64,000 bases of DNA, from the NCBI GenBank assembly GCA_026391805.1, contig JAPLDJ010000027.1, positions 1-64,000 on the forward strand, in the 5' to 3' direction. Origin of the DNA: Bacteroidota bacterium (GTDB lineage Bacteria > Bacteroidota > Bacteroidia > Bacteroidales > FEN-979). The translations under genes and the position numbers were made by a program. This document shows positions 1 through 64,000 of this stretch, piece by piece (the stretch's first letter is position 1; every line of letters begins with the position of its first letter). A model generated the notes under the pieces. It was not told where the DNA came from and did no database searches. It was given only the letters and a program-made list of their open reading frames with translations.

Positions 1-555
1 GTTTCCGTATGAAGTTCCGGCACTATTGGTGGCGTATGCTCTCACATAATAAAGTGTACCAGCCGTTAATCCGGTGATGCTGCTTACAAACGATCCAATG
101 CCGGTGCCATCACTTGTATGATTACCGGTAATTAGCGGGCAGGTAGCAGTACCCCAGCAGACACCTCTTGCCGTTACTGTTGCTCCTCCTGTTGATGTCA
201 CATTACCCCCGCTTGTTGCTGTGGTTTGAGCAATGTTTGTGACGGCAGCCGTAGTCACAGTCGGCAGGGTTAAAGTGGTAAATGAGAATTCATTTCCGTA
301 GGAAATTCCAGCACTGTTGGTGGCATAAGCTCTCACGTAATAAAGTGTACCAGCCGTTAATCCGGCGATGCTGCTTACAAACGATCCGGTGCCGGTACCA
401 TCACTTGTATGATTGCCGGTAATTAGCGGGCAGGTGCCAGTACCCCAGCAGACACCTCTTGCTGTCACAGCTGCTCCTCCGTCGGATGTGACATTACCTC
501 CGCTCGTTGCAGTAGTCTGAGCTATATTTGTGACAGGACTTGTGGTCACAGCAGG
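1..555 (-). repeat. Tandem 291-bp coding repeat
   Basis: The sequence starting at position 2 (TTTCCGTA) recurs at 293, and flanking text stays highly similar throughout, so the period is 291 bp (97 codons). Two units are visible, with a possible further part outside the window. They encode the Fn3-like modules of the beta-helix protein. The high nucleotide identity indicates recent duplication or gene conversion. Confidence 0.85.
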
Positions 556-1896
556 AATAAAGACCGTTCCCGATGCTTCATAAACCCCGCAGTCCGGGGC
601 AGGTCCCTGCGATCTTGCATTGCCGAATTTATCAGTTGTTATTCCTCTTGTTTCCGGATATCCTGCATCTATCAGCGGAGAACCCGGGTTCGTCTTATAA
701 GTGGTATCGGTAAACATGGCAGGTGCAATCGTTGCAGAGGTATAGTTGTTCCTGATCGTAATCCCTGAATAGCCATTGTTTATAATGTAGCTGCCTGCCT
801 GCCCGGGACTGACAATTGCATTATTTTCTATCATCGAAGCAGTTGCCTTGAGACTTGCGAATTTCATGCCTGCAGTTTTCGGGCTGATGATGGTATTGAA
901 CATCAGGTCAAATTCAGATCCCTGTGTGGCTGAACAGTCATTCGTGTAGATCCCGAATTTCGGGTAAGACTGATTTCCCGGATAATAATTGAGGCCTGCA
1001 TTCACAATCACATTGTTGTAAATCTTATAACCGCCCAGGCCCAGGTTGTCAATTCCATCTCCCTTGCCGTTCTGAATGTAGTTGTTGTAGCAGTCACCCT
1101 GTGAGCCGCCGCCGATAAGGATCCCCGACATCTGGGAACTTGTCCCCGAATAACTGTCGTACTGAACAAGATTGTCATGGACCGATAAATTCAGCGCGGA
1201 AGCTGCCTGTATTCCGTCGTATCCGGTATGCCTGACAATGTTGTTATAGATCTGGCAGCCATTCAGGATTGACGGGTAGATGGTCGAGTCGACTCCGCTG
1301 CAGGTCATTACTTCACCATTGTAGAAACTTGAACCTATGTACATTCCCTCGGTTGTTGTATTCTCAATCAGGTTGTGGTGAATGATCGTGTTGTACTGGG
1401 TGAAATTCGAACGGTAAGCATATCCGCCGCAGGCGGGATCCGTCTTTGCGACGATCCCCCTGATCCCGCAATTACTGATATAGACGTGATTTACCTCAAC
1501 ATCCGATGACAGGTCGCCGATTGAAATCCCATCCCCGTTGGTTTGTGTTACCTGAAAACCATACATTGCGCCTGTTCCCGTACCGGTAAACTTTATGTAC
1601 CTGCACCCGCCGATTTTCACTCCGTAATTGTAATTCGTTCCGATCGTCACAATACCTCCATAATTTATGACCACGATCGGGGCAGTTGAACTTCCGGTAA
1701 AATCCTTGAGGTAGATGTAGGCTTTATTTCCGCTCGTCATCAGTAAGGTATCACCGCCATGCAGGGTATTATACGGCGCTGATGTTCCTACCAGATAGGA
1801 TGTGGCGGGTGGAACTATTACGTGGGCTGCATAATTTACATTCGCCAGGAACATGGCAATTACAAACATCAATGACCTTTTAATTTCCGGTTTCAT
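1..1896 (-). CDS. Secreted right-handed beta-helix protein with tandem Fn3-like repeats (C-terminus beyond window)
   Basis: A continuous frame runs from an ATG at 1896 to the left window edge without a stop, giving 632 visible residues. The N-terminus (MKPEIKRSLMFVIAMFLANVNYAA) is a signal peptide. Residues about 30-400 are rich in short strand/Asn turns (YNNIVRHTGYDG, NNYIQNGKGDGI, YNNVIVNAG), the pattern of right-handed parallel beta-helix (NosD/pectate-lyase-like) proteins. From about residue 445 come two near-identical 97-residue modules with the core VTARGVCWG...CPLITGNHTSDGTG...YYVRAYATNSAG, which resemble the Fn3-like repeats of Bacteroidota surface proteins. A C-terminal T9SS sorting domain is expected but lies outside the window. 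Substrate unknown; adhesin or polysaccharide-binding roles are both possible. Confidence 0.75.
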   Translation of the reverse strand, partial: MKPEIKRSLMFVIAMFLANVNYAAHVIVPPATSYLVGTSAPYNTLHGGDTLLMTSGNKAYIYLKDFTGSSTAPIVVINYGGIVTIGTNYNYGVKIGGCRYIKFTGTGTGAMYGFQVTQTNGDGISIGDLSSDVEVNHVYISNCGIRGIVAKTDPACGGYAYRSNFTQYNTIIHHNLIENTTTEGMYIGSSFYNGEVMTCSGVDSTIYPSILNGCQIYNNIVRHTGYDGIQAASALNLSVHDNLVQYDSYSGTSSQMSGILIGGGSQGDCYNNYIQNGKGDGIDNLGLGGYKIYNNVIVNAGLNYYPGNQSYPKFGIYTNDCSATQGSEFDLMFNTIISPKTAGMKFASLKATASMIENNAIVSPGQAGSYIINNGYSGITIRNNYTSATIAPAMFTDTTYKTNPGSPLIDAGYPETRGITTDKFGNARSQGPAPDCGVYEASGTVFIPAVTTSPVTNIAQTTATSGGNVTSDGGAAVTARGVCWGTGTCPLITGNHTSDGTGTGSFVSSIAGLTAGTLYYVRAYATNSAGISYGNEFSFTTLTLPTVTTAAVTNIAQTTATSGGNVTSTGGATVTARGVCWGTATCPLITGNHTSDGTGIGSFVSSITGLTAGTLYYVRAYATNSAGTSYGN

Positions 1897-2337
1897 AATT
1901 TCCTTTTTCGTTGAGAATGGTTACTGTTAGCACTATTTGTAGTTTTTCAAGTAATGGAATGTTTCCATATCCATTAATTTTTAAGGCGAATAAAGTACTT
2001 TGATAAATCCGCGTATCCTGATCCAAGCCATTGACCCCATATAAATTTTCCGTACAGAGGGTGAAATGGTATGTAGAATTATCCTGTAGAGGACACTATT
2101 CGCAAAGGTTGTACCACAGGAAAAAAGGGAAGGAATTCCTGAAAAATCATAAACCTGAATATCAGGATAATAAGAATGAATGCACTGTGTAATTTATTGT
2201 CAGATCAAATAAGAACTCATATATAGAAAATTAAATATGGAAAAAACCGCACACCTGCGATACTTTGATCAGCGTCACAGACCCCGTTGAAATTGAATTC
2301 CGGGAAATCCGGCAATTAAAGAAGATACTCCTGAGTC
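1897..2337. other. Intergenic region, no gene seen
   Basis: This 441-bp AT-rich stretch separates two minus-strand genes. I see no ORF with coding character, no strong hairpin, and no clear TAnnTTTG promoter box on the minus strand for the beta-helix gene. Confidence 0.5.
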
Positions 2338-2913
2338 TTACCTGATGGGCACACCATCACCCAGTTTGATTGAACCCGGCAATGGAAATGATCCTGATTC
2401 CTTTTCGAGGATGACGAAATTTTCACATTTGACAATTCCTTTTCCTTTGCAGCTCCCGGTGAGGATCTCAAGGATCTTTCCATCCTGAATTTTCAGGATG
2501 ATTCCTTCGAGATCGAGCGAAAGAGAGATCTCGAAATCCAATCTGCTTTTGAATGTCTCGTTGATAATGATTTCAATATACGGATGGTGTTCTGATTTTA
2601 CGGTATGTTCACCCATGGAAACCAGGTATGATTCATCCGGAGGATACTTTTCCCTGTCAAGATATTTACGTACGCCCTGGTATTTCTTCCAGGCTCCCAG
2701 CAGAATGTCCGGTATTCCCACATTCAAAAGATCTCCGATCTTTTCTTCAATATTTTTGGATGCAAGCGGCCAGTTACCACCGGCACTTTTCAGAACCTTC
2801 TCTTTGACCGATGTGATCTTCTCACTTGATTCCGCGCCGGCCAATTTTCCTTCCGGCGATTCTTTCCCGAATGAGAAAAAAGCATTCAGTGTGAACTTCT
2901 GATCATCATTCAT
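2338..2913 (-). CDS. Hypothetical cytoplasmic protein, 191 aa
   Basis: I do not recognise the family. The start at 2913 (MNDDQKF) is chosen over an upstream ATG at 2934. The sequence AAAGGAGGG just after that upstream ATG is a strong Shine-Dalgarno placed 9 nt before the 2913 ATG, and the first eight codons of the longer version are otherwise the SD region itself. The gene overlaps the stop of the preceding gene by 8 nt, so translation is probably coupled. The protein has no signal peptide or membrane segment. It has a central IPDILLGAWKKYQGVRKYLD segment and a strand-rich C-terminal half (LEGIILKIQDGKILEILTG). It is probably made together with the PKD membrane protein upstream. Confidence 0.6.
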   Translation of the reverse strand: MNDDQKFTLNAFFSFGKESPEGKLAGAESSEKITSVKEKVLKSAGGNWPLASKNIEEKIGDLLNVGIPDILLGAWKKYQGVRKYLDREKYPPDESYLVSMGEHTVKSEHHPYIEIIINETFKSRLDFEISLSLDLEGIILKIQDGKILEILTGSCKGKGIVKCENFVILEKESGSFPLPGSIKLGDGVPIR

Positions 2914-4168
2914 TTGAAGGTTCCCTCCTTTCATTTTTAATTAAAGAAGATTCACTGGTAATGGTTTGGTCGTCCCGATCGGAAACAGGCCTGAACCGTA
3001 CTTCATGATCCTTCTGATGCTTTCCTGCCGTTTCAATCTTCTGATCGCCGGGTTCCGCATGGGGAATGATCTGAATCTCCATGGGAGGCTCTATTGCAGT
3101 CTTCCCGGGTTTTTTCTTCCGGAATAAAAAGTAAGATCCTGCAATCGCCACGGGCACTATGATTAATAGCCACCACCTCCATCCGGTTGAAGGCGGGGAA
3201 ATAACGGAGATCAGGACGGATTCGCTCGTTGCAATGGGTCCCTGATCAATATAGTGTGTCAGAGGCCTTATTCGCTGATTCAGCCGGACCTCGACATAAG
3301 CACTGTAAGACCCGGGTTGTGAATAAATATGATCAGCAATATTTTCCTGTGACCATTCCCTTACCTGCCCGTCTCCGAAAACGAACCTGTATTCCGTTTT
3401 TTCATTGGCAGGTTCAAGGGTTGCAGTCCAGATGACTGTTTTTCCAGGTTCGGTTTGAGGCGGGTCTGAAGAAAGATTAACTTTATATCCGGCAGGAGGA
3501 ACGACATCGGGTGTATCATTTTGAGCTGGTTCCGGCTGAGTAAAGATAAAATCATCGACATTGATATGACCCCATCCGGTGCTTGAATTATCCACAATGC
3601 GGATTCTGCCTGTTTTTCCTGCATACGGAGTAAGATCCCAGGTAACTCTTTGCATCGTTTCAATGTCCTTGCCTGATGCATATATTGCCCTGCCGTCTTC
3701 ATGCTGTTCGGGATGATCAAGGATACGAAGTTCAACACGGGTATCAATACTACTTCCCCCGCCGACCAGAAAACTCAGTGTTCCTGCCGGAATCGTAAAA
3801 TAGGGAGAGGTCAGCTGACCCTGGGGCACGTCTCCCTGGATGTCTCCCGGCTTCTGATTACCCAGCCCCTGGTATTTTTCATAGGTGCCGATCCAGTAGT
3901 TCCCCTGGTGGTTGGACGGCTCTCCCTTATGCCTTGCAGTAGGATTATCACCTAACGTGGGCTGGTTATAGAATGCATTGTTTGTGTCTTTATTATTGAT
4001 GGTCCAGCCGGTCAGCTGGCCCTCTTCAAAATTCAGGGTAAATGGAAATTGCTGTGAATGGACAAATTGAACAAGTATAAGAAATGCAGATAAAATCAGC
4101 ACGAGTCTGAGCCTGATGCGGTATCTGTTTATTCTGCTTTGCTCAGGCTGAAGAGCTAATTGTTTCAT
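2906..4168 (-). CDS. Membrane-anchored jelly-roll + PKD domain protein
   Basis: The protein has 420 residues. The start at 4168 (MKQLALQPEQS) is preferred because it leads into a signal segment (RLRLVLILSAFLILVQFVHSQ) and because a Bacteroidota promoter lies at 4213-4243. A longer frame would begin inside that -33 box. Order of parts: signal peptide; a carbohydrate-binding-like jelly roll (LNFEEGQLTGW ... FLVGGGSSIDTRVELRI ... GWGHINVDDF), as seen in accessory domains of GH32-type enzymes; a PKD-like domain (YRFVFGDGQ ... HIYSQPGSYSAYVEV); a transmembrane helix (WWLLIIVPVAIAGSYFLF) followed by RKKK; and a charged cytoplasmic tail. It is therefore probably an inner-membrane protein with a periplasmic sugar-binding part. 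No catalytic motif is visible. It overlaps the next gene by 8 nt. Confidence 0.65.
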   Translation of the reverse strand: MKQLALQPEQSRINRYRIRLRLVLILSAFLILVQFVHSQQFPFTLNFEEGQLTGWTINNKDTNNAFYNQPTLGDNPTARHKGEPSNHQGNYWIGTYEKYQGLGNQKPGDIQGDVPQGQLTSPYFTIPAGTLSFLVGGGSSIDTRVELRILDHPEQHEDGRAIYASGKDIETMQRVTWDLTPYAGKTGRIRIVDNSSTGWGHINVDDFIFTQPEPAQNDTPDVVPPAGYKVNLSSDPPQTEPGKTVIWTATLEPANEKTEYRFVFGDGQVREWSQENIADHIYSQPGSYSAYVEVRLNQRIRPLTHYIDQGPIATSESVLISVISPPSTGWRWWLLIIVPVAIAGSYFLFRKKKPGKTAIEPPMEIQIIPHAEPGDQKIETAGKHQKDHEVRFRPVSDRDDQTITSESSLIKNERREPSNE

Positions 4169-4212
4169 AGTATGCTTTTTCGAAACCAGGGAACTGGATA
4201 GAGGATCCAATA

Positions 4213-4243
4213 CAAATATAAGCCATCCGGCAGGGAATTTCAA
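4213..4243 (-). promoter_or_regulatory. Bacteroidota promoter for the PKD membrane protein operon
   Basis: On the minus strand, TTG (4243-4241), a 20-nt spacer and TATATTTG (4220-4213) match the Bacteroidota -33/-7 consensus. The predicted transcript starts near 4209, about 40 nt before the ATG at 4168. Confidence 0.6.
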
Positions 4244-4462
4244 GGAGATTCTTGGAAAAAGGCAGACGGGGAAATGGCAAGTATCTTCCTGCCTCTTTAC
4301 ATTTTACCATTAAAAAAAAGTAAAAAAGGCGTATTACCTTTTCATTTTTTTCGGATTAAGTAAAAAACGTCTTTGAGAAATCATGTCCGATTCGTTTAAT
4401 ACCATCAGGATCTTCAGAACATCTGATTATCCGAAAATAATTTTTTAAAGTAATATATTTAT

Positions 4463-4470
4463 TACCTTTG
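4463..4470 (+). promoter_or_regulatory. -7 box TACCTTTG abutting hicA
   Basis: TACCTTTG matches TAnnTTTG and ends 3 nt before the ATG at 4474. With the usual geometry, transcription would begin at or next to the A of the ATG, giving a leaderless or nearly leaderless mRNA. No convincing TTTG -33 element is seen at the ideal distance. Confidence 0.45.
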
Positions 4471-4473
4471 CCA

Positions 4474-4659
4474 ATGAAATGCAGTGAACTGATCATGACT
4501 CTTAAAAAGGATGGCTGGTTTGTGTTCCGTCAATCCGGGAGCCATCTGATCATGAAACATCCGGAAAAAGAAGGATCGATAGTCGTGCCTGATCACGGGG
4601 CAAGTGAAATAGGGCCCGGGCTTAAGAATAAAATATTGAAAGATGCAGGTTTGAAATAA
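4474..4659 (+). CDS. hicA: HicA-family toxin (mRNA interferase)
   Basis: The protein has 61 residues, the usual HicA length. It shows the dsRBD-like HicA pattern: an N-terminal helix (CSELIMTLKKDGWFVFRQSG) followed by the catalytic-histidine motif GSHLIMKHP, then VVPDHG and a C-terminal helix (GLKNKILKDAGL). HicA toxins cleave mRNA or tmRNA and are neutralised by HicB. The ATG at 4474 is chosen over a TTG at 4468 because it fits the family N-terminus. hicB starts 12 nt downstream, so the pair is one operon. Confidence 0.85.
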   Translation: MKCSELIMTLKKDGWFVFRQSGSHLIMKHPEKEGSIVVPDHGASEIGPGLKNKILKDAGLK

Positions 4660-4671
4660 GATTCAGCGGGC

Positions 4672-5052
4672 ATGAAAAAAATTGAAATGATCGTAGAACG
4701 GACAAAAACAGGATATTCTGTTTACGCTAACAATTATCCTGTTGCAACGACCGGAAAAGATTTAACAGAACTAAAAGCAAATATGGTCAGAGCGCTCAAT
4801 CTCTATTTCGAAGAAAAGGGCATTGCCGTAACTGAAAATGATATTAAAGTGACACTGGACCTGGCTCAGTTCTTTCAGTTTTATAAGGTAATAAACGCCA
4901 AGGCATTTTCCGACCGGATCGGCATGAATCAAAGCCTTCTTGCTCAATATATCTCAGGAAAGAAGAAACCTTCGGCATCGCAGGCCCGGAGAATATTAAA
5001 AGGAGTTCAGCAGATCGGCAGGGAACTGGCGGAGATCAGGTTTTTGGTGTAA
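4672..5052 (+). CDS. hicB: HicB-family antitoxin with C-terminal HTH
   Basis: The protein has 126 residues. The N-terminal half (MKKIEMIVERTKTGYSVYANN ... ELKANMVRALNLYFEEKG) is the partial RNase-H-like HicB fold that masks HicA. The C-terminal half (FSDRIGMNQSLLAQYISGKKKPSASQARRIL) is an XRE-type helix-turn-helix, so the protein should bind DNA and autoregulate the operon, as known for HicB proteins of this layout. It lies directly after hicA in toxin-first order. Confidence 0.85.
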   Translation: MKKIEMIVERTKTGYSVYANNYPVATTGKDLTELKANMVRALNLYFEEKGIAVTENDIKVTLDLAQFFQFYKVINAKAFSDRIGMNQSLLAQYISGKKKPSASQARRILKGVQQIGRELAEIRFLV

Positions 5053-5130
5053 AATGGTTCTGCCAGGTGCCTGGGATCCTTAAGGGCGGATAAATCAGGG
5101 ACGTACATTTGTCAGAAGGCTACCATTTAT

Positions 5131-5162
5131 TTTGCTGCCCTGATCAAATTTCCCTAATTTTG
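5131..5162 (+). promoter_or_regulatory. Promoter of the cytochrome b-Rieske-cytochrome c operon
   Basis: TTTG (5131-5134), a 20-nt spacer and TAATTTTG (5155-5162) form a near-perfect Bacteroidota promoter. The predicted start is near 5167, leaving a leader of about 33 nt before the ATG at 5200. Confidence 0.65.
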
Positions 5163-5199
5163 AACAGCATACTTTACCGGTTCAAAACAGAGAGATCAG

Positions 5200-6462
5200 A
5201 TGCACAATGTCCTGCTCCACATTCATCCTGCAAAGGTCAGCGAAGCATCGCTCCGTTTTAACCGGACCTTCGGGCTGGGTGGAATGGCCGCCCTGCTGAT
5301 CGTCATCCAGATCGTCACCGGCATTTTACTCCGGTTTTATTATGTTCCTTCTCCTGCAGATGCTTATAATTCCATCATTTTTCTGAAAAGCCAGGTGATC
5401 TTCGGACAGTTTATCCGGAACACTCATCACTGGAGCGGGGTTTTCCTGCTGCTGATCGCATTCCTTCATTTCCTCCGCGTTTTCCTGACAGGGGCATACA
5501 GGGATGCCCGTAAGATCAACTGGCTCTTCGGGCTGGTCCTCCTCCTGCTGATCGTATTTTCAAATTTCACAGGGTACCTTCTTCCATGGGACCAGCTGGC
5601 CTACTGGGCCATTACTGTCGGGACGACCATCATCAGCTATTTGCCGCTGGCAGGAAACGGTCTCAGGACCATGATCATCGGAGGAAAAGAGCTGAATGCT
5701 GGCACACTTCAGACATTCTTCAACTTTCATACGGCCGTGCTGCCTTTCCTTCTGCTTGTGCTTGTTCTCTATCATTTCTGGCGGGTCCGCAAAGCAGGAG
5801 GCGTTCTGATCCCCGAAACGGATGAGAAAGCCGAAATGGTACCTGTAATGCCCAACCTCGTTTTCAGGGAATTTATCGTGGCACTGGTGCTGCTTGCCGT
5901 CGTGCTGATCTTCTCCGCACTGGTGAATGCACCCCTGCATGAGAAAGCAAATCCTGCTTACAGCATGAACCCGACCAAGGCGCCCTGGTATTTCGCCGGC
6001 GTACAGGAATTGCTGATGCATTTCCATCCCTTCTTTGCGGCGTTCATCATCCCGGCAGGCGTGATGGTATTCCTGGCCTGGATTCCCTTTATCAGATCCG
6101 GAGACAAGCCGACACGGCACTGGTTTTTTTCTGAAAAGGGAAAACAGTCGTCAAAGGCAACCGCCCTGTTTGCTGTCGTTATTACAGTTGCCGGTATCCT
6201 GTTCAACCAGTATGTTCTGAATTTTGAGATCGCAATGCCGAAAATCCCGGCGCTGGTCAGCAACGGGATCATCCCGCTTGTCATACTGTTGTTTTTAATG
6301 GCTATATATTACTGGATTTATATCAAACGGCTCCGGCTTTCACGATCAGAGCTGGTGCAGGTGCTGTTCGTGTTTCTGATAGTTGCATTCATTGTCCTTA
6401 CAATTGCCGGGATATTTTTCAGGGGGAAAGACATGGAACTCACTTTTCCATGGAGGGTTTAA
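5200..6462 (+). CDS. Cytochrome b of a quinol:cytochrome c oxidoreductase
   Basis: A full-length 420-residue cytochrome b with N- and C-terminal parts fused. The four haem-ligand histidines are visible: the TRNTHHW-type segment (H76/H77) and H90 in helix B, H177 (NFHTAVLP) and H192 (YHFWRV) in helix D. The quinol-oxidation loop reads KAPWYF (about 260-265) in place of the PEWY of mitochondrial enzymes. This resembles menaquinol-using b-type complexes of anaerobes. About eight to ten membrane helices are expected. The subunit would pass electrons from menaquinol to the Rieske protein encoded 12 nt downstream and then to the octaheme cytochrome, with proton translocation across the inner membrane. 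Function is secure at family level; the terminal acceptor is unknown. Confidence 0.92.
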   Translation: MHNVLLHIHPAKVSEASLRFNRTFGLGGMAALLIVIQIVTGILLRFYYVPSPADAYNSIIFLKSQVIFGQFIRNTHHWSGVFLLLIAFLHFLRVFLTGAYRDARKINWLFGLVLLLLIVFSNFTGYLLPWDQLAYWAITVGTTIISYLPLAGNGLRTMIIGGKELNAGTLQTFFNFHTAVLPFLLLVLVLYHFWRVRKAGGVLIPETDEKAEMVPVMPNLVFREFIVALVLLAVVLIFSALVNAPLHEKANPAYSMNPTKAPWYFAGVQELLMHFHPFFAAFIIPAGVMVFLAWIPFIRSGDKPTRHWFFSEKGKQSSKATALFAVVITVAGILFNQYVLNFEIAMPKIPALVSNGIIPLVILLFLMAIYYWIYIKRLRLSRSELVQVLFVFLIVAFIVLTIAGIFFRGKDMELTFPWRV

Positions 6463-6474
6463 CTTGCATTTTGC

Positions 6475-7005
6475 ATGATGAATAATAGGATAAAACATCA
6501 GGAAGAAAAAGACAACCCCACAAAAAGTGAGATCAGCCGCCGCGATTTCTTTGGACTGATCTGGAAAAGTCTTGGCGTTTTGGTGGGGATTGAAGTGCTT
6601 GGAAGCATCACGGCATTTTTTTATTCCGCAAAAAATAAAAGCACCACAGTTGCAAAGCAATTGCTGGAAGCCGGGCCTGTCAGTTCGTTCGGGATGAACA
6701 GCGTTACGGCATTCATGGGAGGACGATTCTACCTCGCACGACTGCAGGATGGCGGCTTCATCGCGCTTTCGCTCCGCTGCACGCACCTTGGCTGTGCCAT
6801 TTCATGGGAAGAAAAAAGGAAACGATTCATCTGTCCCTGCCATTCTTCCGCCTTCGACATCAATGGTGAAGTGCTGAATCCGCCGGCAGCACGGGCGCTT
6901 GACTATTATCCTGTAATGATTGAAAACGGCATTGTGAAGGTGGATATCGGCAACCTGAAGGAACGGAACACATTTAATAAAGAGCAACTCACATACGCAC
7001 AATGA
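6475..7005 (+). CDS. Rieske iron-sulfur protein
   Basis: The protein has 176 residues. It shows a twin-arginine signal (SRRDFFGL at 21-28) and one membrane anchor (about 31-50). The Rieske motifs are intact: C102-T-H104-L-G-C107 and C120-P-C122-H123. The first Cys and the His of each motif bind the [2Fe-2S] cluster, and C107/C122 form the disulfide. The protein sits on the outer face of the inner membrane and takes electrons from quinol at cytochrome b. Its stop overlaps the start of the multiheme cytochrome gene by 4 nt (ATGA), which points to coupled translation and one complex. Confidence 0.93.
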   Translation: MMNNRIKHQEEKDNPTKSEISRRDFFGLIWKSLGVLVGIEVLGSITAFFYSAKNKSTTVAKQLLEAGPVSSFGMNSVTAFMGGRFYLARLQDGGFIALSLRCTHLGCAISWEEKRKRFICPCHSSAFDINGEVLNPPAARALDYYPVMIENGIVKVDIGNLKERNTFNKEQLTYAQ

Positions 7006-9308
7006 TCACGGATCAAAGGAACTGGAAAATTACCGGAATTATCGCCACCCTGGCGATCGTGATCTCGTTTCCGCTTTCACTGATCCTGAACCGGAATTCC
7101 GGCAAAGTGAATCAGCCTGTAGCTTCTTTTACAGGTGGCAAATCCTGCATCGAATGTCATCAGAAGGAATACCGGCTCTGGAAAGGATCGGACCATGAAA
7201 AGGCCATGGCAGTGGCTACCGACTCGACTGTCCTGGGAGATTTCAACAATGCGGAATTTACGTACAGCGGAAAGACTTCAAAGTTCTTTAAACGGGATGA
7301 CAAATTCTATGTTTTCACGGAGGGACCCGGCGGGTTGATGAAAGAATTTCAGATCACGCATACGTTTGGCGTAAGACCGCTGCAGCAGTACCTGATCCCG
7401 TTTGAAAAAGGCAAATACCAGTGCCTACCGGTCGCATGGAATACAACTGAGAAAAAATGGTTCCACATGGCGGGGATGGTTTACAAGCCGGAAGACCTGA
7501 AGCCCGACAATTGGCTTTACTGGACCAACCAGGCGCAGAACTGGAACAGCATGTGCGCTGAATGCCATTCCACGAACCTTCAGAAGAATTTTGACCTTGA
7601 AACAAAGTCCTATCACACCACCTGGAATGATATCAATGTAAACTGCGAAGCCTGCCATGGTCCCGGATCTGCGCACATTGAGTGGGCCCGTTTGCCTGAA
7701 ACCGCCCGGCCGCAGGACAACAATACCGGCCTGGTTGTTAAAACAAGCAAGATCAGCTCGCGGCAGTACGTCGAATCGTGCGCACCCTGTCATGCCCGCA
7801 GGAGTTCGCTCGGTCCCTATGATCATTCTCATGGCGATTTCCTGAGCTATGCCATCCCGCAATTGCCGGTTGCTCCTTATTACAGCGTCGACGGGCAGTT
7901 CCTGGACGAGGATTACGAATACGGCTCCTTTACGCAGAGCAGGATGTACATGAAGGATGTGCGCTGCGGCGACTGCCATGATCCGCACAGCGTGAAACGG
8001 AAATTTGAAGGCAATGCCCTCTGCACCCAATGCCACCGTGCGGACGAATACGACACTTACAACCATCATCTTCACAAATCGAAAGGGGAGAAGGGAACCA
8101 CATTTACAAACAAGCTCGGGCAGAAGCTGGGTCCGGGCGACGGCAACCTCTGCCGCGATTGTCACATGCCGGGCCGATACTACATGGGAATCGACAAGCG
8201 GTTCGACCACAGCTTCCGCATCCCGCGACCGGATCTCTCTGTAAAGCTAGGCACGCCGAATGCCTGCATCAATTGTCATGACGACAAGACCAATGCGTGG
8301 GCGGTTCAGAATGTGAACAAATGGTATGGTGAACGGCAGAAGCCGCATTACGGAACCCTGCTTGCCGACGCAGCCGCCGGCAAACCCGGGGCTGATTCAG
8401 GATTGCTGAGGATGATCAACAGCAACCTCTATCCCGAGATCATCCGGGCGACAGCCATTGAATACCTGTCTGCCTATCCAAGTAATAAAGCACAGGAAGC
8501 CGTGAAAAAAGCAGTGAACGATCCCGATCCCTTACTGCGTTACACTGCTGTGGAAAATTATTATACATCGGATTCTGCAGAGCTCTTCCGGCTTATGGCG
8601 CCGCTTCTGAGCGATCCCGTAAAATCAGTACGGATGGAAGCTGCTTACAGACTTGTAACTTTTAAGGAATCGGCATTCAATGAAATTCAGCTTCCCCTGT
8701 TCCGGAAAGGACTTGATGAATACAAAAAATCGCAGGAGTATGTCGCCGATTTCCCTACCGGCCGGTACAATCTCGGCAACTATTATTCACGGATACATGA
8801 TTTTGCCAAGGCTGAAGAGAACTACCGTGAAGCCCTTACCACCGACAACCTGTTCACTCCGGCAAAAGTCAACCTTGCGATCATTTATTACCAGCAGGAC
8901 AGGCAGGATGAAGCAGAAAAACTCCTCCGCGACCTTGTGAAACACAATCCGGAGATCACGGATGGATATTACTATCTCGCGCTTCTTTATGGTGAGCAGA
9001 AAAAATATTCGGAAGCCATTGCATTACTTGAAACTGCTTCAATGAAAACCGTTACCAATCCGAGAATTTTTTACAATCTGGGATTGCTTTACCAGATGAT
9101 GAACCAGAATGAAAAGTGTGAAGCCACCCTCGTGAAAGGGCTCAAAATGGATCCCTGCAATTTCGACCTGCTTTATGCACTTTTTGCATTCCACATGAAA
9201 CAGGGCAATCGTGTTAAAGCGGCGCCCTACCTGGAAAAATTAAGAACCTGTTTCCCGGGGGAGAAACAGGTTCAGGATATTTACACTAATTTTTCTGCAG
9301 GACGATGA
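7002..9308 (+). CDS. Octaheme cytochrome c with HEAT/TPR C-terminus
   Basis: The protein has 768 residues. An N-terminal uncleaved anchor (IIATLAIVISFPLSLIL) is followed by eight CxxCH haem-binding sites between about residues 48 and 425: CIECH, CAECH, CEACH, CAPCH, CGDCH, CTQCH, CRDCH and CINCH. The next part (about 450-560) looks like HEAT-type helical repeats, and the last 200 residues hold tetratricopeptide repeats (AKAEENYREALTTDNLF, DEAEKLLRDLVKHNPE, SEAIALLETAS). This cytochrome/TPR build is known among anaerobic bacteria. Translational coupling to the Rieske gene suggests it is the electron acceptor of the bc-type complex, passing electrons to a periplasmic partner not encoded here. 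No nitrite- or tetrathionate-reductase signature haem (for example CxxCK) is seen. Confidence 0.9.
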   Translation: MITDQRNWKITGIIATLAIVISFPLSLILNRNSGKVNQPVASFTGGKSCIECHQKEYRLWKGSDHEKAMAVATDSTVLGDFNNAEFTYSGKTSKFFKRDDKFYVFTEGPGGLMKEFQITHTFGVRPLQQYLIPFEKGKYQCLPVAWNTTEKKWFHMAGMVYKPEDLKPDNWLYWTNQAQNWNSMCAECHSTNLQKNFDLETKSYHTTWNDINVNCEACHGPGSAHIEWARLPETARPQDNNTGLVVKTSKISSRQYVESCAPCHARRSSLGPYDHSHGDFLSYAIPQLPVAPYYSVDGQFLDEDYEYGSFTQSRMYMKDVRCGDCHDPHSVKRKFEGNALCTQCHRADEYDTYNHHLHKSKGEKGTTFTNKLGQKLGPGDGNLCRDCHMPGRYYMGIDKRFDHSFRIPRPDLSVKLGTPNACINCHDDKTNAWAVQNVNKWYGERQKPHYGTLLADAAAGKPGADSGLLRMINSNLYPEIIRATAIEYLSAYPSNKAQEAVKKAVNDPDPLLRYTAVENYYTSDSAELFRLMAPLLSDPVKSVRMEAAYRLVTFKESAFNEIQLPLFRKGLDEYKKSQEYVADFPTGRYNLGNYYSRIHDFAKAEENYREALTTDNLFTPAKVNLAIIYYQQDRQDEAEKLLRDLVKHNPEITDGYYYLALLYGEQKKYSEAIALLETASMKTVTNPRIFYNLGLLYQMMNQNEKCEATLVKGLKMDPCNFDLLYALFAFHMKQGNRVKAAPYLEKLRTCFPGEKQVQDIYTNFSAGR

Positions 9309-9355
9309 AACAATAGTAAATGGCGAAAAGCGAAATAGTGAAATGATAGTAAACT

Positions 9356-9384
9356 GCTGAGCGGCACTCACAATACCGCTCAGC
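9356..9384. terminator. Hairpin between convergent genes
   Basis: A perfect 9-bp stem, GCTGAGCGG (9356-9364) with CCGCTCAGC (9376-9384) and an 11-nt loop, lies between the cytochrome operon and the convergent sulfatase. It could stop transcription from both sides. It resembles the GAGCGG...CCGCTC hairpins found elsewhere in the window. Confidence 0.5.
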
Positions 9385-9394
9385 ATGTAAGTTA

Positions 9395-11755
9395 TTATTT
9401 CCGTTCCAGTGTCACTTTCCCGATCTTTCCGTTGAACTTTGAGGATCCGCCGTAATCAGCAACATGGGTTCCTTCGTCAACACCAACGTCGGCCAGGTCA
9501 TCGACAGAGAAGATGCCCGGCTGCGTATGTGCAATCTTACTTTCGGCTGCTTTTTTGCCGTCAACGGTGATAATACCCGTACCGCCCTTTCCGGCCCCGA
9601 CTCCATCGTACTGAAAGTCATAGACCAGCGTGTACCTGCCCGGTTTCAGCGCCTCATTCGCAACGATATCCGTTGACTCCATGCCAAGGTAGTTGTAGGT
9701 AAAGACAGGCTTACCGTTTTTCATATAGAAGGACAAACCTCCGAACCTGCCGCCCTGGCATACAATGACGCCATTCCCGTTGTCTTTCACTTCCACATCT
9801 GCCGTGATCGTGTAAGATGTATTTCTCAGGTCGATGAAAATATCAACACCCATTCCCTTCATCCCTTCTCCAAGTGTTAATGTTTTACGGTCGCCCATTA
9901 CCGTCGGGCGTCCCATCAGCGCTGCATTGGTTCTTTCCAGCAACCGGTCATCCAGCGGCAGGACATGGTATTTTTCAGCCTCTTTCATAAATAGTTCCTG
10001 CATGGATTTCAGCTTGTCGGGATTTTGTGCGGCCAGGTCATTGGCGAGGCTGAAATCTTCATTGGTATTGTAGAGTTCCCATTTATCTTCCAGTAACGTA
10101 TGGAGGGGTTTGAGTAACCACGCCGGCCTGTGTATCGTGCGGGCAAACCAGCCATCCTGGTAAACGCCCCTGTTGCCAAGCATTTCAAAATATTGAACAG
10201 TATGCTTCTCTTTGGCGCCGGCATCAGGAAAAGTATAGGCCAGGCTGGTTCCTTCAACCGGATCCTGCTGTATGCCGTTTACCATTTTTGGTGCAGGGAT
10301 TTTTGCAATTTCATAAATCGTGGGCGCAATATCAATTACATGCCCGAACTGCGAACGAATCTCCCCTTTAGCTTTGATGCCTGCCGGCCACTGAATGATC
10401 ATTCCGTTCCGTGTGCCCCCGAAATCGGATGCTACCTGCTTGGTATAGGAAAAAGGAGCATCCAGCGCAACAGCCCATCCGGCTGAAAAATGCGGATAGG
10501 TGCTCGGCAATCCCCAATCATCATAATGCTTTAACATATCGGGTACGGTTTCCGGCACCCCACTGAAGTAAGTCATTTCACTGTACATCCCGTTCATTTG
10601 TCCTTCAGCGCTTGCGCCGTTATCTCCCGCGATGAATATGATAATGGTGTTGTCCATTACACCCAGGTCCCGGATCGCTGAAATCAGCCTTCCGGATTCG
10701 TAATCGGTTTGTTCGGCAAACCCGGCATAGACCTCCATCTGGCGTGAGAAGAGTTTCTTCTCATCGGCAGAGAGCTTGTCCCAGTCCTTGATATCAGCCG
10801 GTTTTGGGGCAAGCTTTGTGTTTTGCGGAACGATGCCCATTTTTTTCTGACGCTCCAGGGTCATTTCACGCAACTTATCCCATCCCTGGTCAAACTTTCC
10901 TTTGTATTTTTCGGCCCATTCTTTTGCAACATGGTGCGGTGCATGGGTAGCCCCCGGGGCATAATAGATAAAAAACGGCTTATCAGGCGTCAATGCCTGC
11001 TGGAAACGAACCCATGAAATGGCATGGTTGGTCATGTCGGTGGTAAAGTGATAATTCGGATCTTCCGGCGTTTCAACCAGCGTAACCCCGTCGTAAATGA
11101 GTGGGGCCCATTGGTTGGTTTCACCGCCGATGAAACCATAAAACTTTTCAAAGCCGGAGCGTGTCGGCCAGCGGTCCTGCGGACCTGAATTTGAAATTTC
11201 CCATGGCGGGGTTTCATGATATTTCCCGAAAGCAGCAGTATTGTAACCATTCTGTCGCAGCACTTCGGCCATCGGCGTAATGGTCTGCGGCCTTACCCCG
11301 GTATTTCCCGGAAAGGTGGTCGCAGCTTCCGTAATGCAACCCATGTTGTTGCTGTGATGATTGTACCCGGTGAGTAAAGCCACCCGGGTAGGCGAGCAAA
11401 CTGCAGTGGTATGAAAACGGTTATATTTTAAACCGTTTTCGGCCAGCTTATCCATGGTTGGCGTCGCAACAGGTCCGCCAAAGGCTTCAGAAACGCCAAA
11501 CCCCATATCGTCAATCAGAATAACGATAACATTCGGTGCACCTGCAGGGGCTTTCACTTCAAACCTGGAGGGCGCAGTGGTATTGCGTACATCAAGTTCT
11601 TTATACACAGGCCGGGCCGGCTCTTTGATCGGGAGCACGGTACGATCGAGTTTACCAGCGGCAGTCATTTTGGCGTCCGGGTTGCCGGTGGAGGGTTTTT
11701 GCGCCTGGGAAACCAGGGCCCCTGCAACGAGAATTACGAATAAAAGATTTTTCAT
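9395..11755 (-). CDS. Arylsulfatase (type I, formylglycine)
   Basis: The protein has 786 residues from the ATG at 11755 (MKNLLFVILVAGALVSQAQ, a signal peptide). An ATG 18 nt upstream is possible but would lie inside the previous gene. The active-site motif C120-S-P-T-R is the CxPxR sequence whose Cys is oxidised to formylglycine. The metal pair DD (about 82-83) in VILIDDMGFG and a later DNG motif complete the calcium site. The C-terminal third is an extra beta-rich domain (LGEGMKGMGVDIFIDLRNTSYTI...), typical of long bacterial arylsulfatases of 750-800 residues. It would remove sulfate esters from an organic or polysaccharide substrate in the periplasm. No formylglycine-generating enzyme is encoded in the window. 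The gene follows the small secreted protein by 1 nt. Confidence 0.9.
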   Translation of the reverse strand: MKNLLFVILVAGALVSQAQKPSTGNPDAKMTAAGKLDRTVLPIKEPARPVYKELDVRNTTAPSRFEVKAPAGAPNVIVILIDDMGFGVSEAFGGPVATPTMDKLAENGLKYNRFHTTAVCSPTRVALLTGYNHHSNNMGCITEAATTFPGNTGVRPQTITPMAEVLRQNGYNTAAFGKYHETPPWEISNSGPQDRWPTRSGFEKFYGFIGGETNQWAPLIYDGVTLVETPEDPNYHFTTDMTNHAISWVRFQQALTPDKPFFIYYAPGATHAPHHVAKEWAEKYKGKFDQGWDKLREMTLERQKKMGIVPQNTKLAPKPADIKDWDKLSADEKKLFSRQMEVYAGFAEQTDYESGRLISAIRDLGVMDNTIIIFIAGDNGASAEGQMNGMYSEMTYFSGVPETVPDMLKHYDDWGLPSTYPHFSAGWAVALDAPFSYTKQVASDFGGTRNGMIIQWPAGIKAKGEIRSQFGHVIDIAPTIYEIAKIPAPKMVNGIQQDPVEGTSLAYTFPDAGAKEKHTVQYFEMLGNRGVYQDGWFARTIHRPAWLLKPLHTLLEDKWELYNTNEDFSLANDLAAQNPDKLKSMQELFMKEAEKYHVLPLDDRLLERTNAALMGRPTVMGDRKTLTLGEGMKGMGVDIFIDLRNTSYTITADVEVKDNGNGVIVCQGGRFGGLSFYMKNGKPVFTYNYLGMESTDIVANEALKPGRYTLVYDFQYDGVGAGKGGTGIITVDGKKAAESKIAHTQPGIFSVDDLADVGVDEGTHVADYGGSSKFNGKIGKVTLERK

Positions 11756-11756
11756 A

Positions 11757-12422
11757 CTACTGTTTTTTTGCATATTCGAAATTGGTGAGTTTCACTTTGA
11801 CCTTAGGACCGGGCAGATCGATGTTGACGGAAGTAACCCGGTTGGTCCCGTTTACCGTTTCGTAATTAACATTTGCCTTCACGGGGTCTTCGCCCAGAAC
11901 GGTCGATATGTCCTGCGACTGGTAGAGCAGCAATGTTTTGTCAAATTTGTAGATAAGCCGGTCGCCCTGTTTCAGGATATTGGCTGCATCGGCCTGCAAT
12001 GTATTACCCGATTCGGTGAGGGTGCCCTTGCTGAACAGGTCGACAAACTGACCCTGGCTGAGAATAATATAGTTTCCTACCAAGTTGACGGCGTTCCTTA
12101 CATATTCATTCACATCCGACACAACACTTTTCTGCACCTTGCCACGTAAACCACGTTTCTTTTCCACATATGACTGCTGTGTGATCACAATGGCGCTCAG
12201 TTTTCCGTCGGACCCCAGCGTCATTGAACTCACTGACGACATTGCCAGGTTCCCGTCGACAAAACCTTCCATTTTTCGTTTCCATTGCATTTGAGTGAGT
12301 TTCCCAAGGTTCTCGTTGTACTTCTTCGAGGCATCAAGCCCCATCTGTGTTTTATCAACCTGGCTGAACGATTCCGGCGCCAGGCATACCATGATTAATA
12401 AGAATGAAAGCAATGTTTTCAT
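11757..12422 (-). CDS. Secreted protein of unknown function, sulfatase partner
   Basis: The protein has 221 residues with a signal peptide (MKTLLSFLLIMVCLAPESFS). The mature part alternates strands and short helices (LSAIVITQQSYVEKKRG, NYIILSQGQFVDLFSKG, DRLIYKFDKTLLLYQSQDI, TNRVTSVNIDLPGPKVKVKLTNFEYAKK). I do not recognise the family, and no catalytic motif stands out. The sulfatase ATG follows its stop by 1 nt, so the two are co-expressed and this protein may bind the sulfatase or its substrate (inference). Confidence 0.65.
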   Translation of the reverse strand: MKTLLSFLLIMVCLAPESFSQVDKTQMGLDASKKYNENLGKLTQMQWKRKMEGFVDGNLAMSSVSSMTLGSDGKLSAIVITQQSYVEKKRGLRGKVQKSVVSDVNEYVRNAVNLVGNYIILSQGQFVDLFSKGTLTESGNTLQADAANILKQGDRLIYKFDKTLLLYQSQDISTVLGEDPVKANVNYETVNGTNRVTSVNIDLPGPKVKVKLTNFEYAKKQ

Positions 12423-12461
12423 AATTCAAGTTTAAAAGATTTCTAACAGCTAAATAGTTAT

Positions 12462-12469
12462 CAAAAGTA
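12462..12469 (-). promoter_or_regulatory. -7 box TACTTTTG upstream of the sulfatase operon
   Basis: The minus strand reads TACTTTTG, matching TAnnTTTG, 40 nt before the ATG at 12422. No good -33 element is visible at 20 nt, so an activator may be needed. Confidence 0.35.
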
Positions 12470-12623
12470 ACAATTAAATTCTGTGTACGCCTGAATCCGT
12501 GCATTTGATTTTCCAAATTTTGAAAAATACTCAATGGCAGGTAAGGGATTTTTGTGTCTTAGGTGCGGCAAAGATTTCTCCGCCTTTGGAAGACTTTTTT
12601 TCCGGTTGTTAAAAATCGTCCCG

Positions 12624-12667
12624 GTATAGCTACAGTATAGTTACTGTATAGCTACGGTATAGCTATC
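12624..12667. repeat. Four tandem 11-bp direct repeats (GTATAGCTACN)
   Basis: The units are GTATAGCTACA, GTATAGTTACT, GTATAGCTACG and GTATAGCTATC, each exactly 11 bp and with no spacer. They lie about 155 bp upstream of the sulfatase-operon -7 box and 20 bp past the stop of the CDF transporter. The period of one helical turn would place bound proteins on the same face of the DNA. Confidence 0.85.
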
Positions 12668-12686
12668 ATGTAATGTGCACCCCGTT

Positions 12687-13337
12687 TTATTTTATTTTTT
12701 TAAATTCAATCAGTTCTTTCCCGCTGTCGCGGATTAATTCAACGGCCCATTTTGTAATGATTACTGAACTGATTATTCCACTGATTGCATCAAGTGAATA
12801 AATGTTATAATACAAACCTACTGTCAGGGCAATTATTGCTGTCACGCTGGTCAGTCCGTCTGCAAGAACATGCAAATAAGCGGAACGGATATTATGGTCG
12901 CTTTGTTCCTTTTTATGACGCAGGACAAAAGCGCTTAATACATTTACGATAAGTCCGATTACGGCTACAAAAATTGCTTCACTGAATTTTATTGTCAGTG
13001 GATGAATAAACCTGTCAATGGATTGAATTATCATAACGATTGCGACGGCCTGCAATGCAATCGCACTTGTAAAACCGGAAAGGGCCAGGAGCTTTTCCTT
13101 CCTGAATGAGATTTTTTCCGACTGGGCATATTTGCGCGCAAAGATGTAGGCCAGCCATGAAAGGCCAAGGGCAAACGCATGCGATGACATGTGATAACCG
13201 TCAGCAAGCAGGGCCATTGAATTTGTCCAGTACCCAAAAAATATTTCTAAAACCATTGTAACTGCTGTCAGGATGACAACAATGCGTGTCTTGCTTTCGC
13301 GAATATTACTATGGCTGTGTTCGTGATTGTCGGTCAT
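12687..13337 (-). CDS. CDF-family metal efflux protein lacking the cytoplasmic C-terminal domain
   Basis: The protein has 216 residues. A His-rich N-terminus (MTDNHEHSHSN) is followed by six predicted membrane helices, including the CDF signatures LADGYHMSSHAFALGLSWLAY and YLHVLADGLTSV with the metal-binding Asp/His positions in helices 2 and 5. The HMSSHAFALGLSWLAY segment is closest to the DmeF (Co/Ni) branch. Usual CDF proteins have about 300 residues with a cytoplasmic regulatory domain after helix 6. Here the frame stops about 15 residues after helix 6, and no remnant of that domain is seen downstream. It exports divalent metal in exchange for protons; metal identity is inferred. Confidence 0.8.
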   Translation of the reverse strand: MTDNHEHSHSNIRESKTRIVVILTAVTMVLEIFFGYWTNSMALLADGYHMSSHAFALGLSWLAYIFARKYAQSEKISFRKEKLLALSGFTSAIALQAVAIVMIIQSIDRFIHPLTIKFSEAIFVAVIGLIVNVLSAFVLRHKKEQSDHNIRSAYLHVLADGLTSVTAIIALTVGLYYNIYSLDAISGIISSVIITKWAVELIRDSGKELIEFKKIK

Positions 13338-13626
13338 TATCTAAAATGTGATTATCCAATTAATAATGGTAGGTTCTGATTTTTTAGGGTTGCACACAAC
13401 GACTGTGCATTTTTAGCATTGATGTTATATTAACTGTCTCCACCAACGCCAAAATGATCTTCTGTTAATGCTGTATGTCGTAAGGATGAAAAGACACTTT
13501 AAAATTAGGGAGATTCTTTTGAAGGGGGGAAGATTATTTTTTTTTACACTTTACAGTTCAGACTTTACACTTCAGACATGCACCAGGACACGCGTTTGGT
13601 AACACGCGCCTGCCAAAGATTATTTT
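13338..13626. other. Intergenic region, no gene seen
   Basis: This 289-bp gap separates two minus-strand genes. It holds a small dyad, TGCACA(7)TGTGCA, near 13394, and a short repetitive tract (tacactttacagttcagact...) near 13545 of the same simple-repeat style as other gaps here. No promoter box or ORF is convincing. Confidence 0.4.
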
Positions 13627-16600
13627 TCAGGTTCCGCCCGTTACAAAATACATGTCGATTTCCCCTTTTCCCTTTGCCGTTACCTTACCCCGGTATTCAC
13701 AGTTGAACTGATCTTTCACCAGTTCGTAAGTGCTTCCTGAGATGTTCACCTTTCCTGACTCCCCGCAGGTTTCCATCCGGCTGGCGGTATTCACCGTGTC
13801 GCCCCAGATGTCGTAAGCATATTTATTTACCCCGACGATGCCGGCTACCACCGGCCCCGTATGAAGCCCGATTCGTATTTCAAAAAACAATTCTCCGGAG
13901 GCCTGCTTCCTGGCTTTATGGCTGATCATAAACTGCTGTATCTCCAGTGCCGCTTTTACCGCGTCGGATGCGTGCGTATGATTGGGAGCCGGCAATCCAC
14001 CTGCCGCCATGTACGAATCACCGATGGTTTTTATTTTTTCCAGCCCGTTTTTTTCCATGATACGATCGAATGCAGAAAAACATTCATGGATTTCAGCCAC
14101 AAGTTTTTCTGCACTCAGCTGTTCGGTCAGCCTGGTAAAGTCTTTGAAATCCGTAAACAGAACCGTTACTTCGTCAATCAGCTTTGCCTTTGCCGAGCCT
14201 TTTTCTTTTAACTCTTCGGCCACTTCATGAGGCAGGATGTTCAGCAGCAGATCATCACTCTTTTTCTTCTCGGCTATGATCACTTCCTTTTGTTCTTCAA
14301 CTTCTATCTTTTGCTTTTCGACCACTTCTTTCTGCTTCCTGATCACCGTGGTGGCTTTATCCACTTCTCTTTCCAGCTTTTTTGCCTTTGCCCTCAGGAG
14401 TCTTCCGTTCCACCATACGATAAGTATCACGGATCCGATGGTGAATAGGATGTAAATGGTGAACATCCACCATGTTCCCCACCAGGGTTTATCAATATGG
14501 ACCGGTATCCTGAAGATGGCTGTATTCCATATCCCGTAGGCATTGGTTGACGAAATCTGCAATTCATAGTCTCCCGGGCTCAGGTTTGTGTATTTCACCT
14601 GCCGGTTGATAGCATCGGTCTGATTCCAGCGGGTTTCATATCCTGTCATGCGATACCGGTACCGGATGGACAGGGGCGAAACCCGGTCGGAAACCGACAT
14701 GATACAGGAAAGGGAATTCTGATTGTGATGCAGGGTAAGGCTTTCACCGGCCGGAACATCATGACACCAGACCGAATCCCTGATCTTCATTTCCCGGATG
14801 ATCAATGCGGGGAATTTTTCTGAAAAATGAAAAGCGTTTGGGTCAAACAGGCTGATCCCACCGCTTCCGCCGAACATCATCCGGCCATTCCTGAGCTTTA
14901 CACAGGCATTTGAAAATTTATTGTCCTGCAGTCCGTTCTCATAGCCGATCCTGAGCGCCGAACCGGATGCCGGGTCCAGTACCACCAGCCCGTTGATCGT
15001 GCTCACCCAAATTTTCCCCGAACGATCGGATAAGATCCCTTTCACATTCGCTATCGCGTTCTCCCCTGCATGGGTATATCTCCGGAATCCCTTTGAAAGT
15101 CCAAGGAATTTATTGAGACCTTTCTCAGTGCCGACCCAGATGGTTCCCCGTACATCCTCATTGACCGCTTCCGCGGTATTGCCAAGGAGACTGGTCGTAT
15201 CCACAGCCGTTTCCATAAAATGATCGACCCGCCTTCGCGAAACATCTACCCGGTTGATCCCGTACTCGCTCGTGCCAACCCAGAGGTAGCCATAACGGTC
15301 TTCAAAAATACAGGTGGCCAGCCTGGAGGTGATCTCATCACCTGCAGGTTTGTTGCAGGAAACAACTGTATGATCGGCTGTATTCATCCTGCAAAGGCTG
15401 CGGTAAGCGCTTACCCACAGTTCATTTTTTATTTTTGCAAGGGAACCAATCAAATCTGCGGGAAGAGAATTTGGATTCAACGGATCATGCCTGTACCTGT
15501 TGACCTTCTTCGTCCCGTAAATGAATTCGAATAAGCCCAGTTCCGTGCCAATCCACAAGGCTGATGAATCGGCAACAAGTGCATTTATTTTCCGGGATAA
15601 CAGGGGATTTCCGGTCACAAGGGAAAGATCCATGAATTCTTTCTTTTTCCCGTCGTACATGAAGATCCCTTTGCCGGTGCCCAGGAAAATATTCCCGTCT
15701 TTCCCGACAATATGATCAACCTGCAGGAAGCCTGAATCCTCTGCAGACAGGGTTGGGAAATACCGGATACCGGATGATGTGCGGGAGTAAATTGCAAGTC
15801 CTTTGTCTAAACCCATCCAGAGTTCATCCCCAACCGGAAGGATGGAGATGATCTTTTCATTTGCCAGATCGATGTCACTGTTCAGGGAGATCGCCTTCCG
15901 CGCTTTTCCATCCGGAGAAAGCAGGTACTGATGAAGGATCTTCGGGAAATGAACCGGGATGAGTTTTCCCGACCTTGTTTCTACCCGGAAAAGCCCTTTC
16001 TTCGTCCCTGCATACAGGACATGATCGCCGGGGGAATATGCCAGTGAACGGATGTCATTGGAAACGGAATTCCTGTTTGACCGGTCGATATAACAGCATT
16101 TAAAGTCGTCCGTTTTTTTATCATATCCGAACAATCCTGAACTGTTGGCGATCCAGAAATTACCTTCGCCATCTTTCACGATTGATTGGGTGGGGCCGGG
16201 AACAGGGATATTTCGCAGGCTGATTACGCTGCAGGGAATGTACTTTTTCACGTCGGCGTAATCCGGTGAGCGACATACTTCCCTGCTGCTGAATTCACGG
16301 AATACCCCGGAATTGACATTCAATAATCCCAGGGGATTGCCGATCCATACCAGTGTATCATTGAACGGGCAGATCACAGTTGCATCCCTGCTGAAAAGGC
16401 TTGTCCTGGGGAAAAAATGAACACCACCGAATTCCTGTTTTTCCCTGTCATAGAGGTTCAGCCCAATCCCTTCCCAGGTGGTGACCCAGAAATTCCCGTG
16501 AACGTCTTCAAGAAATCCCTGGTACCAGTTTGCGCCCAGAACATTGATGCTGCGGATGTCCCCCTGGTTGATGGTGAAATAAAGAACATTCCTTTTGAAT

Positions 16601-18282
16601 GTACCTCTCTTCCGGTCAAACCTGTTGAATCCTGCCCCGCAGTCCAGTCCCGCCCAGACATTTCCCTTCCTGTCCTCATACAGGACCTTCACCTTATTCT
16701 CATTGATTTTGGGATAAGCCAGGTTGGCCGAAGTATAACTCTCATAATCCCGGAAGATCTCCGGAAGGGTTTGGTTTGACGTTCTGCCAATCAACCCTCC
16801 TTCAACATACTTCTTCAGAACAGTTTTTTCACGGGAGAAAACATCCTTCCCCGGATTTTTCTTAAGGATTTCATACCGTGCATTGAAAAACTGTTCAGAC
16901 GAGAGGTCCATGGTATCAATCCCTTGGGCTGAGGTTCCTATCCAGACAGTGCCCCGGTGGTCCTCAATCAGCGAAGTGACATTATTGGATGTAAGGGAAT
17001 GGCTGACATTGTCCTTGTGCCGGTAATGCCTGAAAAAATTAAGCCCGGGCGGATACAGATTCAGCCCGTTATCCGTACCGATCCAGACATTTCCTTCCGG
17101 ATCGCAGTAAATTTTATTCACAAATGTTCCGCTGACCGAGAAGGGATCCGATTCATCGGGCGTGATGGTATAGAAACGGTTTCCCGAAGGATCATACCTG
17201 ACAACGGCTGATCCGTCTCCTCCCATCCAGATATTTCCTTCCCCGTCGCGGGCGGCAGACTGAACCCTGAACGGAATTTTGAAGTTTCTGAGTTTCGTAA
17301 ACTGATGGGTACGTTCATTATAATTGAGAATAGCATGCTGGCCGAATATATAGATCCCTCTTCCCGGAATAGTGGCAAAACAATTTGCTTCCCCGACATA
17401 ACTGGTAATGAATTTTTCCGTTCCGGGATCAAATACATTGACAGCTAAATTTCGTGTTCCGATCCATAGGTTTCCCCGCGTATCAGGGTAGATGTTGTGA
17501 AACAGATACTCGCCTTCAATGGGGGGTTTTTCATGATAATAAGATGCCATTGAATCCTTCGACAGCCAGAGGCAGTCGAGGAGTCCGTTCATGGTTTCAA
17601 TCCACAGATGGCCTTTTTTATCGGCATAGAGCGCCCTTATATATTCGTTAGAAACATCCGTCTTCGGGTGTTTCTTATACGAGTAACGGATAAATTTATT
17701 ACGCGACCTGAGGTACCTGTTCAGCCCTTTCTTCGTGCCTATCCAAACGTTCCCGTTTTCGTCCTCGGCAAGGCTGGTAATAAAATTATCGGAAAGAGAA
17801 GAGGGATCATTCTCCCTGTTAAAGAACCGCTGAATTCCGTACCCATCGGCCTTGTTAAGCCCGTTTCGGGTGGCAATCCACAAATATCCGAAGGAATCTC
17901 TCAATATATCCAGTACATCCGGGTTGCTCAGGCCATCCCGGGTACCGATTTTGATAAACCGGCTGTAATTATCGGGAAGGGTTTCAGGTTGAGGGTCGGG
18001 GTCAGCCGGGGTACCGGGGTTGCGGGTTTTATCCGGAACATTACCGGCAGCCGCCGGTTCAATCCTGCTGAGCGTTTTTGTAACGGCTTCAGCTGTGCCG
18101 GTTGCTTTATCCTGCTTGCGGGAATGACACGCCGTGACCAGGATTACGATGAGAAAATAAAAAAAGAGTTCCCTGAGGATGTGAACTTTCTTTGGTAAAT
18201 ATTTATATGTGGTATTGTCAGGTAGTTGATCAGAAGACGGTAAACGGATATTATTCCCTCTATTTCTGAGAAGATCTGTCAT
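13627..18282 (-). CDS. Transmembrane propeller sensor with class III adenylate cyclase output
   Basis: The protein has 1551 residues. The N-terminus carries a hydrophobic segment ending in a possible lipobox (FLIVILVTAC, about 40-52). About 20 two-component-regulator-type propeller motifs follow (GNVWIGTKKGLNRY, GTIWVGTEKGLNKF and similar), then a Y_Y_Y domain (LRYRYRMTGYETRWNQ...NLSPGDYELQISSTNAYG). After these come a transmembrane helix (about 1271-1292), a coiled coil rich in KQKEVVEKQK (about 1295-1345) and a class III cyclase domain. Metal-binding aspartates are D1378 (LFTDF) and D1422 (TIGDSY). Lys1418 and Asp1491 match the adenine-selecting pair, and N1498 and R1502 complete the site, so ATP rather than GTP is the likely substrate. 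A periplasmic ligand, perhaps a glycan, would control cytoplasmic cAMP. In most Bacteroidota relatives the propeller drives a histidine kinase instead. Confidence 0.9.
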   Translation of the reverse strand: MTDLLRNRGNNIRLPSSDQLPDNTTYKYLPKKVHILRELFFYFLIVILVTACHSRKQDKATGTAEAVTKTLSRIEPAAAGNVPDKTRNPGTPADPDPQPETLPDNYSRFIKIGTRDGLSNPDVLDILRDSFGYLWIATRNGLNKADGYGIQRFFNRENDPSSLSDNFITSLAEDENGNVWIGTKKGLNRYLRSRNKFIRYSYKKHPKTDVSNEYIRALYADKKGHLWIETMNGLLDCLWLSKDSMASYYHEKPPIEGEYLFHNIYPDTRGNLWIGTRNLAVNVFDPGTEKFITSYVGEANCFATIPGRGIYIFGQHAILNYNERTHQFTKLRNFKIPFRVQSAARDGEGNIWMGGDGSAVVRYDPSGNRFYTITPDESDPFSVSGTFVNKIYCDPEGNVWIGTDNGLNLYPPGLNFFRHYRHKDNVSHSLTSNNVTSLIEDHRGTVWIGTSAQGIDTMDLSSEQFFNARYEILKKNPGKDVFSREKTVLKKYVEGGLIGRTSNQTLPEIFRDYESYTSANLAYPKINENKVKVLYEDRKGNVWAGLDCGAGFNRFDRKRGTFKRNVLYFTINQGDIRSINVLGANWYQGFLEDVHGNFWVTTWEGIGLNLYDREKQEFGGVHFFPRTSLFSRDATVICPFNDTLVWIGNPLGLLNVNSGVFREFSSREVCRSPDYADVKKYIPCSVISLRNIPVPGPTQSIVKDGEGNFWIANSSGLFGYDKKTDDFKCCYIDRSNRNSVSNDIRSLAYSPGDHVLYAGTKKGLFRVETRSGKLIPVHFPKILHQYLLSPDGKARKAISLNSDIDLANEKIISILPVGDELWMGLDKGLAIYSRTSSGIRYFPTLSAEDSGFLQVDHIVGKDGNIFLGTGKGIFMYDGKKKEFMDLSLVTGNPLLSRKINALVADSSALWIGTELGLFEFIYGTKKVNRYRHDPLNPNSLPADLIGSLAKIKNELWVSAYRSLCRMNTADHTVVSCNKPAGDEITSRLATCIFEDRYGYLWVGTSEYGINRVDVSRRRVDHFMETAVDTTSLLGNTAEAVNEDVRGTIWVGTEKGLNKFLGLSKGFRRYTHAGENAIANVKGILSDRSGKIWVSTINGLVVLDPASGSALRIGYENGLQDNKFSNACVKLRNGRMMFGGSGGISLFDPNAFHFSEKFPALIIREMKIRDSVWCHDVPAGESLTLHHNQNSLSCIMSVSDRVSPLSIRYRYRMTGYETRWNQTDAINRQVKYTNLSPGDYELQISSTNAYGIWNTAIFRIPVHIDKPWWGTWWMFTIYILFTIGSVILIVWWNGRLLRAKAKKLEREVDKATTVIRKQKEVVEKQKIEVEEQKEVIIAEKKKSDDLLLNILPHEVAEELKEKGSAKAKLIDEVTVLFTDFKDFTRLTEQLSAEKLVAEIHECFSAFDRIMEKNGLEKIKTIGDSYMAAGGLPAPNHTHASDAVKAALEIQQFMISHKARKQASGELFFEIRIGLHTGPVVAGIVGVNKYAYDIWGDTVNTASRMETCGESGKVNISGSTYELVKDQFNCEYRGKVTAKGKGEIDMYFVTGGT

Positions 18283-18385
18283 GACCTGATTGCTTCTGAA
18301 AATTAATCAGAACCGGGTATTTCAATATGTCATAAAGGTAAAACAAATAAGGTGTGATGTCAACTTTTCTCTGTTGACTTTTTTA

Positions 18386-18420
18386 TTGGCATTGCGAGGA
18401 GCGGAGCGACGAAGCAACCT
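18386..18420. repeat. Dispersed ATTGCGAGGAGCGGAGCGAC-type repeat
   Basis: The sequence beginning TTGGCATTGCGAGGAGCGGA and continuing with gcgacgaagcaacct is a near match to a short dispersed element (ATTGCGAGGAGCnnAGCGAC...) that I know from genomes of many unrelated bacteria. Only one copy is in the window. It lies downstream of the START-protein gene and upstream of the cyclase gene. Confidence 0.6.
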
Positions 18421-18440
18421 CCGTCCTCGGCCCTCTGACC

Positions 18441-19055
18441 TCATTTCTCTCCGGCCCGCCTCTCAACCTCATGCAGCAGCCGCAACGGGGTATCGATGAC
18501 AACGATGTTGTAAAGCCAGGCAGGAACGCTTCCGGCAGGGTTAATGTATCCTTCCAGCACCAGGTGGATCATCCCGTTGCTTAAAGGCTGTATCGTCCAC
18601 TTTTGCCAGAAATCGGTGACACGGATGAGCCCCTTTTTTTCAGGGATTACTCCGGGCAAGGGCGTTGAAAAAACGGTCCGGGCCGAAGTTGCAGGATCTT
18701 CGTTGATTTCCACATTGGCCACCAGGTCGCGGTCGGTAAAGGGCCATGGAACATGATAAATGAAATAATACCGGATGTTTCTGTTCTTCTTGAATAAAAG
18801 CACACTGATGTCACTGACATCATCTCCCCACCAGTCTGAATTTACAGGATTCCCGATGAGGGCGCTTACTTTTTCAATATCCGCGCTGATATCGGTCTCT
18901 CCCCTGAACGATTTAAACGGGCCGCCTTTTTCCAGCTTTGTATAAAGCCGGATGCCATCTTTTTCCTTGATGAATTTCCACGACTGGGCCGGCAAAAAAG
19001 GTGTTCCCGTCAGAAGCAGAAGAATCGTGATGAAGGATCGGAAAAAAGTTTGCAT
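18441..19055 (-). CDS. Periplasmic START-domain protein
   Basis: The protein has 204 residues with a signal peptide (MQTFFRSFITILLLLTGTPFLPAQ). The mature part has START/SRPBCC lipid-binding features: WKFIKEKDGIRLYTKLE at the start, VNSDWWGDDVSDISVL, RYYFIYHVPWPFTDRDLV in the middle, and a long C-terminal helix (PAWLYNIVVIDTPLRLLHEVERRA). Such domains bind a hydrophobic ligand in a cavity. The gene lies 15 nt after the KAS III gene on the same strand, so it is probably co-transcribed and may handle the lipid product of that enzyme (inference). Confidence 0.75.
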   Translation of the reverse strand: MQTFFRSFITILLLLTGTPFLPAQSWKFIKEKDGIRLYTKLEKGGPFKSFRGETDISADIEKVSALIGNPVNSDWWGDDVSDISVLLFKKNRNIRYYFIYHVPWPFTDRDLVANVEINEDPATSARTVFSTPLPGVIPEKKGLIRVTDFWQKWTIQPLSNGMIHLVLEGYINPAGSVPAWLYNIVVIDTPLRLLHEVERRAGEK

Positions 19056-19070
19056 CGGAAAGCCTTCAGG

Positions 19071-19964
19071 TTAGTTTTGCCAGAGCCCGGCCGTAATGAC
19101 GCCACCCGTACCGAAACTGCACAGCATCACCTTTTTCCCTTTTACCGAACCTTTTATCTGGTTCAGGGCATTGCCGACGGATGCAACGCCGCAGTTCCCG
19201 ATGGTATCGCCGAGGTTGATGAATTCTAACTTGTATTTTTTAAAAACGGAGGCAAGGAATTTCAGGATCTGCGGATTGACCTGGTGCAGGATCATGACAT
19301 CGGGCGCACAGCTTTCTTTGATAAAATCGAGGTAAAACTGCTCTGCATGCCTGATCAGTTTCAGCGCGAGAAAATTGTTCATGTTCAGCCCGAGGTACTT
19401 TCTCGGATCCGCCTGGAGCTTTTTGTTTCCCTGTATGATCGACTCATGGGCGTCGTGCCCCAGCTTTATGGTGACGACATCGGAAAGCCCGCTGTACTGT
19501 TTTGATTTTGAATGGATCAGCCTGGTCTCTGAACCGTTGTAGCTGACAATGCATGCGAAGGAACCGTTACTGAAGATCTTGTTGAACTTGCTTAACCGGG
19601 AGGTGCCTTTTTTTGCCGCATCGGCCTGGACGACCATGACGGATGATTTGTGCAGCTCTGCCAGGTGGCTGGCAAGGATCAGCGACGAGACGCCGCCGGA
19701 GCAGCCCTGGACAATATCGATGGAATGACAATTTGAAAATGAACTGCCGTGTTTCTCAATGATCATTTGTGCGAGCGAAGGTGCCAGTGAATCCGGGGTG
19801 GTGGTAGCTGCGATCAGGTGGGTCAGATTATCCGGCAGCCCGGATTCAATCAGTTCCCTGACCGCCTTTTCCGCAAGCGTATATACCTGCTTCGGATGTT
19901 CCGGAAGCTCCGACCCGTTCGAAAATTCATAATAGCCGCTCATTCTGTGAAACACTGCACCCAT
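19071..19964 (-). CDS. 3-oxoacyl-ACP synthase III (FabH-like) family protein
   Basis: The protein has 297 residues from the ATG at 19964 (MGAVFHRMSGYYEFSNG). An upstream ATG at 20003 would add 13 residues encoded by a G/C-rich repeat, and a weak SD (AGGATC) precedes the inner ATG. The thiolase-fold triad is visible: Cys in DIVQGCSGGVSSL, His in LHQVNPQIL, and Asn in GNCGVASVGNAL. The C-terminal GTGG motif is present. It would condense an acyl starter with malonyl-ACP in fatty acid or related lipid synthesis. It is somewhat short and divergent for FabH (about 320 residues), so a specialised acyl starter is possible. It precedes the START protein by 15 nt. Confidence 0.8.
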   Translation of the reverse strand: MGAVFHRMSGYYEFSNGSELPEHPKQVYTLAEKAVRELIESGLPDNLTHLIAATTTPDSLAPSLAQMIIEKHGSSFSNCHSIDIVQGCSGGVSSLILASHLAELHKSSVMVVQADAAKKGTSRLSKFNKIFSNGSFACIVSYNGSETRLIHSKSKQYSGLSDVVTIKLGHDAHESIIQGNKKLQADPRKYLGLNMNNFLALKLIRHAEQFYLDFIKESCAPDVMILHQVNPQILKFLASVFKKYKLEFINLGDTIGNCGVASVGNALNQIKGSVKGKKVMLCSFGTGGVITAGLWQN

Positions 19965-20033
19965 GCTGATCCTGTTCTTATTTTTTTTAACCCCACCCTT
20001 CACCCCTCCCCAATTGAGGAGGGGCTATTCACT

Positions 20034-20070
20034 AAAAAATTCATGGCTGTTCAGACCTGACAGCCATGAA
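20034..20070 (-). terminator. Intrinsic terminator or attenuator before the KAS III gene
   Basis: Read on the minus strand, an 11-bp perfect stem (20070-20060 with 20050-20040, arm TTCATGGCTGT) and 9-nt loop is followed directly by a run of six T. It ends transcription coming from the DUF3575-like gene. It also lies just downstream of a possible -7 box (20086-20079), so it could instead act as an attenuator for the KAS III-START pair. Confidence 0.65.
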
Positions 20071-20141
20071 TTTCAGTGCAAAAGTACGAAAAACTCACAT
20101 GCAGAAAGCAGTATTAGTCTTTTTTGACCTCTCCCCCTGCA

Positions 20142-20292
20142 GGGGCTGACCAAAAAGAAAAAGTATGTAGAATATTTTCTTTGTGCGACTTTGTGTGTAC
20201 TTCGAGTCCTTTGTGGTTTAATCACTTAAAGGTTAACCACCAAGGACACAAAGGTATTCACAAAGGCGAATAAGTACTTATTAGTCAACCCC
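20142..20292 (+). mobile_element. MITE-like element, copy 1
   Basis: The 151-bp element starts GGGGCTGACCAAAAAG and ends CTTATTAGTCAACCCC, imperfect terminal inverted repeats of 16 bp. The inside is a large imperfect palindrome (CTTTGTGGTTTAATC ... GGTTAACCACCAAGGAC). It is homologous to elements at 23580-23751 and 29531-29695. It encodes no protein. Confidence 0.75.
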
Positions 20293-20365
20293 ACGGGGGG
20301 GTGGGGTCATTAAGGTCAACAAAACCGTTCAGGAACAGGGCAGGAGTGACGCAGGAAAATATGTA

Positions 20366-21196
20366 TTAAAAATGAAATCCGATTTGAATGGAGTAGCGGA
20401 ATCCCAGTGACCATGAGGCCCGTGACCCTGTAAATTCCAGGTTTTCACTTGAGAAAATTGATTTCAGCAGGGGAAAACGGTTCAGAAGTTTGTCGACCAA
20501 TTCCTGGTCGATATTCTCAATCTGGTCAGGATCAAGGGATCCGCTTAATTTAAGGTCGCCTTTATATAAGCTCACAGATGGCCCGAACATAAGAAGATCA
20601 AGGGACAACCTTTTCCAGAAGATAAACTGATAGCCAAGCGACATTCCTATATTAAGTATGTTCAGGTTCCCCTCAATGGCCGCATTCTGATCCACGGTGG
20701 TGTAAAGGATATCGAAATTGTTCTTGAAATGAAACCCGTAATAGGAAATGAATGCGCCGATGTACAGGCCGTCAGGCGCAGGCCGCCTGTTTCTTGAGAA
20801 AGGATAATAGCGGTAATCAAGTGCAAGGTTGATCCCGTATTTTTTCCCTTTCTCAATCGTAATGATACCGGCAATTGTATCGGTAATCAGCCTGGGGAAA
20901 AGGAGATAACCAGCCTGGAGCGATACTGAATGGTTTTTTGCGACAAGCCTTTCGTAAGAGAATGTAATGTTATTGACATTCGACCAGAGCAGCATCGGCG
21001 TCGGGTTGAACTTGATTACATTCCAGTGGTATGGTTTCAGTGGGGGAAATTTTTCCTTCATTTTTACCTTTTCGATCGTATCGTTTTTTTCATGCTTCTT
21101 GGACTTTTCGATGGTGTCGTTTTTTTCCAGAGCCTGAAGACCGGCGAGAGGGAACATCAGCGTCAGGAGGATCAGCGTGATTTTTTTTGCGATCAT
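20366..21196 (-). CDS. Outer-membrane beta-barrel protein (DUF3575-like)
   Basis: The protein has 276 residues: a signal peptide (MIAKKITLILLTLMFPLAGLQA), a short charged repeat (EKNDTIEKSKKHEKNDTIEK), then alternating amphipathic strands (NVIKFNPTPMLLW, ITFSYERLVAKNHSVSLQAGYLLF, YGINLALDYRYYPF, LYIGAFISYYGFHF, RASWSLGFRYSIQIGFHF). It ends in Phe, as BAM-assembled barrels do. The spacing matches DUF3575-type small porin-fold proteins of Bacteroidota. Function unknown. It is transcribed alone from a good promoter. Confidence 0.75.
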   Translation of the reverse strand: MIAKKITLILLTLMFPLAGLQALEKNDTIEKSKKHEKNDTIEKVKMKEKFPPLKPYHWNVIKFNPTPMLLWSNVNNITFSYERLVAKNHSVSLQAGYLLFPRLITDTIAGIITIEKGKKYGINLALDYRYYPFSRNRRPAPDGLYIGAFISYYGFHFKNNFDILYTTVDQNAAIEGNLNILNIGMSLGYQFIFWKRLSLDLLMFGPSVSLYKGDLKLSGSLDPDQIENIDQELVDKLLNRFPLLKSIFSSENLEFTGSRASWSLGFRYSIQIGFHF

Positions 21197-21216
21197 ATAC
21201 CGGGTTTTTTCTATAA

Positions 21217-21247
21217 CAAAGATAATGTAAAACTTTCCAAAAGCAAA
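21217..21247 (-). promoter_or_regulatory. Promoter of the DUF3575-like barrel gene
   Basis: On the minus strand, TTTG (21247-21244), a 19-nt spacer and TATCTTTG (21224-21217) match the Bacteroidota consensus. The predicted leader is only about 16 nt. Confidence 0.65.
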
Positions 21248-21296
21248 TTTCTGACATATATATCGTTAATCGAGTAATCGATTGTTCTCATAGAAT

Positions 21297-21326
21297 AAAA
21301 AAGGCCAACCCGGTTAACGGCTGGCC
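21297..21326 (-). terminator. Rho-independent terminator after the helical periplasmic protein gene
   Basis: On the minus strand GGCCAGCCGTTAACCGGGTTGGCC forms a GC-rich hairpin followed by TTTTTT (21302-21297). It ends the gene that stops at 21355. Confidence 0.8.
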
Positions 21327-21354
21327 TGTTCTGTGCATTAATGCAGGGGTTCAT

Positions 21355-21855
21355 TTACTTCTTTTTCGTGGTACCTGCATGTTTCTGTTCCAGCTCGCCA
21401 ACAAAGGGAATGCTCTCCTGGATTGTAAGGTTGATCACGTTGTTGATGTAGTTCTCAAACTGGTAGAATTGGGCAGCCTTCACAGGGCCGATCTTTTTTG
21501 CCATCTCTGTAAAATATTTCTTCTGCAGGTTCTTGAACTTGATCTCAAGGGCAACACCCTTATCGACCATTTCGGTTGCCTTTGCCTCGGTGATGTTCTC
21601 TATCGCTTTCATGTATTCATCGATCATGGCAACGCGCTGTGAACCCAACGCCAGGCGTTCGTTCTCATATTTGTTATAGACGGGCCAGAATGCCGAATCC
21701 TGGTGGGGTGTGAACATCATGTACTCTTTAAGCAATGTGGCTTTCTGGACACCGAAATACTTCTGAATGATCTGGATATCTCCCTGTGAAGTCTGGGAAA
21801 AAAGCGCCACTGAACTGATCAATAAAATCGCCAATGCAAAAATCTGTTTTTTCAT
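21355..21855 (-). CDS. Secreted helical protein of unknown function
   Basis: The protein has 166 residues with a signal peptide (MKKQIFALAILLISSVALFSQ). The mature part is almost all helix (QIIQKYFGVQKATLLKEYMMF, AFWPVYNKYENERLALGSQR, MVDKGVALEIKFKNLQKKYF) and ends GTTKKK. The FTPHQDSAFWPVYNKYE segment recalls the LTxxQ-type helical hairpins of periplasmic stress proteins such as Spy/CpxP and is common among small Bacteroidota exported proteins. A chaperone role is only a guess. It is monocistronic, with its own promoter and terminator. Confidence 0.65.
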   Translation of the reverse strand: MKKQIFALAILLISSVALFSQTSQGDIQIIQKYFGVQKATLLKEYMMFTPHQDSAFWPVYNKYENERLALGSQRVAMIDEYMKAIENITEAKATEMVDKGVALEIKFKNLQKKYFTEMAKKIGPVKAAQFYQFENYINNVINLTIQESIPFVGELEQKHAGTTKKK

Positions 21856-22000
21856 ACGTTTTGGTTTTAATGGTTGATTATCAATAAAAATGTTTGTTAT
21901 CTGATCTTTCAGATCGATCAGGGGAAAATAATTCAGTTTGTAAATTCGCAGCTTACGGATGATTAAATTTTGCGAGCCTTAATGGATCTGTAATCTTCTG

Positions 22001-22030
22001 CAAAAGTAACAGAATAAATTCATCCCCAAA
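22001..22030 (-). promoter_or_regulatory. Candidate promoter of the helical periplasmic protein gene
   Basis: Minus strand TTTG (22030-22027), an 18-nt spacer and TACTTTTG (22008-22001). The spacer is slightly short. The leader would be about 140 nt. Confidence 0.45.
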
Positions 22031-22055
22031 AACCAATTCTATCCGGGAAAATAAA

Positions 22056-22071
22056 TACTCATCAATAAGTA
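22056..22071. promoter_or_regulatory. Palindromic operator candidate TACTCATCAATAAGTA
   Basis: An imperfect palindrome centred about 53 bp upstream of the predicted plus-strand start and about 66 bp upstream of the minus-strand one. It differs at one base from TACTTATCAATAAGTA at 29416-29431. Confidence 0.5.
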
Positions 22072-22079
22072 AACAGTGA

Positions 22080-22112
22080 TTGATCTTATTGTTATTTTTG
22101 TAACTATATTTG
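22080..22112 (+). promoter_or_regulatory. Promoter of the DUF4136 lipoprotein operon
   Basis: TTG (22080-22082), a 22-nt spacer and TATATTTG (22105-22112). The leader would be about 100 nt before the ATG at 22217. Confidence 0.5.
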
Positions 22113-22216
22113 CAGGGGGAAATTGAAACGTTTTCTGTGACAGCGTTATGTTTTTCTGATTCTATTTCGATATAAGAGGTTCATCAAATTCATTTACTAA
22201 CTTAACATTATCATTT

Positions 22217-22837
22217 ATGAAAACAAAGATCACGCTTTTCATTTTAGGTCTGGGGCTTTTCTTCACCCTGGGCTGCAGCAAGTACCCGCCTTCAAGCGAC
22301 AGGCTGCTGGAGGACCTTGCGGTCATTACCCAGTACGACACCAAGGTTAATTTTAATGATTATAAAACCTTTGGCATCGCCTCTTCGATCACCAAGATCG
22401 ACAACAAAGATACTTCCGAGCTGTCGAATTCAGTTGCAACATCCATCCTGGATGAGATCTCCAAGCAAATGACCTCCAGGGGGTTCACAAAAGCTGCAGC
22501 AGGAACATTGCCTGATCTGGGAATCCAGGTGGTTTATTATGAAAATACCAACGTCTATACTTATTCTTATTATAACTACTGGTGGGGATATCCTTATTCA
22601 TACTATGGATATTACTATCCTTATTACCCGGTCTATTATTCCTCTTATACCACGGGACTGGCCGATATCCAGCTGATTGACCTGAAAAATCCCAATGTTA
22701 CAACCCAGCAATTGTATCTGCGCTGGAATGCCTATATCCGGGGCCTTGTTACAGGCGGTCATACCACATCCGAGATCATAAATGCCGTTGATATGGCATT
22801 TACCCAGACTCCCCAGTTAGCAACATCAGCAAAATAA
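22217..22837 (+). CDS. DUF4136-family lipoprotein
   Basis: The protein has 206 residues with a lipoprotein signal peptide (MKTKITLFILGLGLFFTLGC, lipobox TLGC). The mature part follows the DUF4136 layout: KVNFNDYKTFGI, then ILDEISKQMTSRGFTKAAAGTLPDLGIQVVYYEN, a Tyr-rich stretch (YYNYWWGYPYSYYGYYYPYY), and a C-terminal ADIQLIDLKNPN ... LRWNAYIRGLV segment. These proteins sit at the outer membrane; their role is unknown. The gene is followed 21 nt downstream by an outer-membrane barrel gene on the same strand. Confidence 0.85.
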   Translation: MKTKITLFILGLGLFFTLGCSKYPPSSDRLLEDLAVITQYDTKVNFNDYKTFGIASSITKIDNKDTSELSNSVATSILDEISKQMTSRGFTKAAAGTLPDLGIQVVYYENTNVYTYSYYNYWWGYPYSYYGYYYPYYPVYYSSYTTGLADIQLIDLKNPNVTTQQLYLRWNAYIRGLVTGGHTTSEIINAVDMAFTQTPQLATSAK

Positions 22838-22858
22838 TAACCTTAAAAGTATAGCACG

Positions 22859-23503
22859 ATGAAAAAGATATTAGCATTAATCATAATGTTTGTCCTGGGC
22901 TGGGGTGTTACACAGGCACAGGATAACCTCAAATTCGAATACAAGCTCCATTCCTATTATACCTTTTCCTGGAATAACACTTTCCCTGTAGGGGATTTTA
23001 ACAAATGGGTCAGCCAGCCCAGCATGGCCGGTTTTGATATCGGCGGCCGGTACATCATCATGCAAGGCCTTACGGCAGGTTTTAATATGAGCTGGCAGCG
23101 CGTTTCAAAAGATTATGATGCGCAAACCTATACCATTCCCGACAAAGGGATCGCCATCACGGCCACGAATTACAGGTTCACATGGATGGTTCCGTTCCAG
23201 GGAGTGATCGGCTGGCACTTCATGACATCAAAGATCGTGTCTCCCTATGTGAGCCTTGGGATCGGCGGCGATTACATGGAACACCACCTGCTCATCCAGG
23301 AGTATGATATTTACAAGACCGTTTGGGATTTCTCCCTCACCCCTGAAGTAGGAGCGCTCGTTAAATTCGGGGTTTCCGACTGGGGGGCCATCGTGGCTTT
23401 CAACTACAAGTGGACAACCAATAAAATCGAGGTCTACGAAACGAAATCCAAAAACCTTTCGATGATGAACCTCAAGATTGGTCTTGCTTATATTCTTAAA
23501 TAA
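22859..23503 (+). CDS. Outer-membrane beta-barrel protein
   Basis: The protein has 214 residues: a signal peptide (MKKILALIIMFVLGWGVTQAQ) and eight or so amphipathic strands (YYTFSWNNTFPVGDFNKW, GFDIGGRYIIMQGLTAGFNMSW, VSPYVSLGIGGDYMEH, LTPEVGALVKFGVSDWGAIVAFNYKW, MMNLKIGLAYILK), typical of small OmpA/OmpW-type barrels. It forms an operon with the DUF4136 lipoprotein and ends at a strong terminator. Confidence 0.75.
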   Translation: MKKILALIIMFVLGWGVTQAQDNLKFEYKLHSYYTFSWNNTFPVGDFNKWVSQPSMAGFDIGGRYIIMQGLTAGFNMSWQRVSKDYDAQTYTIPDKGIAITATNYRFTWMVPFQGVIGWHFMTSKIVSPYVSLGIGGDYMEHHLLIQEYDIYKTVWDFSLTPEVGALVKFGVSDWGAIVAFNYKWTTNKIEVYETKSKNLSMMNLKIGLAYILK

Positions 23504-23520
23504 CAAATGATTTTTGACGA

Positions 23521-23555
23521 AACCCCGGCTGGTGAATTCCGGTCGGGGTTTTTTT
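23521..23555 (+). terminator. Rho-independent terminator
   Basis: AACCCCG (23521-23527) pairs with CGGGGTT (23544-23550) around a partly paired loop and runs into seven T. It ends the DUF4136-barrel operon. Confidence 0.85.
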
Positions 23556-23579
23556 GTCTTGTTAGCCCCTCCCCCTGCC

Positions 23580-23751
23580 GGAGTTGATTAAAAAGAAAAA
23601 ATATGCAGAATATTTTCCTTAGATCGACTTTGTTTGTACCTGCCTGCCGGCAGGCAGGCTTCGAGTCCTTTGTGGTTCAATCATTTAAAAATTAACCACA
23701 AAGGCCACAAAGATCTTCACAAAGGCGAATAAGTACTTTTTAGTCAACCCC
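23580..23751 (+). mobile_element. MITE-like element, copy 2, with nested palindrome
   Basis: The 172-bp element has ends GGAGTTGATTAAAAAG and CTTTTTAGTCAACCCC. It is collinear with copy 1 but carries an extra CCTGCCTGCCGGCAGGCAGG palindrome (about 23640-23660) where copy 1 reads gtacttcgag. Its right end is 40 bp before the Omp85-like gene start. Confidence 0.75.
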
Positions 23752-23791
23752 GTAGCGTGTTGGGGTCATCAGAGCCTTCACAAAATACCCT

Positions 23792-25078
23792 ATGAGTATT
23801 AAGAAAGTCATTCTGATTTTTATTCTCTGTCAACTTGCCTTGCTGAATTATGCGCAGGAAAAGGTTGATACAGTAAGCCGGAAAAAGGATTGCCAGCAGA
23901 AGGAGATCTGGGAGATCCTCTTTAAGAAAAAGGTTCCCAAGCCCGTGGATACAACCAGGAAGACGAATATATTCCTGCTTCCATATGTAGCCTATAACCC
24001 CACGAAGGGATTTCAGATCGGCGCGGGAGGATCGATTACCTGGTATGTCGGAAAATTACGCGCAACCAAGCAGTCGGCCGCCTCCTTCGGCGCCGAGTTC
24101 ACCTCCAATAACCAAAAGCTTTTTCAGTTTAAAAGCAATGTCTATTCCAACAACAACAGGTGGTTCCTGCAGGGTGACTGGCGCTATTACATTTACAGCC
24201 TTCCAACATACGGAGTTGGTACTGGGTATGGAAACCCCGTACCACCCTTCCCCGAAATGACTGCCGGTTATGACAGTTCAGCAGTATGGGACGATAGCTA
24301 CCACGTCGAGTACCAGTGGTTTCGCTTTCACGAGGTTTTTTCCTACAGGCTTGCAGCGGATCTTTATGCCGGAATTGGGTTTCATTTCGATAAGCACCAG
24401 GAAATTAAAGATAATACGCTCAGTCTCGATTCTGCCAGCCTGTACTACACTCCCCACTATGCCTATTCGGAACTTCATGGCTTCAATCCGTCTGAGTATA
24501 TTGCATCCGGTCTGAGCCTGAATTTTGCCTTTGACACAAGAGACAACATGATCAATCCCTACAAAGGATATTATGTCAATGTGAATTACCGGATGAACCA
24601 GACCTGGCTTGGAAGCACCGAACCCGGGTCACAGTTGTGGGCGGAATTCAGAACTTACATAGGTCTTGAAAAGAAGCTCCCGCGTCATTTGGTTGCTTTC
24701 TGGTTGTACGGAGGTTTCAAGGTTTCCGGTCAGATCCCCTATTTTGACCTCTGGGCAACGGGTTTCGACCAGATGAATTCCTCCGGAAGGGGGTTCCTGC
24801 AGGGACGATGGAGAGGGGAGAACCTGATGTATGGTGAAGTTGAATACAGGTTCCCCATTAGCCGGTGCTCACAGGTGCTGGGAGGGGTTCTTTTTGTAAA
24901 TGCGACAACGGCATCCAGCAAAGATCAGAGCGTGCCGCTGTTCGAGTATATCCGTCCTGCCTGCGGTGCCGGGCTGAGGATCATGGCATCCAAGGCGAAC
25001 CGGACCAACATCGTTATTGATGTCACTTACGGCGGACATTCAACCGGAATTTATTTCTCTGCACAGGAAGCATTTTAA
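23792..25078 (+). CDS. Omp85-superfamily (BamA/TamA-like) barrel protein, POTRA-less
   Basis: The protein has 428 residues: a signal peptide (MSIKKVILIFILCQLALLNYAQ), a short linker, then a 16-strand-type bacterial surface antigen barrel. Diagnostic stretches are FAFDTRDNMINPYKGYYVNVNY, GGFKVSGQIPYFDLW, SSGRGFLQGRWRGENLMYGEVEYRFPI (the lid-loop RGF motif) and a C-terminal Phe. No POTRA domain precedes the barrel, so it is not a canonical BamA; such stand-alone barrels resemble patatin-associated or lipid-transport Omp85 members. It is a clear paralogue of the protein at 26396-27748, sharing INPYKGYY, LPRHL/TPRHL and the VEYRFPI block. Confidence 0.8.
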   Translation: MSIKKVILIFILCQLALLNYAQEKVDTVSRKKDCQQKEIWEILFKKKVPKPVDTTRKTNIFLLPYVAYNPTKGFQIGAGGSITWYVGKLRATKQSAASFGAEFTSNNQKLFQFKSNVYSNNNRWFLQGDWRYYIYSLPTYGVGTGYGNPVPPFPEMTAGYDSSAVWDDSYHVEYQWFRFHEVFSYRLAADLYAGIGFHFDKHQEIKDNTLSLDSASLYYTPHYAYSELHGFNPSEYIASGLSLNFAFDTRDNMINPYKGYYVNVNYRMNQTWLGSTEPGSQLWAEFRTYIGLEKKLPRHLVAFWLYGGFKVSGQIPYFDLWATGFDQMNSSGRGFLQGRWRGENLMYGEVEYRFPISRCSQVLGGVLFVNATTASSKDQSVPLFEYIRPACGAGLRIMASKANRTNIVIDVTYGGHSTGIYFSAQEAF

Positions 25079-25177
25079 CCCCGCCCCCTGTCTGATAAGG
25101 GATACTCATTCATCAGTATTTCTCTTCCCTGACAGATTTTTTTCATAATCTTTCCTGCATATCTGACATCCCTGTTA

Positions 25178-25207
25178 TATATTTGTCCTTCCGACAAGCT
25201 GCTTGTC
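25178..25207 (+). promoter_or_regulatory. -7 box and palindrome before the sulfotransferase gene
   Basis: TATATTTG (25178-25185) is followed by a perfect palindrome GACAAGC-T-GCTTGTC (25193-25207) that would overlap the first transcribed bases. This is a plausible operator or 5' hairpin. No clear -33 TTTG is seen. Confidence 0.45.
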
Positions 25208-25231
25208 AAATAAACTATTTTAATACTGCTC

Positions 25232-26353
25232 ATGAGAAGAACTCAATTCCGGTTTCCCGTCACAACGCTTGTCGGAAGTACTCTTAAGAACATTCATGAT
25301 CTTCAGAAGTTTCATACTGTCGAACGGAAGTATCAGACGAAACTTTTCCTTTCCAAAGCTGTTGCGGGAATCCTGGAACCGTTCAACCTGGCTGAACGGA
25401 TGATCTGGCAGAAGCGCATCCGCGAATACTGGCCGCAAACGCCTCCCTTATTCATCATCGGTTTCTGGCGGAGTGGAACCACCCTCCTGCACAACCTCCT
25501 GTGCCAGGATCCTGAAGCAGCTTACACCACCACATTCCAGACCGTTTTCCCGAACCTGCTGCTGACCCAGGCATGGTGGCTCAGGCCTTTTATTAATCTT
25601 TTCCTTCCGGCCAGGCGGCCATACGACAACGTAAGCATGGATATGGATTTTCCGCAGGAGGAAGATTTCGGCATGATGAACATCCAGCCGACGACCATCT
25701 ACAAGTTCTTTCTTTTTCCTGGAGAGTTCGACAGCATCATTGAGAAGGAGCTGTTCACCGGAAGCCTTCCCCCGGAAAAAGTTTCCCAATGGAAAGAGGC
25801 GTATCAAAGCATGATTGCAAAAGCCGTTTTCAGCAGGGGAGGCGCCCGTTACATCGGCAAAAATCCATGTCACCTTTCACGAACAGGCCTTCTGAAAGAG
25901 ATGTACCCCGATGCCAAATTCATCTTCATCCACCGGAATCCTTACCAGGTTGTTGAATCATTCTACCGCTTCATCCATACCATATTTCCGGGCGTCCAGC
26001 TCCAGGACGTACCACCTGATTTTTCACGTGAAAATGCGGTAAGGTTTTATGCAACGATCATGAATGCATACCTGCAGGACCGAAAAAAAATCCCGGCATC
26101 CGACCTCATTGAACTGAGAATGGATACTTTTATTCAGGATATTCCGGGCAACCTTGGAATGATCTATGAGAAATTCAACATGGGCAATTACAGCAGGGTT
26201 TCGGCACGCGTGGAAAAATTCAGGGCAGAAAATCCGCGTCCGTCGCATAATTCCTATCCCCCGGAACCGGAAACCATCCGCCTGGTCGATCAGTACGCAT
26301 CCGGCATCGTGCATGAACTGGGATACAATGGAAATGATCCGCTGATGTTTTAA
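25232..26353 (+). CDS. PAPS-dependent sulfotransferase family protein
   Basis: The protein has 373 residues. The two cofactor motifs are present: the 5'-phosphosulfate loop IIGFWRSGTTLLHNLLCQD (about 74-92) and the 3'-phosphate motif KFIFIHRNPYQVVESFYRF. It has no signal peptide, so it acts in the cytoplasm or at the inner membrane face. It would transfer sulfate from PAPS to a hydroxyl or amine acceptor, possibly a sulfated lipid or glycan. The acceptor cannot be read from sequence. It lies between two paralogous Omp85-like barrel genes, which would fit export of a sulfated envelope molecule (inference). Confidence 0.85.
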   Translation: MRRTQFRFPVTTLVGSTLKNIHDLQKFHTVERKYQTKLFLSKAVAGILEPFNLAERMIWQKRIREYWPQTPPLFIIGFWRSGTTLLHNLLCQDPEAAYTTTFQTVFPNLLLTQAWWLRPFINLFLPARRPYDNVSMDMDFPQEEDFGMMNIQPTTIYKFFLFPGEFDSIIEKELFTGSLPPEKVSQWKEAYQSMIAKAVFSRGGARYIGKNPCHLSRTGLLKEMYPDAKFIFIHRNPYQVVESFYRFIHTIFPGVQLQDVPPDFSRENAVRFYATIMNAYLQDRKKIPASDLIELRMDTFIQDIPGNLGMIYEKFNMGNYSRVSARVEKFRAENPRPSHNSYPPEPETIRLVDQYASGIVHELGYNGNDPLMF

Positions 26354-26395
26354 TGAACTCACCCCCTCAATCCCCCGAGATCTGGGCAATGCGGT

Positions 26396-27748
26396 TTAGA
26401 ACGTCTCCTGCCCCGAGAAATAGAATCCCTTGGATTTTACGCCGATGGCATAGTCGAGGTTGATGTTGGTCCTGAAGTATTTGTTCACCATGATCCTGAT
26501 ACCAATCCCCACTGCGGGTTTTATGTATTCAAACAGGGCGATGTTTTTCTGGGAATTCGAGGTGGTGACGGCATTGACAAACAGGACACCGCCGATGATG
26601 TGTGAACAGGGCCAGATCGGGAACCGGTATTCCACTTCACCATACACGATGTGATCACCGCGATACCTTCCGTTCGTATATCCTCTTCCTGAACGTGCCC
26701 GCTGGTCTTCTCCGAGATAGGGCAACGTCAGATATGGCAATTTCCCGGACATCAGGAAGTCGCCGAAGGCCCAGAACCCGATGAGGTGCCGGGGTGTTTT
26801 CTTTGACAGTCCGACATAGGTTCGGAATTCAAGCCACAAGGTCGATGAATTCTGTGAACTGCCCAGGAAGGTGGGATTGATCCTGTAATTGACATTCGCA
26901 TAATATCCTTTGTAAGGATTGATCTGGTTATCCCTTGAATCATAGAGAAAATTCGCACTCAGCCCCGACACCATGTACTCCTTTGTGCTGAATTCATGCG
27001 TAGTTGAATAAAAGGAGTGCGGCGTTTGTTTTTCAGGCTCTGCCGGAATCGTATCATGCGCAGGAACTGCAGCACTGTAATATTCATCGTTGATCCCGTA
27101 ATAGTAATCGAGGTGGTAACCCACTCCGGCATAAAGATTTTCGATGATCTTCTTGTTTACGATCTCATGGAGCTTGACATAATAAAATTTCATGGGGAAA
27201 AACACGCTGTCGGTATTTGTTCCTTCGCCCATCCAGTCCATGCTTGAAGGAATTCCCACCGTGTCCGGTGAATTGGTCCCCAGTCCATAGGTCGGCTGGC
27301 TGTAGATGTAAAACTTCCAGTCGCCCTGGAGGAAATACTGGTTCTCCTTTGTATAGACATTATGTTTCACAAAAGTGATCAGCTGGCTTTTGGATGTAAC
27401 TGCAATGGTAAACGGAGCGCTGGAAACTTTTGTATTTTCCTTCGGTCCCATGTACCATCCGAAAGAGCCTCCCACGCCGAGCAGGAATCCGTTGGTCGGG
27501 TTGGAGCTGATGTTGGGAAGAACAAGCGCCAGGAATTTCTTGGGCGGCTTCGGGGCTTTTTCTTTCTTCTTGAAGATGTCGCCGATGGCTCCCTGCTTGC
27601 ATATTTTTTCTTTCTTTACCGTATCTGTTGTCGGGTTTTTTAAACTGTCCGGGGGAAGTGCATTATCCCCCTGAACAAATGATTCCTGGGCCTGCAGGAA
27701 AGAAAATCCGGAAAGGATTAACAGCGCCGAAAGTACAAATTTCTTCAT
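26396..27748 (-). CDS. Omp85-superfamily barrel protein, paralogue of the 23.8-kb gene
   Basis: The protein has 450 residues from the ATG at 27748 (MKKFVLSALLILSGFSFLQAQ, signal peptide). A longer frame would add 31 residues of non-exported character. The barrel contains LYDSRDNQINPYKGYYANVNYR, GDFLMSGKLPYLTLP, SGRGYTNGRYRGDHIVYGEVEYRFPI and a terminal ETF. There is no POTRA domain. It shares an extended C-terminal half with the 23792-25078 protein, so the two arose by duplication and then diverged around the sulfotransferase gene. It lies 34 nt after the POTRA-bearing gene at 27783 in the same operon. Confidence 0.8.
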   Translation of the reverse strand: MKKFVLSALLILSGFSFLQAQESFVQGDNALPPDSLKNPTTDTVKKEKICKQGAIGDIFKKKEKAPKPPKKFLALVLPNISSNPTNGFLLGVGGSFGWYMGPKENTKVSSAPFTIAVTSKSQLITFVKHNVYTKENQYFLQGDWKFYIYSQPTYGLGTNSPDTVGIPSSMDWMGEGTNTDSVFFPMKFYYVKLHEIVNKKIIENLYAGVGYHLDYYYGINDEYYSAAVPAHDTIPAEPEKQTPHSFYSTTHEFSTKEYMVSGLSANFLYDSRDNQINPYKGYYANVNYRINPTFLGSSQNSSTLWLEFRTYVGLSKKTPRHLIGFWAFGDFLMSGKLPYLTLPYLGEDQRARSGRGYTNGRYRGDHIVYGEVEYRFPIWPCSHIIGGVLFVNAVTTSNSQKNIALFEYIKPAVGIGIRIMVNKYFRTNINLDYAIGVKSKGFYFSGQETF

Positions 27749-27782
27749 AAGACCTGGTTTTTTGAAAACAATCGTTAGTATA

Positions 27783-29264
27783 TCATATGGGCATGCCGAA
27801 ACCGAAAAAGAACCCATTGGTGCCCATGGAAGTAAATGCATATTCGAACCGGATCACAAGGTCATAGTAAGTCACAAAATCAATCCCCAGCCCCCAGCTC
27901 ATAAGCAACCGGTTGTTGTAAGGATTAACATCGGTGAAGTTATTTACGCAATAGCCCGCGTCGGCAAAAGCATTCAGGTAAAATGCATACTGCAGCTTCT
28001 TGAACTTGTTCTTTTCCTGTCCCTCCTTCACTTTTGTCACCGAAGGCTTGATCAGCTCAAACTTGACATTGTTCCTGCAAAAATACATCTGGTCGCCTTT
28101 CACGGTATAGAGGTCGAAGCCACGGATGAAATCCTTGCCCTGGGTCATGTTCATCTGGTAGTAATAGGGTGAATTCTCACCGGCGGCATTCTCAGCCTTG
28201 ACCATTTCTGCAATGTACCACTTACGGCCGACGGTCTGGTAAAAATGAAAATCGATCCCGTAATAGAAAAGATCGATATCCTTTGAAACGACCCCAAGCC
28301 CGATCTTTTCCATGAAGACCCTGAGCATGTTCCCTTTCAGCGGGTAGGTGTGGCTGTTGCGGGTATCATAATAATAATCGGCATAAAGCGTGAGGGAAGT
28401 ATTGGTCGTTTTATATCCCGCGAGATAATTGGAGTCAAGTTTAACCAGGGAATCGGAAACATGGATGTATTCACCCGTGAGCTTTATGGTACCGTAATTG
28501 TACAGCCCCGGCCTCAGGGATAATTTTGCACCAATCTTCATATTCTGCGAACTGTTATAATCATACAGCATCTGCCGCTTGTTGTCGACCGAGGCATATT
28601 CAACGGTATAGAGGTTCTGGTAACCTGCGGTCATGGTGAGGCCGACCTTCTTTCCGCTTCCGATCCACGGGATCCTGTAGCCAAAGCCAATGGCCCATGA
28701 TTTACCGATATAGCCCACGATGGAGGACTGGTGACTGAGCCCCCAGAGGTTGTTGTGGCTGAAGAACAGTCCCATGCTGAGATCGGCCCAGTTAATATCA
28801 CGTAACCACTCATTGAAATTGGGAGCGTTCAGCTTGGCAACGGGAAACAGCCACCAGTAGTGCCGTTCCACCACATCGATTACAAGGGTGTACTGATTTT
28901 CCGTGATCTTTTTCAGTGAAAGGTCAACAGTAAGGAAGAGCTTTGTGTTGATCAGGTTTTCACGGCTGTAATTCATCCGCAGGCGCAGCTCGCTCGAATC
29001 GCCGGGATAAAAAATCCGGTCGTTGAAGTTGACCTTTTTCTCTTTCTGAAATGTGGCTAGGGAGTCGCCTATTTTGAAATCCAGTTCACGGATGATGATC
29101 GGGGGTTTTGTCAGTTTATTGCCGGTACATTCTACACCCGCTATCTTTATATAGGGTGCGGCTAATGTATCCGGAACATGAATTGAACCGTTTTTATTCT
29201 GGGCGAAGGTTAGTAAAGGGAAACAGAATGCCAAAAAAACAGGCAGGGTAAATAATCTTTTCAT
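27783..29264 (-). CDS. BamA/TamA-family outer-membrane protein with one POTRA domain
   Basis: The protein has 493 residues with a signal peptide (MKRLFTLPVFLAFCFPLLTFAQ). Residues about 40-135 fit a single POTRA domain (IKIAGVECTGNKLTKPPIIIRELDFKIGDSL ... LVIDVVERHYWW). The rest is a surface-antigen barrel with FFSHNNLWGLSHQ, YYYDTRNSHTYPLKGNMLRVF, and the lid-loop region (GKDFIRGFDLYTVKGDQMYF). One POTRA instead of five rules out BamA itself; a role in insertion or secretion of a specific substrate is likely. It is the first gene of an operon with the POTRA-less barrel at 26396-27748. Confidence 0.82.
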   Translation of the reverse strand: MKRLFTLPVFLAFCFPLLTFAQNKNGSIHVPDTLAAPYIKIAGVECTGNKLTKPPIIIRELDFKIGDSLATFQKEKKVNFNDRIFYPGDSSELRLRMNYSRENLINTKLFLTVDLSLKKITENQYTLVIDVVERHYWWLFPVAKLNAPNFNEWLRDINWADLSMGLFFSHNNLWGLSHQSSIVGYIGKSWAIGFGYRIPWIGSGKKVGLTMTAGYQNLYTVEYASVDNKRQMLYDYNSSQNMKIGAKLSLRPGLYNYGTIKLTGEYIHVSDSLVKLDSNYLAGYKTTNTSLTLYADYYYDTRNSHTYPLKGNMLRVFMEKIGLGVVSKDIDLFYYGIDFHFYQTVGRKWYIAEMVKAENAAGENSPYYYQMNMTQGKDFIRGFDLYTVKGDQMYFCRNNVKFELIKPSVTKVKEGQEKNKFKKLQYAFYLNAFADAGYCVNNFTDVNPYNNRLLMSWGLGIDFVTYYDLVIRFEYAFTSMGTNGFFFGFGMPI

Positions 29265-29369
29265 TTATTCCTTTCTTTTTAGCGGGCAACTCACTTCCCG
29301 AAAGACCAGAAACAGGGGGAAGAGAGATCCATTTGTAACTACTAAAGAAAATTGCCGTATTCTATAAAA

Positions 29370-29400
29370 CAAATGTACCCCTTTTTTTATTCATCGTCAA
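29370..29400 (-). promoter_or_regulatory. Promoter of the Omp85-like operon
   Basis: On the minus strand, TTG (29400-29398), a 20-nt spacer and TACATTTG (29377-29370). The predicted leader to the ATG at 29264 is about 100 nt. Confidence 0.6.
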
Positions 29401-29414
29401 GAACCGGAATATTT

Positions 29415-29432
29415 ATACTTATCAATAAGTAT
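29415..29432. promoter_or_regulatory. Palindromic operator candidate ATACTTATCAATAAGTAT
   Basis: A perfect 8-bp-arm palindrome centred about 58 bp upstream of the predicted minus-strand transcription start. Its 16-bp core matches 22056-22071 at 15 of 16 positions. Confidence 0.55.
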
Positions 29433-29530
29433 ATTGGAACACGGCAGGCAGGCTTGTTGAAATTCTGTCAAACAATATTATATTTGTTACACGGAGGTTC
29501 TCCGAATTTGACCATGTGACTTACCTTATA

Positions 29531-29695
29531 AAGGGTGACTAAAAAGTCTTATTCGCCTTTGTGAAGCCCTTTGTGGCCTTTGTGGTTAATTTTTTTTGAT
29601 TTAACCACTAAGGACACGAAGCCTGCCTGCCGGCAGGCAGGTACACACAAAGTCACACGAAGGAAAATATCAAGCATATTTTTTTAGTCAACCCC
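29531..29695 (-). mobile_element. MITE-like element, copy 3 (inverted), with nested palindrome
   Basis: The 165-bp element is in the opposite orientation to copies 1 and 2: it begins AAGGGTGACTAAAAAG and ends TTTTTTAGTCAACCCC. It also carries the CCTGCCTGCCGGCAGGCAGG palindrome (about 29623-29642), at the same internal place as copy 2. It lies 55 bp before the peptidase gene. Confidence 0.75.
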
Positions 29696-29749
29696 ACTGG
29701 GAGAGGTGTCAATTAATATAGAAAACAGAAAAACCAACATCAAAAGCAG

Positions 29750-30328
29750 ATGGAAAAAATCAATGATCTGGATGATCTGGATGGCATGACCATCCTTGAG
29801 TTTCCGGTGCAGGACCGGCAGGGGACCCCGTACACATGCGGCGCTGATTGTGTTCAGAAAGTGATGGAATATTATGGGGAAGATTACCGCGAGATGGACC
29901 TGGCAGAGATGCTGAAGTCTGATCCTGAACACGGAACCTATGTGAAGAACATTGTGGAGTTTTTTCACAAGCATGGATTAAAAGCTGTTGTAAGGCAAAA
30001 AATGACAGTTCATTCGCTCATAAAACAGATCGACCGCAAGATCCCGGTGATCATCATGATCCAGGCCTGGGGCAGCAGGGAGAATTTCGAAAAGAACTAT
30101 CGTCACGACTGGGAGGATGGCCATTTTGTTGTTGTGATCGGGTATACTGCGGATCTGATCCTGATTGCAGACCCGGCCTTGTTCAATACCGGCTATATTC
30201 CGAAAGCAGAACTGAAGGCCCGCTGGCACGATACCGATGAGGGAGATACCAGAACATATCAGCTTGGGATTTCCGTATATGGTAAGAAACCGAGGTTCGA
30301 TGAAGATAAGGTGGAAAGGGTTAAGTAG
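29750..30328 (+). CDS. C39-like cysteine peptidase family protein
   Basis: The protein has 192 residues. It shows the papain-like C39 layout: Q24-x5-C30 (RQGTPYTCGADCVQKVMEYYG), H125 in WEDGHFVVVIGY, and D141 in LIADPALF as the third residue. The rest (EMLKSDPEHGTYVKNIVEFFHKHGLKAV ... IPVIIMIQAW) follows the family core. There is no signal peptide and no attached ABC transporter, so this is a stand-alone domain in the cytoplasm rather than a bacteriocin exporter. Substrate unknown. The next gene begins 131 bp downstream, after a GACTG repeat array. Confidence 0.75.
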   Translation: MEKINDLDDLDGMTILEFPVQDRQGTPYTCGADCVQKVMEYYGEDYREMDLAEMLKSDPEHGTYVKNIVEFFHKHGLKAVVRQKMTVHSLIKQIDRKIPVIIMIQAWGSRENFEKNYRHDWEDGHFVVVIGYTADLILIADPALFNTGYIPKAELKARWHDTDEGDTRTYQLGISVYGKKPRFDEDKVERVK

Positions 30329-30329
30329 A

Positions 30330-30396
30330 CGGAAGACTGAAGACTGGGGACTGAAGACTGGGGACTGCTGACTGAGGACTGCCGACTGCCGACTGA
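30330..30396 (+). repeat. GACTG short-repeat array, left copy
   Basis: The tract is made of degenerate 7-bp units (GAAGACT, GGGGACT, GCTGACT, GAGGACT, GCCGACT). A 20-nt core, GACTGAGGACTGCCGACTGC (30370-30389), recurs exactly in inverted orientation at 31669-31688 on the other side of the next gene. Confidence 0.8.
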
Positions 30397-30459
30397 AAAT
30401 GGAGAATGGAAAATGGAAGAAAATCCGTAAGTTTGCGGCGGAGATTTTATCCTTAAAAC

Positions 30460-31659
30460 ATGGCTAAAAGGCGCAGAGATCATCGTCGTTCGCGCGGTTC
30501 ATTGCTGCGGCGCCTGTTCCCGCCGCTGATTGAGTCCGGCCCATGGCGTCCGCAACCGCAATATCAGCGCGAATCTTTGTGGAAACGCCTGTTTCCGCCG
30601 CTGATCGAATCCGGGCCACCGCGCCCGCGCAAGCGATCCCGGCGACGAGCGTATACACCAAATGATCTTTTCGACAACAATACGCAGGAATTTACCGATC
30701 CTGGTTCACCTGGAATCTATGAAGATCAGGCCGGTAAGATGGAACCCTTTGATGAAGATAACCTGGATGAGAAATATGATCTGAATCTGCGGGAGAGCTG
30801 GATCGTGAAATCAATGGCCCGGTTCCTGCCGCGGATGGTCATCTCCATGGCCATCTTCATGGTGACCTACCTGCTGGTATGGTTTATCTATCAGATGGCT
30901 GTCATTGTCGTAGGTTCAGTCAACAATATCCCCTCCGTGATGACCTATTATGAAGTGCGGTGGACCATCCCCAATGACTCACCTTTGTGGACCGACCTGA
31001 ACATCATCGCGGTCACCGGCTCGGGACCATTAATTTCACTTCTGCTTGGTATTTTTTGCCTCATCTTTCTGAAAAGCAGCCCCAAACTGGAGCAGATGAC
31101 AAAACTGTTCCTCACCTGGTTATGCCTCAGCGCGATGTCGCATTTTTTCGGGGCCTTTGTGGCCGGAGCGCTCACCTGGCAGGGCTTCGGTTATGTCATT
31201 GCCTGGATGTACCTGCCCTTTGCCGTCCGGCTGGTGATCTCCGTCCTGTTCCTTGCGATCATGGTTTATATAAGCTGGCTGCTGATCCCCGTGATGCATT
31301 CCCTGGCGCCGGCGCAGCTGGGGAAAAAAGAGTTGCGGAGTTTCCTGGCGACACGGTTCGTCATCCCCTGGTTCTTCGGCACCGGCATCCTGATGCTCAT
31401 CAAAATTCCCAATACCCTTCCGCAGCACGAGAACATTTTCATCTATGACATCATCATCCTCTGCTCCCTTGCGTTTGCCATACTTCCGATGCTTTCTGTC
31501 CTGTTCATCCGGTCGGCAAAACGACCCCGGCATTTTACGGAGAAGAGCGACGATGAAGAGCGGAACCTGATGCTTTCCGTATGGCTGACAATAACTGTAA
31601 TGGTACTTCTCATTTACCGGTTTGGGCTGAATTACATCATGAATAATCTTTCGCGCTGA
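30460..31659 (+). CDS. Polytopic membrane protein with duplicated LRRLFPPLIESGP motif
   Basis: The protein has 399 residues and I do not recognise its family. The N-terminus is Arg-rich and contains a 25-residue tandem duplication (SLLRRLFPPLIESGPWRP and SLWKRLFPPLIESGPPRP), visible as a 75-bp repeat in the DNA. An acidic linker (FDEDNLDEKYDLNL) follows. About seven membrane helices come next (MVISMAIFMVTYLLVWFIY, PLISLLLGIFCLIFL, LFLTWLCLSAMSHFFGAFVAG, LVISVLFLAIMVYISWLLIP, FVIPWFFGTGILMLI, DIIILCSLAFAILPMLSVLFI, LSVWLTITVMVLLIYRF). A GxGPLxxLLLG segment in helix 2 recalls S2P-type proteases, but no HExxH zinc motif exists. The gene is bracketed by inverted GACTG arrays. Confidence 0.7.
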   Translation: MAKRRRDHRRSRGSLLRRLFPPLIESGPWRPQPQYQRESLWKRLFPPLIESGPPRPRKRSRRRAYTPNDLFDNNTQEFTDPGSPGIYEDQAGKMEPFDEDNLDEKYDLNLRESWIVKSMARFLPRMVISMAIFMVTYLLVWFIYQMAVIVVGSVNNIPSVMTYYEVRWTIPNDSPLWTDLNIIAVTGSGPLISLLLGIFCLIFLKSSPKLEQMTKLFLTWLCLSAMSHFFGAFVAGALTWQGFGYVIAWMYLPFAVRLVISVLFLAIMVYISWLLIPVMHSLAPAQLGKKELRSFLATRFVIPWFFGTGILMLIKIPNTLPQHENIFIYDIIILCSLAFAILPMLSVLFIRSAKRPRHFTEKSDDEERNLMLSVWLTITVMVLLIYRFGLNYIMNNLSR

Positions 31660-31662
31660 AAT

Positions 31663-31701
31663 TAGTCTGCAGTCGGCAGTCCTCAGTCTTCAGTCCTCAA
31701 T
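31663..31701 (-). repeat. GACTG short-repeat array, right copy (inverted)
   Basis: This tract (agtctgcagtcggcagtcct...) is the reverse complement of part of the array at 30330-30396, with a 20-nt exact match at 31669-31688. The two could pair in a transcript spanning the membrane-protein gene. Confidence 0.8.
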
Positions 31702-31732
31702 CCAAAGGTTTTACATATTTAAAAAAAATCAT

Positions 31733-31769
31733 ATATTTCTCTTGTTTTACTCATTTTTTTGTAAATTTG
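31733..31769 (+). promoter_or_regulatory. Promoter of small sorting-signal protein 1
   Basis: ATATTTCTCTTG (31733-31744), a 17-nt spacer and TAAATTTG (31762-31769). The same ATATTTCnCTTG block, with the same spacing to TAnnTTTG, precedes the paralogue at 39899. The leader is about 100 nt and contains a small hairpin (TATAG-AGGTC-CTATA, about 31780-31794). Confidence 0.55.
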
Positions 31770-31877
31770 CGAATCAATCTATAGAGGTCCTATAACCCTT
31801 AGGGCCAGGTGAATCTCAGTTAACTAGAAGAACGTCACATTTTTCTGCCAATTTTAAAGGTCATTTATAATCTCGAA

Positions 31878-32144
31878 ATGAGAAAGTTTCTGAAATTACT
31901 TTTCTTCTTGATTTCATTTTTCCTTATCACGGCCTCAGCCGGTGTTTGTTTTGCTGATGGGCCTCAGCCTCCCGGTCCTCCGGGCGGTCATGGACTAACT
32001 GAGAACCAGGGGCCATTTGATGCACCAGTGCGTGACGGAATCGTTTTTTTACTCGTCCTGGGTATCGGATATGGTGGCTTTGTTTTTTATAAAACCTGGA
32101 AGAAGATCTCAGAAGAAAACAAGGGAAGAATGATTGTCAAGTGA
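31878..32144 (+). CDS. Small exported protein with PID-CTERM-like C-terminus, copy 1
   Basis: The protein has 88 residues: a signal peptide (MRKFLKLLFFLISFFLITASAGVCFA), a Pro/Gly-rich stretch (DGPQPPGPPGGHG), and DAPVRDG leading into one membrane helix (IVFLLVLGIGYGGFVFY) and a basic tail (KTWKK). An APxxxG motif, helix and basic tail recall the PID-CTERM-type sorting signals of Bacteroidota, but I cannot confirm the family without a search. The paralogue at 39899-40168 is identical across the whole FADGPQ...FDAPV segment. The 2465-residue secreted protein starts 91 bp downstream. Role unknown; a membrane-anchored accessory of the giant protein is one option. Confidence 0.7.
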   Translation: MRKFLKLLFFLISFFLITASAGVCFADGPQPPGPPGGHGLTENQGPFDAPVRDGIVFLLVLGIGYGGFVFYKTWKKISEENKGRMIVK

Positions 32145-32235
32145 CAATGAACGGATAACAATCATTCATCACTTCCCTGCTAAAATTTACGCAATGTTTT
32201 TTTTACAACGTTATTAACCAGATAAGTATATACCC

Positions 32236-35200
32236 ATGAGAAATTCATACCCGTTTAATGCCATTATTTCAGTTCTGAACAACCGGTTTCTGCGCCCTGG
32301 TGGCCAAAACAGTTCATTCTCATCTTGGGGGAAATTTTTATTTCCGTGGAAAGCCTGCGTATTAATAGCAGGGCTTCTGCTGGTTTCAGGGTTTGTGCAG
32401 GCGGCAACATATTGGTCAATAGCCAGCGCTGCATGGAATACAAACTCGACCTGGTCAACAGTAGGTTATAGTAGTTCCACTAATGCCGGTACTTTCCCTA
32501 AGGCCGGAGATATTGCCTATATAGGCAATTCGAGGACAGTTACTGTAAGTGCCAATGCCACTTGTGCACAAATAATCATTGAGACAACCGGAGTACTAAA
32601 CCCACTAACTACCAGAACTGTCAGCGCCACAACAAGTATTAATATAAATTCGAATGGTACATACACAAATCAAAGTACCGGAGCTATAACAACTCCCTCC
32701 TGGACCTGTAACGGAACCTATAATCATGCTACTTCGTCAGCGACATTACCCAAAGGGTCAACTACCTCTACATGGGGTGCCGCTTCCAATCTGAATATTA
32801 CCGGATCCTATACATCAGCAACGCAATTTGCAAATTTTATCGGGCAGACCTTTGGTAATTTTACCTTTAATCCATCTCAAATGACAAATACGGTTTGTAT
32901 GTATGGTGATGCTTCCGGTACTGTAACAGTACAGGGAAATTTTACCATCTCTCAGACCGGGACCAGTACTTTATACCTGAGACAAGTGGGCTACGCGTAT
33001 GTCGGGGTGCTAAATATTAACGGCAATTTCAGCTTGGCTGCCGGAATTTTTGATCTGCATAACGGGGGAACAACTCCAACAAACTCTACGGTAAATCTAA
33101 AAGGGAATTTTACCTTGTCGGGTACAAGCGTAATGACACAGACAACCGTTCAGTCAGGGTCCACGGTTAATTTTAATTTTACAGGAACCGGAACACAGAC
33201 GGTCAGTATCTCACCCACCGCCACCATTAGCTCTCAGGCAACCACTTTGTCCTGTGATATCCAGTTTGCGGTTGCAAGCGTGGCTACGATTGATATGGGC
33301 ACCTCAGTCCTTAAGGGTACCAATAGTACTTCCTTTACATTAAATCCGGGAGCAACAATTATTACTGCAAATCCTGATGGATTATCCACATCTGGTGCCA
33401 CAGGCTCTATCCAGGTGAACGGAACAAGAACTTACAGCACTACGGCTAATTACACCTATAACGGTACTTCGGCCCAGGTAACCGGCAATGCCGTTACAGG
33501 AGCAAATAATCTAACCATCAGCAATACCAATGCTTCCGGGGTAACCTTCAGCAGGTCAATTTCAGTCACCGGGAATATGAATGTTACTACCGGGGCTCAC
33601 GTTAATTTAGGGACCTTTACCTCCTCAACTGCATCTCTCACCCTGGGAGGTTCTGCTCAGGCAAGTGGTACTTCTTATGGAGGAACCACTTCCGCAGCAG
33701 CGCATATTCTTCCTACCTATTTCAATACTGCGACCGGCATATTAAATGTTAGTTTGTCACCCCCGTCAAATTTAAGTTATAATTCGCCTTTTTCATTCCC
33801 GATAAATGTTCCGATAACAGAGCAGGATCCAACGGTTACTGGAGTTGTAACGAGTTATGGAATTAGTCCGAATTTGCACACTAATACAGGTTTGGATTTT
33901 AACACTACAACGGGCGCCATAACAGGTACTCCAAATACCTATTCACAAACGACTGATTACACGGTTACGGCCTCAAACAGTGCCGGAAGCACTACGTGCC
34001 ATATATTACTAAGTGTTGGTAATTACCGTTATGCTGTTGCTAATGGTAACTGGAATTCAAATAGTACCTGGGCTATAAATTCAGGCGGTACTGCGGGTGC
34101 TTCTTACCCTGTTTCCGGCGATATTGTTTTTATTGGCGAAGGTGCAAATTCCTGGACGGTTACAATTCCAACCAGCACTGCTGCAGCATGCGGCAGCCTT
34201 ACCATGGGTAATTACAGTGCTGCGACCGTAGCAACTCTTAATTTTGCAAATAGCGGAAGTTCACTTGCAGTAGGCAATGATCTTGTGATGAACCGTCCAA
34301 ACGCGGCAGCAACAACTGCAATCAATTTAGGTACCGGTAGTTTAACCGTTGGCGGTACGCTTAAGTTAGCTATGAGTGATCTGACTCCTAACAGCGCCAC
34401 CAATCTGATTAATCAGGTAAATATTTCGACGGGTACAGTAACTACAACAAACCTGTTATTCAACGGACAATCAGCTCCGCAAAGTCAGGTTGTTTTCAGC
34501 GGAGCAGGTAAGATGAATATAAGTGGTAACCTTACATTCGGTTATATTCTTGGAACCCTTACACCTTCAACCGGAACTGTTAACTTCAATGGAACATCTG
34601 CTCAGACCATCCCAATCGGAGTCAGCGCTGTGACATACAATAACCTGACAATAAATAATACCAGTACCAGCGGTGCAACTTTAAGCAGTTTAGCCATATC
34701 GGCAACAAATGTTACAGGAAATCTGTCTGTAGGTGATGTTTCAGCGAGCAGTACATTCGACAATGGTGGTTATGCCATTGTCCTTGCTTCAGCGAAAACT
34801 TTAACTATCGCAGATAATAGTTCTAAATTTTATTTGTCGGGTACATCTACGATGGCAACAGCTCCTGGCGGAAAAACATTCGGCCCATCTAGCCTTGTTA
34901 ATTATACCGGATCAAACCAGACTGTTACGGCAGAAACGTACGGTCATCTTACATTAAGCGGCTCCGGTACTAAAACGATGCCTGGTTCTTCACTTTCTGT
35001 CGCAGGTAATTTTACGATGTCGGGAACGGCAACTACAACAGCATTGGCGGCAATCAACACTGCCGGTAATTTCACCCTGGGTTCGGGCACTACATTCAAT
35101 GCTTCTACCTTTACACATTTGGTAGGAGGGAACTGGACCAACAGCGGGACATTCACTCCCAGCAGCAGCACCATTGAATTTAACAGTTCGGGAGCAGGAA

Positions 35201-38200
35201 ACATCGGAGCAAGTAATTTCAACAACATAACTTTCAGCGGTTCAGGTACCAAAACAGCGACGGGTGCTTTATCAATTGCAGGGAATGTCTTAATAAGCAA
35301 TAATTTCACGGCAGGTATTTACGGCCATACTGTTGCCGGAAACTGGTCGAACAGCGGCACATTTGCTCCGAGTGGCGGGATTGTGATTTTTAATGGAACC
35401 GGGGCCCAGACTATCAACAGCGGGGGAAGTTCTTTCTTTGATCTTACAATAGGAAATAACGGAGGCACCTGTACCGCCGTCACGAACGGGATAACCTCGA
35501 CCGGAACGTTCACCACAAATTCCGGGACTATTTTAGATATGGCTACCAATGCCCTTAGTGTAAACACGGTAAGCCACTCAGGTACACTGTTGACACAATA
35601 CACATCATCCTCACCCATTACCACTGGTAAAACTTGGGGCGGGCTGGTGAACTATAACAACGCATCCAGTGCGCAAACCGCCATGGCAGGGACCTATAAC
35701 AATCTCACCATAAGCACACCAGGTGGAGCAACGGCAAGCGGGGATATTTACGTGAACGGAATATTAAACCTGGCAGCTGCCGATCCTACTGCCACTCCTA
35801 CGCCTGTTAAAGGCTGCCTTGAAATGATCACTAATTATGGAAACTATCCGGGAACAACCTTAACTGATTATAATTCTCTTGTATCGTTCACATTATATAT
35901 GGGTTCATCTGCAACTACAATTGGAGTCGGAGATGTTACGGGAATTGTAAAAAGAGATTATTCCATTGTTGCGAACACTCCATATACTTTTGGAAACCAA
36001 TATACCACTGTTTCTATCACTTCAGGAACAATGCCAACTGCTCTTACCCTTACAATAACCATTGGCGCGGCACCTGCCGGAAAACCAGGAGCATTAAAAA
36101 GGACCTACCAGATTATTCCTGCCGGTGGCAGTGGTAATACAGTTACTGCCAACTTCCATTATCTGGATAGTGAAATAGGTAGTAATACAGAAGCAAATAT
36201 GGTAACCTGGGATTATGATATTGGCGGTGGTTATGCAACTCCTGATGAGCACGGGCGTGCCAATTATGATTTTACCAACAATTTTATTGGTTTATCGAAT
36301 ATTCCAATAGATTATTTTATTTATGTCGACCCAGGACATAAGTGGAGAACCATTTTTGAATTAGGAGATTATGGAGAAGATTATTATACATGGAATGGTT
36401 CGGTCAGTACGGATTGGAAAACTGCAGCAAATTGGACAATTACACTAAGTGGTTCTGGTGTTCCCAATAAGCTTAGCCATGTAATTATTCCTAATGTTAC
36501 TTCAACAAATAACCGTTCACCACTCTTACCTGGGGGAACCACTATCATTAATACTATTTCCATTCAGAATGGAGGCATTTTAACCATGGGTAGCAATACC
36601 CTCAAAATACAAAACACACTTAGTGGGGGTTGGGAAGACCTGAATCTAACCGGCAATAACCCGGGTTCAAGTACAGTTGTTTTTAACAGACCCGGAACCT
36701 CCATATCTGGTACTGCCTGGTTTAATAATGTAGAGATTGCTGCTATTGATGATGCAACAGATACAATTGCGGATATAACCAATGAGGCTGGCAGTACAAT
36801 GATAATAAGTGGCTCAATTACAAGAACAGGATTAATGACAGGCAAATGGTATGCTGATAATTTCAATAATACGGTTGTTTACAATGGTACAGATCAAACA
36901 ATCCTTTTACCGGATGGAAATAATAAATATTATAATCTTACTTTAAGCGGAAGCGGCACAAAAACTTTGCCTTCAACCCTGGTAATTGATAAAGATTTCA
37001 CTTTAGCGGGCTCTGCTGCTGCATCAGGTACTACGCTTTCGGTTGGGGGCAATTTTACCAGCAGTTCTTCCGGTAGTTTTTCAGTAGGTACGGTCATTCT
37101 CAACGGTACAAGTCCGCAAACACTTGGAGGAACTGCTTCGACCACTTTCAGTAACCTTACCATCAATAATGCAAACGGGGTTACGTTGGGGAACAACGAA
37201 ACGGTGAATGGTACATTGACTCTTACCAGTGGAATGGTTAACACCGACATCAATACCCTAACGGTAGGTTGCACCGGAAGCATTAACAATGCAGGTGCTT
37301 CAAGATATATCGAAGGTAAATTGGCCAGGGTCTATTGTGGGATAGGTTCAAAGGATTTCCCGATAGGAAAGGGAGGAAATTACCGCCCGATGACTTTAGA
37401 ATATACTGCGTTAACTGGAACGAGTACTGTTACGGCCGAGGAATTTGAGTCTTCAGCAATCAGCGGTACCCTTCCGGCATGCACCTCGCTGCTTGATCCA
37501 AACAGGTACTGGTCAGTTTCAGAAACAGGGGGAAGCAGTTTTTATTTTGACATCACACTTGATGGAACCGGTTATACTGTTACTGGGAATCCAATAATAC
37601 TGCAAGATGGCACTAACCCGTTAACGTCATATACAGCGACTGTTATTGGAAATAATTATAAGGCGACCCACTTAAACACCTTCGGCAATTTTGAGATTGC
37701 ATCAGAAACTCTTCCGCAAGGTTCATTATCCGGAAGCGCAATCTGCTCAGGAGATATAGGTCAACTCACCTGGACTGCCACTGCAGGAACCGGCCCGTTC
37801 ACCGTTGTTTATAACGATGGTACAGACCATACCGCGGAAAATGTAAGTTCAGGGATTCCTTTTAATGTATACACCAGCCAGACATCCACAAAGGTTTACT
37901 CGCTGACTTCGGTTACCAGTTCCTCATGTACGCGATCAAGTGGTTTTACCGGGGGAACAGGAACGGTTACTGTTCTTACTTCCGCAACCTGGAATGGCAG
38001 TTTAAGCAACGACTGGAATACACCTGCCAACTGGACACCAGCCTACGTTCCTATTTCCTGCACAGATGTGACCATCCCTTATACTGCAATCACAAATTTC
38101 CCAACACTCTCTGCTGCTGCCTTGTGTAACAACATCATTCTTGAATCAGGAGCTTCATTAATAGACACCAAAACCGATGCAGGAGCTTATCTGTCTTTAG

Positions 38201-39633
38201 GTGGAACAGCAACGGTAAAGCGGTTTATTCCCAACGACTGGAAGTGGCATTTTCTTTCATCACCTGTTGCCAGCCAGCCGATATGGCCGGAATTTGCACC
38301 GACACCTGAGCTTTCTTCTCCAACAGGATGGGCTCCGGTAAATTCGGGCCCATATTATTTTAACTGGGATTTCTATTATTTCAACCCAGCATGCCCTATC
38401 GGAGGACTCAGCTGGGTAAACCTAAGGTATCCCAAAGACGCTTCTCACATTGGCACCTACAATGACAGGACATACAACGACCCCAGCAGCTCCGCCGGAT
38501 TTGGCCCCCTGGTCCCCAAATTCCGGGTAGGAAAAGGCTACCTGGTAGCTTACACAACCAATTGGTATCCTGCAAACAATTCCCCGGAGACCCACACATT
38601 TACCGGAGCTCTTAATACTGGGGCCATCAATGATACGATCATTGATTATTACGGATTTGGGGGAAGCGCATACAACCTTGTGGGAAATCCTTATCCTTCA
38701 TCACTCGACTGGAAAAATGGGAGTGGATGGGACCGGTCCAAACTTGCCGAAAATGGTACATTACAGTATGACTATTGGATCTGGAACGATGGGATAGGAA
38801 ATTATGGGGTTTTCAACTCAGGAGGTGGAGATGGTTCCGGAACGAATAATGTAACACGTTACATTGCACCTGAACAGGCCTTTTTTGTACGGGTAATCTC
38901 AAATGGTTTTGTGACGATTAATAATAATGCAAGGATACATAACACACAACCCTGGTTAAAGGAACTTGAGGCTGAAGTTAACCATATTCGGCTAAAACTA
39001 ACAACAGATAAAAACAGTTACAGCGATGAAATGATATTCGGAGTGCTTGCTACTTATGAAGAAGGCGGTTCGGATAAATTTTGGAGTATGTATGCGGAAG
39101 CCCCTGAGATCTGGTCGATTAAGAACGGGAACAGTTACTCTATAGACCGCATGCACTCACTGGATCAGAACAGCACCGTCACCATCGGGATCAAAGCCGG
39201 GGTGGATGGAAATTATACAGTTACTGCAACCGGGGTCGACGAGTTTGGGTCATCAAGTGTACTGTTGGAAGATCTTAAAACAGCTGCAACCCAGGAACTG
39301 AAGAGTAACCCGGTCTATACCTTTGCGGCAACAACCAGTGATGCTCCTGAGCGCCTCCGCCTTCATTTCGGCGGGCCGTTCGGAGTTGCCAGCCCACCGA
39401 AAGTAAATGATATTACGGTCTATTCTTACGGCAATACCATCATTGTCAGGAACAATACTGAAAATGACATGGCAGGGGATGTTTTCGTTTACAACCTGGT
39501 TGGGCAGAAGATCCTGCAGAGAAAAATGGACGGGAAAACAACTAAGATCGACCTGAATGTACCGCTGGGAGTTTACCTGGTTACGGTGGTGACGGAGAAG
39601 GAGACTGTTAGCAGGAAGGTGGTGATCAGGTAG
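32236..39633 (+). CDS. Giant T9SS-exported surface protein, 2465 aa
   Basis: A long N-region leads to a signal peptide (WKACVLIAGLLLVSGFVQA, cleaved near residue 57). The mature protein is Thr/Ser/Asn/Gly-rich with many beta-solenoid-like units (GNFTLSGT, FNNITFSGSGTKT, NLTINNTS). At least four modules open with a WN...STW or WNGS.S.DW...ANW motif (near residues 65, 610, 1385 and 1920). A putative Ig-like module (about 510-590) is also present. The C-terminal 75 residues (DVFVYNLVGQKILQRKMDGKT ... GVYLVTVVTEKETVSRKVVIR) are a type A T9SS sorting domain, so the protein crosses the outer membrane by type IX secretion and is anchored or released at the surface. An adhesin or gliding-related role is likely; no enzymatic motif was seen. 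By eye it is more AT-rich than its neighbours. Confidence 0.88.
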   Translation: MRNSYPFNAIISVLNNRFLRPGGQNSSFSSWGKFLFPWKACVLIAGLLLVSGFVQAATYWSIASAAWNTNSTWSTVGYSSSTNAGTFPKAGDIAYIGNSRTVTVSANATCAQIIIETTGVLNPLTTRTVSATTSININSNGTYTNQSTGAITTPSWTCNGTYNHATSSATLPKGSTTSTWGAASNLNITGSYTSATQFANFIGQTFGNFTFNPSQMTNTVCMYGDASGTVTVQGNFTISQTGTSTLYLRQVGYAYVGVLNINGNFSLAAGIFDLHNGGTTPTNSTVNLKGNFTLSGTSVMTQTTVQSGSTVNFNFTGTGTQTVSISPTATISSQATTLSCDIQFAVASVATIDMGTSVLKGTNSTSFTLNPGATIITANPDGLSTSGATGSIQVNGTRTYSTTANYTYNGTSAQVTGNAVTGANNLTISNTNASGVTFSRSISVTGNMNVTTGAHVNLGTFTSSTASLTLGGSAQASGTSYGGTTSAAAHILPTYFNTATGILNVSLSPPSNLSYNSPFSFPINVPITEQDPTVTGVVTSYGISPNLHTNTGLDFNTTTGAITGTPNTYSQTTDYTVTASNSAGSTTCHILLSVGNYRYAVANGNWNSNSTWAINSGGTAGASYPVSGDIVFIGEGANSWTVTIPTSTAAACGSLTMGNYSAATVATLNFANSGSSLAVGNDLVMNRPNAAATTAINLGTGSLTVGGTLKLAMSDLTPNSATNLINQVNISTGTVTTTNLLFNGQSAPQSQVVFSGAGKMNISGNLTFGYILGTLTPSTGTVNFNGTSAQTIPIGVSAVTYNNLTINNTSTSGATLSSLAISATNVTGNLSVGDVSASSTFDNGGYAIVLASAKTLTIADNSSKFYLSGTSTMATAPGGKTFGPSSLVNYTGSNQTVTAETYGHLTLSGSGTKTMPGSSLSVAGNFTMSGTATTTALAAINTAGNFTLGSGTTFNASTFTHLVGGNWTNSGTFTPSSSTIEFNSSGAGNIGASNFNNITFSGSGTKTATGALSIAGNVLISNNFTAGIYGHTVAGNWSNSGTFAPSGGIVIFNGTGAQTINSGGSSFFDLTIGNNGGTCTAVTNGITSTGTFTTNSGTILDMATNALSVNTVSHSGTLLTQYTSSSPITTGKTWGGLVNYNNASSAQTAMAGTYNNLTISTPGGATASGDIYVNGILNLAAADPTATPTPVKGCLEMITNYGNYPGTTLTDYNSLVSFTLYMGSSATTIGVGDVTGIVKRDYSIVANTPYTFGNQYTTVSITSGTMPTALTLTITIGAAPAGKPGALKRTYQIIPAGGSGNTVTANFHYLDSEIGSNTEANMVTWDYDIGGGYATPDEHGRANYDFTNNFIGLSNIPIDYFIYVDPGHKWRTIFELGDYGEDYYTWNGSVSTDWKTAANWTITLSGSGVPNKLSHVIIPNVTSTNNRSPLLPGGTTIINTISIQNGGILTMGSNTLKIQNTLSGGWEDLNLTGNNPGSSTVVFNRPGTSISGTAWFNNVEIAAIDDATDTIADITNEAGSTMIISGSITRTGLMTGKWYADNFNNTVVYNGTDQTILLPDGNNKYYNLTLSGSGTKTLPSTLVIDKDFTLAGSAAASGTTLSVGGNFTSSSSGSFSVGTVILNGTSPQTLGGTASTTFSNLTINNANGVTLGNNETVNGTLTLTSGMVNTDINTLTVGCTGSINNAGASRYIEGKLARVYCGIGSKDFPIGKGGNYRPMTLEYTALTGTSTVTAEEFESSAISGTLPACTSLLDPNRYWSVSETGGSSFYFDITLDGTGYTVTGNPIILQDGTNPLTSYTATVIGNNYKATHLNTFGNFEIASETLPQGSLSGSAICSGDIGQLTWTATAGTGPFTVVYNDGTDHTAENVSSGIPFNVYTSQTSTKVYSLTSVTSSSCTRSSGFTGGTGTVTVLTSATWNGSLSNDWNTPANWTPAYVPISCTDVTIPYTAITNFPTLSAAALCNNIILESGASLIDTKTDAGAYLSLGGTATVKRFIPNDWKWHFLSSPVASQPIWPEFAPTPELSSPTGWAPVNSGPYYFNWDFYYFNPACPIGGLSWVNLRYPKDASHIGTYNDRTYNDPSSSAGFGPLVPKFRVGKGYLVAYTTNWYPANNSPETHTFTGALNTGAINDTIIDYYGFGGSAYNLVGNPYPSSLDWKNGSGWDRSKLAENGTLQYDYWIWNDGIGNYGVFNSGGGDGSGTNNVTRYIAPEQAFFVRVISNGFVTINNNARIHNTQPWLKELEAEVNHIRLKLTTDKNSYSDEMIFGVLATYEEGGSDKFWSMYAEAPEIWSIKNGNSYSIDRMHSLDQNSTVTIGIKAGVDGNYTVTATGVDEFGSSSVLLEDLKTAATQELKSNPVYTFAATTSDAPERLRLHFGGPFGVASPPKVNDITVYSYGNTIIVRNNTENDMAGDVFVYNLVGQKILQRKMDGKTTKIDLNVPLGVYLVTVVTEKETVSRKVVIR

Positions 39634-39639
39634 TGAAGT

Positions 39640-39689
39640 GGTTAAGTGTTAAGTGGTGAAGTGGTGAATTTTGCCCTTAACACTTAACC
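39640..39689. terminator. Long hairpin after the giant gene
   Basis: GGTTAAGTGTTAAG (39640-39653) pairs perfectly over 14 bp with CTTAACACTTAACC (39676-39689). It is embedded in short AAGTGGT and CTTAACC repeats. It may end transcription, although the following T-run is weak (TTTT near 39706). Confidence 0.5.
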
Positions 39690-39752
39690 CTTAACCCTTA
39701 ACACTTTTGAATTAGCGTTTAGCCATTTTATTAAATAAAGGTTAAATATCTC

Positions 39753-39789
39753 ATATTTCGCTTGCTTTTGTTAATTTTTTATACCTTTG
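39753..39789 (+). promoter_or_regulatory. Promoter of small sorting-signal protein 2
   Basis: ATATTTCGCTTG (39753-39764), a 17-nt spacer and TACCTTTG (39782-39789) match the promoter of copy 1 in sequence and spacing. The leader is about 105 nt. Confidence 0.55.
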
Positions 39790-39898
39790 CAGTTCAAAAT
39801 CCGAAAATTCTATCGCCAAAAAGGTTGTTTCGATCTTGGATAGATACAAAAAGTTCATATTTTAATGACGGATTTCAAGGCACTTGCACAACTATGAA

Positions 39899-40168
39899 AT
39901 GAAGAAGTTTCTTAAATTATTTTTCTTCTCACTATTGTTTTTTTTACTCACGGTCACATCCGGTGTGTGTTTTGCCGATGGTCCGCAGCCTCCAGGTCCT
40001 CCCGGCGGACATGGTTTGACTGAAAACCAGGGACCCTTTGACGCTCCTGTTGGAAATGGTTTAATGATTTTAATTGTCCTCGCAATCGTATACGGAGGAT
40101 TTCTGTTTTATAAGACCTGGAAGAAGATCACTAATGAAAATCCGGGGAAAATCATTGTCACCAACTGA
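39899..40168 (+). CDS. Small exported protein with PID-CTERM-like C-terminus, copy 2
   Basis: The protein has 89 residues from the ATG at 39899 (MKKFLKLFFFSLLFFLLTVTSGVCFA). A TTG five codons upstream is less likely because copy 1 begins at the matching Met. It shows the same DGPQPPGPPGGHG core, DAPVGNG, one membrane helix (LMILIVLAIVYGGFLFY) and the KTWKK tail. Between the signal peptide and the DAPV motif it is identical to copy 1, while the signal peptide, the helix and the tail have drifted. This points to selection on the exposed core. Confidence 0.7.
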   Translation: MKKFLKLFFFSLLFFLLTVTSGVCFADGPQPPGPPGGHGLTENQGPFDAPVGNGLMILIVLAIVYGGFLFYKTWKKITNENPGKIIVTN

Positions 40169-40356
40169 CAATCGAAAAGCTAGCCTTCATCCCTTCCCTA
40201 ATTAATCTCAGGCTCATATTTCCCGGGGCTTGCCCCGAGACAGGGTCCAGGGTTTGCCTTGGGGTTCATTCCTGTGATTATAGGTATTTAGAACACGGAT
40301 TACACGGATAAAACGGAAGATCATGCTCCGTTCATTCCGTGTACTCCGTGTTCATT

Positions 40357-40400
40357 TTTATCTTACGTTTATCTTACGTTTATCTTACGTTTATCCTTCG
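40357..40400. repeat. Four tandem 11-bp direct repeats (TTTATCTTACG)
   Basis: Three identical units TTTATCTTACG (40357-40367, 40368-40378, 40379-40389) are followed by TTTATCCTTCG (40390-40400). The array ends 68 bp upstream of the -33 element of the next gene. Confidence 0.85.
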
Positions 40401-40467
40401 ATCATATTTCACTATACTTCTGGATTTATTTGCTCCTGATACGCGTCGTTAAGGTGCAAAATACTCA

Positions 40468-40498
40468 TTGACAAATCTAGATATTATACATATCTTTG
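40468..40498 (+). promoter_or_regulatory. Promoter of the T9SS protein gene at 40.6 kb
   Basis: TTG (40468-40470), a 20-nt spacer and TATCTTTG (40491-40498) match the Bacteroidota consensus. The leader would be about 65 nt. Confidence 0.65.
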
Positions 40499-40568
40499 TT
40501 TGTTATATGTTTACCTTGGCGGGTAATTCATTTCATTTCTTTATTGGCGGACCATAAAAAGTAACGTT

Positions 40569-42275
40569 ATGAAAAAAAGACTTTTACTTCTGCCATTGGC
40601 GATTATTGCGTTAAATATTTGCCAGGCACAGCTGGTGCCGTTGTTCGAACGGACAACCTTTCCGGAAATCACCGTCGATCCCATCGTGAATTTTAAAGAT
40701 ACGGGAGTGACATTTGTTTCTGAGTGGAACAATGCGGCATGGCTCAGGGCTGCTTCTGAGTGGGGTGATGGTACCTTCTTCACAGAGATGAAGTACAACT
40801 GGAACGCAAAGGGCTGCGGAGGGGATTATACGGTCTATCCGGAGTACACCCTGTTTCTGCTGGATGCGGCAAACGACCTGGATGTGCGGGATTTGTGGGA
40901 CTATGCAAGTTTTGAGATGATCACCGACGGAGAAGTGGTTACCATCTGGGTTTTCGGAAATGCCGATCATCCGCAAAACCAGGACTGGATATGGATCCCT
41001 GCTTCCGGGATTGGCCGGCCGTTTATCGATGACCGGCAGGGATACCTGGTCCGGTATAATAACAGGGCTTCGAGCGACCGCCAGTTTTTTGCCGACACCG
41101 ATCCCTGCCCGGGCGATCCGGCATTCAACTTTTCCGACTCCTACGGGATTTTCGGCCATTATAATTTCAACACAACACCCTACGATTACGGTTTACCCAA
41201 TTCCGTACCCTGGAACCATGAACTCTACGAGCTCTGCTCCATCGACGTGGACGGAGGCTATATGTTGTGCCACAAAGGGAAGATGATCGATCCCTGCAAA
41301 CCTTTGCCAAAAGGACAGAAGGGAAACCCGAACGATGCCCAGAAAAGAGCAGCTGCAAAAATCTGTCGCGACAGTGTTCCATATTGCCCGGTCCCCCGGG
41401 AGGGTTATACTTACACACCCATGACGGACACGACAAATCTCGGATTTCAGCTGACAAATGAAACCGATACTACGATTTCCTTCCATGTCATGTTCACAAG
41501 TTCGCTCTTTTCACCCATCGAAACCGAAATCACCTCCCTCGATCTTGCCGGTCATGCAGATACAATGCTGACGGCAAAGGTCATCAGCCATGCAATGGTC
41601 GGATATAAAGACACGATCGTTTGCTGGACCAATTACAGGACGGCATGGACGGTCATCGAAGGGGCCGGGGATCTGCACCGGATCGATCTCCTCCCTGATT
41701 CACTTTCGCTTTCTATCGGAGACACGGTCTTCCTGGGAGGCTATGGGTATGATCCTGACGGAAGGCCATTGTTCCTGAAACACCCGGTATGGACCACCAC
41801 CGGGGGTGTCGGTGCAATAGCCGGATTGATAAACCACAAGCACGTTCCTGCATTTATGGTGGTGGGCCAGTTCATTGCACAGAATGCCGGCAGCGGATAT
41901 ATTTATCTTGAAAACATGAACATCTTCGGAACACGGATCGCCGACTCGACCTATGTCACGGTCGTGCCGCTCTCTGTTGATAAGAGAAAGGAACAAGGCG
42001 TCCTGCTGGCACAGAATTTTCCCAATCCATTCGGAAACAGCACAAGGATCGAATTCTCCCTCGAAAAGTCAATGCATGCTGAACTGAGGATTTATTCGGT
42101 TGATGGGACATGTTTAAGGACTATGGCTGACGGGATCTTTTCGGGAGGGTTCCATTCCATTACCTGGGATGGCAGGAATGAAACAGGAGAAAAACTCTCC
42201 AATGGAATATACTTCTACCAGTTGAAAACGTCAGACGGAGAGATCCGGACGAGGAAGATGGTGCTGCTGGATTAA
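40569..42275 (+). CDS. T9SS-exported protein of unknown function
   Basis: The protein has 568 residues with a signal peptide (MKKRLLLLPLAIIALNICQAQ). The first 240 residues are rich in aromatic and acidic residues (DLWDYASFEMITDGEVVTIWVFGNAD, WIPASGIGRPFIDDRQGYLVRY) and contain several Cys. Two strand-rich, Ig-like parts follow (FQLTNETDTTISFHVMF; LSIGDTVFLGGYGYDPDGRP). The end (LAQNFPNPFGNSTRIEFSL ... LRIYSVDGTCLRT ... GIYFYQLKTSDGEIRTRKMVLLD) is a type A T9SS sorting domain, so the protein is exported to the cell surface or medium. I do not recognise the N-terminal domain. Confidence 0.8.
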   Translation: MKKRLLLLPLAIIALNICQAQLVPLFERTTFPEITVDPIVNFKDTGVTFVSEWNNAAWLRAASEWGDGTFFTEMKYNWNAKGCGGDYTVYPEYTLFLLDAANDLDVRDLWDYASFEMITDGEVVTIWVFGNADHPQNQDWIWIPASGIGRPFIDDRQGYLVRYNNRASSDRQFFADTDPCPGDPAFNFSDSYGIFGHYNFNTTPYDYGLPNSVPWNHELYELCSIDVDGGYMLCHKGKMIDPCKPLPKGQKGNPNDAQKRAAAKICRDSVPYCPVPREGYTYTPMTDTTNLGFQLTNETDTTISFHVMFTSSLFSPIETEITSLDLAGHADTMLTAKVISHAMVGYKDTIVCWTNYRTAWTVIEGAGDLHRIDLLPDSLSLSIGDTVFLGGYGYDPDGRPLFLKHPVWTTTGGVGAIAGLINHKHVPAFMVVGQFIAQNAGSGYIYLENMNIFGTRIADSTYVTVVPLSVDKRKEQGVLLAQNFPNPFGNSTRIEFSLEKSMHAELRIYSVDGTCLRTMADGIFSGGFHSITWDGRNETGEKLSNGIYFYQLKTSDGEIRTRKMVLLD

Positions 42276-42300
42276 AAGTTCAGCCTGATTTTCTTTGCCA

Positions 42301-42352
42301 GGCGGAATTTGTAATTCCGCCATGATTTCGAGCGGCATTACAAATGCCGCTC
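42301..42352. repeat. Pair of GCGG-type palindromes between convergent genes
   Basis: The first hairpin is GGCGGAATT-TGT-AATTCCGCC (42301-42321). The second is GAGCGGCATT-ACA-AATGCCGCTC (42330-42352). Both have 3-nt TGT/ACA loops. A matching pair lies at 59847-59923. They may also act as bidirectional terminators. Confidence 0.8.
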
Positions 42353-42388
42353 AGCAGTGGGAAGACACAGAGGCTCACAGAGAAAGTG

Positions 42389-45300
42389 CTACGGCTCTTT
42401 ATTGAACTCTTCCAGCGAGGTTACTTTAATCTCTTCCTTCTTCAGGCTGGCAAGTTCGATGTTGATCTTTTCAAGGTCGCCGGAGATGAGGTTGGTGATC
42501 TCGGTTTTGATCTGGCCGGCCTCGATGCTTAACAGGTCGAGTCCTGAAAGCTGCGAATCCGTTGGCTTTCCCATGTAGCTCATGACGGAAGCGTAGATGA
42601 AAGCGATCTTCTCGCGGAGTTTTTCCTCGCCGGTGATCTTTCCTTCCCTTACGGAGACCATCTTAACATGCAGGGTGTCCATGCGTGTTGCAATTCCGGT
42701 GAGTTTCTTCGCAAGCGGTTTCGGGACTTCCTTTGCCCGGAGCATGGCCTTGTCGCGGATCTCTTTTGCCTGACGGTCGGTGTAAGCGAGCGATTCCAGC
42801 AGGTTGTAGGCTTTCATAAGTGCTGTTTGCCGGATCTGACGGTCTTCCTTCGAGTATATGGATTTAGGATCGGCCACCAGGTGGATCTTTGTTTCAAAAA
42901 CCTCCTTATTCTTGGTCAGCTTTACGCTATATTCCCCCGGGGGATAATTCGGGCCTGACATGGCAGATCCTTCCAGCTGCGGCGATACAGGAACCTTAGG
43001 AGGCTTCATGCGGATCGTCCAGTTCACCTGGTTGATCCCCTTACGCGTGCCTGCCGGCAGTTTCTTTATGGACTTGCCATCGGCATCAAAGATCTCGATG
43101 TAGATATCCCCGAACAGGTGGCGTTTCTTCAGATAATAAAGGATGGGCGCCGATTCCTGGGGAACCTGTCCGATGAATTCATCATCGCCGTTCCACTCCT
43201 GGGTAAATGAATTTTCGCGGATCACATAATCTTTAGTTTTGATGAATTTTACATCTTCATTCAGCACCTCCTGGGTGAGTTCGCGAAACGGGGTAATGTC
43301 GTCGATGATCATGATGCCGCGGCCGTGTGTTGCGAGCACCAGCGATTGATCACGGGCATGAATGGTCATGTCCATGACCGGAACCTTCGGTACATTCCCT
43401 TTGAAACAGGCCCAGCTCTCGCCTCCGTTTACAGAAAGGTACAGACCCCATTCTGTTCCGAGGAAAAGCAGGTTTGGATTAACAATGTCTTCCTTTATGA
43501 TGTGGCAGTATGCTTTGAGAGAAGTATCGGCCAGCGCTTTCCAGCTCTTTCCAAGGTCGGTGGATTTGAAAACGTAAGGTGTTTTATCGCCCATCCGGTG
43601 TCCGTCGAAGGTCACAAAGACGGTATTTTTATCGAACCGGCCGGGTTCCACATACGAGCACCAGGTGTTTACGGGCAGTCCCGGAATGTTCTTCACCACG
43701 TTCGTCCAGGTTTTCCCGCCATCGGCCGTAACCTGCAGGTTGCCGTCGTCGGTGCCGGCCCAGATGACCAGGCTGTCGAGCGGCGATTCATTGATGGTAT
43801 AAATCGTACAATGGTTTTCAGCTGAAGAATTATCGATGGTAAGTCCGCCGGATTTCTCCTGCTTGGTTTTTTTGGGATCATCGGTGGTAAGATCGGGCGA
43901 GATCCGCGTCCATGAATCGCCCCGGTTGGTTGTTTTATACAGGTACTGCGCCCCGGCGTAAAATGAATTGCTCCTGGGGCTGAATATCATCGGGGCATTC
44001 CAGTTGAAGCGCAGATCTTTCGTCTCTTTGTCTTTGAAAGGGATCAGCGATTTGTATTCGCCGGTCTTGAGGGAATACCGGGCGATCTTGCCTCCCTGGA
44101 ACTGCCAGTAGAGGATCGTCGAATCCAGCTTGTCGCGATAGACATAAAAACCATCCCCGAAACCGACGTTTTTCCAGCTGCTGTTGGTGATGCCGTATGA
44201 AGCCCTCGACGGGGCATACCATGATCCGTTGTCCTGGAGTCCGCCATAAACGTTGAAAGGATCGGCATTGTCGGTACTGACATGATAAAACTGCGAAACC
44301 GGAAGGTTCCGCATGAACCGCCAGGTATTGCCCCTGTCCATCGTATAATAAACACCTCCGTCGGTTCCCATGTAGATGAATTTCGGGTCTTTCTTACTGA
44401 TGTAAATAGGATGGCAGTCGCCATGGTAATTTCCTCCTTCAACGGAGGAAGAGCCGAAGGTCCTGCCGCCGTCGGTGCTTTTATAAAGGTTATAGGCAGG
44501 CTTATAAACGATATTGGTGTCAACCGGATCAAGGGCCAGGTAGGAGAAATAGAAAGGCCGGTCGTTGACGGCTTCCGACTGGCACATCAGGTTCCAGGTG
44601 ATCCCCTTGTCGACCGAACGGTACAACCCTGTTTTCTCTGCTTCCACCAGTGCATAGACCATTTCGGGTTTCACCGGCGAAATACGGATCGTGATCCTGC
44701 CAAGAATTCCGGAAGGAAGCCCGGCTGTGATCTTCATCCAGGTTTTCCCCCCGTCGGCTGACCGGAAAAACCCACTCCCTTTTCCGCCTGAACTGAAGGC
44801 CCAAGGAAATCTTCTGAATTCCCACATTCCCGCGTACATGATATCGGGGTTGACAGGATCGATGGCCACATCACAGCATCCGGTATTGTCATCTACAAAA
44901 AAGATTTTTTCCCAGGTTTTTCCCCCGTCGGCGGTTTTATACAATCCACGATCCGGACTTGAATTCCAAAGGTTTCCCAGGGCAGCAACAAAGACGATGT
45001 CCGGATTTTTCGGATGGATGACGATCTTCCCGATGCGTTCTGTTTTTTCAAGTCCCATTTTCTGCCAGGTATCACCGCCGTTTTTTGTTTTGTAGATGCC
45101 GTCGCCCACGGAAGTGGAATTCCGCACCCAGACTTCACCTGTTCCGACCCACACCGTATCGGGATGATCCTGGTCGATGGTAATGGCGCCGATGGCCTGA
45201 TTGTATTTATCGAAAACAGGTTTAAAGGTTGTCCCGTAGTTTTTCGATTTCCATACGCCGCCGCTGGCGGCCCCCACATAGAGAATAGTCGGATTGCGGT

Positions 45301-45454
45301 CGACTGCATCCAGGGCAGAGATCCTGCCGCTCATCGTAGCGGAACCGATCTGCCGTGCTTTGATATCTCCGAATGAATTTTCATCCATCCTGACTTGGGA
45401 CAACGCCGTCTGTGTGAAGAGGGCGAAAAGAAAAATGAAAAGAGTGCGGTACAT
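42389..45454 (-). CDS. Secreted sortilin/VPS10-like BNR-repeat propeller protein
   Basis: The protein has 1021 residues with a signal peptide (MYRTLFIFLFALFTQTALS). About eleven Asp-box (BNR) motifs are spread over residues 60-700 (GIYKTKNGGDTW, GLYKTADGGKTW, GFFRSADGGKTW, NLYKSTDGGRTF, LQVTADGGKTW and others), which build one or two beta-propellers like those of sortilins and GH74 enzymes. The C-terminal 300 residues hold a strand-rich FlgD-like part (IEIFDADGKSIKKLPAGTRKGINQVNWTIRMKPP) and a helical end (QIRQTALMKAYNLLESLAYTDRQAKEIRDKA). No GH74 catalytic pair could be assigned by eye, and no T9SS signal is present. Such proteins are often annotated as glycosyl hydrolases; binding or peptidase roles are as likely. 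It follows the LolA-like gene by 23 nt. Confidence 0.8.
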   Translation of the reverse strand: MYRTLFIFLFALFTQTALSQVRMDENSFGDIKARQIGSATMSGRISALDAVDRNPTILYVGAASGGVWKSKNYGTTFKPVFDKYNQAIGAITIDQDHPDTVWVGTGEVWVRNSTSVGDGIYKTKNGGDTWQKMGLEKTERIGKIVIHPKNPDIVFVAALGNLWNSSPDRGLYKTADGGKTWEKIFFVDDNTGCCDVAIDPVNPDIMYAGMWEFRRFPWAFSSGGKGSGFFRSADGGKTWMKITAGLPSGILGRITIRISPVKPEMVYALVEAEKTGLYRSVDKGITWNLMCQSEAVNDRPFYFSYLALDPVDTNIVYKPAYNLYKSTDGGRTFGSSSVEGGNYHGDCHPIYISKKDPKFIYMGTDGGVYYTMDRGNTWRFMRNLPVSQFYHVSTDNADPFNVYGGLQDNGSWYAPSRASYGITNSSWKNVGFGDGFYVYRDKLDSTILYWQFQGGKIARYSLKTGEYKSLIPFKDKETKDLRFNWNAPMIFSPRSNSFYAGAQYLYKTTNRGDSWTRISPDLTTDDPKKTKQEKSGGLTIDNSSAENHCTIYTINESPLDSLVIWAGTDDGNLQVTADGGKTWTNVVKNIPGLPVNTWCSYVEPGRFDKNTVFVTFDGHRMGDKTPYVFKSTDLGKSWKALADTSLKAYCHIIKEDIVNPNLLFLGTEWGLYLSVNGGESWACFKGNVPKVPVMDMTIHARDQSLVLATHGRGIMIIDDITPFRELTQEVLNEDVKFIKTKDYVIRENSFTQEWNGDDEFIGQVPQESAPILYYLKKRHLFGDIYIEIFDADGKSIKKLPAGTRKGINQVNWTIRMKPPKVPVSPQLEGSAMSGPNYPPGEYSVKLTKNKEVFETKIHLVADPKSIYSKEDRQIRQTALMKAYNLLESLAYTDRQAKEIRDKAMLRAKEVPKPLAKKLTGIATRMDTLHVKMVSVREGKITGEEKLREKIAFIYASVMSYMGKPTDSQLSGLDLLSIEAGQIKTEITNLISGDLEKINIELASLKKEEIKVTSLEEFNKEP

Positions 45455-45477
45455 GGTGAGCGGTTTTTAGGGAACGG

Positions 45478-46206
45478 TTATTTTTTTACCGGTTTCATAA
45501 AGAGGCTGTCGCTGACGGGCAGGTCAACTTCCATTTTCTCAATTTCCACCTGGGAAATCGTCTGGCCTTTATATTTGCTTGTGATGGCGCTGGCCATCAG
45601 GACTCCGTTGAATTCCCTGTAATTGGAAAGATAGCTTTCCGATTCGGCTTCATTGCCCTGGATCTTTGTGACGCTTGAAACTTTCACCGGAAGATAGGTC
45701 TCCGCATCAATAAAATAGTTTTCAATATCCCCGTCGGCTCGTGTCAGCTTTATTTTATAGACGGGAGATCCGTCCAGGTCCTCTTTCCCGATCAGTTCGG
45801 CGGTATGTCCTTTTTCCTTCCAGTTGTAAAGGCTTCCTTCGATATCTGCCTGGCTTTTCATGCCCTTGATCTCATCGGAGGTCATCTCCTGCGGATCCGA
45901 AGAACCTGACCATGGTACAATGCTCCATCCCTTTGTTCCGTCAAAGGCCTGGATCATCCTCATGCCCTGGATCTCTGCCTCGATCCTGAGTTTCCCCGGA
46001 CGTTTCGTGATCATCTTAAAGGGATATTCCACTCCACCTGCTATGGTTTTTCCGCTGCCGGATATCGTTTGCCAGTCTTTCATCTTTTCAAGGCCAATGG
46101 CTTTGTAATAGGCGTACAGAATGTCGTCGAGCTTTGCTTCCTGTGCCCGGGCGATCATTGATCCCAGGAAGGAAACGACAAATAATAAGACAAGTTTCTT
46201 TTTCAT
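45478..46206 (-). CDS. Periplasmic LolA-like outer-membrane lipoprotein-sorting protein
   Basis: The protein has 242 residues with a signal peptide (MKKKLVLLFVVSFLGSMIARA). The mature part has the unclosed-barrel LolA/LppX pattern: DILYAYYKAIGLEKMKDWQTISGSGKTI, KMITKRPGKLRIEAEIQGMRMIQAFDGTKGWSI, a helix, then PVYKIKLTRADGDIENYFIDAETYLPVKVSSV and SESYLSNYREFNGVLMASAI. It would bind a lipid or lipoprotein in the periplasm. It starts a two-gene operon with the BNR propeller protein. Confidence 0.75.
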   Translation of the reverse strand: MKKKLVLLFVVSFLGSMIARAQEAKLDDILYAYYKAIGLEKMKDWQTISGSGKTIAGGVEYPFKMITKRPGKLRIEAEIQGMRMIQAFDGTKGWSIVPWSGSSDPQEMTSDEIKGMKSQADIEGSLYNWKEKGHTAELIGKEDLDGSPVYKIKLTRADGDIENYFIDAETYLPVKVSSVTKIQGNEAESESYLSNYREFNGVLMASAITSKYKGQTISQVEIEKMEVDLPVSDSLFMKPVKK

Positions 46207-46246
46207 ATTAGGGTTTTTTTATAAATGTATGACTTTTTATTGCAAT

Positions 46247-46358
46247 TCCTCTGTGAGCCTCCCTGCCTACCGACAGGCAGGTGTGCCTTCTCTGTGGTTC
46301 TCAGTGAAACAATTTTTTACACAGAGGTTCACGGAGAAGACACAGAGTTACACAGAGA
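46247..46358. repeat. CACAGAG-type long hairpin repeat with nested palindrome
   Basis: Arms of the form CCTCTGTGAGCCTC and ACACAGAGGTTCACGGAG face each other around a central AATTTTTT. The left arm is interrupted by CCTGCCTACCGACAGGCAGG (46261-46281). A homologous hairpin without the insertion lies at 61151-61244. Confidence 0.7.
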
Positions 46359-46384
46359 TGATTTCATTGATTAATATTAGATTT

Positions 46385-46858
46385 TCAGTATGGTATTTTA
46401 TCAGCTTTCTCACTCCATTCCCTGAAAAGTTCTTCAGCCTGCGGGTGACCGACCTGCTGAAAACGGATCGTTCTCTGTTCAGGTGCAAGTGCGATCTCCT
46501 CATAAATGTGATTATCCTTGAACCCGCTGGCTTCCGCATCGTAACGGGAAGAACAATAAAACACCTCCTTGATGTTGGCCCAGTATATAGCCGACAGGCA
46601 CATCGGGCAGGGTTCGCAGGTCGCATACAGCACTGAACCTTCAAGGTCAAAAGTCGCAAACGTCTTGCATGCATCGCGGATGGCTACGATTTCCGCATGG
46701 GCGGTCGGGTCGTTGGTTGAACTCACCCGGTTCCCGCCTTTGCCGATGATCCGGCCATCCTTTACAACAACAGCCCCGAAAGGTCCGCCGGTGTTGGACC
46801 TTAATGACTCATAGGCAGATTTGAATGCTTCATCAAAGTAGATTGAGTGAGATGTCAT
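46385..46858 (-). CDS. guaD: Guanine deaminase
   Basis: The protein has 157 residues. It is a CDA-fold deaminase with zinc ligands H54 and catalytic E56 (PTAHAEIVAIRDAC) and C84/C87 (TCEPCPMCLSAIYWA). The stretches GGPFGAVVVKDG, SSTNDPTAHAEI, AIYWANIKEVFYCSSRYDAEASGF, DNHIYEEI and a C-terminal Tyr match the small Bacillus-type GuaD rather than tRNA adenosine deaminase. It converts guanine to xanthine and ammonia in the cytoplasm. Standing divergently next to the ygfK operon, it feeds the xanthine-handling enzymes there. Reliability is high for the family and good for guanine as substrate. Confidence 0.88.
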   Translation of the reverse strand: MTSHSIYFDEAFKSAYESLRSNTGGPFGAVVVKDGRIIGKGGNRVSSTNDPTAHAEIVAIRDACKTFATFDLEGSVLYATCEPCPMCLSAIYWANIKEVFYCSSRYDAEASGFKDNHIYEEIALAPEQRTIRFQQVGHPQAEELFREWSEKADKIPY

Positions 46859-47219
46859 AATTGCTTGATGATTTTAATTTTTTTATCCACTCCCACTGCG
46901 GGGCCAACCAAAAAGTATTTTTTCTTCTCGCAGAGTTTCGCAGATTAAATCGCAGAGTTTCGCAGATGATGGATTACGTACAAAATAACTCTGCGTAACT
47001 CAGCGAAAAACTTTGCGTAACTCTGCGTGACATTTTGTTTAAACATTTTTCGAAGGTCCTCTGTTTCTATAAGGCGAGGATCTTCATTACAGAGTAATAT
47101 CAACGCAAAAATAAGGCGTATTTCGGTTTTTTAAATAAATTATCGGTCATCCGGCCGGATTTGATGATATCATTCACAATATTCAGGATGACCCGTACCC
47201 TCAATTTTCTTAAATTTGG
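46859..47219. repeat. Intergenic region with CGCAGAG hairpin repeats
   Basis: This 361-bp gap between divergent genes has no ORF. It contains a repeat that begins GGGGCCAACCAAAAAG (46901-46916), like the ends of the MITE elements. This runs into two direct copies of CGCAGAGTTTCGCAGAT and then an inverted set (CTCTGCGTAACTCAGCG, CTTTGCGTAACTCTGCG), up to about 47030. The remaining 190 bp hold the start-proximal -7 box at 47211. Confidence 0.65.
47211..47218 (+). promoter_or_regulatory. -7 box TAAATTTG directly before ygfK
   Basis: TAAATTTG ends 1 nt before the ATG at 47220, so a transcript from it would be leaderless, or the real start codon would be further in (for example a GTG at codon 12). 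No -33 match is seen at the ideal distance. Confidence 0.35.
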
Positions 47220-50200
47220 ATGCGGAAATTCATTCATTTAACCCGGGATCGCGTGTCGGACAGATTTTCACCTCTTCCTCTTCCTGTACTTTTAAAGCTG
47301 ACGCTTGCTGAAATCAGGCTAAAGCGGTTCATGGGCATTCCGGACAATCTCTTTTTTATCCCTGACCCTTCGGATCCCTTCCGGATGGAACGGTACGGGA
47401 AGATCCTCGAAACCCCGGTTGGTGTAGCAGCAGGACCTCATTCGCAGCTGGCGCTCAACATCGTGGCCGCATGGCTCTGTGGCGCACGTTACATCGAGCT
47501 GAAGACGATCCAGACACTGGATGAACTGAATGTTTCCAAGCCCTGCATTGACATGCAGGATGAAGGATACAACTGTGAATGGTCGCAGGAACTGAAAGTG
47601 GAACAGTCGTTCCGCGAATACCTGAACGCCTGGATCCTGATCCACATCCTGCATAAGGAGCTGGGATTTGTGGGAACGCCCGGTGTCATCTTCAACATGA
47701 GCGTGGGCTATAACCTCGAAGGGATCCAAAAAGAAAATGTGCAGGAGTTCCTGAAGAAAATGCAGAATTGCACAGAGGAGCTGAACAAGGCAAAAAATAC
47801 GATCCGTGACATCTATCCTGCCATTGATGAGCTTCAGATCCCATCCTGCATTTCAGACAGTGTAACCCTCAGTACCATGCATGGCTGTCCGCCGGAAGAG
47901 ATCTCGGGGATCGGGCATTACCTGATTGAAGAGAAGAAGCTTCATACCACAATCAAGCTGAATCCGACATTAGTGGGAGCGGAGTTGCTGCGCCACCTGC
48001 TGAATGAGATTGGAGGATTCTCTGCGGAAGTTCCCGACTCCGCTTTCGGCCATGACCTGAAATACGATGATGCCCTGAAGATCCTTCAGTCGCTGAAGGC
48101 GGTCTCATCAGCAAACCAGCTTCTATTCAGTGTCAAGCTGACAAATACACTGGAAAGCCTTAACCGGAAAGGTGTTTTCGATAAGAAGGAAGAGATGGTT
48201 TACATGAGCGGCCGGGCGCTGCATCCCATCAGCATCACCCTCGCCCGGAAACTGCAGAATGATTTCCAGGGAATGCTTGATATCTCCTTTTCGGCCGGGG
48301 CCGACTGTTTCAACATCGCACCCGTGCTTGCCTGCGGACTGAAACCTGTCACCGTTTGCAGCGACCTGCTGAAACCAGGCGGTTATGGCAGGCTTTGGCA
48401 GTATATCGATCATCTCCGCAGGGAATTCTCAGCTGCAGAGGTAAACAGTATCAATGATTATATTCATGTTGTTTCAGGCGGAAATGAAAAAAGTGTAGAA
48501 GAGGCGGCATTGCTGAACCTGAACAATTATGCTGATAAGGTCAGGGAGAATCCTGCATATAAAAAAAGCGGGATCACGGAGCCTGACATTAAAACAGAGA
48601 GAACGCTTGAATTTTTTGATTGCATCCATGCTCCCTGTGTGGATACCTGCCCGGCGAACCAGGATATTCCCGGTTACATGTACCACATCTCAAAGGCGGA
48701 TCCTGCTGCTGCATTTAAAACCATTTTCGAAACGAACCCTTTCCCCTCCGTGACCGGCATGGTGTGCGACCACCTCTGCCAGCTGAAATGCACCCGGATC
48801 AATTACGATGAAGAATTACGGATCAGGGAAATCAAGCGGTACGTTGCGGAGAATGAAAATCCCGCGAATGACGAAAAACCGGCGACACCCTGCGGAAAAA
48901 AAGCTGCTATTATCGGCGCCGGTCCGGCAGGGCTTTCCTGCGCATGGTTCCTGCGCAAAGCCGGGTTTGAAGTTCATGTTTTTGAAGAGAAGAGTTTTCC
49001 CGGCGGAATGGTTTCGGCCGCCATTCCTGCGTTCCGGCTGACAGGTGAAGCCATCGACCGTGATGTACGACGCATCCTGGATTCCGGCGTAATCCTTCAT
49101 GACAATTATAAGGTTGATCAGGAGAATTTTGAAACCATCCGGACGACTCATGATATCCTATTTCTTGCTGCCGGTGCGCAGCAATCGGTTAAGATTGACA
49201 TTGAAGGGTTCGGTTCCGAAGGTGTTATTGACCCGCTCGATTTTTTATTTGATGCCAAGAAAGATCCGAAACCGCTGAAGGGCAAAAATGTGGTGATCAT
49301 CGGTGGTGGCAACACCGCGATGGATGCCGCCCGCGCGGCTTACCGGCTGGTGGGGCATGAGGGGAACGTGACGCTGATATACCGTCGCACGATCCGTGAA
49401 ATGCCGGCCGATAAAGGAGAGATCAAGGCGGTACAGGAAGAAGGGATAAGGATCATTGAACTGACAAACCCTGAACGGGTAATCACTACTGATGGAAAGG
49501 TCAGTTCGCTTGTTAGTTCCCGTAATGTACTTGCGATGGCAGGGAAAGACGGAAGACCAATTCCGGTTAAGGTCCCGGATTCGGAATTTGAGATCTTCTG
49601 TGATACCATCATTCCAGCCATCGGGCAGAAACTGTCCATCGGATTCGCAATGCCGGAACAACTCAAAACGACCGGAAAAGGATATAAGACCACGATTGAT
49701 GGACTGTACATTGGCGGCGATGCCCTCCGGGGCGCCTCCACTGCCATCAATGCCATTGCCGACGGAAGGAAGGCCGCAGAAGAGATCATTGCCGATCTTT
49801 CTTTAGAAAACCGGAAAAACAGAAGAAAACCGGAAAAGGAGATCGATTTTCCCGAACTGATGAAGCGAAAATCGATCCGTCAGTATGGCGTTTCTCCTGC
49901 AGAGACTCCGCTTGATGACCGGATGAACTTCAGCCTCGTCATGGATTCGCTTTCCGGTGAACAGGCAGTGGAAGAAGCATCGCGCTGCCTCCAGTGCGAT
50001 GAGATCTGCAACGTTTGCGTTACCGTTTGTCCCAACCTTGCCAATTTCAGCTACCGCATCGACCCGGCGACTTATCATCTGCAGAAAGCAGTTCGCAGGG
50101 AGGATGGAACCATCGGGTTTGAACCCGACAGGACCTTTGCCGTTGAGCAATCCTGGCAGATCCTGAACATCCGTGACCTCTGCAACGAATGCGGAAATTG

Positions 50201-50537
50201 CACGACCTTCTGTCCAAGCAGCGGCAAGCCTTTTAAAGACAAGCCCGGACTTTGCCTTTCCGTTCCCACGCTGAATGCAGAAGGGGAAGGCTATTTCCTG
50301 AGCCGGCTGCCCGACAGGGATGTCCTTATCTTCAAACAAAAAGAGGGCATAAAAACACTGACACTTGCCGATGGAAAATATCTCTACGAAACCGAAAATG
50401 TAAAAGCTGCCATCAGCCCGGAGGACTTTACACTTTTGAAGGTTGATTTCCTGACACCCTGCACGAAGGAATCTTATTTTACGACTGCAGCAGAGATGAG
50501 CATAGTGATGAAAGGGGCCATGCAGCTGCCGGTATGA
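47220..50537 (+). CDS. ygfK: YgfK-type iron-sulfur flavoprotein (putative selenate reductase subunit family)
   Basis: The protein has 1105 residues, close to E. coli YgfK (about 1030). The N-terminal 430 residues form a dihydroorotate-dehydrogenase-like barrel (ETPVGVAAGPHSQLALNIVAAWLCGARYIELKT). A GltD/NfnL-like half follows: Fe-S ligands CIHAPCVDTCPANQ (about 468) and CDHLCQLKC, the FAD loop IIGAGPAGLSCAWFLRKAG (about 565) and the NAD(P)H loop VVIIGGGNTAMDAARAA (about 694). The C-terminus has cysteine clusters CLQCDEICNVCVTVCP (about 922) and CNECGNCTTFCPSSG (about 988). It should move electrons between a nicotinamide nucleotide and a molybdoenzyme, most likely the FAD-less XdhD-like protein encoded downstream. 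In gut bacteria ygfK belongs to the gene set needed for anaerobic urate breakdown. It opens a six-gene operon. Confidence 0.88.
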   Translation: MRKFIHLTRDRVSDRFSPLPLPVLLKLTLAEIRLKRFMGIPDNLFFIPDPSDPFRMERYGKILETPVGVAAGPHSQLALNIVAAWLCGARYIELKTIQTLDELNVSKPCIDMQDEGYNCEWSQELKVEQSFREYLNAWILIHILHKELGFVGTPGVIFNMSVGYNLEGIQKENVQEFLKKMQNCTEELNKAKNTIRDIYPAIDELQIPSCISDSVTLSTMHGCPPEEISGIGHYLIEEKKLHTTIKLNPTLVGAELLRHLLNEIGGFSAEVPDSAFGHDLKYDDALKILQSLKAVSSANQLLFSVKLTNTLESLNRKGVFDKKEEMVYMSGRALHPISITLARKLQNDFQGMLDISFSAGADCFNIAPVLACGLKPVTVCSDLLKPGGYGRLWQYIDHLRREFSAAEVNSINDYIHVVSGGNEKSVEEAALLNLNNYADKVRENPAYKKSGITEPDIKTERTLEFFDCIHAPCVDTCPANQDIPGYMYHISKADPAAAFKTIFETNPFPSVTGMVCDHLCQLKCTRINYDEELRIREIKRYVAENENPANDEKPATPCGKKAAIIGAGPAGLSCAWFLRKAGFEVHVFEEKSFPGGMVSAAIPAFRLTGEAIDRDVRRILDSGVILHDNYKVDQENFETIRTTHDILFLAAGAQQSVKIDIEGFGSEGVIDPLDFLFDAKKDPKPLKGKNVVIIGGGNTAMDAARAAYRLVGHEGNVTLIYRRTIREMPADKGEIKAVQEEGIRIIELTNPERVITTDGKVSSLVSSRNVLAMAGKDGRPIPVKVPDSEFEIFCDTIIPAIGQKLSIGFAMPEQLKTTGKGYKTTIDGLYIGGDALRGASTAINAIADGRKAAEEIIADLSLENRKNRRKPEKEIDFPELMKRKSIRQYGVSPAETPLDDRMNFSLVMDSLSGEQAVEEASRCLQCDEICNVCVTVCPNLANFSYRIDPATYHLQKAVRREDGTIGFEPDRTFAVEQSWQILNIRDLCNECGNCTTFCPSSGKPFKDKPGLCLSVPTLNAEGEGYFLSRLPDRDVLIFKQKEGIKTLTLADGKYLYETENVKAAISPEDFTLLKVDFLTPCTKESYFTTAAEMSIVMKGAMQLPV

Positions 50538-50557
50538 ACTTTATAGAATTATGAATT

Positions 50558-52030
50558 ATGATACAACTGACTGATAAAATCGTTGACACAAACATCCTGC
50601 AGAAAGCAGTTGACCGTTACCGCGAAAAAGGCATCATCCTTCCGACGTTTGCACAGATGCAAAATCCGGAGCTTATCCCGGGAAAGATAAAAGACCAGTT
50701 GAAGAAAATTGGCCTCTGGGATCTTCATCCGCTCAACCTTTTCCGGATCACCTGGAAAAATGAACCCGTTCAAAGCGGTGGATTGTTTGGCCGTCCGAAT
50801 TTCCTTGAACTCCCGAAAGCCCTCACCGGCATTGATGCACGGATCGTTGTGATGCTGGGCAAATGGTTCCCGACGGGAGCACACAAGGTCGGGGCTGCCT
50901 ACGGATGCCTTGCGCCGCGCATCATAACAGGCCAGTTTGATCCGACGTATCACAAAGCCGTCTGGCCGTCGACGGGAAATTATTGCCGCGGCGGCGCCTT
51001 TGATTCGTACCTCATGGATGTGACGGCCGTTGCCATCCTCCCTGAGGAGATGAGCCGTGAACGATTCGAATGGCTGAAAGAGATCGGCGCCGAAGTGATC
51101 GCCACGCCAGGATGTGAATCGAATGTCAAGGAGATCTACGACAAATGCTGGGAGATCCGCCGCACGCGGGAGGATTGCATGATCTTCAACCAGTTTGAAG
51201 AGTTCGGAAATTCCTGCTGGCATTATGAAGTCACGGGTCATGCGGTGGAAGAGGTCTTCAGGATGATTGCCGGCGATCGTTTACAACTTGCAGCCTATAT
51301 TTCCGCCACCGGTTCTGCAGGAACCATTGCTGCAGGCGATTACCTTCGGACGAAATTCCCGCATCTGAAGGTTGTGGCTTCGGAAGCGCTGCAATGCCCG
51401 ACGCTGCTGCAGAACGGGTTCGGCGGCCACCGCATCGAAGGCATCGGCGACAAGCATGTTCCCTGGATCCACAATGTGAAAAATACGGACGTGGTAACGG
51501 CCATCGACGATGAGGACTGCATGCGGCTGCTACGTGTTTTCAATGAGAAAGAGGGACATCAGTACCTGACGGACATCGGAGTTAGCAGAGAAATGGCCGG
51601 CAACCTGCAGATGATTGGCATTTCAGGCATCGGGAACATCCTTTCCGCCATAAAAACAGCAAAATATTTTGAGTTGAATGGTGATGATGTCCTTGTAACA
51701 ATTGCCACTGATTCGGCAGAGATGTACGGATCGCGTCTTGAAGAACTGACAGCTGAACGGGGCGCCTATTCGTTGCTCCAGGCCGTAAAGGATCATGAAA
51801 AATGCATGATGGGAACTACCACTGACTATATGAAAGACCTCACATATGCTGACCGGAAAGCGATCCATAACTTGAAATACTTTACCTGGGTCGAACAGCA
51901 GGCTAAGGATGTGGAAGACCTCCGCCGGCTGTGGGACGACCGTTCCGTATGGCCGGAGATCTTCAGCCAGCCGGCCCGCTGGGATGAACTGATCAATGAA
52001 TTCAACGACCGGACGGGTCTTCTGAAATAA
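50558..52030 (+). CDS. Fold-type II PLP-dependent enzyme (cysteine synthase/threonine deaminase-like), purine cluster
   Basis: The protein has 490 residues. PLP-binding Lys110 lies in WFPTGAHKVGAAYG. Substrate and phosphate loops are seen in WPSTGNYCRGGAFDS and ISATGSAGTIAAGDYL. The fold is that of tryptophan synthase beta/cysteine synthase, but the exact subfamily is not one I can name. It starts 20 nt after ygfK and 20 nt before another fold-type II enzyme. In E. coli-type purine clusters this place is held by YgeX, a 2,3-diaminopropionate ammonia-lyase of the same fold. I infer an amino-acid ammonia-lyase or similar elimination step, not proven by sequence. Confidence 0.78.
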   Translation: MIQLTDKIVDTNILQKAVDRYREKGIILPTFAQMQNPELIPGKIKDQLKKIGLWDLHPLNLFRITWKNEPVQSGGLFGRPNFLELPKALTGIDARIVVMLGKWFPTGAHKVGAAYGCLAPRIITGQFDPTYHKAVWPSTGNYCRGGAFDSYLMDVTAVAILPEEMSRERFEWLKEIGAEVIATPGCESNVKEIYDKCWEIRRTREDCMIFNQFEEFGNSCWHYEVTGHAVEEVFRMIAGDRLQLAAYISATGSAGTIAAGDYLRTKFPHLKVVASEALQCPTLLQNGFGGHRIEGIGDKHVPWIHNVKNTDVVTAIDDEDCMRLLRVFNEKEGHQYLTDIGVSREMAGNLQMIGISGIGNILSAIKTAKYFELNGDDVLVTIATDSAEMYGSRLEELTAERGAYSLLQAVKDHEKCMMGTTTDYMKDLTYADRKAIHNLKYFTWVEQQAKDVEDLRRLWDDRSVWPEIFSQPARWDELINEFNDRTGLLK

Positions 52031-52050
52031 TCCTTTATCTTTATAACATT

Positions 52051-53307
52051 ATGAAGGATAAATTTCATTATCAATGCACCGATTGCGGAACAAATTATTC
52101 CGGTGAGAAGGTTCTGTATCTCTGTCCTGCCTGCCGGAAGCTGAACCTCCCGGACCGGCCACCGAAAGGGATCCTGAAAACGGTTTATGATTACTCTTCG
52201 GTCCGGCTTTATTATCCCGGCAAGGATCTTTTCCCTGAGCTGCAGAACGATCATTTTTTGCCGCTTCTGCCGTTAAAAGGAATGGATCACTGGCCCAACC
52301 TGCGGATCGGAAATACACCCCTTTACAGGTTAAACCGGCCTGAAACTGAATTTGAAATCTACCTGAAAGACGATTCACAGAATCCCACCTTTTCGTTCAA
52401 GGACCGTGCGTCGGCACTGGTATCAGCCTGGGCCGGTGAAAACGGAATCAGCACCATCATTGCCGCTTCCACCGGGAATGCAGGATCATCGCTGGCCGGA
52501 ATCTGTGCCGCACAGGGACAGCGATCCTTCATCTTTGTTCCGGCGAAAGCCCCGCTGGCGAAACTGACGCAGATCGTGATGTACGGGGCCACCATCATCC
52601 CGGTGAACGGCACTTACGACACCGCCTTTGACATGAGTGTAAAGGCGACTGAGCTCTTTGGCCTGTACAACCGCAACACCGCTTTCAACCCACTGACCAT
52701 TGAAGGAAAGAAGACGGTTTCTTACGAGATCTTCAGCCAATTGAACGAGCAGGTTCCAGACCGTGTTTTTGTCCCAACCGGCGACGGCGTTATCCTTGCT
52801 GGCGTTTACCGGGGCTTTGAAGATCTTCTCATGCTGGGAATCATCGACCGGATGCCGGTCATTGTGGCGGTTCAGTCGGCGGGAAGTCCGAACATGGTAA
52901 ATAATCTTAATGCACCCGACTTCACGATCACACCTTCAGATACAATTGCAGATTCAATTTCCGTGGATGTGCCGAAGAACTTCAACATGTGTGCACAATT
53001 CCTGGACAAGTACCAGGGGGAACATGTGATCGTCAGCGATGAAGAGATCCTTCAGGCATCCGTTCTGGTATCGCGGAATGCCGGTATCTTTCCGGAACCT
53101 GCTGCTGCCGCTGCCTATGCAGGATTGCTGAAAATGGCAGAAAAGGGACGGATTCCGTCGGGTTCAAAGAATATCGTATTGCTCACCGGCTGCGGGCTGA
53201 AAGATCTCAAATCCGTTCAACCCAAAATTCAGCTTCCTGAACCCGTTGAACCGGATATCAATTCCCTCGAAAGAATTTTCAGGTCTGTGAATAAAAATCT
53301 TTCCTGA
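52051..53307 (+). CDS. Threonine synthase-like fold-type II PLP enzyme, purine cluster
   Basis: The protein has 418 residues. A small zinc-ribbon-like N-terminus (C9, C12, C25, C28) precedes the PLP domain. PLP Lys117 lies in NPTFSFKDRASA, and the phosphate loop is ASTGNAGSSLAG. This is the layout of bacterial threonine synthases of the archaeal-type branch, but no thrA or thrB gene is nearby and the gene sits inside the purine operon, 20 nt after one PLP enzyme and 1 nt before the XdhD-like gene. A dedicated catabolic role is therefore more likely than threonine synthesis (inference). A housekeeping threonine synthase remains possible. Confidence 0.75.
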   Translation: MKDKFHYQCTDCGTNYSGEKVLYLCPACRKLNLPDRPPKGILKTVYDYSSVRLYYPGKDLFPELQNDHFLPLLPLKGMDHWPNLRIGNTPLYRLNRPETEFEIYLKDDSQNPTFSFKDRASALVSAWAGENGISTIIAASTGNAGSSLAGICAAQGQRSFIFVPAKAPLAKLTQIVMYGATIIPVNGTYDTAFDMSVKATELFGLYNRNTAFNPLTIEGKKTVSYEIFSQLNEQVPDRVFVPTGDGVILAGVYRGFEDLLMLGIIDRMPVIVAVQSAGSPNMVNNLNAPDFTITPSDTIADSISVDVPKNFNMCAQFLDKYQGEHVIVSDEEILQASVLVSRNAGIFPEPAAAAAYAGLLKMAEKGRIPSGSKNIVLLTGCGLKDLKSVQPKIQLPEPVEPDINSLERIFRSVNKNLS

Positions 53308-53308
53308 A

Positions 53309-55876
53309 ATGATCACCTTTTTCCTGAACGGCAAAGAAATGAAGTATTCCGGCGACGGGGACCGGACACTGCTTTCATGGCTGCGCGAAACGAAAGGCAT
53401 TACCTCTGTAAAAGACGGTTGTTCGGGACAGGCCACCTGTGGCGCCTGCACGGTGGAAATCAACGGGAAGGCAAAACTTTCCTGTACGCAAAAACTGAAG
53501 TTCCTTGAACAGGCACAGGTCATTACCATGGAAGGAATTCCGGAACCTGTGCGCGATGTGATCGCCCAGGCCTTTGTGAACAAAGGCGCTGTCCAGTGCG
53601 GGTTCTGCACGCCGGGACTGATCATGCGGACGAAGGTGCTTTTTACAGAAAATCCAAATCCTTCCCGTGAGGAAATAAAGAAAGCCATCAACCAGAACCT
53701 TTGCCGCTGCACGGGTTACGTGAAGATCGTGGATGCCATTGAAGATGCGCTGAAAACGCTGGCAACAGGCATTGAGGCTCCTGTTGAGAAGACCGGGATG
53801 GGTGTCGGCGGATCGATGAAGAAATATGAAGCCTATGAAACGGCCATCGGTCAGCGGCCGTTTGTTGATGACTTGAAATTTGAAGGAATGGCATTTGCGG
53901 CCTTGCGGTTCAGCGACCATCCGAGGGCGAAAGTAATTTCCATCGATGATTCGGAAGCACGTTCGATGGAAGGAGTGATCCGTATCATAAAGGCTGCCGA
54001 TGTTACCGGCGACCGATACACAGGGCTTATCATCAGCGACTGGCCGCTGATGATCGCACCGGATGAAACGACACGTTACATCGGCGATGTCATTGCAGGC
54101 GTCGTTGCAACGGATGAAGAGACGGCGCGGGCAGCTGCAGCTCTTATTTCCATTGAATATGAAATCCTCGAACCTGTTTCAGATCCGCATAAGGCACTCG
54201 AAGCAGGCGCTCCGCAGGTTCATCCCGGCAGGTCAAACCTCCTGGAGAAATGCGTTGTACGCCGTGGTGAAGCTGCTGATCAGGTCATTCAGAATTCGAA
54301 GTATGTTGCTTCCGGAATTTTTGAAACGCAGCGCATCGAACATGCCTTCCTGGAAACAGAGGTAGCCATTGCCCTGCCGGAAGGCGAAGGAATTCATCTT
54401 TACAGCCAGGGACAAGGAATTTATGTCGATCAGAAACAGGTCGCCTCGCTGCTTGGCCTTGGCGAGGACAAGGTAAGGGTAACACTTGTTCCCTGCGGAG
54501 GAGGTTTCGGTGGCCGCGAAGACATGACTGTACAGGGACATGCTGCACTTTTTGCATGGCTGTTAAAACAACCTGTAAAAGTTCATCTTACCCGCGAGGA
54601 GTCGATTATCATGCATCCGAAACGGCACCCGGTATGGATGGCTATTTCCATCGGCTGTGATGAGAAGGGAATGCTGACAGGCATGAAGCTTCTTGCCATC
54701 GGCGACACCGGCGCCTATGCATCGGTCGGCACGAAAGTGATGGAACGCGTGGCCGGTCATGCAACAGGAGGATATTTTGTGCCGATCGTAAATATCGAAT
54801 CGCTGACCGTCTATACCAACAATATTCCTTCGGGGGCCATGCGCGGCTTCGGCGCCAACCAGGTAGCGTTTGCACTCGAAAGCTGCATCGATGAACTGTG
54901 TGAAAAAGGAGGTTTCGACCGCTGGCAGTTTCGCTGGGACAATGCTCTTTTTTCAGGCAGGATGACAGCTACCGGGCAGATCCTGGAAAAAGGCGTCGGT
55001 ATCCGGCCATGTTTACTGGCATTGAAAGATCATTTTTATGCGGCGAAATATGCCGGGCTGGCGGTCGGGATAAAAAATTCAGGCGTAGGGAACGGGATGA
55101 CCGATTTCAGTGATGTCAGGATCATCATTCTTGAAGGGGGAAAAGTACGGATCGAACATGGCTGGACCGAGATGGGACAGGGGGTTCAGAACATGGCCAT
55201 CCAGGTGCTTCACGAAGAGACCGGGATCGATCCTGCTTCTGTAACGGTTGTGATTGATACGGATGCCGGCTTGCCCACCGGTATGACCACCTCTTCACGG
55301 GCCACGGCCCTGCTGGGCAATGCGATCATCGATGCAGCCGTTTCCCTCAAAAAAGAGCTAAAGGATCATTCGATCGAACAGCTCGCAGGAAACAGCTATC
55401 ACGGAAAATATTATTGCGACTGGACCACCAAACCTGGCGCTGATGTCGACAGGATCATCACCCATTATTCTTATGGATATGCCGCGCAGCTGGTCGTCCT
55501 GGATGATGAAGGCGAGATCAGCAAGGTCTATGCTGCACATGATGCGGGAAAGATCATGAATCCAATGCTCTTTGAAGGACAGATCCAGGGCGCAGTTCAC
55601 ATGGGGCTGGGCTATGCCCTTACCGAAGACCTCCCCATGGAAAACAGCCGGCTGGTCAGCACAAAACTCCGTGACTGCGGTGTACTCACGGCAACACAAA
55701 CCCCGGAGATAGAGGTGATCGGCATTGAAGAGGAAGATCCGGTCGGTCCTTACGGCGCAAAAGGGATCGGTGAGATCGGACTGGTGCCGACGGCTGCCGC
55801 GGTGGCCAATGCCCTCTTCGCTTACGACGGGATCAGGCGCAAACGATTACCCATGAAACGACCGGGGAAAAGGTGA
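53309..55876 (+). CDS. xdhD: Fused [2Fe-2S]-molybdopterin hydroxylase (XdhD-like, FAD-less)
   Basis: The protein has 855 residues. The N-terminal 160 residues carry two [2Fe-2S] clusters: C38, C44, C47, C59 (DGCSGQATCGACTV ... LSC) and the helical-domain set QCGFCTPG ... CRCTG. The rest is the molybdenum subunit of the xanthine oxidase family: EHAFLET, PCGGGFGGRED (about 396), AMRGFGANQ with the substrate Arg (about 510), EMGQGVQNM (about 620), and the catalytic Glu in KGIGEIGLVP (about 821). It lacks the flavin subunit found in XdhABC. E. coli XdhD and selenium-dependent xanthine dehydrogenases have the same fusion. It would hydroxylate (hypo)xanthine or work in the reductive direction on urate, trading electrons with YgfK. 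Confidence 0.87.
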   Translation: MITFFLNGKEMKYSGDGDRTLLSWLRETKGITSVKDGCSGQATCGACTVEINGKAKLSCTQKLKFLEQAQVITMEGIPEPVRDVIAQAFVNKGAVQCGFCTPGLIMRTKVLFTENPNPSREEIKKAINQNLCRCTGYVKIVDAIEDALKTLATGIEAPVEKTGMGVGGSMKKYEAYETAIGQRPFVDDLKFEGMAFAALRFSDHPRAKVISIDDSEARSMEGVIRIIKAADVTGDRYTGLIISDWPLMIAPDETTRYIGDVIAGVVATDEETARAAAALISIEYEILEPVSDPHKALEAGAPQVHPGRSNLLEKCVVRRGEAADQVIQNSKYVASGIFETQRIEHAFLETEVAIALPEGEGIHLYSQGQGIYVDQKQVASLLGLGEDKVRVTLVPCGGGFGGREDMTVQGHAALFAWLLKQPVKVHLTREESIIMHPKRHPVWMAISIGCDEKGMLTGMKLLAIGDTGAYASVGTKVMERVAGHATGGYFVPIVNIESLTVYTNNIPSGAMRGFGANQVAFALESCIDELCEKGGFDRWQFRWDNALFSGRMTATGQILEKGVGIRPCLLALKDHFYAAKYAGLAVGIKNSGVGNGMTDFSDVRIIILEGGKVRIEHGWTEMGQGVQNMAIQVLHEETGIDPASVTVVIDTDAGLPTGMTTSSRATALLGNAIIDAAVSLKKELKDHSIEQLAGNSYHGKYYCDWTTKPGADVDRIITHYSYGYAAQLVVLDDEGEISKVYAAHDAGKIMNPMLFEGQIQGAVHMGLGYALTEDLPMENSRLVSTKLRDCGVLTATQTPEIEVIGIEEEDPVGPYGAKGIGEIGLVPTAAAVANALFAYDGIRRKRLPMKRPGKR

Positions 55877-55938
55877 GAAGTGAGAAGTGAGAAGTGAAAG
55901 GCGAAAGACGAAAGACGAAAAGAATAGTGAACAGTGAA
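55874..55938 (+). repeat. Simple-repeat tract between xdhD-like and ssnA genes
   Basis: Short units GAGAAGT (three copies), AAAGGCG/AAAGACG (three copies) and AGTGAAC fill most of the 79-bp gap. It is the same style of degenerate short repeat seen near 9.3, 13.5, 30.3 and 39.6 kb. Confidence 0.7.
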
Positions 55939-55955
55939 TATTCAATAGTTTTGTA

Positions 55956-57218
55956 ATGATACTTCTAAAGAACGGCACATACATCAACTGGCAGACGCTG
56001 GAATTCAGAGAGGCAGATATCCTTGTGGAAGAAGGAGCGCAGGGGAACCTGGTTTTTTCTCCCACGGAAGGGCATCCTGTTCCTTCTAAAGTCATTGACT
56101 GTACAGGGAAATACATTACCCATTCCTTTGCCAATGGACATCATCATGTCTATTCTGCACTGGCGATGGGAATGAATCCTCCACGTAAAAACCCGGAAAA
56201 CTTTTTGGAGATCCTGCAATACATCTGGTGGAATTTAGACAAAGCCCTCGATCTTGAGATGATCCGTTCCAGTGCGCTGGTGACAGCCATCGCCTGTGCA
56301 AAAAACGGCATCACTTTCGTCGTCGACCACCATGCATCGCCGTTTGCAGTGGCGGGAAGCCTTGAAACCATTGCGCGCGCCTTCGATGAAGCGGGCGTCG
56401 GGCACCTGCTCTGTTATGAAATTTCCGACCGCGACGGTCTTGATTCAGCCCGGAAAGGGCTGCTGGAAACCGAACATTATCTCCGTCATCGTCAGGGGCT
56501 GGTGGGATTGCATGCCTCGTTCACGGTCAGTGATGATACCCTGGAAAGGGCAGTAGACCTGGCCATCCGGACAGATTCGGGGATCCATATGCATGTTGCA
56601 GAAGATAATTCCGATGAGCTCCATTGCCTGGAGCATTACGGCATGCGTATCATGAACCGGCTGGACCAGGCGGGGGCATTACAATTCCCGAAGACGATCC
56701 TTGCCCATTGTCTTCATCTTGATCAGGCCGAACGGAAGATCGTTGCACAATCATCTGCATGGATCGTTCAGAATACGGAGAGCAACCTGAATAACGGGGT
56801 CGGCCATTTTTCCTCTTCCGGACTTGGCCCGAACATCATGCTTGGCACGGATGGCATGCACAGCGACATGCTGCGGAGCGCGAAAGCTGCTTTTTTTGCA
56901 GGACAGGAATACGATTCCATCGATTCTTATGAAACCTATCGTCGCTTCCGGAATGTTCATCATTATCTGAGCAGAAATGAGTTAACCGGCGATGGAGAGA
57001 ACAACCTCGTCATCCTTGATTATGATTCCCCGACTCCATTTAACCAGTCGAATTTTCCAGGGCATTTTCTTTTTGGGATCGAATCAAAGAATGTTCGTCA
57101 TGTGATTTCAGGAGGGAAATTGATTGTGGAGGATGGGCAGATGCTGACCCTCAATGAACCTGAAATTCTTGCCGAAGCTCAAAAACAGGCTGAAAGGCTC
57201 TGGGCGAAAATGAAGTAA
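55956..57218 (+). CDS. ssnA: SsnA-type amidohydrolase
   Basis: The protein has 420 residues and belongs to the TRZ/ATZ-type amidohydrolases. Metal ligands are placed in FANGHHHVYSALAMG (about 59-73), GIHMHVAEDN, ILAHCLHLD and MLGTDGMHSDML. The MNPPRKNPENFLEILQYIWWNLDKALD stretch is typical of SsnA. In purine-degrading gut bacteria ssnA is part of the urate gene set; the substrate is thought to be a purine-ring intermediate, but this is not settled. It is encoded between the XdhD-like gene and hyuA, with 8 nt to the latter. Confidence 0.85.
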   Translation: MILLKNGTYINWQTLEFREADILVEEGAQGNLVFSPTEGHPVPSKVIDCTGKYITHSFANGHHHVYSALAMGMNPPRKNPENFLEILQYIWWNLDKALDLEMIRSSALVTAIACAKNGITFVVDHHASPFAVAGSLETIARAFDEAGVGHLLCYEISDRDGLDSARKGLLETEHYLRHRQGLVGLHASFTVSDDTLERAVDLAIRTDSGIHMHVAEDNSDELHCLEHYGMRIMNRLDQAGALQFPKTILAHCLHLDQAERKIVAQSSAWIVQNTESNLNNGVGHFSSSGLGPNIMLGTDGMHSDMLRSAKAAFFAGQEYDSIDSYETYRRFRNVHHYLSRNELTGDGENNLVILDYDSPTPFNQSNFPGHFLFGIESKNVRHVISGGKLIVEDGQMLTLNEPEILAEAQKQAERLWAKMK

Positions 57219-57226
57219 TTTCTTTT

Positions 57227-58621
57227 ATGGAAACGTTGCTGATTATTAATGGTATTGTTGTAAATGCCGATGCAAGCCGGAAGGCAGGCGTGGCAGTTAG
57301 CAATGCAAGTATCATTGAAGTCGGCAGCATCAATCCGAAAGCATACCCCGGCGCAGCAATCATTGATGCAAAGGGGAAATATGTACTTCCCGGGGGCATC
57401 GATCCCCATGTTCATTTCGCGTTGCCGACATCTGCCGGAAATTCCTCCGATGATTTTGCATCCGGAAGCAGGGCAGCCATTGCAGGCGGAACGACGACGT
57501 TCATTGATTTTGTCACGCCCCGCCGCGGGCAGACGCTCCAGGACGCCCTTGATCAGCGGAAAGCAGAGGCTGCCGGGAGTCTGATCGACTACAAGTTTCA
57601 CCTCGGTATCAGCGAATGGAATTCAGACATTGCTTCGGAACTGGAGGCCTGTTTTGAAAAAGAGAAGATCACCTCCGTTAAAACCTACGTTGCATACAGA
57701 GAGTCGATCGGGATCAGCTATGATGAACTGGAGCAGGTGATGGAAATTGCAGCCTCGGCCGGAAAGCTTGTCCTGGTTCATTGCGAAGACGGAGAGATAA
57801 TCGCCCGCAAAAGGGATGAACTTTTGCGCCTTGGGAAAACCCGGCCCTGTTATCATGCGGCCTCACGTCCGCCGGAAGCCGAGATCCGTGCGGTTGAAAA
57901 GGTGATCGGATTATCCGCAAAGACAGGGTGTTCTGTTTACATTGTCCATACTTCAACCGCTGAAGCGGCCGACGCCATTGCTTCAGCGAAACGGTCGGGA
58001 TTGCCGGTCTTTGCCGAGACCTGTCCGCAGTATTTAGTTCTTGATGAAGCCGTTTATGATGAGGGACTGGATGATTACAAGGTGCTGCCGTACGTGCTTT
58101 CACCACCGGTCCGTTCAGCCTTTGACCGTGAACGACTCTGGGAAGGTTTGTCGGACGGTACGTTCGACACGGTAGCTACCGACCATTGTCCGTTCAACCT
58201 TTACGGTCAGAAGGATCAGGGAATTGATGATTTTACAAAGATCCCGAACGGGGCAGGAGGGATTGAACACCGGTTCAGCTTGCTTTATACTTTTGGTGTT
58301 TCGGAGGGAAGGTTCAATTTGAACCAATTCGTTAAACTGGTCTCCGCCCGTCCGGCAGAGCTGTTCGGGATGGCTGACCGCAAAGGCGGGATCGAAAAAG
58401 GATATGATGCCGATATCGTGATCTGGGACCCGGATGCACAAGGCAGGATCAGTGCTGAGCATCATTTCCAGCGATGCGATACCGATATTTATGAAGGATT
58501 TCAGATCCGCGGTAAACCCGAACTCGTTATTGTGAATGGCAGGATCGCCTTCCGGAACGGGAAATTTGAAAATATTGATCTGAAAGGCCGTTACCTTCCT
58601 GACCTGAACACGGTCAGATAA
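57227..58621 (+). CDS. hyuA: Dihydropyrimidinase/hydantoinase-type amidohydrolase (HyuA)
   Basis: The protein has 464 residues. The binuclear-metal site is complete: GGIDPHVHF (about 57-65), the carboxylated Lys in SVKTYVAYRES, LVHCEDGE, YIVHTST and ATDHCPFN. These features and the overall length match D-hydantoinase/dihydropyrimidinase and allantoinase. In the cluster it would open a cyclic amide formed from the purine skeleton. It is the last gene of the plus-strand operon. Its stop overlaps the end of the convergent ygeW gene by 8 nt. Confidence 0.87.
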   Translation: METLLIINGIVVNADASRKAGVAVSNASIIEVGSINPKAYPGAAIIDAKGKYVLPGGIDPHVHFALPTSAGNSSDDFASGSRAAIAGGTTTFIDFVTPRRGQTLQDALDQRKAEAAGSLIDYKFHLGISEWNSDIASELEACFEKEKITSVKTYVAYRESIGISYDELEQVMEIAASAGKLVLVHCEDGEIIARKRDELLRLGKTRPCYHAASRPPEAEIRAVEKVIGLSAKTGCSVYIVHTSTAEAADAIASAKRSGLPVFAETCPQYLVLDEAVYDEGLDDYKVLPYVLSPPVRSAFDRERLWEGLSDGTFDTVATDHCPFNLYGQKDQGIDDFTKIPNGAGGIEHRFSLLYTFGVSEGRFNLNQFVKLVSARPAELFGMADRKGGIEKGYDADIVIWDPDAQGRISAEHHFQRCDTDIYEGFQIRGKPELVIVNGRIAFRNGKFENIDLKGRYLPDLNTVR

Positions 58622-59804
58622 CCCTTTTTACATCGGCATCGACAAGCTTTCTCAGGGTATCAGCCGGATTTTCGAACCGGTTGGTCAGCATCATCGCAGC
58701 AATGATATAGGGCTTGAACCCGGCCTGGATGTAAAGGGGAACCCGGTAACGCTCAAAGACCGAACCTGCAACTTCGCCTTCGGTGCAGGAAACGCCTGAA
58801 ATGTCGGCCGGAAGGCAGTGCATGTAAAGGGCTTTTCCTCCGTTTGTAAGTTTCATTTTCTCTTCCGTACATTCCCAATCCTTGAAGCGGGCATTGTTCG
58901 CCAGGCATTCCTTTTCAAGTCCTTTTAATCCGTCGTGATCATTTGCTCGGAGAAGTTCCGTCCGGCGCTGCATGACATGATACGGCGCCCAGCTCTTGGG
59001 ATAAACGATATCGGCATCACGGAAAGCATCCTCCATTGAATTTACAATGCGGAGATTGCCGCCGCTCTCTTTTGCCTGTTGACCGGCCAGTTCCACCACC
59101 TCTGGAATAAGTCCGTATCCTTCCGGGTAGGCAAGATCAACCTGCACCCCGAGACGGGTCATCAGCCCGATGATGCCCTGCGGAACCGAAAGTGGTTTTC
59201 CATAGCTGGGAGAGTAAGCCCAGGTCATGGCAATCTTTTTCCCTTTCAGCGCTTCAAGCGAGCCGAACTCGGTTTTCAGGTGCAGCAGGTCTGCCATCGA
59301 CTGTGTGGGATGATCTATGTCGCACTGGAGGTTGATGATCCCCGGGCGCTGCGGAAGGACGCCATCCCTGTATGCCTCGTCAAGCGCTGCGCCGACTTCG
59401 CGCATGTATGCATTGCCGGCACCCAGGAACATGTCGTCGCGGATACCGATGATATCGCTGAGGAAAGAGATCATGGCCGAGGTTTCACGGACGGTCTCGC
59501 CGTGTTCAATCTGCGACTTACCCTCGTCGAGGTCCTGGACGGCCAGTCCGAGCAGGTTCGCCGCGGATGCAAATGAAAACCGTGTTCGTGTTGAATTGTC
59601 GCGGAACTGTGAGATGGCCAGTCCTGAATCAAAGCAGCGGGATGAAATATTCTGATCACGCAGATGTTTCAGGGCTTCGGCAACAGTCAGGATCGTTTCC
59701 AGTTCACCGTAACTTTTTTCCCATGTAAGGAGAAAGTCTTTCTGGTAAAGGTTTGAAACCGTTGATTCAAGTTTTTGGAAGAAGGAATCAAAAGAATTAG
59801 CCAT
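58614..59804 (-). CDS. ygeW: Knotted carbamoyltransferase YgeW
   Basis: The protein has 396 residues. It is an aspartate/ornithine-carbamoyltransferase-fold enzyme with the carbamoyl-phosphate motif DNSTRTRFSFASAA, the HPTQ motif (CDIDHPTQSMAD) and MHCLPADI. The LDEGKSQIEHGETVRETSAMI insertion and the extra length are those of YgeW, the knotted branch. YgeW probably carries carbamoyl groups from a urate-derived ureido compound to phosphate, so that carbamate kinase can make ATP; the natural amine partner is not firmly known. No carbamate kinase gene is in the window. It lies convergent to hyuA. Confidence 0.9.
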   Translation of the reverse strand: MANSFDSFFQKLESTVSNLYQKDFLLTWEKSYGELETILTVAEALKHLRDQNISSRCFDSGLAISQFRDNSTRTRFSFASAANLLGLAVQDLDEGKSQIEHGETVRETSAMISFLSDIIGIRDDMFLGAGNAYMREVGAALDEAYRDGVLPQRPGIINLQCDIDHPTQSMADLLHLKTEFGSLEALKGKKIAMTWAYSPSYGKPLSVPQGIIGLMTRLGVQVDLAYPEGYGLIPEVVELAGQQAKESGGNLRIVNSMEDAFRDADIVYPKSWAPYHVMQRRTELLRANDHDGLKGLEKECLANNARFKDWECTEEKMKLTNGGKALYMHCLPADISGVSCTEGEVAGSVFERYRVPLYIQAGFKPYIIAAMMLTNRFENPADTLRKLVDADVKRVI

Positions 59805-59846
59805 AGTTTGTTAACTAAAATTGTTGGAATAATATCTTCAGTTTGC

Positions 59847-59923
59847 GGCGGAGTTACAAACTCCGCCGAGCATTTTCATATTAAGATTTTTTAGAGTCCT
59901 GAGCGGAATTTGCAATTCCGCTC
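59847..59923. repeat. Second pair of GCGG-type palindromes
   Basis: GGCGGAGTT-ACA-AACTCCGCC (59847-59867) and GAGCGGAATT-TGC-AATTCCGCTC (59901-59923) lie between ygeY and ygeW on the minus strand. They share stem sequence, 3-nt loop and pairing with the set at 42301-42352. Confidence 0.8.
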
Positions 59924-59949
59924 TACAACCTGTAATGTTTTTTTAAATC

Positions 59950-61137
59950 TTAAATCTGATATACCAGCGCTGCATAAAAAGCCGATGCAGCAACAAGATC
60001 GCTGACCGGCACCTTTTCATCCGGGGCATGCGCCAGAACTTCATTCCCGGGGCCGAAGCCGATGCAGGGGATCCCGTAAAATCCGTTGATCGTTACGCCA
60101 TTTGTGGAAAAAGTCCATTTATCGATCAGTGGCGCTTTGCCGAAAAGACCAGAAAAGGCTTTCCCTGCGGCCGTCACAAGCAGATGGTCCTCTTCAATTT
60201 TCCAGGTCGGGTAGTACTTTTCCATGCCGTACCGCATTCCTGTGTAAGCTGTTTCCTCATAATTGAGAACCCTGATCTCTGCATCAAAATCTTTAACGAT
60301 CTCGCGGATCTCCGCAACCGCTGATTCCTTTGTTTCTCCCCAGGTAAGCCGTCGGTCGAGGTGGATCTTTGCATAATCCGCCACGGCGCAAAGGGAAGGA
60401 CTTCCCGAAACAATTTCGGAGATGGTGACACTTCCTTTGCCGAGGAAAGGATCCGAACGCAACCGTTCATTCAGCTTTTCGATCTCCAGGCAGGCGCGTG
60501 AAGCCATGTAGATGGCGTTCCTGCCGCGTTCGGGAGCAGAGCCGTGCGAGGAAAGTCCGCGGAAACTGATTTCGATCTCCATCCTGCCGCGGTGGCCGCG
60601 ATAAATGTTCAGGTTGGTGGGTTCCGTGATGACGGCGAAATCAGGCTTTATCTTTTCCTCTTCTACCAGGTATTTCCAGCAGAGTCCGTCGCAATCTTCC
60701 TCAATGACTGTTCCTGTGAATAATATTGTGAGATCACGGTCAAATGCAAGCTCTTTCAGGATCCTTCCGGCAGTGACAAAAGCAGCCGGCCCTCCCTTCT
60801 GGTCAACGGTTCCCCGGCCATGTACATAACCATCTTTGATCTCGCCTGAAAAGGGATCGAAGCTCCAGTTGGCAGCATTTCCCACATCCACCGTATCGAT
60901 ATGGCCATCAAAAACAATCGTCTTCTGACCCTTGCCGATGCGTCCGATCACGTTGCCCAGTCCGTCAATCCTGGCTTCATCGAAACCGGCTTCCAGCATC
61001 TGGCGTACAAGTTCCTCCGCAACGGCTTTTTCACCGGTGCTCAGAGATTTGATTTGAATCAGTTTCGAAAGATTCGTGGCTGTATAACCGGCGTAGTTGT
61101 CAGCGAGTTTGTTGATCTTTTTCAGTAGTTCATCCAT
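59950..61137 (-). CDS. ygeY: YgeY-type M20 metallohydrolase
   Basis: The protein has 395 residues from the ATG at 61137 (MDELLKKINKLADN). A longer frame would add 24 residues that are only a translation of the CACAGAG repeat. M20 peptidase/deacylase features: metal ligands in VFDGHIDTVDVG, GRGTVDQKGG, the EED pair (TVIEEDCDG), ITEPTN and a C-terminal His (LAHAPDEKV). The dimerisation-domain motif is SSHGSAPERGRNA. It is typical of YgeY, whose product is linked in gut bacteria to urate and selenium-dependent purine catabolism. It probably hydrolyses an N-acyl or N-carbamoyl amino acid made by ring opening. Confidence 0.87.
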   Translation of the reverse strand: MDELLKKINKLADNYAGYTATNLSKLIQIKSLSTGEKAVAEELVRQMLEAGFDEARIDGLGNVIGRIGKGQKTIVFDGHIDTVDVGNAANWSFDPFSGEIKDGYVHGRGTVDQKGGPAAFVTAGRILKELAFDRDLTILFTGTVIEEDCDGLCWKYLVEEEKIKPDFAVITEPTNLNIYRGHRGRMEIEISFRGLSSHGSAPERGRNAIYMASRACLEIEKLNERLRSDPFLGKGSVTISEIVSGSPSLCAVADYAKIHLDRRLTWGETKESAVAEIREIVKDFDAEIRVLNYEETAYTGMRYGMEKYYPTWKIEEDHLLVTAAGKAFSGLFGKAPLIDKWTFSTNGVTINGFYGIPCIGFGPGNEVLAHAPDEKVPVSDLVAASAFYAALVYQI

Positions 61138-61150
61138 GTTATAAGATTTT

Positions 61151-61244
61151 CTTCTCTGTGAACCTCCGTGTCTTCTCTGTGTAACTCCGTGTAATATTTT
61201 TTGTTTCACAGAGGTTCACAGAGAAGGCACAGAGTTACACAGAG
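61151..61244. repeat. CACAGAG-type long hairpin repeat
   Basis: CTTCTCTGTGAACCTCCGTG... and its facing arm CACAGAGGTTCACAGAGAAG... form a long imperfect hairpin around TAATATTTTTTG, between ygeY and xdhB. It is the uninterrupted form of the repeat at 46247-46358. Confidence 0.75.
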
Positions 61245-61299
61245 TCTATAGGCTGCCTATAAACGGGAGAGTCCGCATTCTGATGCAAAATTAACTAAT

Positions 61300-63606
61300 C
61301 TATCCGATTCTCTTTTTCAATTTCTCTGATGAGAGAAGGATCACCTCATAGGTAGCAGGAAGGGTGAAATCAGGCTCCGTTTCGTGATTGCCGACGGCAG
61401 AGATGGCGTCCTTGATGGCCAGCCAGACCGAAAACGACAGCATGAACGGCGGCTCGCCAACGGCTTTGCTTTGACGGATGGTGCCGGGGTTGGGAACATC
61501 CTTCAGGATCTCCACCCGGAAATCCGCTGGAATGTCATTCACTGTAGGGATCTTGTAGGTGTCCGGGGAATGGGTTATCTGGTGGCCGGTGCTGTCCCAT
61601 TTCATTTCTTCCGTCGTACACCAGCCGACGCCCTGGATAAATCCGCCCTCAACCTGCCCCCGGTCGATCCCTTCGTTCAGCGAATCGCCGACATCATGCA
61701 CGATGTCGGTCCGGAGCAGCCGGTGCATGCCGGTCAGCGTATCAATGACCACTTCCGATACGGCCATTCCGAAGGCATAATAATAAAAAGGCGTTCCCTG
61801 TCCTTTTTCCTTGTCGAAGGAAATGCCCGGTGTCTTGTAAAAGCCGGTAGAGCTCAGGCTGACCTGCTTCAGGTAGGCTATTTTCAGGAGGTCAGGAAAA
61901 GCGATTGTACGATCCGGATTTTCCTTGTCAGAAACGACATTATTATGGAAAAGAATATTTTCTTTCCGGGACCTGTCATCCTTAGTTTTCTTCTTAAACT
62001 CAGCCACTGAAACTTCGGCAAGCCTGGACTTCAGGATATCGATTGCGTTCTTCACTGCCATCCCGTTCAGATCGCTGCCTGATGAAGCAGCCGTCGCGGA
62101 TGTATTGGGAACTTTTGATGTATTGGTGGCATTCACCCTGACCTGCCCGGTGCCTACCCCCAACTCTGCCGCAGCGATCCTGAGGATCTTGGTATGCAGC
62201 CCCTGGCCCATCTCGGTTCCCCCGTGGTTGACCAGGACGGTTCCGTCGGTATAAAGGTTCACCAATGCACCGGCCTGGTTGAGGAATGCAGTTGTAAAAG
62301 AGATCCCGAATTTGACGGGTGTCAGGGCAAGGCCTTTTTTATAGAATTCATGTTCGCGGTTGAACCGGACGATCTCTTCCCTCCGTTTGAAATATTCCGA
62401 CGAGCCGATGAGCTTGTCGTACATCATATGAAGGTGATTGTTCTTCACTTCCTGGCCATAGGGTGCCAGGTTGTTATGATCATTCCTGTAAAAATTCAGC
62501 AGACGGATCTCAGCTGCGTCTTTCTTCAGAAACCGTGCGATCCGGTCGATTGCATTTTCGATCACGGCCATGCCCTGCGGTCCGCCGAAGCCCCGGAAAG
62601 CCGTATTTGACGGGTGGTTGGTCTTCCATGCATTTCCTCTTATCAGGATATCCGGGATATAATATGCATTTTCAGCATGAAGCATGGCCCGTGAAAGGAT
62701 GGCCAGCGAAAGGTCGGCGGCAGCGCCTGCATCAGCATTCAGTTCCACCTTGTAGGCAAGGATAAGCCCGTTGTCATCAAATCCGATCTCGTATTTTGAG
62801 AGGAAGCGGTGCCGTTTCCCCGTCATCACCTGGTCGTCGTCGCGGAACAGGTGGATCTTTACCGGGCATTTCGTTGCATTGGCGAGCAATGCAGCCCAGG
62901 CGGCCACATGGTTTCCCTGTGTCTCCTTCCCGCCGAAGCCTCCACCCATGCGCCTCACCTCAACCTCAACTTCGTTTTTCGGAATGCCGAGCACCTCCGC
63001 CACAACGGCCTGGGTTTCTGCCGGGTTCTGGCTGGAAGCATGGATCATCATTTCCCTTCCTTCGCCGGAAACGGCAAGGGCCGACTGGGTTTCCAGGTAC
63101 CAGTGTTCCTGGGCGCCCGTCCTTAGTTTGCCCCTGATAACATGCGGTGCATGACTCAAAACTGCATCCGCATCCCCCCGTTCGATCTTACGTTCCACCT
63201 CGATCCGGGTGTTCTTTTCCATGGCGGTTTCAAGATCGAGAATGGCTTCCAGCGGCTGATATTCAACCTTTACAAAAGATGCTGCCTGCTGTGCTGCATC
63301 CTCATTCTCCGCTGCGATCAGCGCAACGGCCTGGCCGATGAATGTAACTTCTTCCTCTGCAAGGCAGGGCTCATCATGGATCACAGGTCCCATCTGGTTT
63401 TCGCCGGGGATGTCGCGGGCGGTCAGGATGGCATGAACTCCTTTTACCTTTAATGCTTCCTCGTAATCAATTCTGAGGATTCTTGCATGGGCATGAGGAC
63501 TGTAAACGACCTTCCCCAGGAGCAGCCGTTCATCCGCCGGGATGTCGTTGATGTAAACGGATTCGCCGGTTACATGCTTGATTGCGCTGTCGTGAGGAAG
63601 ATTCAT
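61300..63606 (-). CDS. xdhB: Xanthine dehydrogenase molybdenum subunit
   Basis: The protein has 768 residues, the usual XdhB length. Active-site signatures are intact: QEHWYLETQ (Glu, about 169), RRMGGGFGGKETQG (about 222), NTAFRGFGGPQG with the substrate Arg (about 331), GGTEMGQGLHTKI (about 462) and the catalytic Glu in KAVGEPPFML (about 714). These residues agree with true xanthine dehydrogenases that oxidise hypoxanthine and xanthine to urate. It overlaps the end of the flavin/Fe-S subunit gene by 4 nt, so the two are coupled. This is the second, and more classical, xanthine oxidase family enzyme in the cluster. Confidence 0.92.
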   Translation of the reverse strand: MNLPHDSAIKHVTGESVYINDIPADERLLLGKVVYSPHAHARILRIDYEEALKVKGVHAILTARDIPGENQMGPVIHDEPCLAEEEVTFIGQAVALIAAENEDAAQQAASFVKVEYQPLEAILDLETAMEKNTRIEVERKIERGDADAVLSHAPHVIRGKLRTGAQEHWYLETQSALAVSGEGREMMIHASSQNPAETQAVVAEVLGIPKNEVEVEVRRMGGGFGGKETQGNHVAAWAALLANATKCPVKIHLFRDDDQVMTGKRHRFLSKYEIGFDDNGLILAYKVELNADAGAAADLSLAILSRAMLHAENAYYIPDILIRGNAWKTNHPSNTAFRGFGGPQGMAVIENAIDRIARFLKKDAAEIRLLNFYRNDHNNLAPYGQEVKNNHLHMMYDKLIGSSEYFKRREEIVRFNREHEFYKKGLALTPVKFGISFTTAFLNQAGALVNLYTDGTVLVNHGGTEMGQGLHTKILRIAAAELGVGTGQVRVNATNTSKVPNTSATAASSGSDLNGMAVKNAIDILKSRLAEVSVAEFKKKTKDDRSRKENILFHNNVVSDKENPDRTIAFPDLLKIAYLKQVSLSSTGFYKTPGISFDKEKGQGTPFYYYAFGMAVSEVVIDTLTGMHRLLRTDIVHDVGDSLNEGIDRGQVEGGFIQGVGWCTTEEMKWDSTGHQITHSPDTYKIPTVNDIPADFRVEILKDVPNPGTIRQSKAVGEPPFMLSFSVWLAIKDAISAVGNHETEPDFTLPATYEVILLSSEKLKKRIG

Positions 63607-64000
63607 GAATGGGTCGTTTCCAGATAAAACTTCAACAATAAATTCGCCGAGACTGTTTTTCTGAACTCAGCTTCTGCCCGGGCATCTGATATTGGAGAAA
63701 ATTCACCGGCCAGGATTTCCATGGCCAATACTACAATTTCCCTCGACCATTCTTTTCCGGTCAGGAACTGCTCCGTTTTCATGGCACGCTTTGTCATGGC
63801 AGCCATTCCACCATATGCGATCACAATTTCAGTGACCACTCCATCCTTCAGGTTCAGCCGGAAGGCTCCAAGAACGGTCGAAATATCAAGGTCTTTCCGT
63901 TTGGATACCTTATAGGCTCCCGTTTTTATTTTTTCCTGACATTTCGGAACGGTGATCTCCGTGATCAGCTCATCCTTATGCAACCCGGTTTTCCGGTAGC
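63603..64000 (-). CDS. xdhA: Xanthine dehydrogenase FAD/Fe-S subunit, C-terminal part
   Basis: Only the last about 132 codons are in the window; the frame stays open to the right edge (reading YRKTGLHKDELITEITVP at the first visible part). This is the C-terminal region of the FAD-binding domain (YRKTG ... IVIAYGGMAAMTKRAMKTEQFLTGKEW ... EFRKTVSANLLLKFYLE). In the XdhA type, the [2Fe-2S] and FAD-binding parts precede it. A TTG at 63983 could be mistaken for a start, but the frame continues upstream. Its stop overlaps the xdhB start (ATGA). Confidence 0.88.
   Translation of the reverse strand, partial: YRKTGLHKDELITEITVPKCQEKIKTGAYKVSKRKDLDISTVLGAFRLNLKDGVVTEIVIAYGGMAAMTKRAMKTEQFLTGKEWSREIVVLAMEILAGEFSPISDARAEAEFRKTVSANLLLKFYLETTHS

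Follow-up and report, generated by a model that had tools for sequence, protein, structure and literature searches.

A propeller/Y_Y_Y sensor of probable kinase lineage joined to a putative class III adenylate cyclase in a Bacteroidota genome

In the genome of a Bacteroidota bacterium of the FEN-979 lineage, one gene joins a β-propeller/Y_Y_Y sensor, of a kind that the initial annotation linked to histidine kinases, to a class III cyclase. This raises the question of how such a receptor came by its output and what that output would do. The gene lies at 13627–18282 on the minus strand of the 64,000-nucleotide stretch of DNA analysed here (the window). It is a single intact open reading frame of 1551 codons, encoding 1551 amino acids, with an ATG start and without an internal stop. 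The GC content is even along the gene (0.45–0.52), with no trace of an assembly join. The gene stands apart from both neighbours: the downstream one, at a distance of 290 bases, encodes a cation efflux protein, and the upstream one, 159 bases away, encodes a protein that Pfam did not match. Pfam assigned Reg_prop repeats (168.6 bits) and a Guanylate_cyc domain at residues 1366–1548 (9.9e-56; 188.7 bits against a cut-off of 21.9). Together with the PDB matches given below, these assignments bear out the original proposal of a propeller/Y_Y_Y sensor and a class III cyclase in one reading frame. The features of the gene are as follows.

18127..18192, minus strand: hydrophobic signal stretch and lipobox V-T-A-C, residues 31–52, with C52 (from the sequence; a Cys is also present in the nearest propeller cyclases)
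17971..18126, minus strand: Pro/Ala-rich linker, residues 53–104 (from the sequence)
14743..17970, minus strand: Reg_prop β-propeller array, residues about 105–1180, apparently of kinase-type lineage (Pfam; PDB 4a2l; G251 kinase)
14494..14676, minus strand: Y_Y_Y domain, residues 1203–1263 (Pfam, 7.7e-15)
14398..14493, minus strand: seam motif PWWGTWW and single membrane helix, residues 1264–1295 (identity switch; seam pattern; helix in the model)
14245..14397, minus strand: coiled-coil-like signalling helix, residues 1296–1346 (from the sequence)
14188..14244, minus strand: LNILPHEVAEELK stretch before the catalytic domain, residues 1347–1365 (PDB alignment, with the same stretch in AC9), which we take from its position to be the cyclase transducer element
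13639..14187, minus strand: class III cyclase domain, residues 1366–1548 (Pfam; residues checked in the alignment)

The Reg_prop repeats and the Y_Y_Y domain ahead of one membrane helix assign the protein to the propeller/Y_Y_Y sensor family. A simple pattern, W-[IVAM]-[GAESN], matched 16 times between residues 135 and 1092; the first estimate of about 20 propeller motifs would be approached if degenerate blades were counted. The best PDB sequence match of the sensor was 4a2l/4a2m, the BT4663 hybrid two-component sensor (2.5e-68). We utilized AlphaFold to model residues 101–1290 with 18 rows. The mean pLDDT was 61.2 and the pTM 0.54, with 482 of the 1190 residues below 50, and the model is too weak for counting blades or propellers. 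Foldseek with this weak model ranked 4a2m first. One membrane helix was predicted at about residues 1271–1289 (helix 1171–1189 of the modelled slice), followed by the coiled-coil-like stretch, in agreement with the single helix and coiled coil first described. Pfam found no histidine kinase, receiver or DNA-binding output in the 1551-residue chain, and the protein is therefore not a hybrid two-component sensor (HTCS).

Class III adenylate cyclases rely on two metal-binding Asp residues, a Lys and an Asp that contact the substrate, and a transition-state Asn and Arg, and guanylyl cyclases have Glu and Cys at the substrate positions. In the alignment, all six catalytic residues were present (D1378, K1418, D1422, D1491, N1498 and R1502), among them the two, K1418 and D1491, that had been read as adenylate-type. 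The domain is complete-looking and appears to be of the adenylyl type, and K1418 and D1491 argue against a guanylate cyclase. The best PDB sequence match of the cyclase part was adenylate cyclase 9 (4.3e-60). The same genome encodes four class III cyclases, three of which, both TPR cyclases included, have all six residues. In its second propeller cyclase, on contig C6 (L009, 6806–10318), His replaces the transition-state Arg, as it does in a relative in genome G006; the C6 cyclase is possibly inactive or tuned. All six residues were found in 80 of 84 aligned cyclases (84 of 88 rows kept; L110, L126, L149 and L159 dropped), a figure that is biased because the scan that yielded the 79 loci searched with patterns containing the Lys or the Asp. 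Of nine loci obtained with the Pfam model, four from this genome, the eight readable by pattern all had the Lys and the Asp; L267 gave no read.

We searched for relatives of the sensor alone (1090 amino acids) in overlapping sets of 61, 295 and 395 genomes. The sole near end-to-end match was a protein in genome G251 (contig C7), with 39% identity over query residues 10–1090 (1081 residues; E 1e-229). Among the 395 genomes of the phylum, only the window itself passed 1e-60. The C-terminal end of the G251 protein matched HATPase_c (1.1e-26) and HisKA (0.00036; 21 bits, below the 26.9-bit cut-off), and the gene after it encodes a LuxR-type response regulator (Response_reg and GerE). Its neighbours are methionine and folate genes by sequence, unlike those of the window gene. 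Ten other relatives, chosen from the best matches and with their ends read by eye, comprised nine LytS-type kinases and one SpoIIE-type phosphatase. Four from the 61-genome search, also read by eye, comprised two LytS-type kinases, one SpoIIE-type protein and one hybrid kinase. A cyclase output was seen in none of these ten and four relatives. In a phmmer comparison of sensors, the best cyclase sensor scored 170.6 bits, against 245.6 bits for a kinase on contig C20 of the same genome.

The two halves of the protein resemble different partners, with the G251 kinase matched upstream of the membrane helix and cyclases downstream of it. In 50-residue segments up to residue 1250, identity to G251 was mostly 30–58%, and that to two cyclases 10–39% where these aligned in numbers. 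At residues 1201–1250, the kinase was 50% identical, compared with 24–27% for the two cyclases; from residue 1351 on (1351–1550), cyclases were 62–84% identical, compared with 19–27% for G251. Scores in 20-residue steps placed the change in likeness between about 1260 and 1340, and the exchange point would fall within residues 1264–1295 or just after. We generated an unrooted tree from the last propeller part and Y_Y_Y (43 of 45 rows kept; G040 and G043 dropped), in which the window protein (P0001) and G251 were joined at 100/100 and the next nearest sensors by path were on a SpoIIE-type protein and on kinases. Its starred branches imply three or more changes of the cyclase label. Two AU tests, both chosen after this tree was seen, rejected a single clade of all 26 cyclases (p 8e-5) and a grouping of P0001 with seven lipobox-type cyclases (p 3.6e-9). 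The tree of the cyclase half, built with 45 rows from 28 propeller cyclases and 17 hand-picked other cyclase loci (L110 dropped), placed P0001 in a starred eight-row group that also contains L090, the C6 cyclase, G006 and four cyclases without propellers. The trees of the two halves thus disagree.

This pattern looks like a natural exchange of sensors at a seam common to kinases, phosphatases and cyclases. In 39 of 43 sensors, a motif resembling P-[WF]-[WY]-x-[TS]-x-W separates Y_Y_Y from the membrane helix, independent of whether the output is a kinase, a SpoIIE-type protein or a cyclase, and we propose that it is the socket where outputs are exchanged. The initial annotation had spoken of a cyclase instead of a kinase. 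Relatives have a kinase in this place and the tree evidence makes the wording literal; judged by sequence, "kinase replaced by cyclase" is right in a stronger sense than was meant.

A lipobox had also been suggested at the N-terminus. The V-T-A-C ending at C52 follows a 30-residue leader and agrees with a lipoprotein lipobox. A strict lipobox pattern was found in the window protein and in L090, L091, L092, L097 and L100, and in the C6 cyclase and its G006 relative, inspection by eye showed a similarly placed Cys (E-F-S-C and V-L-S-C) that escaped the pattern. The nearest propeller cyclases thus carry a lipobox or a near-lipobox Cys, and the lipobox is probably real. No match to the pattern was found in G251. 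The pattern also fired in a kinase on contig C12 of the same genome and in the L113 cyclase, both with the usual signal-peptidase site after it. The N-terminus goes with the cyclase group, in which case a cassette would have been swapped between two seams, although this segment is too short for proof.

We next considered how common the architecture is. Four propeller/Y_Y_Y membrane sensors were examined in this genome: the window protein, the C6 cyclase, the C20 HisKA kinase and the C12 LytS-type kinase. At least two propeller motifs (simple pattern) occurred in 22 of 79 cyclase loci, nearly all titled Bacteroidota, which is not a rate because the scan ranked loci by likeness to Y_Y_Y-to-cyclase. 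Of the 395 genomes sampled from the phylum, 205 contain a match above the cyclase family cut-off. Among the matches listed in a literature search, none described a Reg_prop/Y_Y_Y class III cyclase. The architecture had been presented as unusual, a view to be tempered by the recurrence of propeller-cyclase fusions across the phylum, with a second one in the same genome. The new point, on sequence comparison, is the apparent kinase-lineage origin of the sensor; the propeller-cyclase architecture itself is not unique. A 2023 paper states, in the part of its text available to us, that neither cAMP nor adenylate cyclase was detected in Bacteroidetes (PMC10294740). As separate observations, the propeller cyclases L076, L077, L078, L079 and L121 adjoin a universal stress protein gene, and rdgB-like and PorZ-like genes are also near L077–L079 (the PorZ domain being Pfam-confirmed in L077 only). 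Type IX-type sorting tails are present in the window, as is a sulfatase gene at 9395–11773.

Several known systems share parts of this layout. The Bacteroides BT4663 HTCS (PDB 4a2l, 4a2m) likewise has Reg_prop propellers, Y_Y_Y and a single membrane helix, whereas the protein described here has a cyclase output instead of a kinase and response regulator, a longer propeller part and an N-terminal lipobox. A scissor-like movement is cited for BT4663 in the available portion of PMC8534201. Reg_prop and Y_Y_Y also occur on GGDEF proteins of Xanthomonas; according to the accessible text of PMC6637768, GdpX2 and GdpX3 of Xanthomonas oryzae carry the same sensor type on a second-messenger enzyme, but their GGDEF output (c-di-GMP) is unrelated to the class III cyclase. 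Class IIIa adenylate cyclases (adenylate cyclase 9; bacterial 7yz9 and 5o5k) have the same catalytic residues, helix and LLxxILPxxVAxxL stretch, and differ in that the sensor here is a propeller array with one membrane helix. Receptor guanylyl cyclases (ANP receptor, PDB 9bcv) have a like layout of outer ligand domain, one helix and class III cyclase, but their sensor is unrelated and the substrate residues here are the adenylyl-type K and D.

A CRP-type regulator had been suggested as the reader of the cAMP. The genome encodes four cNMP_binding proteins, all CRP/FNR-like. In an alignment with E. coli CRP (reference sequence in full agreement with PDB 1g6n), the Glu72/Arg82 pair of the cAMP pocket was conserved in none of the four, which speaks against this route. 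Three of them have FNR-like N-terminal Cys clusters, and the fourth (C12) has CEEC. A palindrome shared by two sites in the window, at 22.06 and 29.42 kb, had been put forward as a CRP-type site, and this proposal also failed. With up to two mismatches, TACTTATCAATAAGTA gave 8 matches in the genome versus 7 for the reversed control, a count that includes both strands of palindromic sites, and TACTYATCAATAAGTA at 0–1 mismatch matched only the two window sites in the whole genome. The near-perfect palindrome common to 22056–22071 and 29416–29431 lies upstream of two genes and is perhaps the site of a local regulator. Inverted-repeat pairs at 23596–23740 and 29541–29684 (95 and 54 bases, 85 and 91% complementary), 6 kb apart, share a 20-base palindrome and may be a small mobile repeat.

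GAF, stress-protein or other proteins may read cAMP in these bacteria. In the part of PMC11107214 available, a universal stress protein of mycobacteria binds cAMP and such proteins are described as confined to three genera of actinobacteria, a limit that makes a stress-protein reader less plausible here. A scan for a CRP with the canonical pocket in 29 loci among the best 30 cNMP_binding loci of 61 genomes, which is not a count, flagged one, L197 (414 amino acids); the scan took the longest frame over the locus middle, the wrong frame for several rows. In L188, L194 and L199, a cNMP-binding domain stands ahead of an apparent aspartate ammonia-lyase (by eye).

An HD phosphohydrolase family also accompanies these cyclases. 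In 8 of 61 genomes (G040, G042, G043, G046, G052, G053, G054 and G060), a total of 11 proteins combine it with a cyclase in one open reading frame. At E <1e-20, the family was present in 11 of the 79 cyclase loci (829 kb), five times fused, in proteins that helped to build the family model, and six times as separate genes. Since most genomes in the window's own family encode a single member, chance alone would put about 0.2 members in 829 kb. In genome G007 (C32), locus L198 (3359–7702) is operon-like, with a TPR cyclase, an FAD oxidoreductase, a 123-residue cNMP-binding protein (GE...RS cassette) and an HD phosphohydrolase. On contig C12 of the window's genome (L010, 3–1365), universal stress protein and HD genes adjoin, four genes from a TPR cyclase. 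The HD gene is not next to the window gene; for the cyclase family, this context supports a real turnover of cyclic nucleotides, as far as sequence can indicate.

Taken together, the protein is likely a single-pass receptor with cAMP output that arose by domain exchange from a kinase-lineage sensor. We infer that a dimeric propeller/Y_Y_Y sensor would lie outside the inner membrane and bind a ligand, probably glycan-like. Movement through the one membrane helix and the coiled coil would activate or inactivate a class III adenylate cyclase homodimer, and the effect would be exerted through cAMP. The kinase-lineage sensor, today found on G251, would have been joined to the cyclase at the conserved P-x-W-x-T-W-W seam, which precedes the membrane helix, and the near relatives of that cyclase module are propeller and TPR cyclases. 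Against this explanation stand the single full-length kinase twin known, the choice of both AU tests after the tree was seen, the weak fold model, the replaced Arg in the sister C6 cyclase and the lack of a cAMP-type CRP in the genome.

Other histories of the gene were weighed. A vertical member of an old propeller-cyclase family could have come about without exchange, its likeness to G251 being convergence or chance tree placement. Propeller cyclases are common among the loci, and some of them are neighbours of the catalytic half in its tree, but the identity to the kinase over the full sensor, almost gapless in 50-residue segments up to residue 650, the lower score of the best cyclase sensor compared with the C20 kinase, and the AU tests all argue otherwise; this reading is already disfavoured and appears very unlikely. 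The exchange could also have run in reverse, with the sensor first on a cyclase and later taken over by the G251 kinase. Only two full-length members are known, and gain and loss are indistinguishable in an unrooted tree, but the sensors next in closeness belong to kinases or phosphatases and the kinase-to-cyclase direction is therefore likelier, leaving the reverse improbable. An assembly chimera of two genes would fit a metagenome-derived genome in 28 contigs and a match pattern that switches at one place, but frame and GC are even across the switch, which falls exactly at a domain seam, and we find a chimera hardly credible.

The cyclase could instead be decayed or silent, or its product unused, in a genome with cyclases and without a cAMP reader. 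The missing pocket pair in the CRP/FNR proteins fits this, and decay does occur in the propeller-cyclase group, because the sister C6 cyclase has lost the transition-state Arg. However, the window cyclase keeps all six residues, as do two others of the four in the genome, HD phosphohydrolases are fused to or adjoin such cyclases in many genomes, this one included, and the operon of a relative combines cyclase, cNMP-binding protein and HD protein. This reading is unlikely. Beyond the likely receptor with cAMP output, we can only tentatively suggest, with more doubt than confidence, a kinase-lineage, glycan-type sensor cassette on a lipobox cyclase chassis. It would feed a cAMP pathway of the phylum in which a dedicated HD phosphodiesterase acts and the reader is not a classical CRP but, for example, a universal stress protein or a stand-alone cNMP-binding protein.

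If the receptor arose as proposed, the gene would be a case of natural receptor rewiring, in a phylum that the available text of one publication describes as lacking cAMP (PMC10294740). The four cyclases of this genome and the 205 of 395 phylum genomes over the cut-off are set against the "none detected" of that text (PMC10294740). The missing CRP pocket turns the cAMP reader in these bacteria into a testable question. Finally, the kinase and the cyclase that share one sensor form a natural experiment across two organisms, in which an identical signal would give phosphorylation in one and, if the cyclase works, cAMP in the other.

Follow-up and report, generated by a model that had tools for sequence, protein, structure and literature searches.

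The reductive uric-acid cluster at positions 47220-63606 of the window (the whole 64,000-nt stretch of DNA analyzed) is complete except for YgeX, and the route is probably ended here by two separate PLP enzymes encoded in the same cluster, PLP2, which would displace YgeX, and PLP1, an independent companion. The type of cluster is known; the proposed replacement of YgeX, with the uncharacterised PLP1 family at its centre, was not found described in the literature searched, mostly openly accessible papers.

Composition of the uric-acid cluster

The host genome (G000) is Bacteroidales-like, 3.9 Mb long and 98.3% complete; its nearest named PLP1 relative is a Lentimicrobiaceae MAG. The plus strand of the cluster carries YgfK (47220-50537; TIGR03315, 845.8 bits, cut-off 835.3), known as yanthine reductase (PMC12507026), PLP1 (50558-52030; 490 aa, ATG start), PLP2 (52051-53307; 418 aa, ATG start), a XdhAC-type Mo hydroxylase (53309-55876; TIGR03311, 897 bits, cut-off 830), a SsnA-like aminohydrolase (55956-57218) and HyuA/dihydropyrimidinase (57227-58621; TIGR02033, 493.8 bits, cut-off 393). 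Converging on them from the minus strand are the knotted carbamoyltransferase YgeW (58614-59804; TIGR03316, 647 bits, cut-off 500), the M20 hydrolase YgeY (59950-61209; TIGR03526, 500 bits, cut-off 321.5) and the xanthine dehydrogenase Mo subunit XdhB (61300-63606; TIGR02965, 1021 bits, cut-off 849.5). Thus, YgfK, XdhAC, HyuA, YgeW, YgeY and XdhB pass the curated cut-offs. The best match of the product of 55956-57218 is SsnA, yet it scores under the curated cut-offs (369.8 vs 444 for PRK07203; 334 vs 455.5); this plus-strand homologue is short (420 aa), its gene context being nonetheless typical.

PLP1 is a fold-type II PLP enzyme with the Schiff-base residue Lys110, and PLP2 is a PLP enzyme of the threonine-synthase fold with an N-terminal zinc ribbon and the Schiff-base residue Lys117. 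Both match PF00291 (51 and 241 bits, respectively, cut-off 35). PLP1 starts 20 nt after the YgfK stop at 50537, another 20 nt separate PLP1 from PLP2, and 1 nt lies between the PLP2 stop and the XdhAC start at 53309. In these respects the initial annotation, which had described two tandem PLP enzymes embedded in the operon with 20-nt and 1-nt gaps, with Lys110 and Lys117 and a zinc ribbon on the threonine-synthase-like member, is borne out by the analysis. The order YgfK-PLP1-PLP2-XdhAC-SsnA(-HyuA) is repeated in many Bacteroidota, hence the presence of the pair in the operon is not due to chance.

Some further features of the locus were observed. The cluster contains two differing xanthine-dehydrogenase-type Mo subunits (53309-55876 and 61300-63606), of which the former matches the selenium-dependent family TIGR03311. 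Divergent from YgfK is a TadA/guanine-deaminase-like gene with the cytidine-deaminase fold (46385-46858, minus strand, 157 aa), kept upstream of the operon in 14 loci examined; judging by resemblance, we assume that it is probably a guanine deaminase supplying xanthine to the pathway.

The published pathway reaches 2,3-diaminopropionate, which YgeX then converts to pyruvate and ammonia (PMC12507026, PMC12990295). By the same scheme, urate would be converted to yanthine by Xdh (by analogy, XdhAC is the probable urate-to-yanthine enzyme; PMC12990295), yanthine to ureidomethyl-hydantoin by YgfK and SsnA, the latter product to 2,3-diureidopropionate by HyuA, and this to 2,3-diaminopropionate by YgeW and YgeY.

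Absence of YgeX

The initial annotation had noted the lack of a YgeX-like gene in this locus, and the same holds for the rest of the genome. The best TIGR03528 score in the 98.3% complete assembly is 24.4 bits (cut-off 532.25) and belongs to PLP2 itself, PLP1 has no TIGR03528 match, and no match to TIGR01747 at E<=1e-50 was found anywhere in G000. Moreover, the genome has five PF00291 genes, PLP1, PLP2, a separate CysK (410 bits, cut-off 351), a BhcB/threonine-dehydratase-like gene and a separate ThrC (246 bits, cut-off 167). With a ThrC and a CysK encoded elsewhere in G000, housekeeping threonine synthesis does not depend on PLP2, nor cysteine synthesis on PLP1. The motif in question is PSTGN in PLP1 and ASTGN in PLP2, with invariant Thr139 and Thr141, respectively, so that Asp120, which we take from the E. 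coli structure work to be the second base of YgeX (in TDGN), is missing from both.

Co-occurrence of PLP1, PLP2 and YgeX

Within its order, the PLP1+PLP2 pair is regular and not exceptional. Among 247 sampled genomes of the order, YgeW over the cut-off is present in 62, PLP1 in 63, PLP2 in 60 and the YgeX family in 9. The 62 genomes with YgeW comprise 52 with PLP1 and PLP2, three with PLP1 and YgeX, three with PLP1 only (77-88% complete), two with PLP2 only (G080 and G093), one with PLP2 and YgeX (G125) and one with YgeX only, a YgeX-family lyase being found in 5 of the 62. The gene-content pattern spans many families. Fisher tests yield p=2e-45 for YgeW-PLP1, p=5e-41 for YgeW-PLP2 and p=4e-40 for PLP1-PLP2, although these values overstate independence, since the genomes are related. 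YgfK over the cut-off is present in four of the five PLP1 genomes having no YgeW over the cut-off.

YgeX is absent from all 55 genomes of the order with both PLP1 and PLP2, and present in three of the eight PLP1 genomes without PLP2. The PLP1 family as a whole spans many phyla, with at least 591 loci, and the second sample consisted of 19 PLP1-carrying genomes, most of which belong to other phyla. Thirteen of the 19 carry PLP2 (a weak, 33% PLP2-like match in G292 being scored as absent), five of the six without PLP2 have YgeX, and two have both. Taken over the 63 PLP1 genomes of the order and the second sample, with two loci already known to carry YgeX left out, the complementarity of PLP2 and YgeX has p=4e-6.

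Since YgeW or a YgeW-like carbamoyltransferase is present in 17 of these 19 genomes, and PLP2 or YgeX in 18, the idea that loci with PLP1 only indicate a role outside urate degradation was dropped, with the exception of G076 and G292/L139. The latter lacks YgeW and YgeX and has the weak PLP2-like match only. In G076 (L154:132-8172), the gene order around a divergent PLP1 is XdhA-XdhC-XdhB-XdhC maturation factor-PLP1-8-oxoguanine deaminase, and the search of this genome yielded no YgeX, no PLP2, and neither YgeW nor YgfK over the cut-off. A separate observation concerns three Chloroflexota and Elusimicrobiota PLP1/PLP2 loci (L118, L128, L136), each with two carbamoyltransferases and a carbamate kinase, which suggests that both ureido groups may be phosphorolysed there.

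Exchange of PLP2 with YgeX

In two genomes, YgeX occupies the slot of PLP2, the gene orders being YgfK-PLP1-YgeX (G062) and PLP1-YgeX-XdhAC (G280). A third genome with PLP1 and YgeX and without PLP2 (G164) has YgeX on another contig, and in a SAR324 genome the order is YqeA-YgeW-YgeY-YgeX-PLP1. In G109, an E. coli-type YgeX is encoded on a separate contig, YgfK abuts XdhAC, and neither PLP gene is left. The exchange of PLP2 with YgeX may go back to no more than one or two events.

PLP1, PLP2 and an E. coli-type YgeX are all present in Diplocloster (L117) and in a Kiritimatiellae genome. The Diplocloster modestus locus (L117:9881-21280) has, besides a PLP1-PLP2 tandem, the genes YqeA-YgeW-YgeY-YgeX as a run of their own, in which YgeX reaches a full score.

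Given this exchange and the complementarity among PLP1 genomes, PLP2 is best read as the replacement of YgeX, while the retention of PLP1 beside YgeX-family lyases indicates that PLP1 has another job. Speaking against this reading are the coexistence of all three enzymes in Diplocloster and the Kiritimatiellae genome, the occurrence of YgeW and PLP2 but no PLP1 in G080, G093 and G125, and the isolated PLP1 of G076. The suggestion that the pair stands in for YgeX therefore holds in part: YgeX is absent and the pair is regular in the uric-acid operon, but the two genes are not equivalent, only PLP2 being exchanged with YgeX.

Two groups can be told apart among the YgeX proteins, one of the E. 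coli type, with those of E. coli, Diplocloster, G109 and G284, and a separate one with most PLP1-associated YgeX. All eight YgeX from PLP1 genomes without PLP2 have Tyr for Trp192, beside Asp189, while Trp is kept in the six other YgeX examined. One of the eight, from L160, forms a long branch outside the separate group. The change to Tyr192, judged from the alignment, is also what would be expected from one lineage-specific substitution.

Features of PLP2

The PLP2 model (pLDDT 92.5) has the threonine-synthase fold (Z 44.4, rmsd 2.2 over 371 residues to 2c2b_A), serine and threonine dehydratases being among the fold neighbours. The score is narrowly over the cut-off of TIGR00260 (171.3 vs 167.1) and under that of the zinc-ribbon branch model PRK08197 (206.4 vs 303). 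In 29 PLP2 homologues, Lys117 (in SFKDR) is invariant, as are the zinc-ribbon cysteines C9, C12 and C25, while C28 is present in 22 and replaced by D/H in the others.

The Arg of the NPxRxEG motif, presumably the substrate-phosphate site of threonine synthase, is present in four of four solved threonine synthases and replaced by Thr, Leu or Met in all 29 PLP2 homologues. Moreover, the GNAGN stretch of threonine synthases has become GDG, with one Asn replaced by Asp245, invariant in the 29 homologues. These two replacements set PLP2 apart from ordinary threonine synthases. An acid gained and a phosphate-binding Arg lost would fit ammonium, not phosphate, as the leaving group. PLP2 would most likely be the ammonia-eliminating lyase, acting in the stead of YgeX by non-orthologous displacement.

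Features and possible role of PLP1

The AlphaFold2 model of PLP1 (pLDDT 90.8) has a core of the CysK/CBS/beta-cyanoalanine synthase fold. The top structural matches are all of this type (Z 32-36), in particular beta-cyanoalanine synthase (Z 35.7, rmsd 2.4, 312 residues), and about 40 N-terminal and 75 C-terminal amino acids lie outside the core. At the same time, PLP1 scores under all NCBIfam cut-offs, including those of the cysK-type models TIGR01139 and TIGR01136 (107.6 vs 351 and 101.2 vs 344 bits, respectively). In 39 homologues, Lys110 (in TGAHK) is invariant, as well as Ser138-Thr139-Gly140-Asn141, Cys143, Gln212, Cys280, Glu294 and Asp298-Lys299-His300; alignment with CysK points to a putative substrate-facing set among these residues.

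The operon neighbours of PLP1 were also considered as a guide to its chemistry, but they vary (glycosyltransferase, VanZ, CCA-polymerase, alanine racemase, aconitase, TRAP and ABC transporters, among others) and point to no common function. OrtB (2-amino-4-ketopentanoate thiolase), also considered, was in no match list.

Gene content, gene order, complementarity, folds and the loss of the threonine-synthase phosphate-site Arg are observed; the substrates and products of both enzymes are all inferred. PLP1, with its CysK/CBS affinity, would be an independent companion of either PLP2 or the PLP1-associated type of YgeX, adding something that the E. coli-type YgeX does without (as in E. coli and G109). 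Our best guess is that it takes care of the diaminopropionate enantiomer that its partner cannot use, either by racemization or as a lyase for that enantiomer; next best is conversion of diaminopropionate to L-serine, which the partner would deaminate. E. coli YgeX accepts both L- and D-diaminopropionate (PMC12507026). Since Lys77, Asp120 and Asp189 are kept in PLP1-associated YgeX, these proteins perhaps act on both enantiomers too, which weakens the stereochemical role of PLP1; Asp120 also fails as a D/L discriminator, as PLP1-associated YgeX retain it. That PLP1 is a new CysK-like family with a pathway-specific activity outside the published pathway (diaminopropionate racemase, one-enantiomer lyase or serine-forming hydrolase), and that urate carbon across much of the bacterial tree ends via PLP1 and PLP2 (or a specialised YgeX) and not via the E. 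coli-type YgeX alone, has in our estimate close to an even chance.

The serine variant can be drawn as a strict two-step relay, in which a beta-replacement by PLP1, with water, would yield L-serine from 2,3-diaminopropionate or albizziin, and the deamination of L-serine to pyruvate would fall to PLP2 or to the PLP1-associated YgeX. CysK/CBS-fold proteins are beta-replacement enzymes, dehydratases are found near PLP2 in fold space, and FN1055, a CysK-family enzyme converting L-cysteine to H2S and L-serine (PMC9600241), provides a precedent for L-serine formation from a beta-substituted alanine and is among the closest folds to PLP1 (5z5c, Z 34.4; 5b55, Z 34.1). However, a YgeX-family partner could use diaminopropionate directly, water as the nucleophile is not tied to any PLP1 residue, and the step is unneeded in E. 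coli-type clusters, so we consider this relay unlikely.

It is still less probable that PLP1 does not act on diaminopropionate but, in the manner of a cysteine desulfhydrase, supplies sulfur or selenium to the Mo hydroxylases of the cluster. The CysK-like fold, the invariant Cys143 and Cys280, the XdhC-type maturation gene adjoining PLP1 in L108 and the Xdh and 8-oxoguanine deaminase genes around it in G076 would agree with such a function, but the Mo hydroxylases of the E. coli cluster and XdhAC of G109 do without PLP1, and in L081, L083 and L101 PLP1 lies beside YgeY or YgeX, not Xdh.

Equally doubtful is the reading of both proteins as mere operon passengers, PLP2 being a second threonine synthase of the ordinary kind and PLP1 an enzyme similar to cysteine synthase, with another protein replacing YgeX: the fold of PLP2 and its narrow pass of TIGR00260 speak for it, whereas the separate ThrC and CysK, the phosphate-site Arg missing throughout the PLP2 homologues, the tight co-occurrence with YgeW and the exchange with YgeX speak against it. 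Finally, an obligate PLP1-PLP2 hetero-oligomer jointly replacing YgeX, the two-subunit enzyme envisaged in the initial annotation, is very improbable despite the adjoining genes and their co-occurrence, as PLP1 is found without PLP2 and with YgeX instead, the genes of several genomes lie kilobases apart or differ in strand or contig, and the proteins, both with an invariant catalytic Lys, belong to differing subfamilies of fold type II.

Implications for the anaerobic urate pathway

The preferred reading, with PLP2 displacing YgeX and PLP1 as its independent companion, bears on a pathway whose elucidation, in E. coli and clostridia, dates back no further than 2025. In the neighbourhood analysis of Li et al. 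(PMC12507026), YgeX was any PF00291 protein within 15 genes of SsnA, a criterion that PLP1 and PLP2 match too, so that the analysis was unable to separate them from YgeX. A search for words in Bacteroid- showed no Bacteroidota among the phyla named in the main text of that paper. For bacteria other than the E. coli and Clostridium types, the pathway as published is probably not complete. If our reading is right, the pathway of Bacteroidales, and probably also that of Chloroflexota, Elusimicrobiota and Planctomycetota, most commonly ends with two other enzymes, one of them uncharacterised. Moreover, PLP1 and PLP2 make the stereochemistry of late pathway intermediates, raised as an open question (PMC12990295), directly testable, and would be a better marker set for detecting uricolytic bacteria.

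Comparison with known systems

The E. coli YgeX (TIGR03528, TIGR01747) resembles the enzymes described here in pathway position and as a fold-type II PLP enzyme, and in two genomes it takes the operon slot of PLP2, but neither PLP1 nor PLP2 matches its family, and its TDGN motif with Asp120 corresponds to STGN in both. PLP2 is similar to threonine synthases (TIGR00260; NF006050/PRK08197 branch) in the fold, the zinc-ribbon N-terminus and the SFKDR and TGxGLKD motifs; unlike them, it is encoded in a catabolic operon, with an independent ThrC in the same genome. PLP1 shares the core fold and about 25% identity with cysteine synthase, cystathionine beta-synthase and beta-cyanoalanine synthase, and its conserved Gln212 falls on the position of CysK Gln142 in the alignment made here. 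It differs from CysK in its low family score (107.6 bits), the STGNYCRGG loop, the invariant Asp298-Lys299-His300 and the N- and C-terminal extensions, absent from CysK. As for the cluster as a whole, YgfK, Xdh, HyuA, YgeW, YgeY and, by best match, SsnA are common to it and to the reductive uric-acid (yanthine) cluster that PMC12507026 describes for E. coli and C. difficile, while in G000 YgeX is probably replaced and PLP1 is extra.
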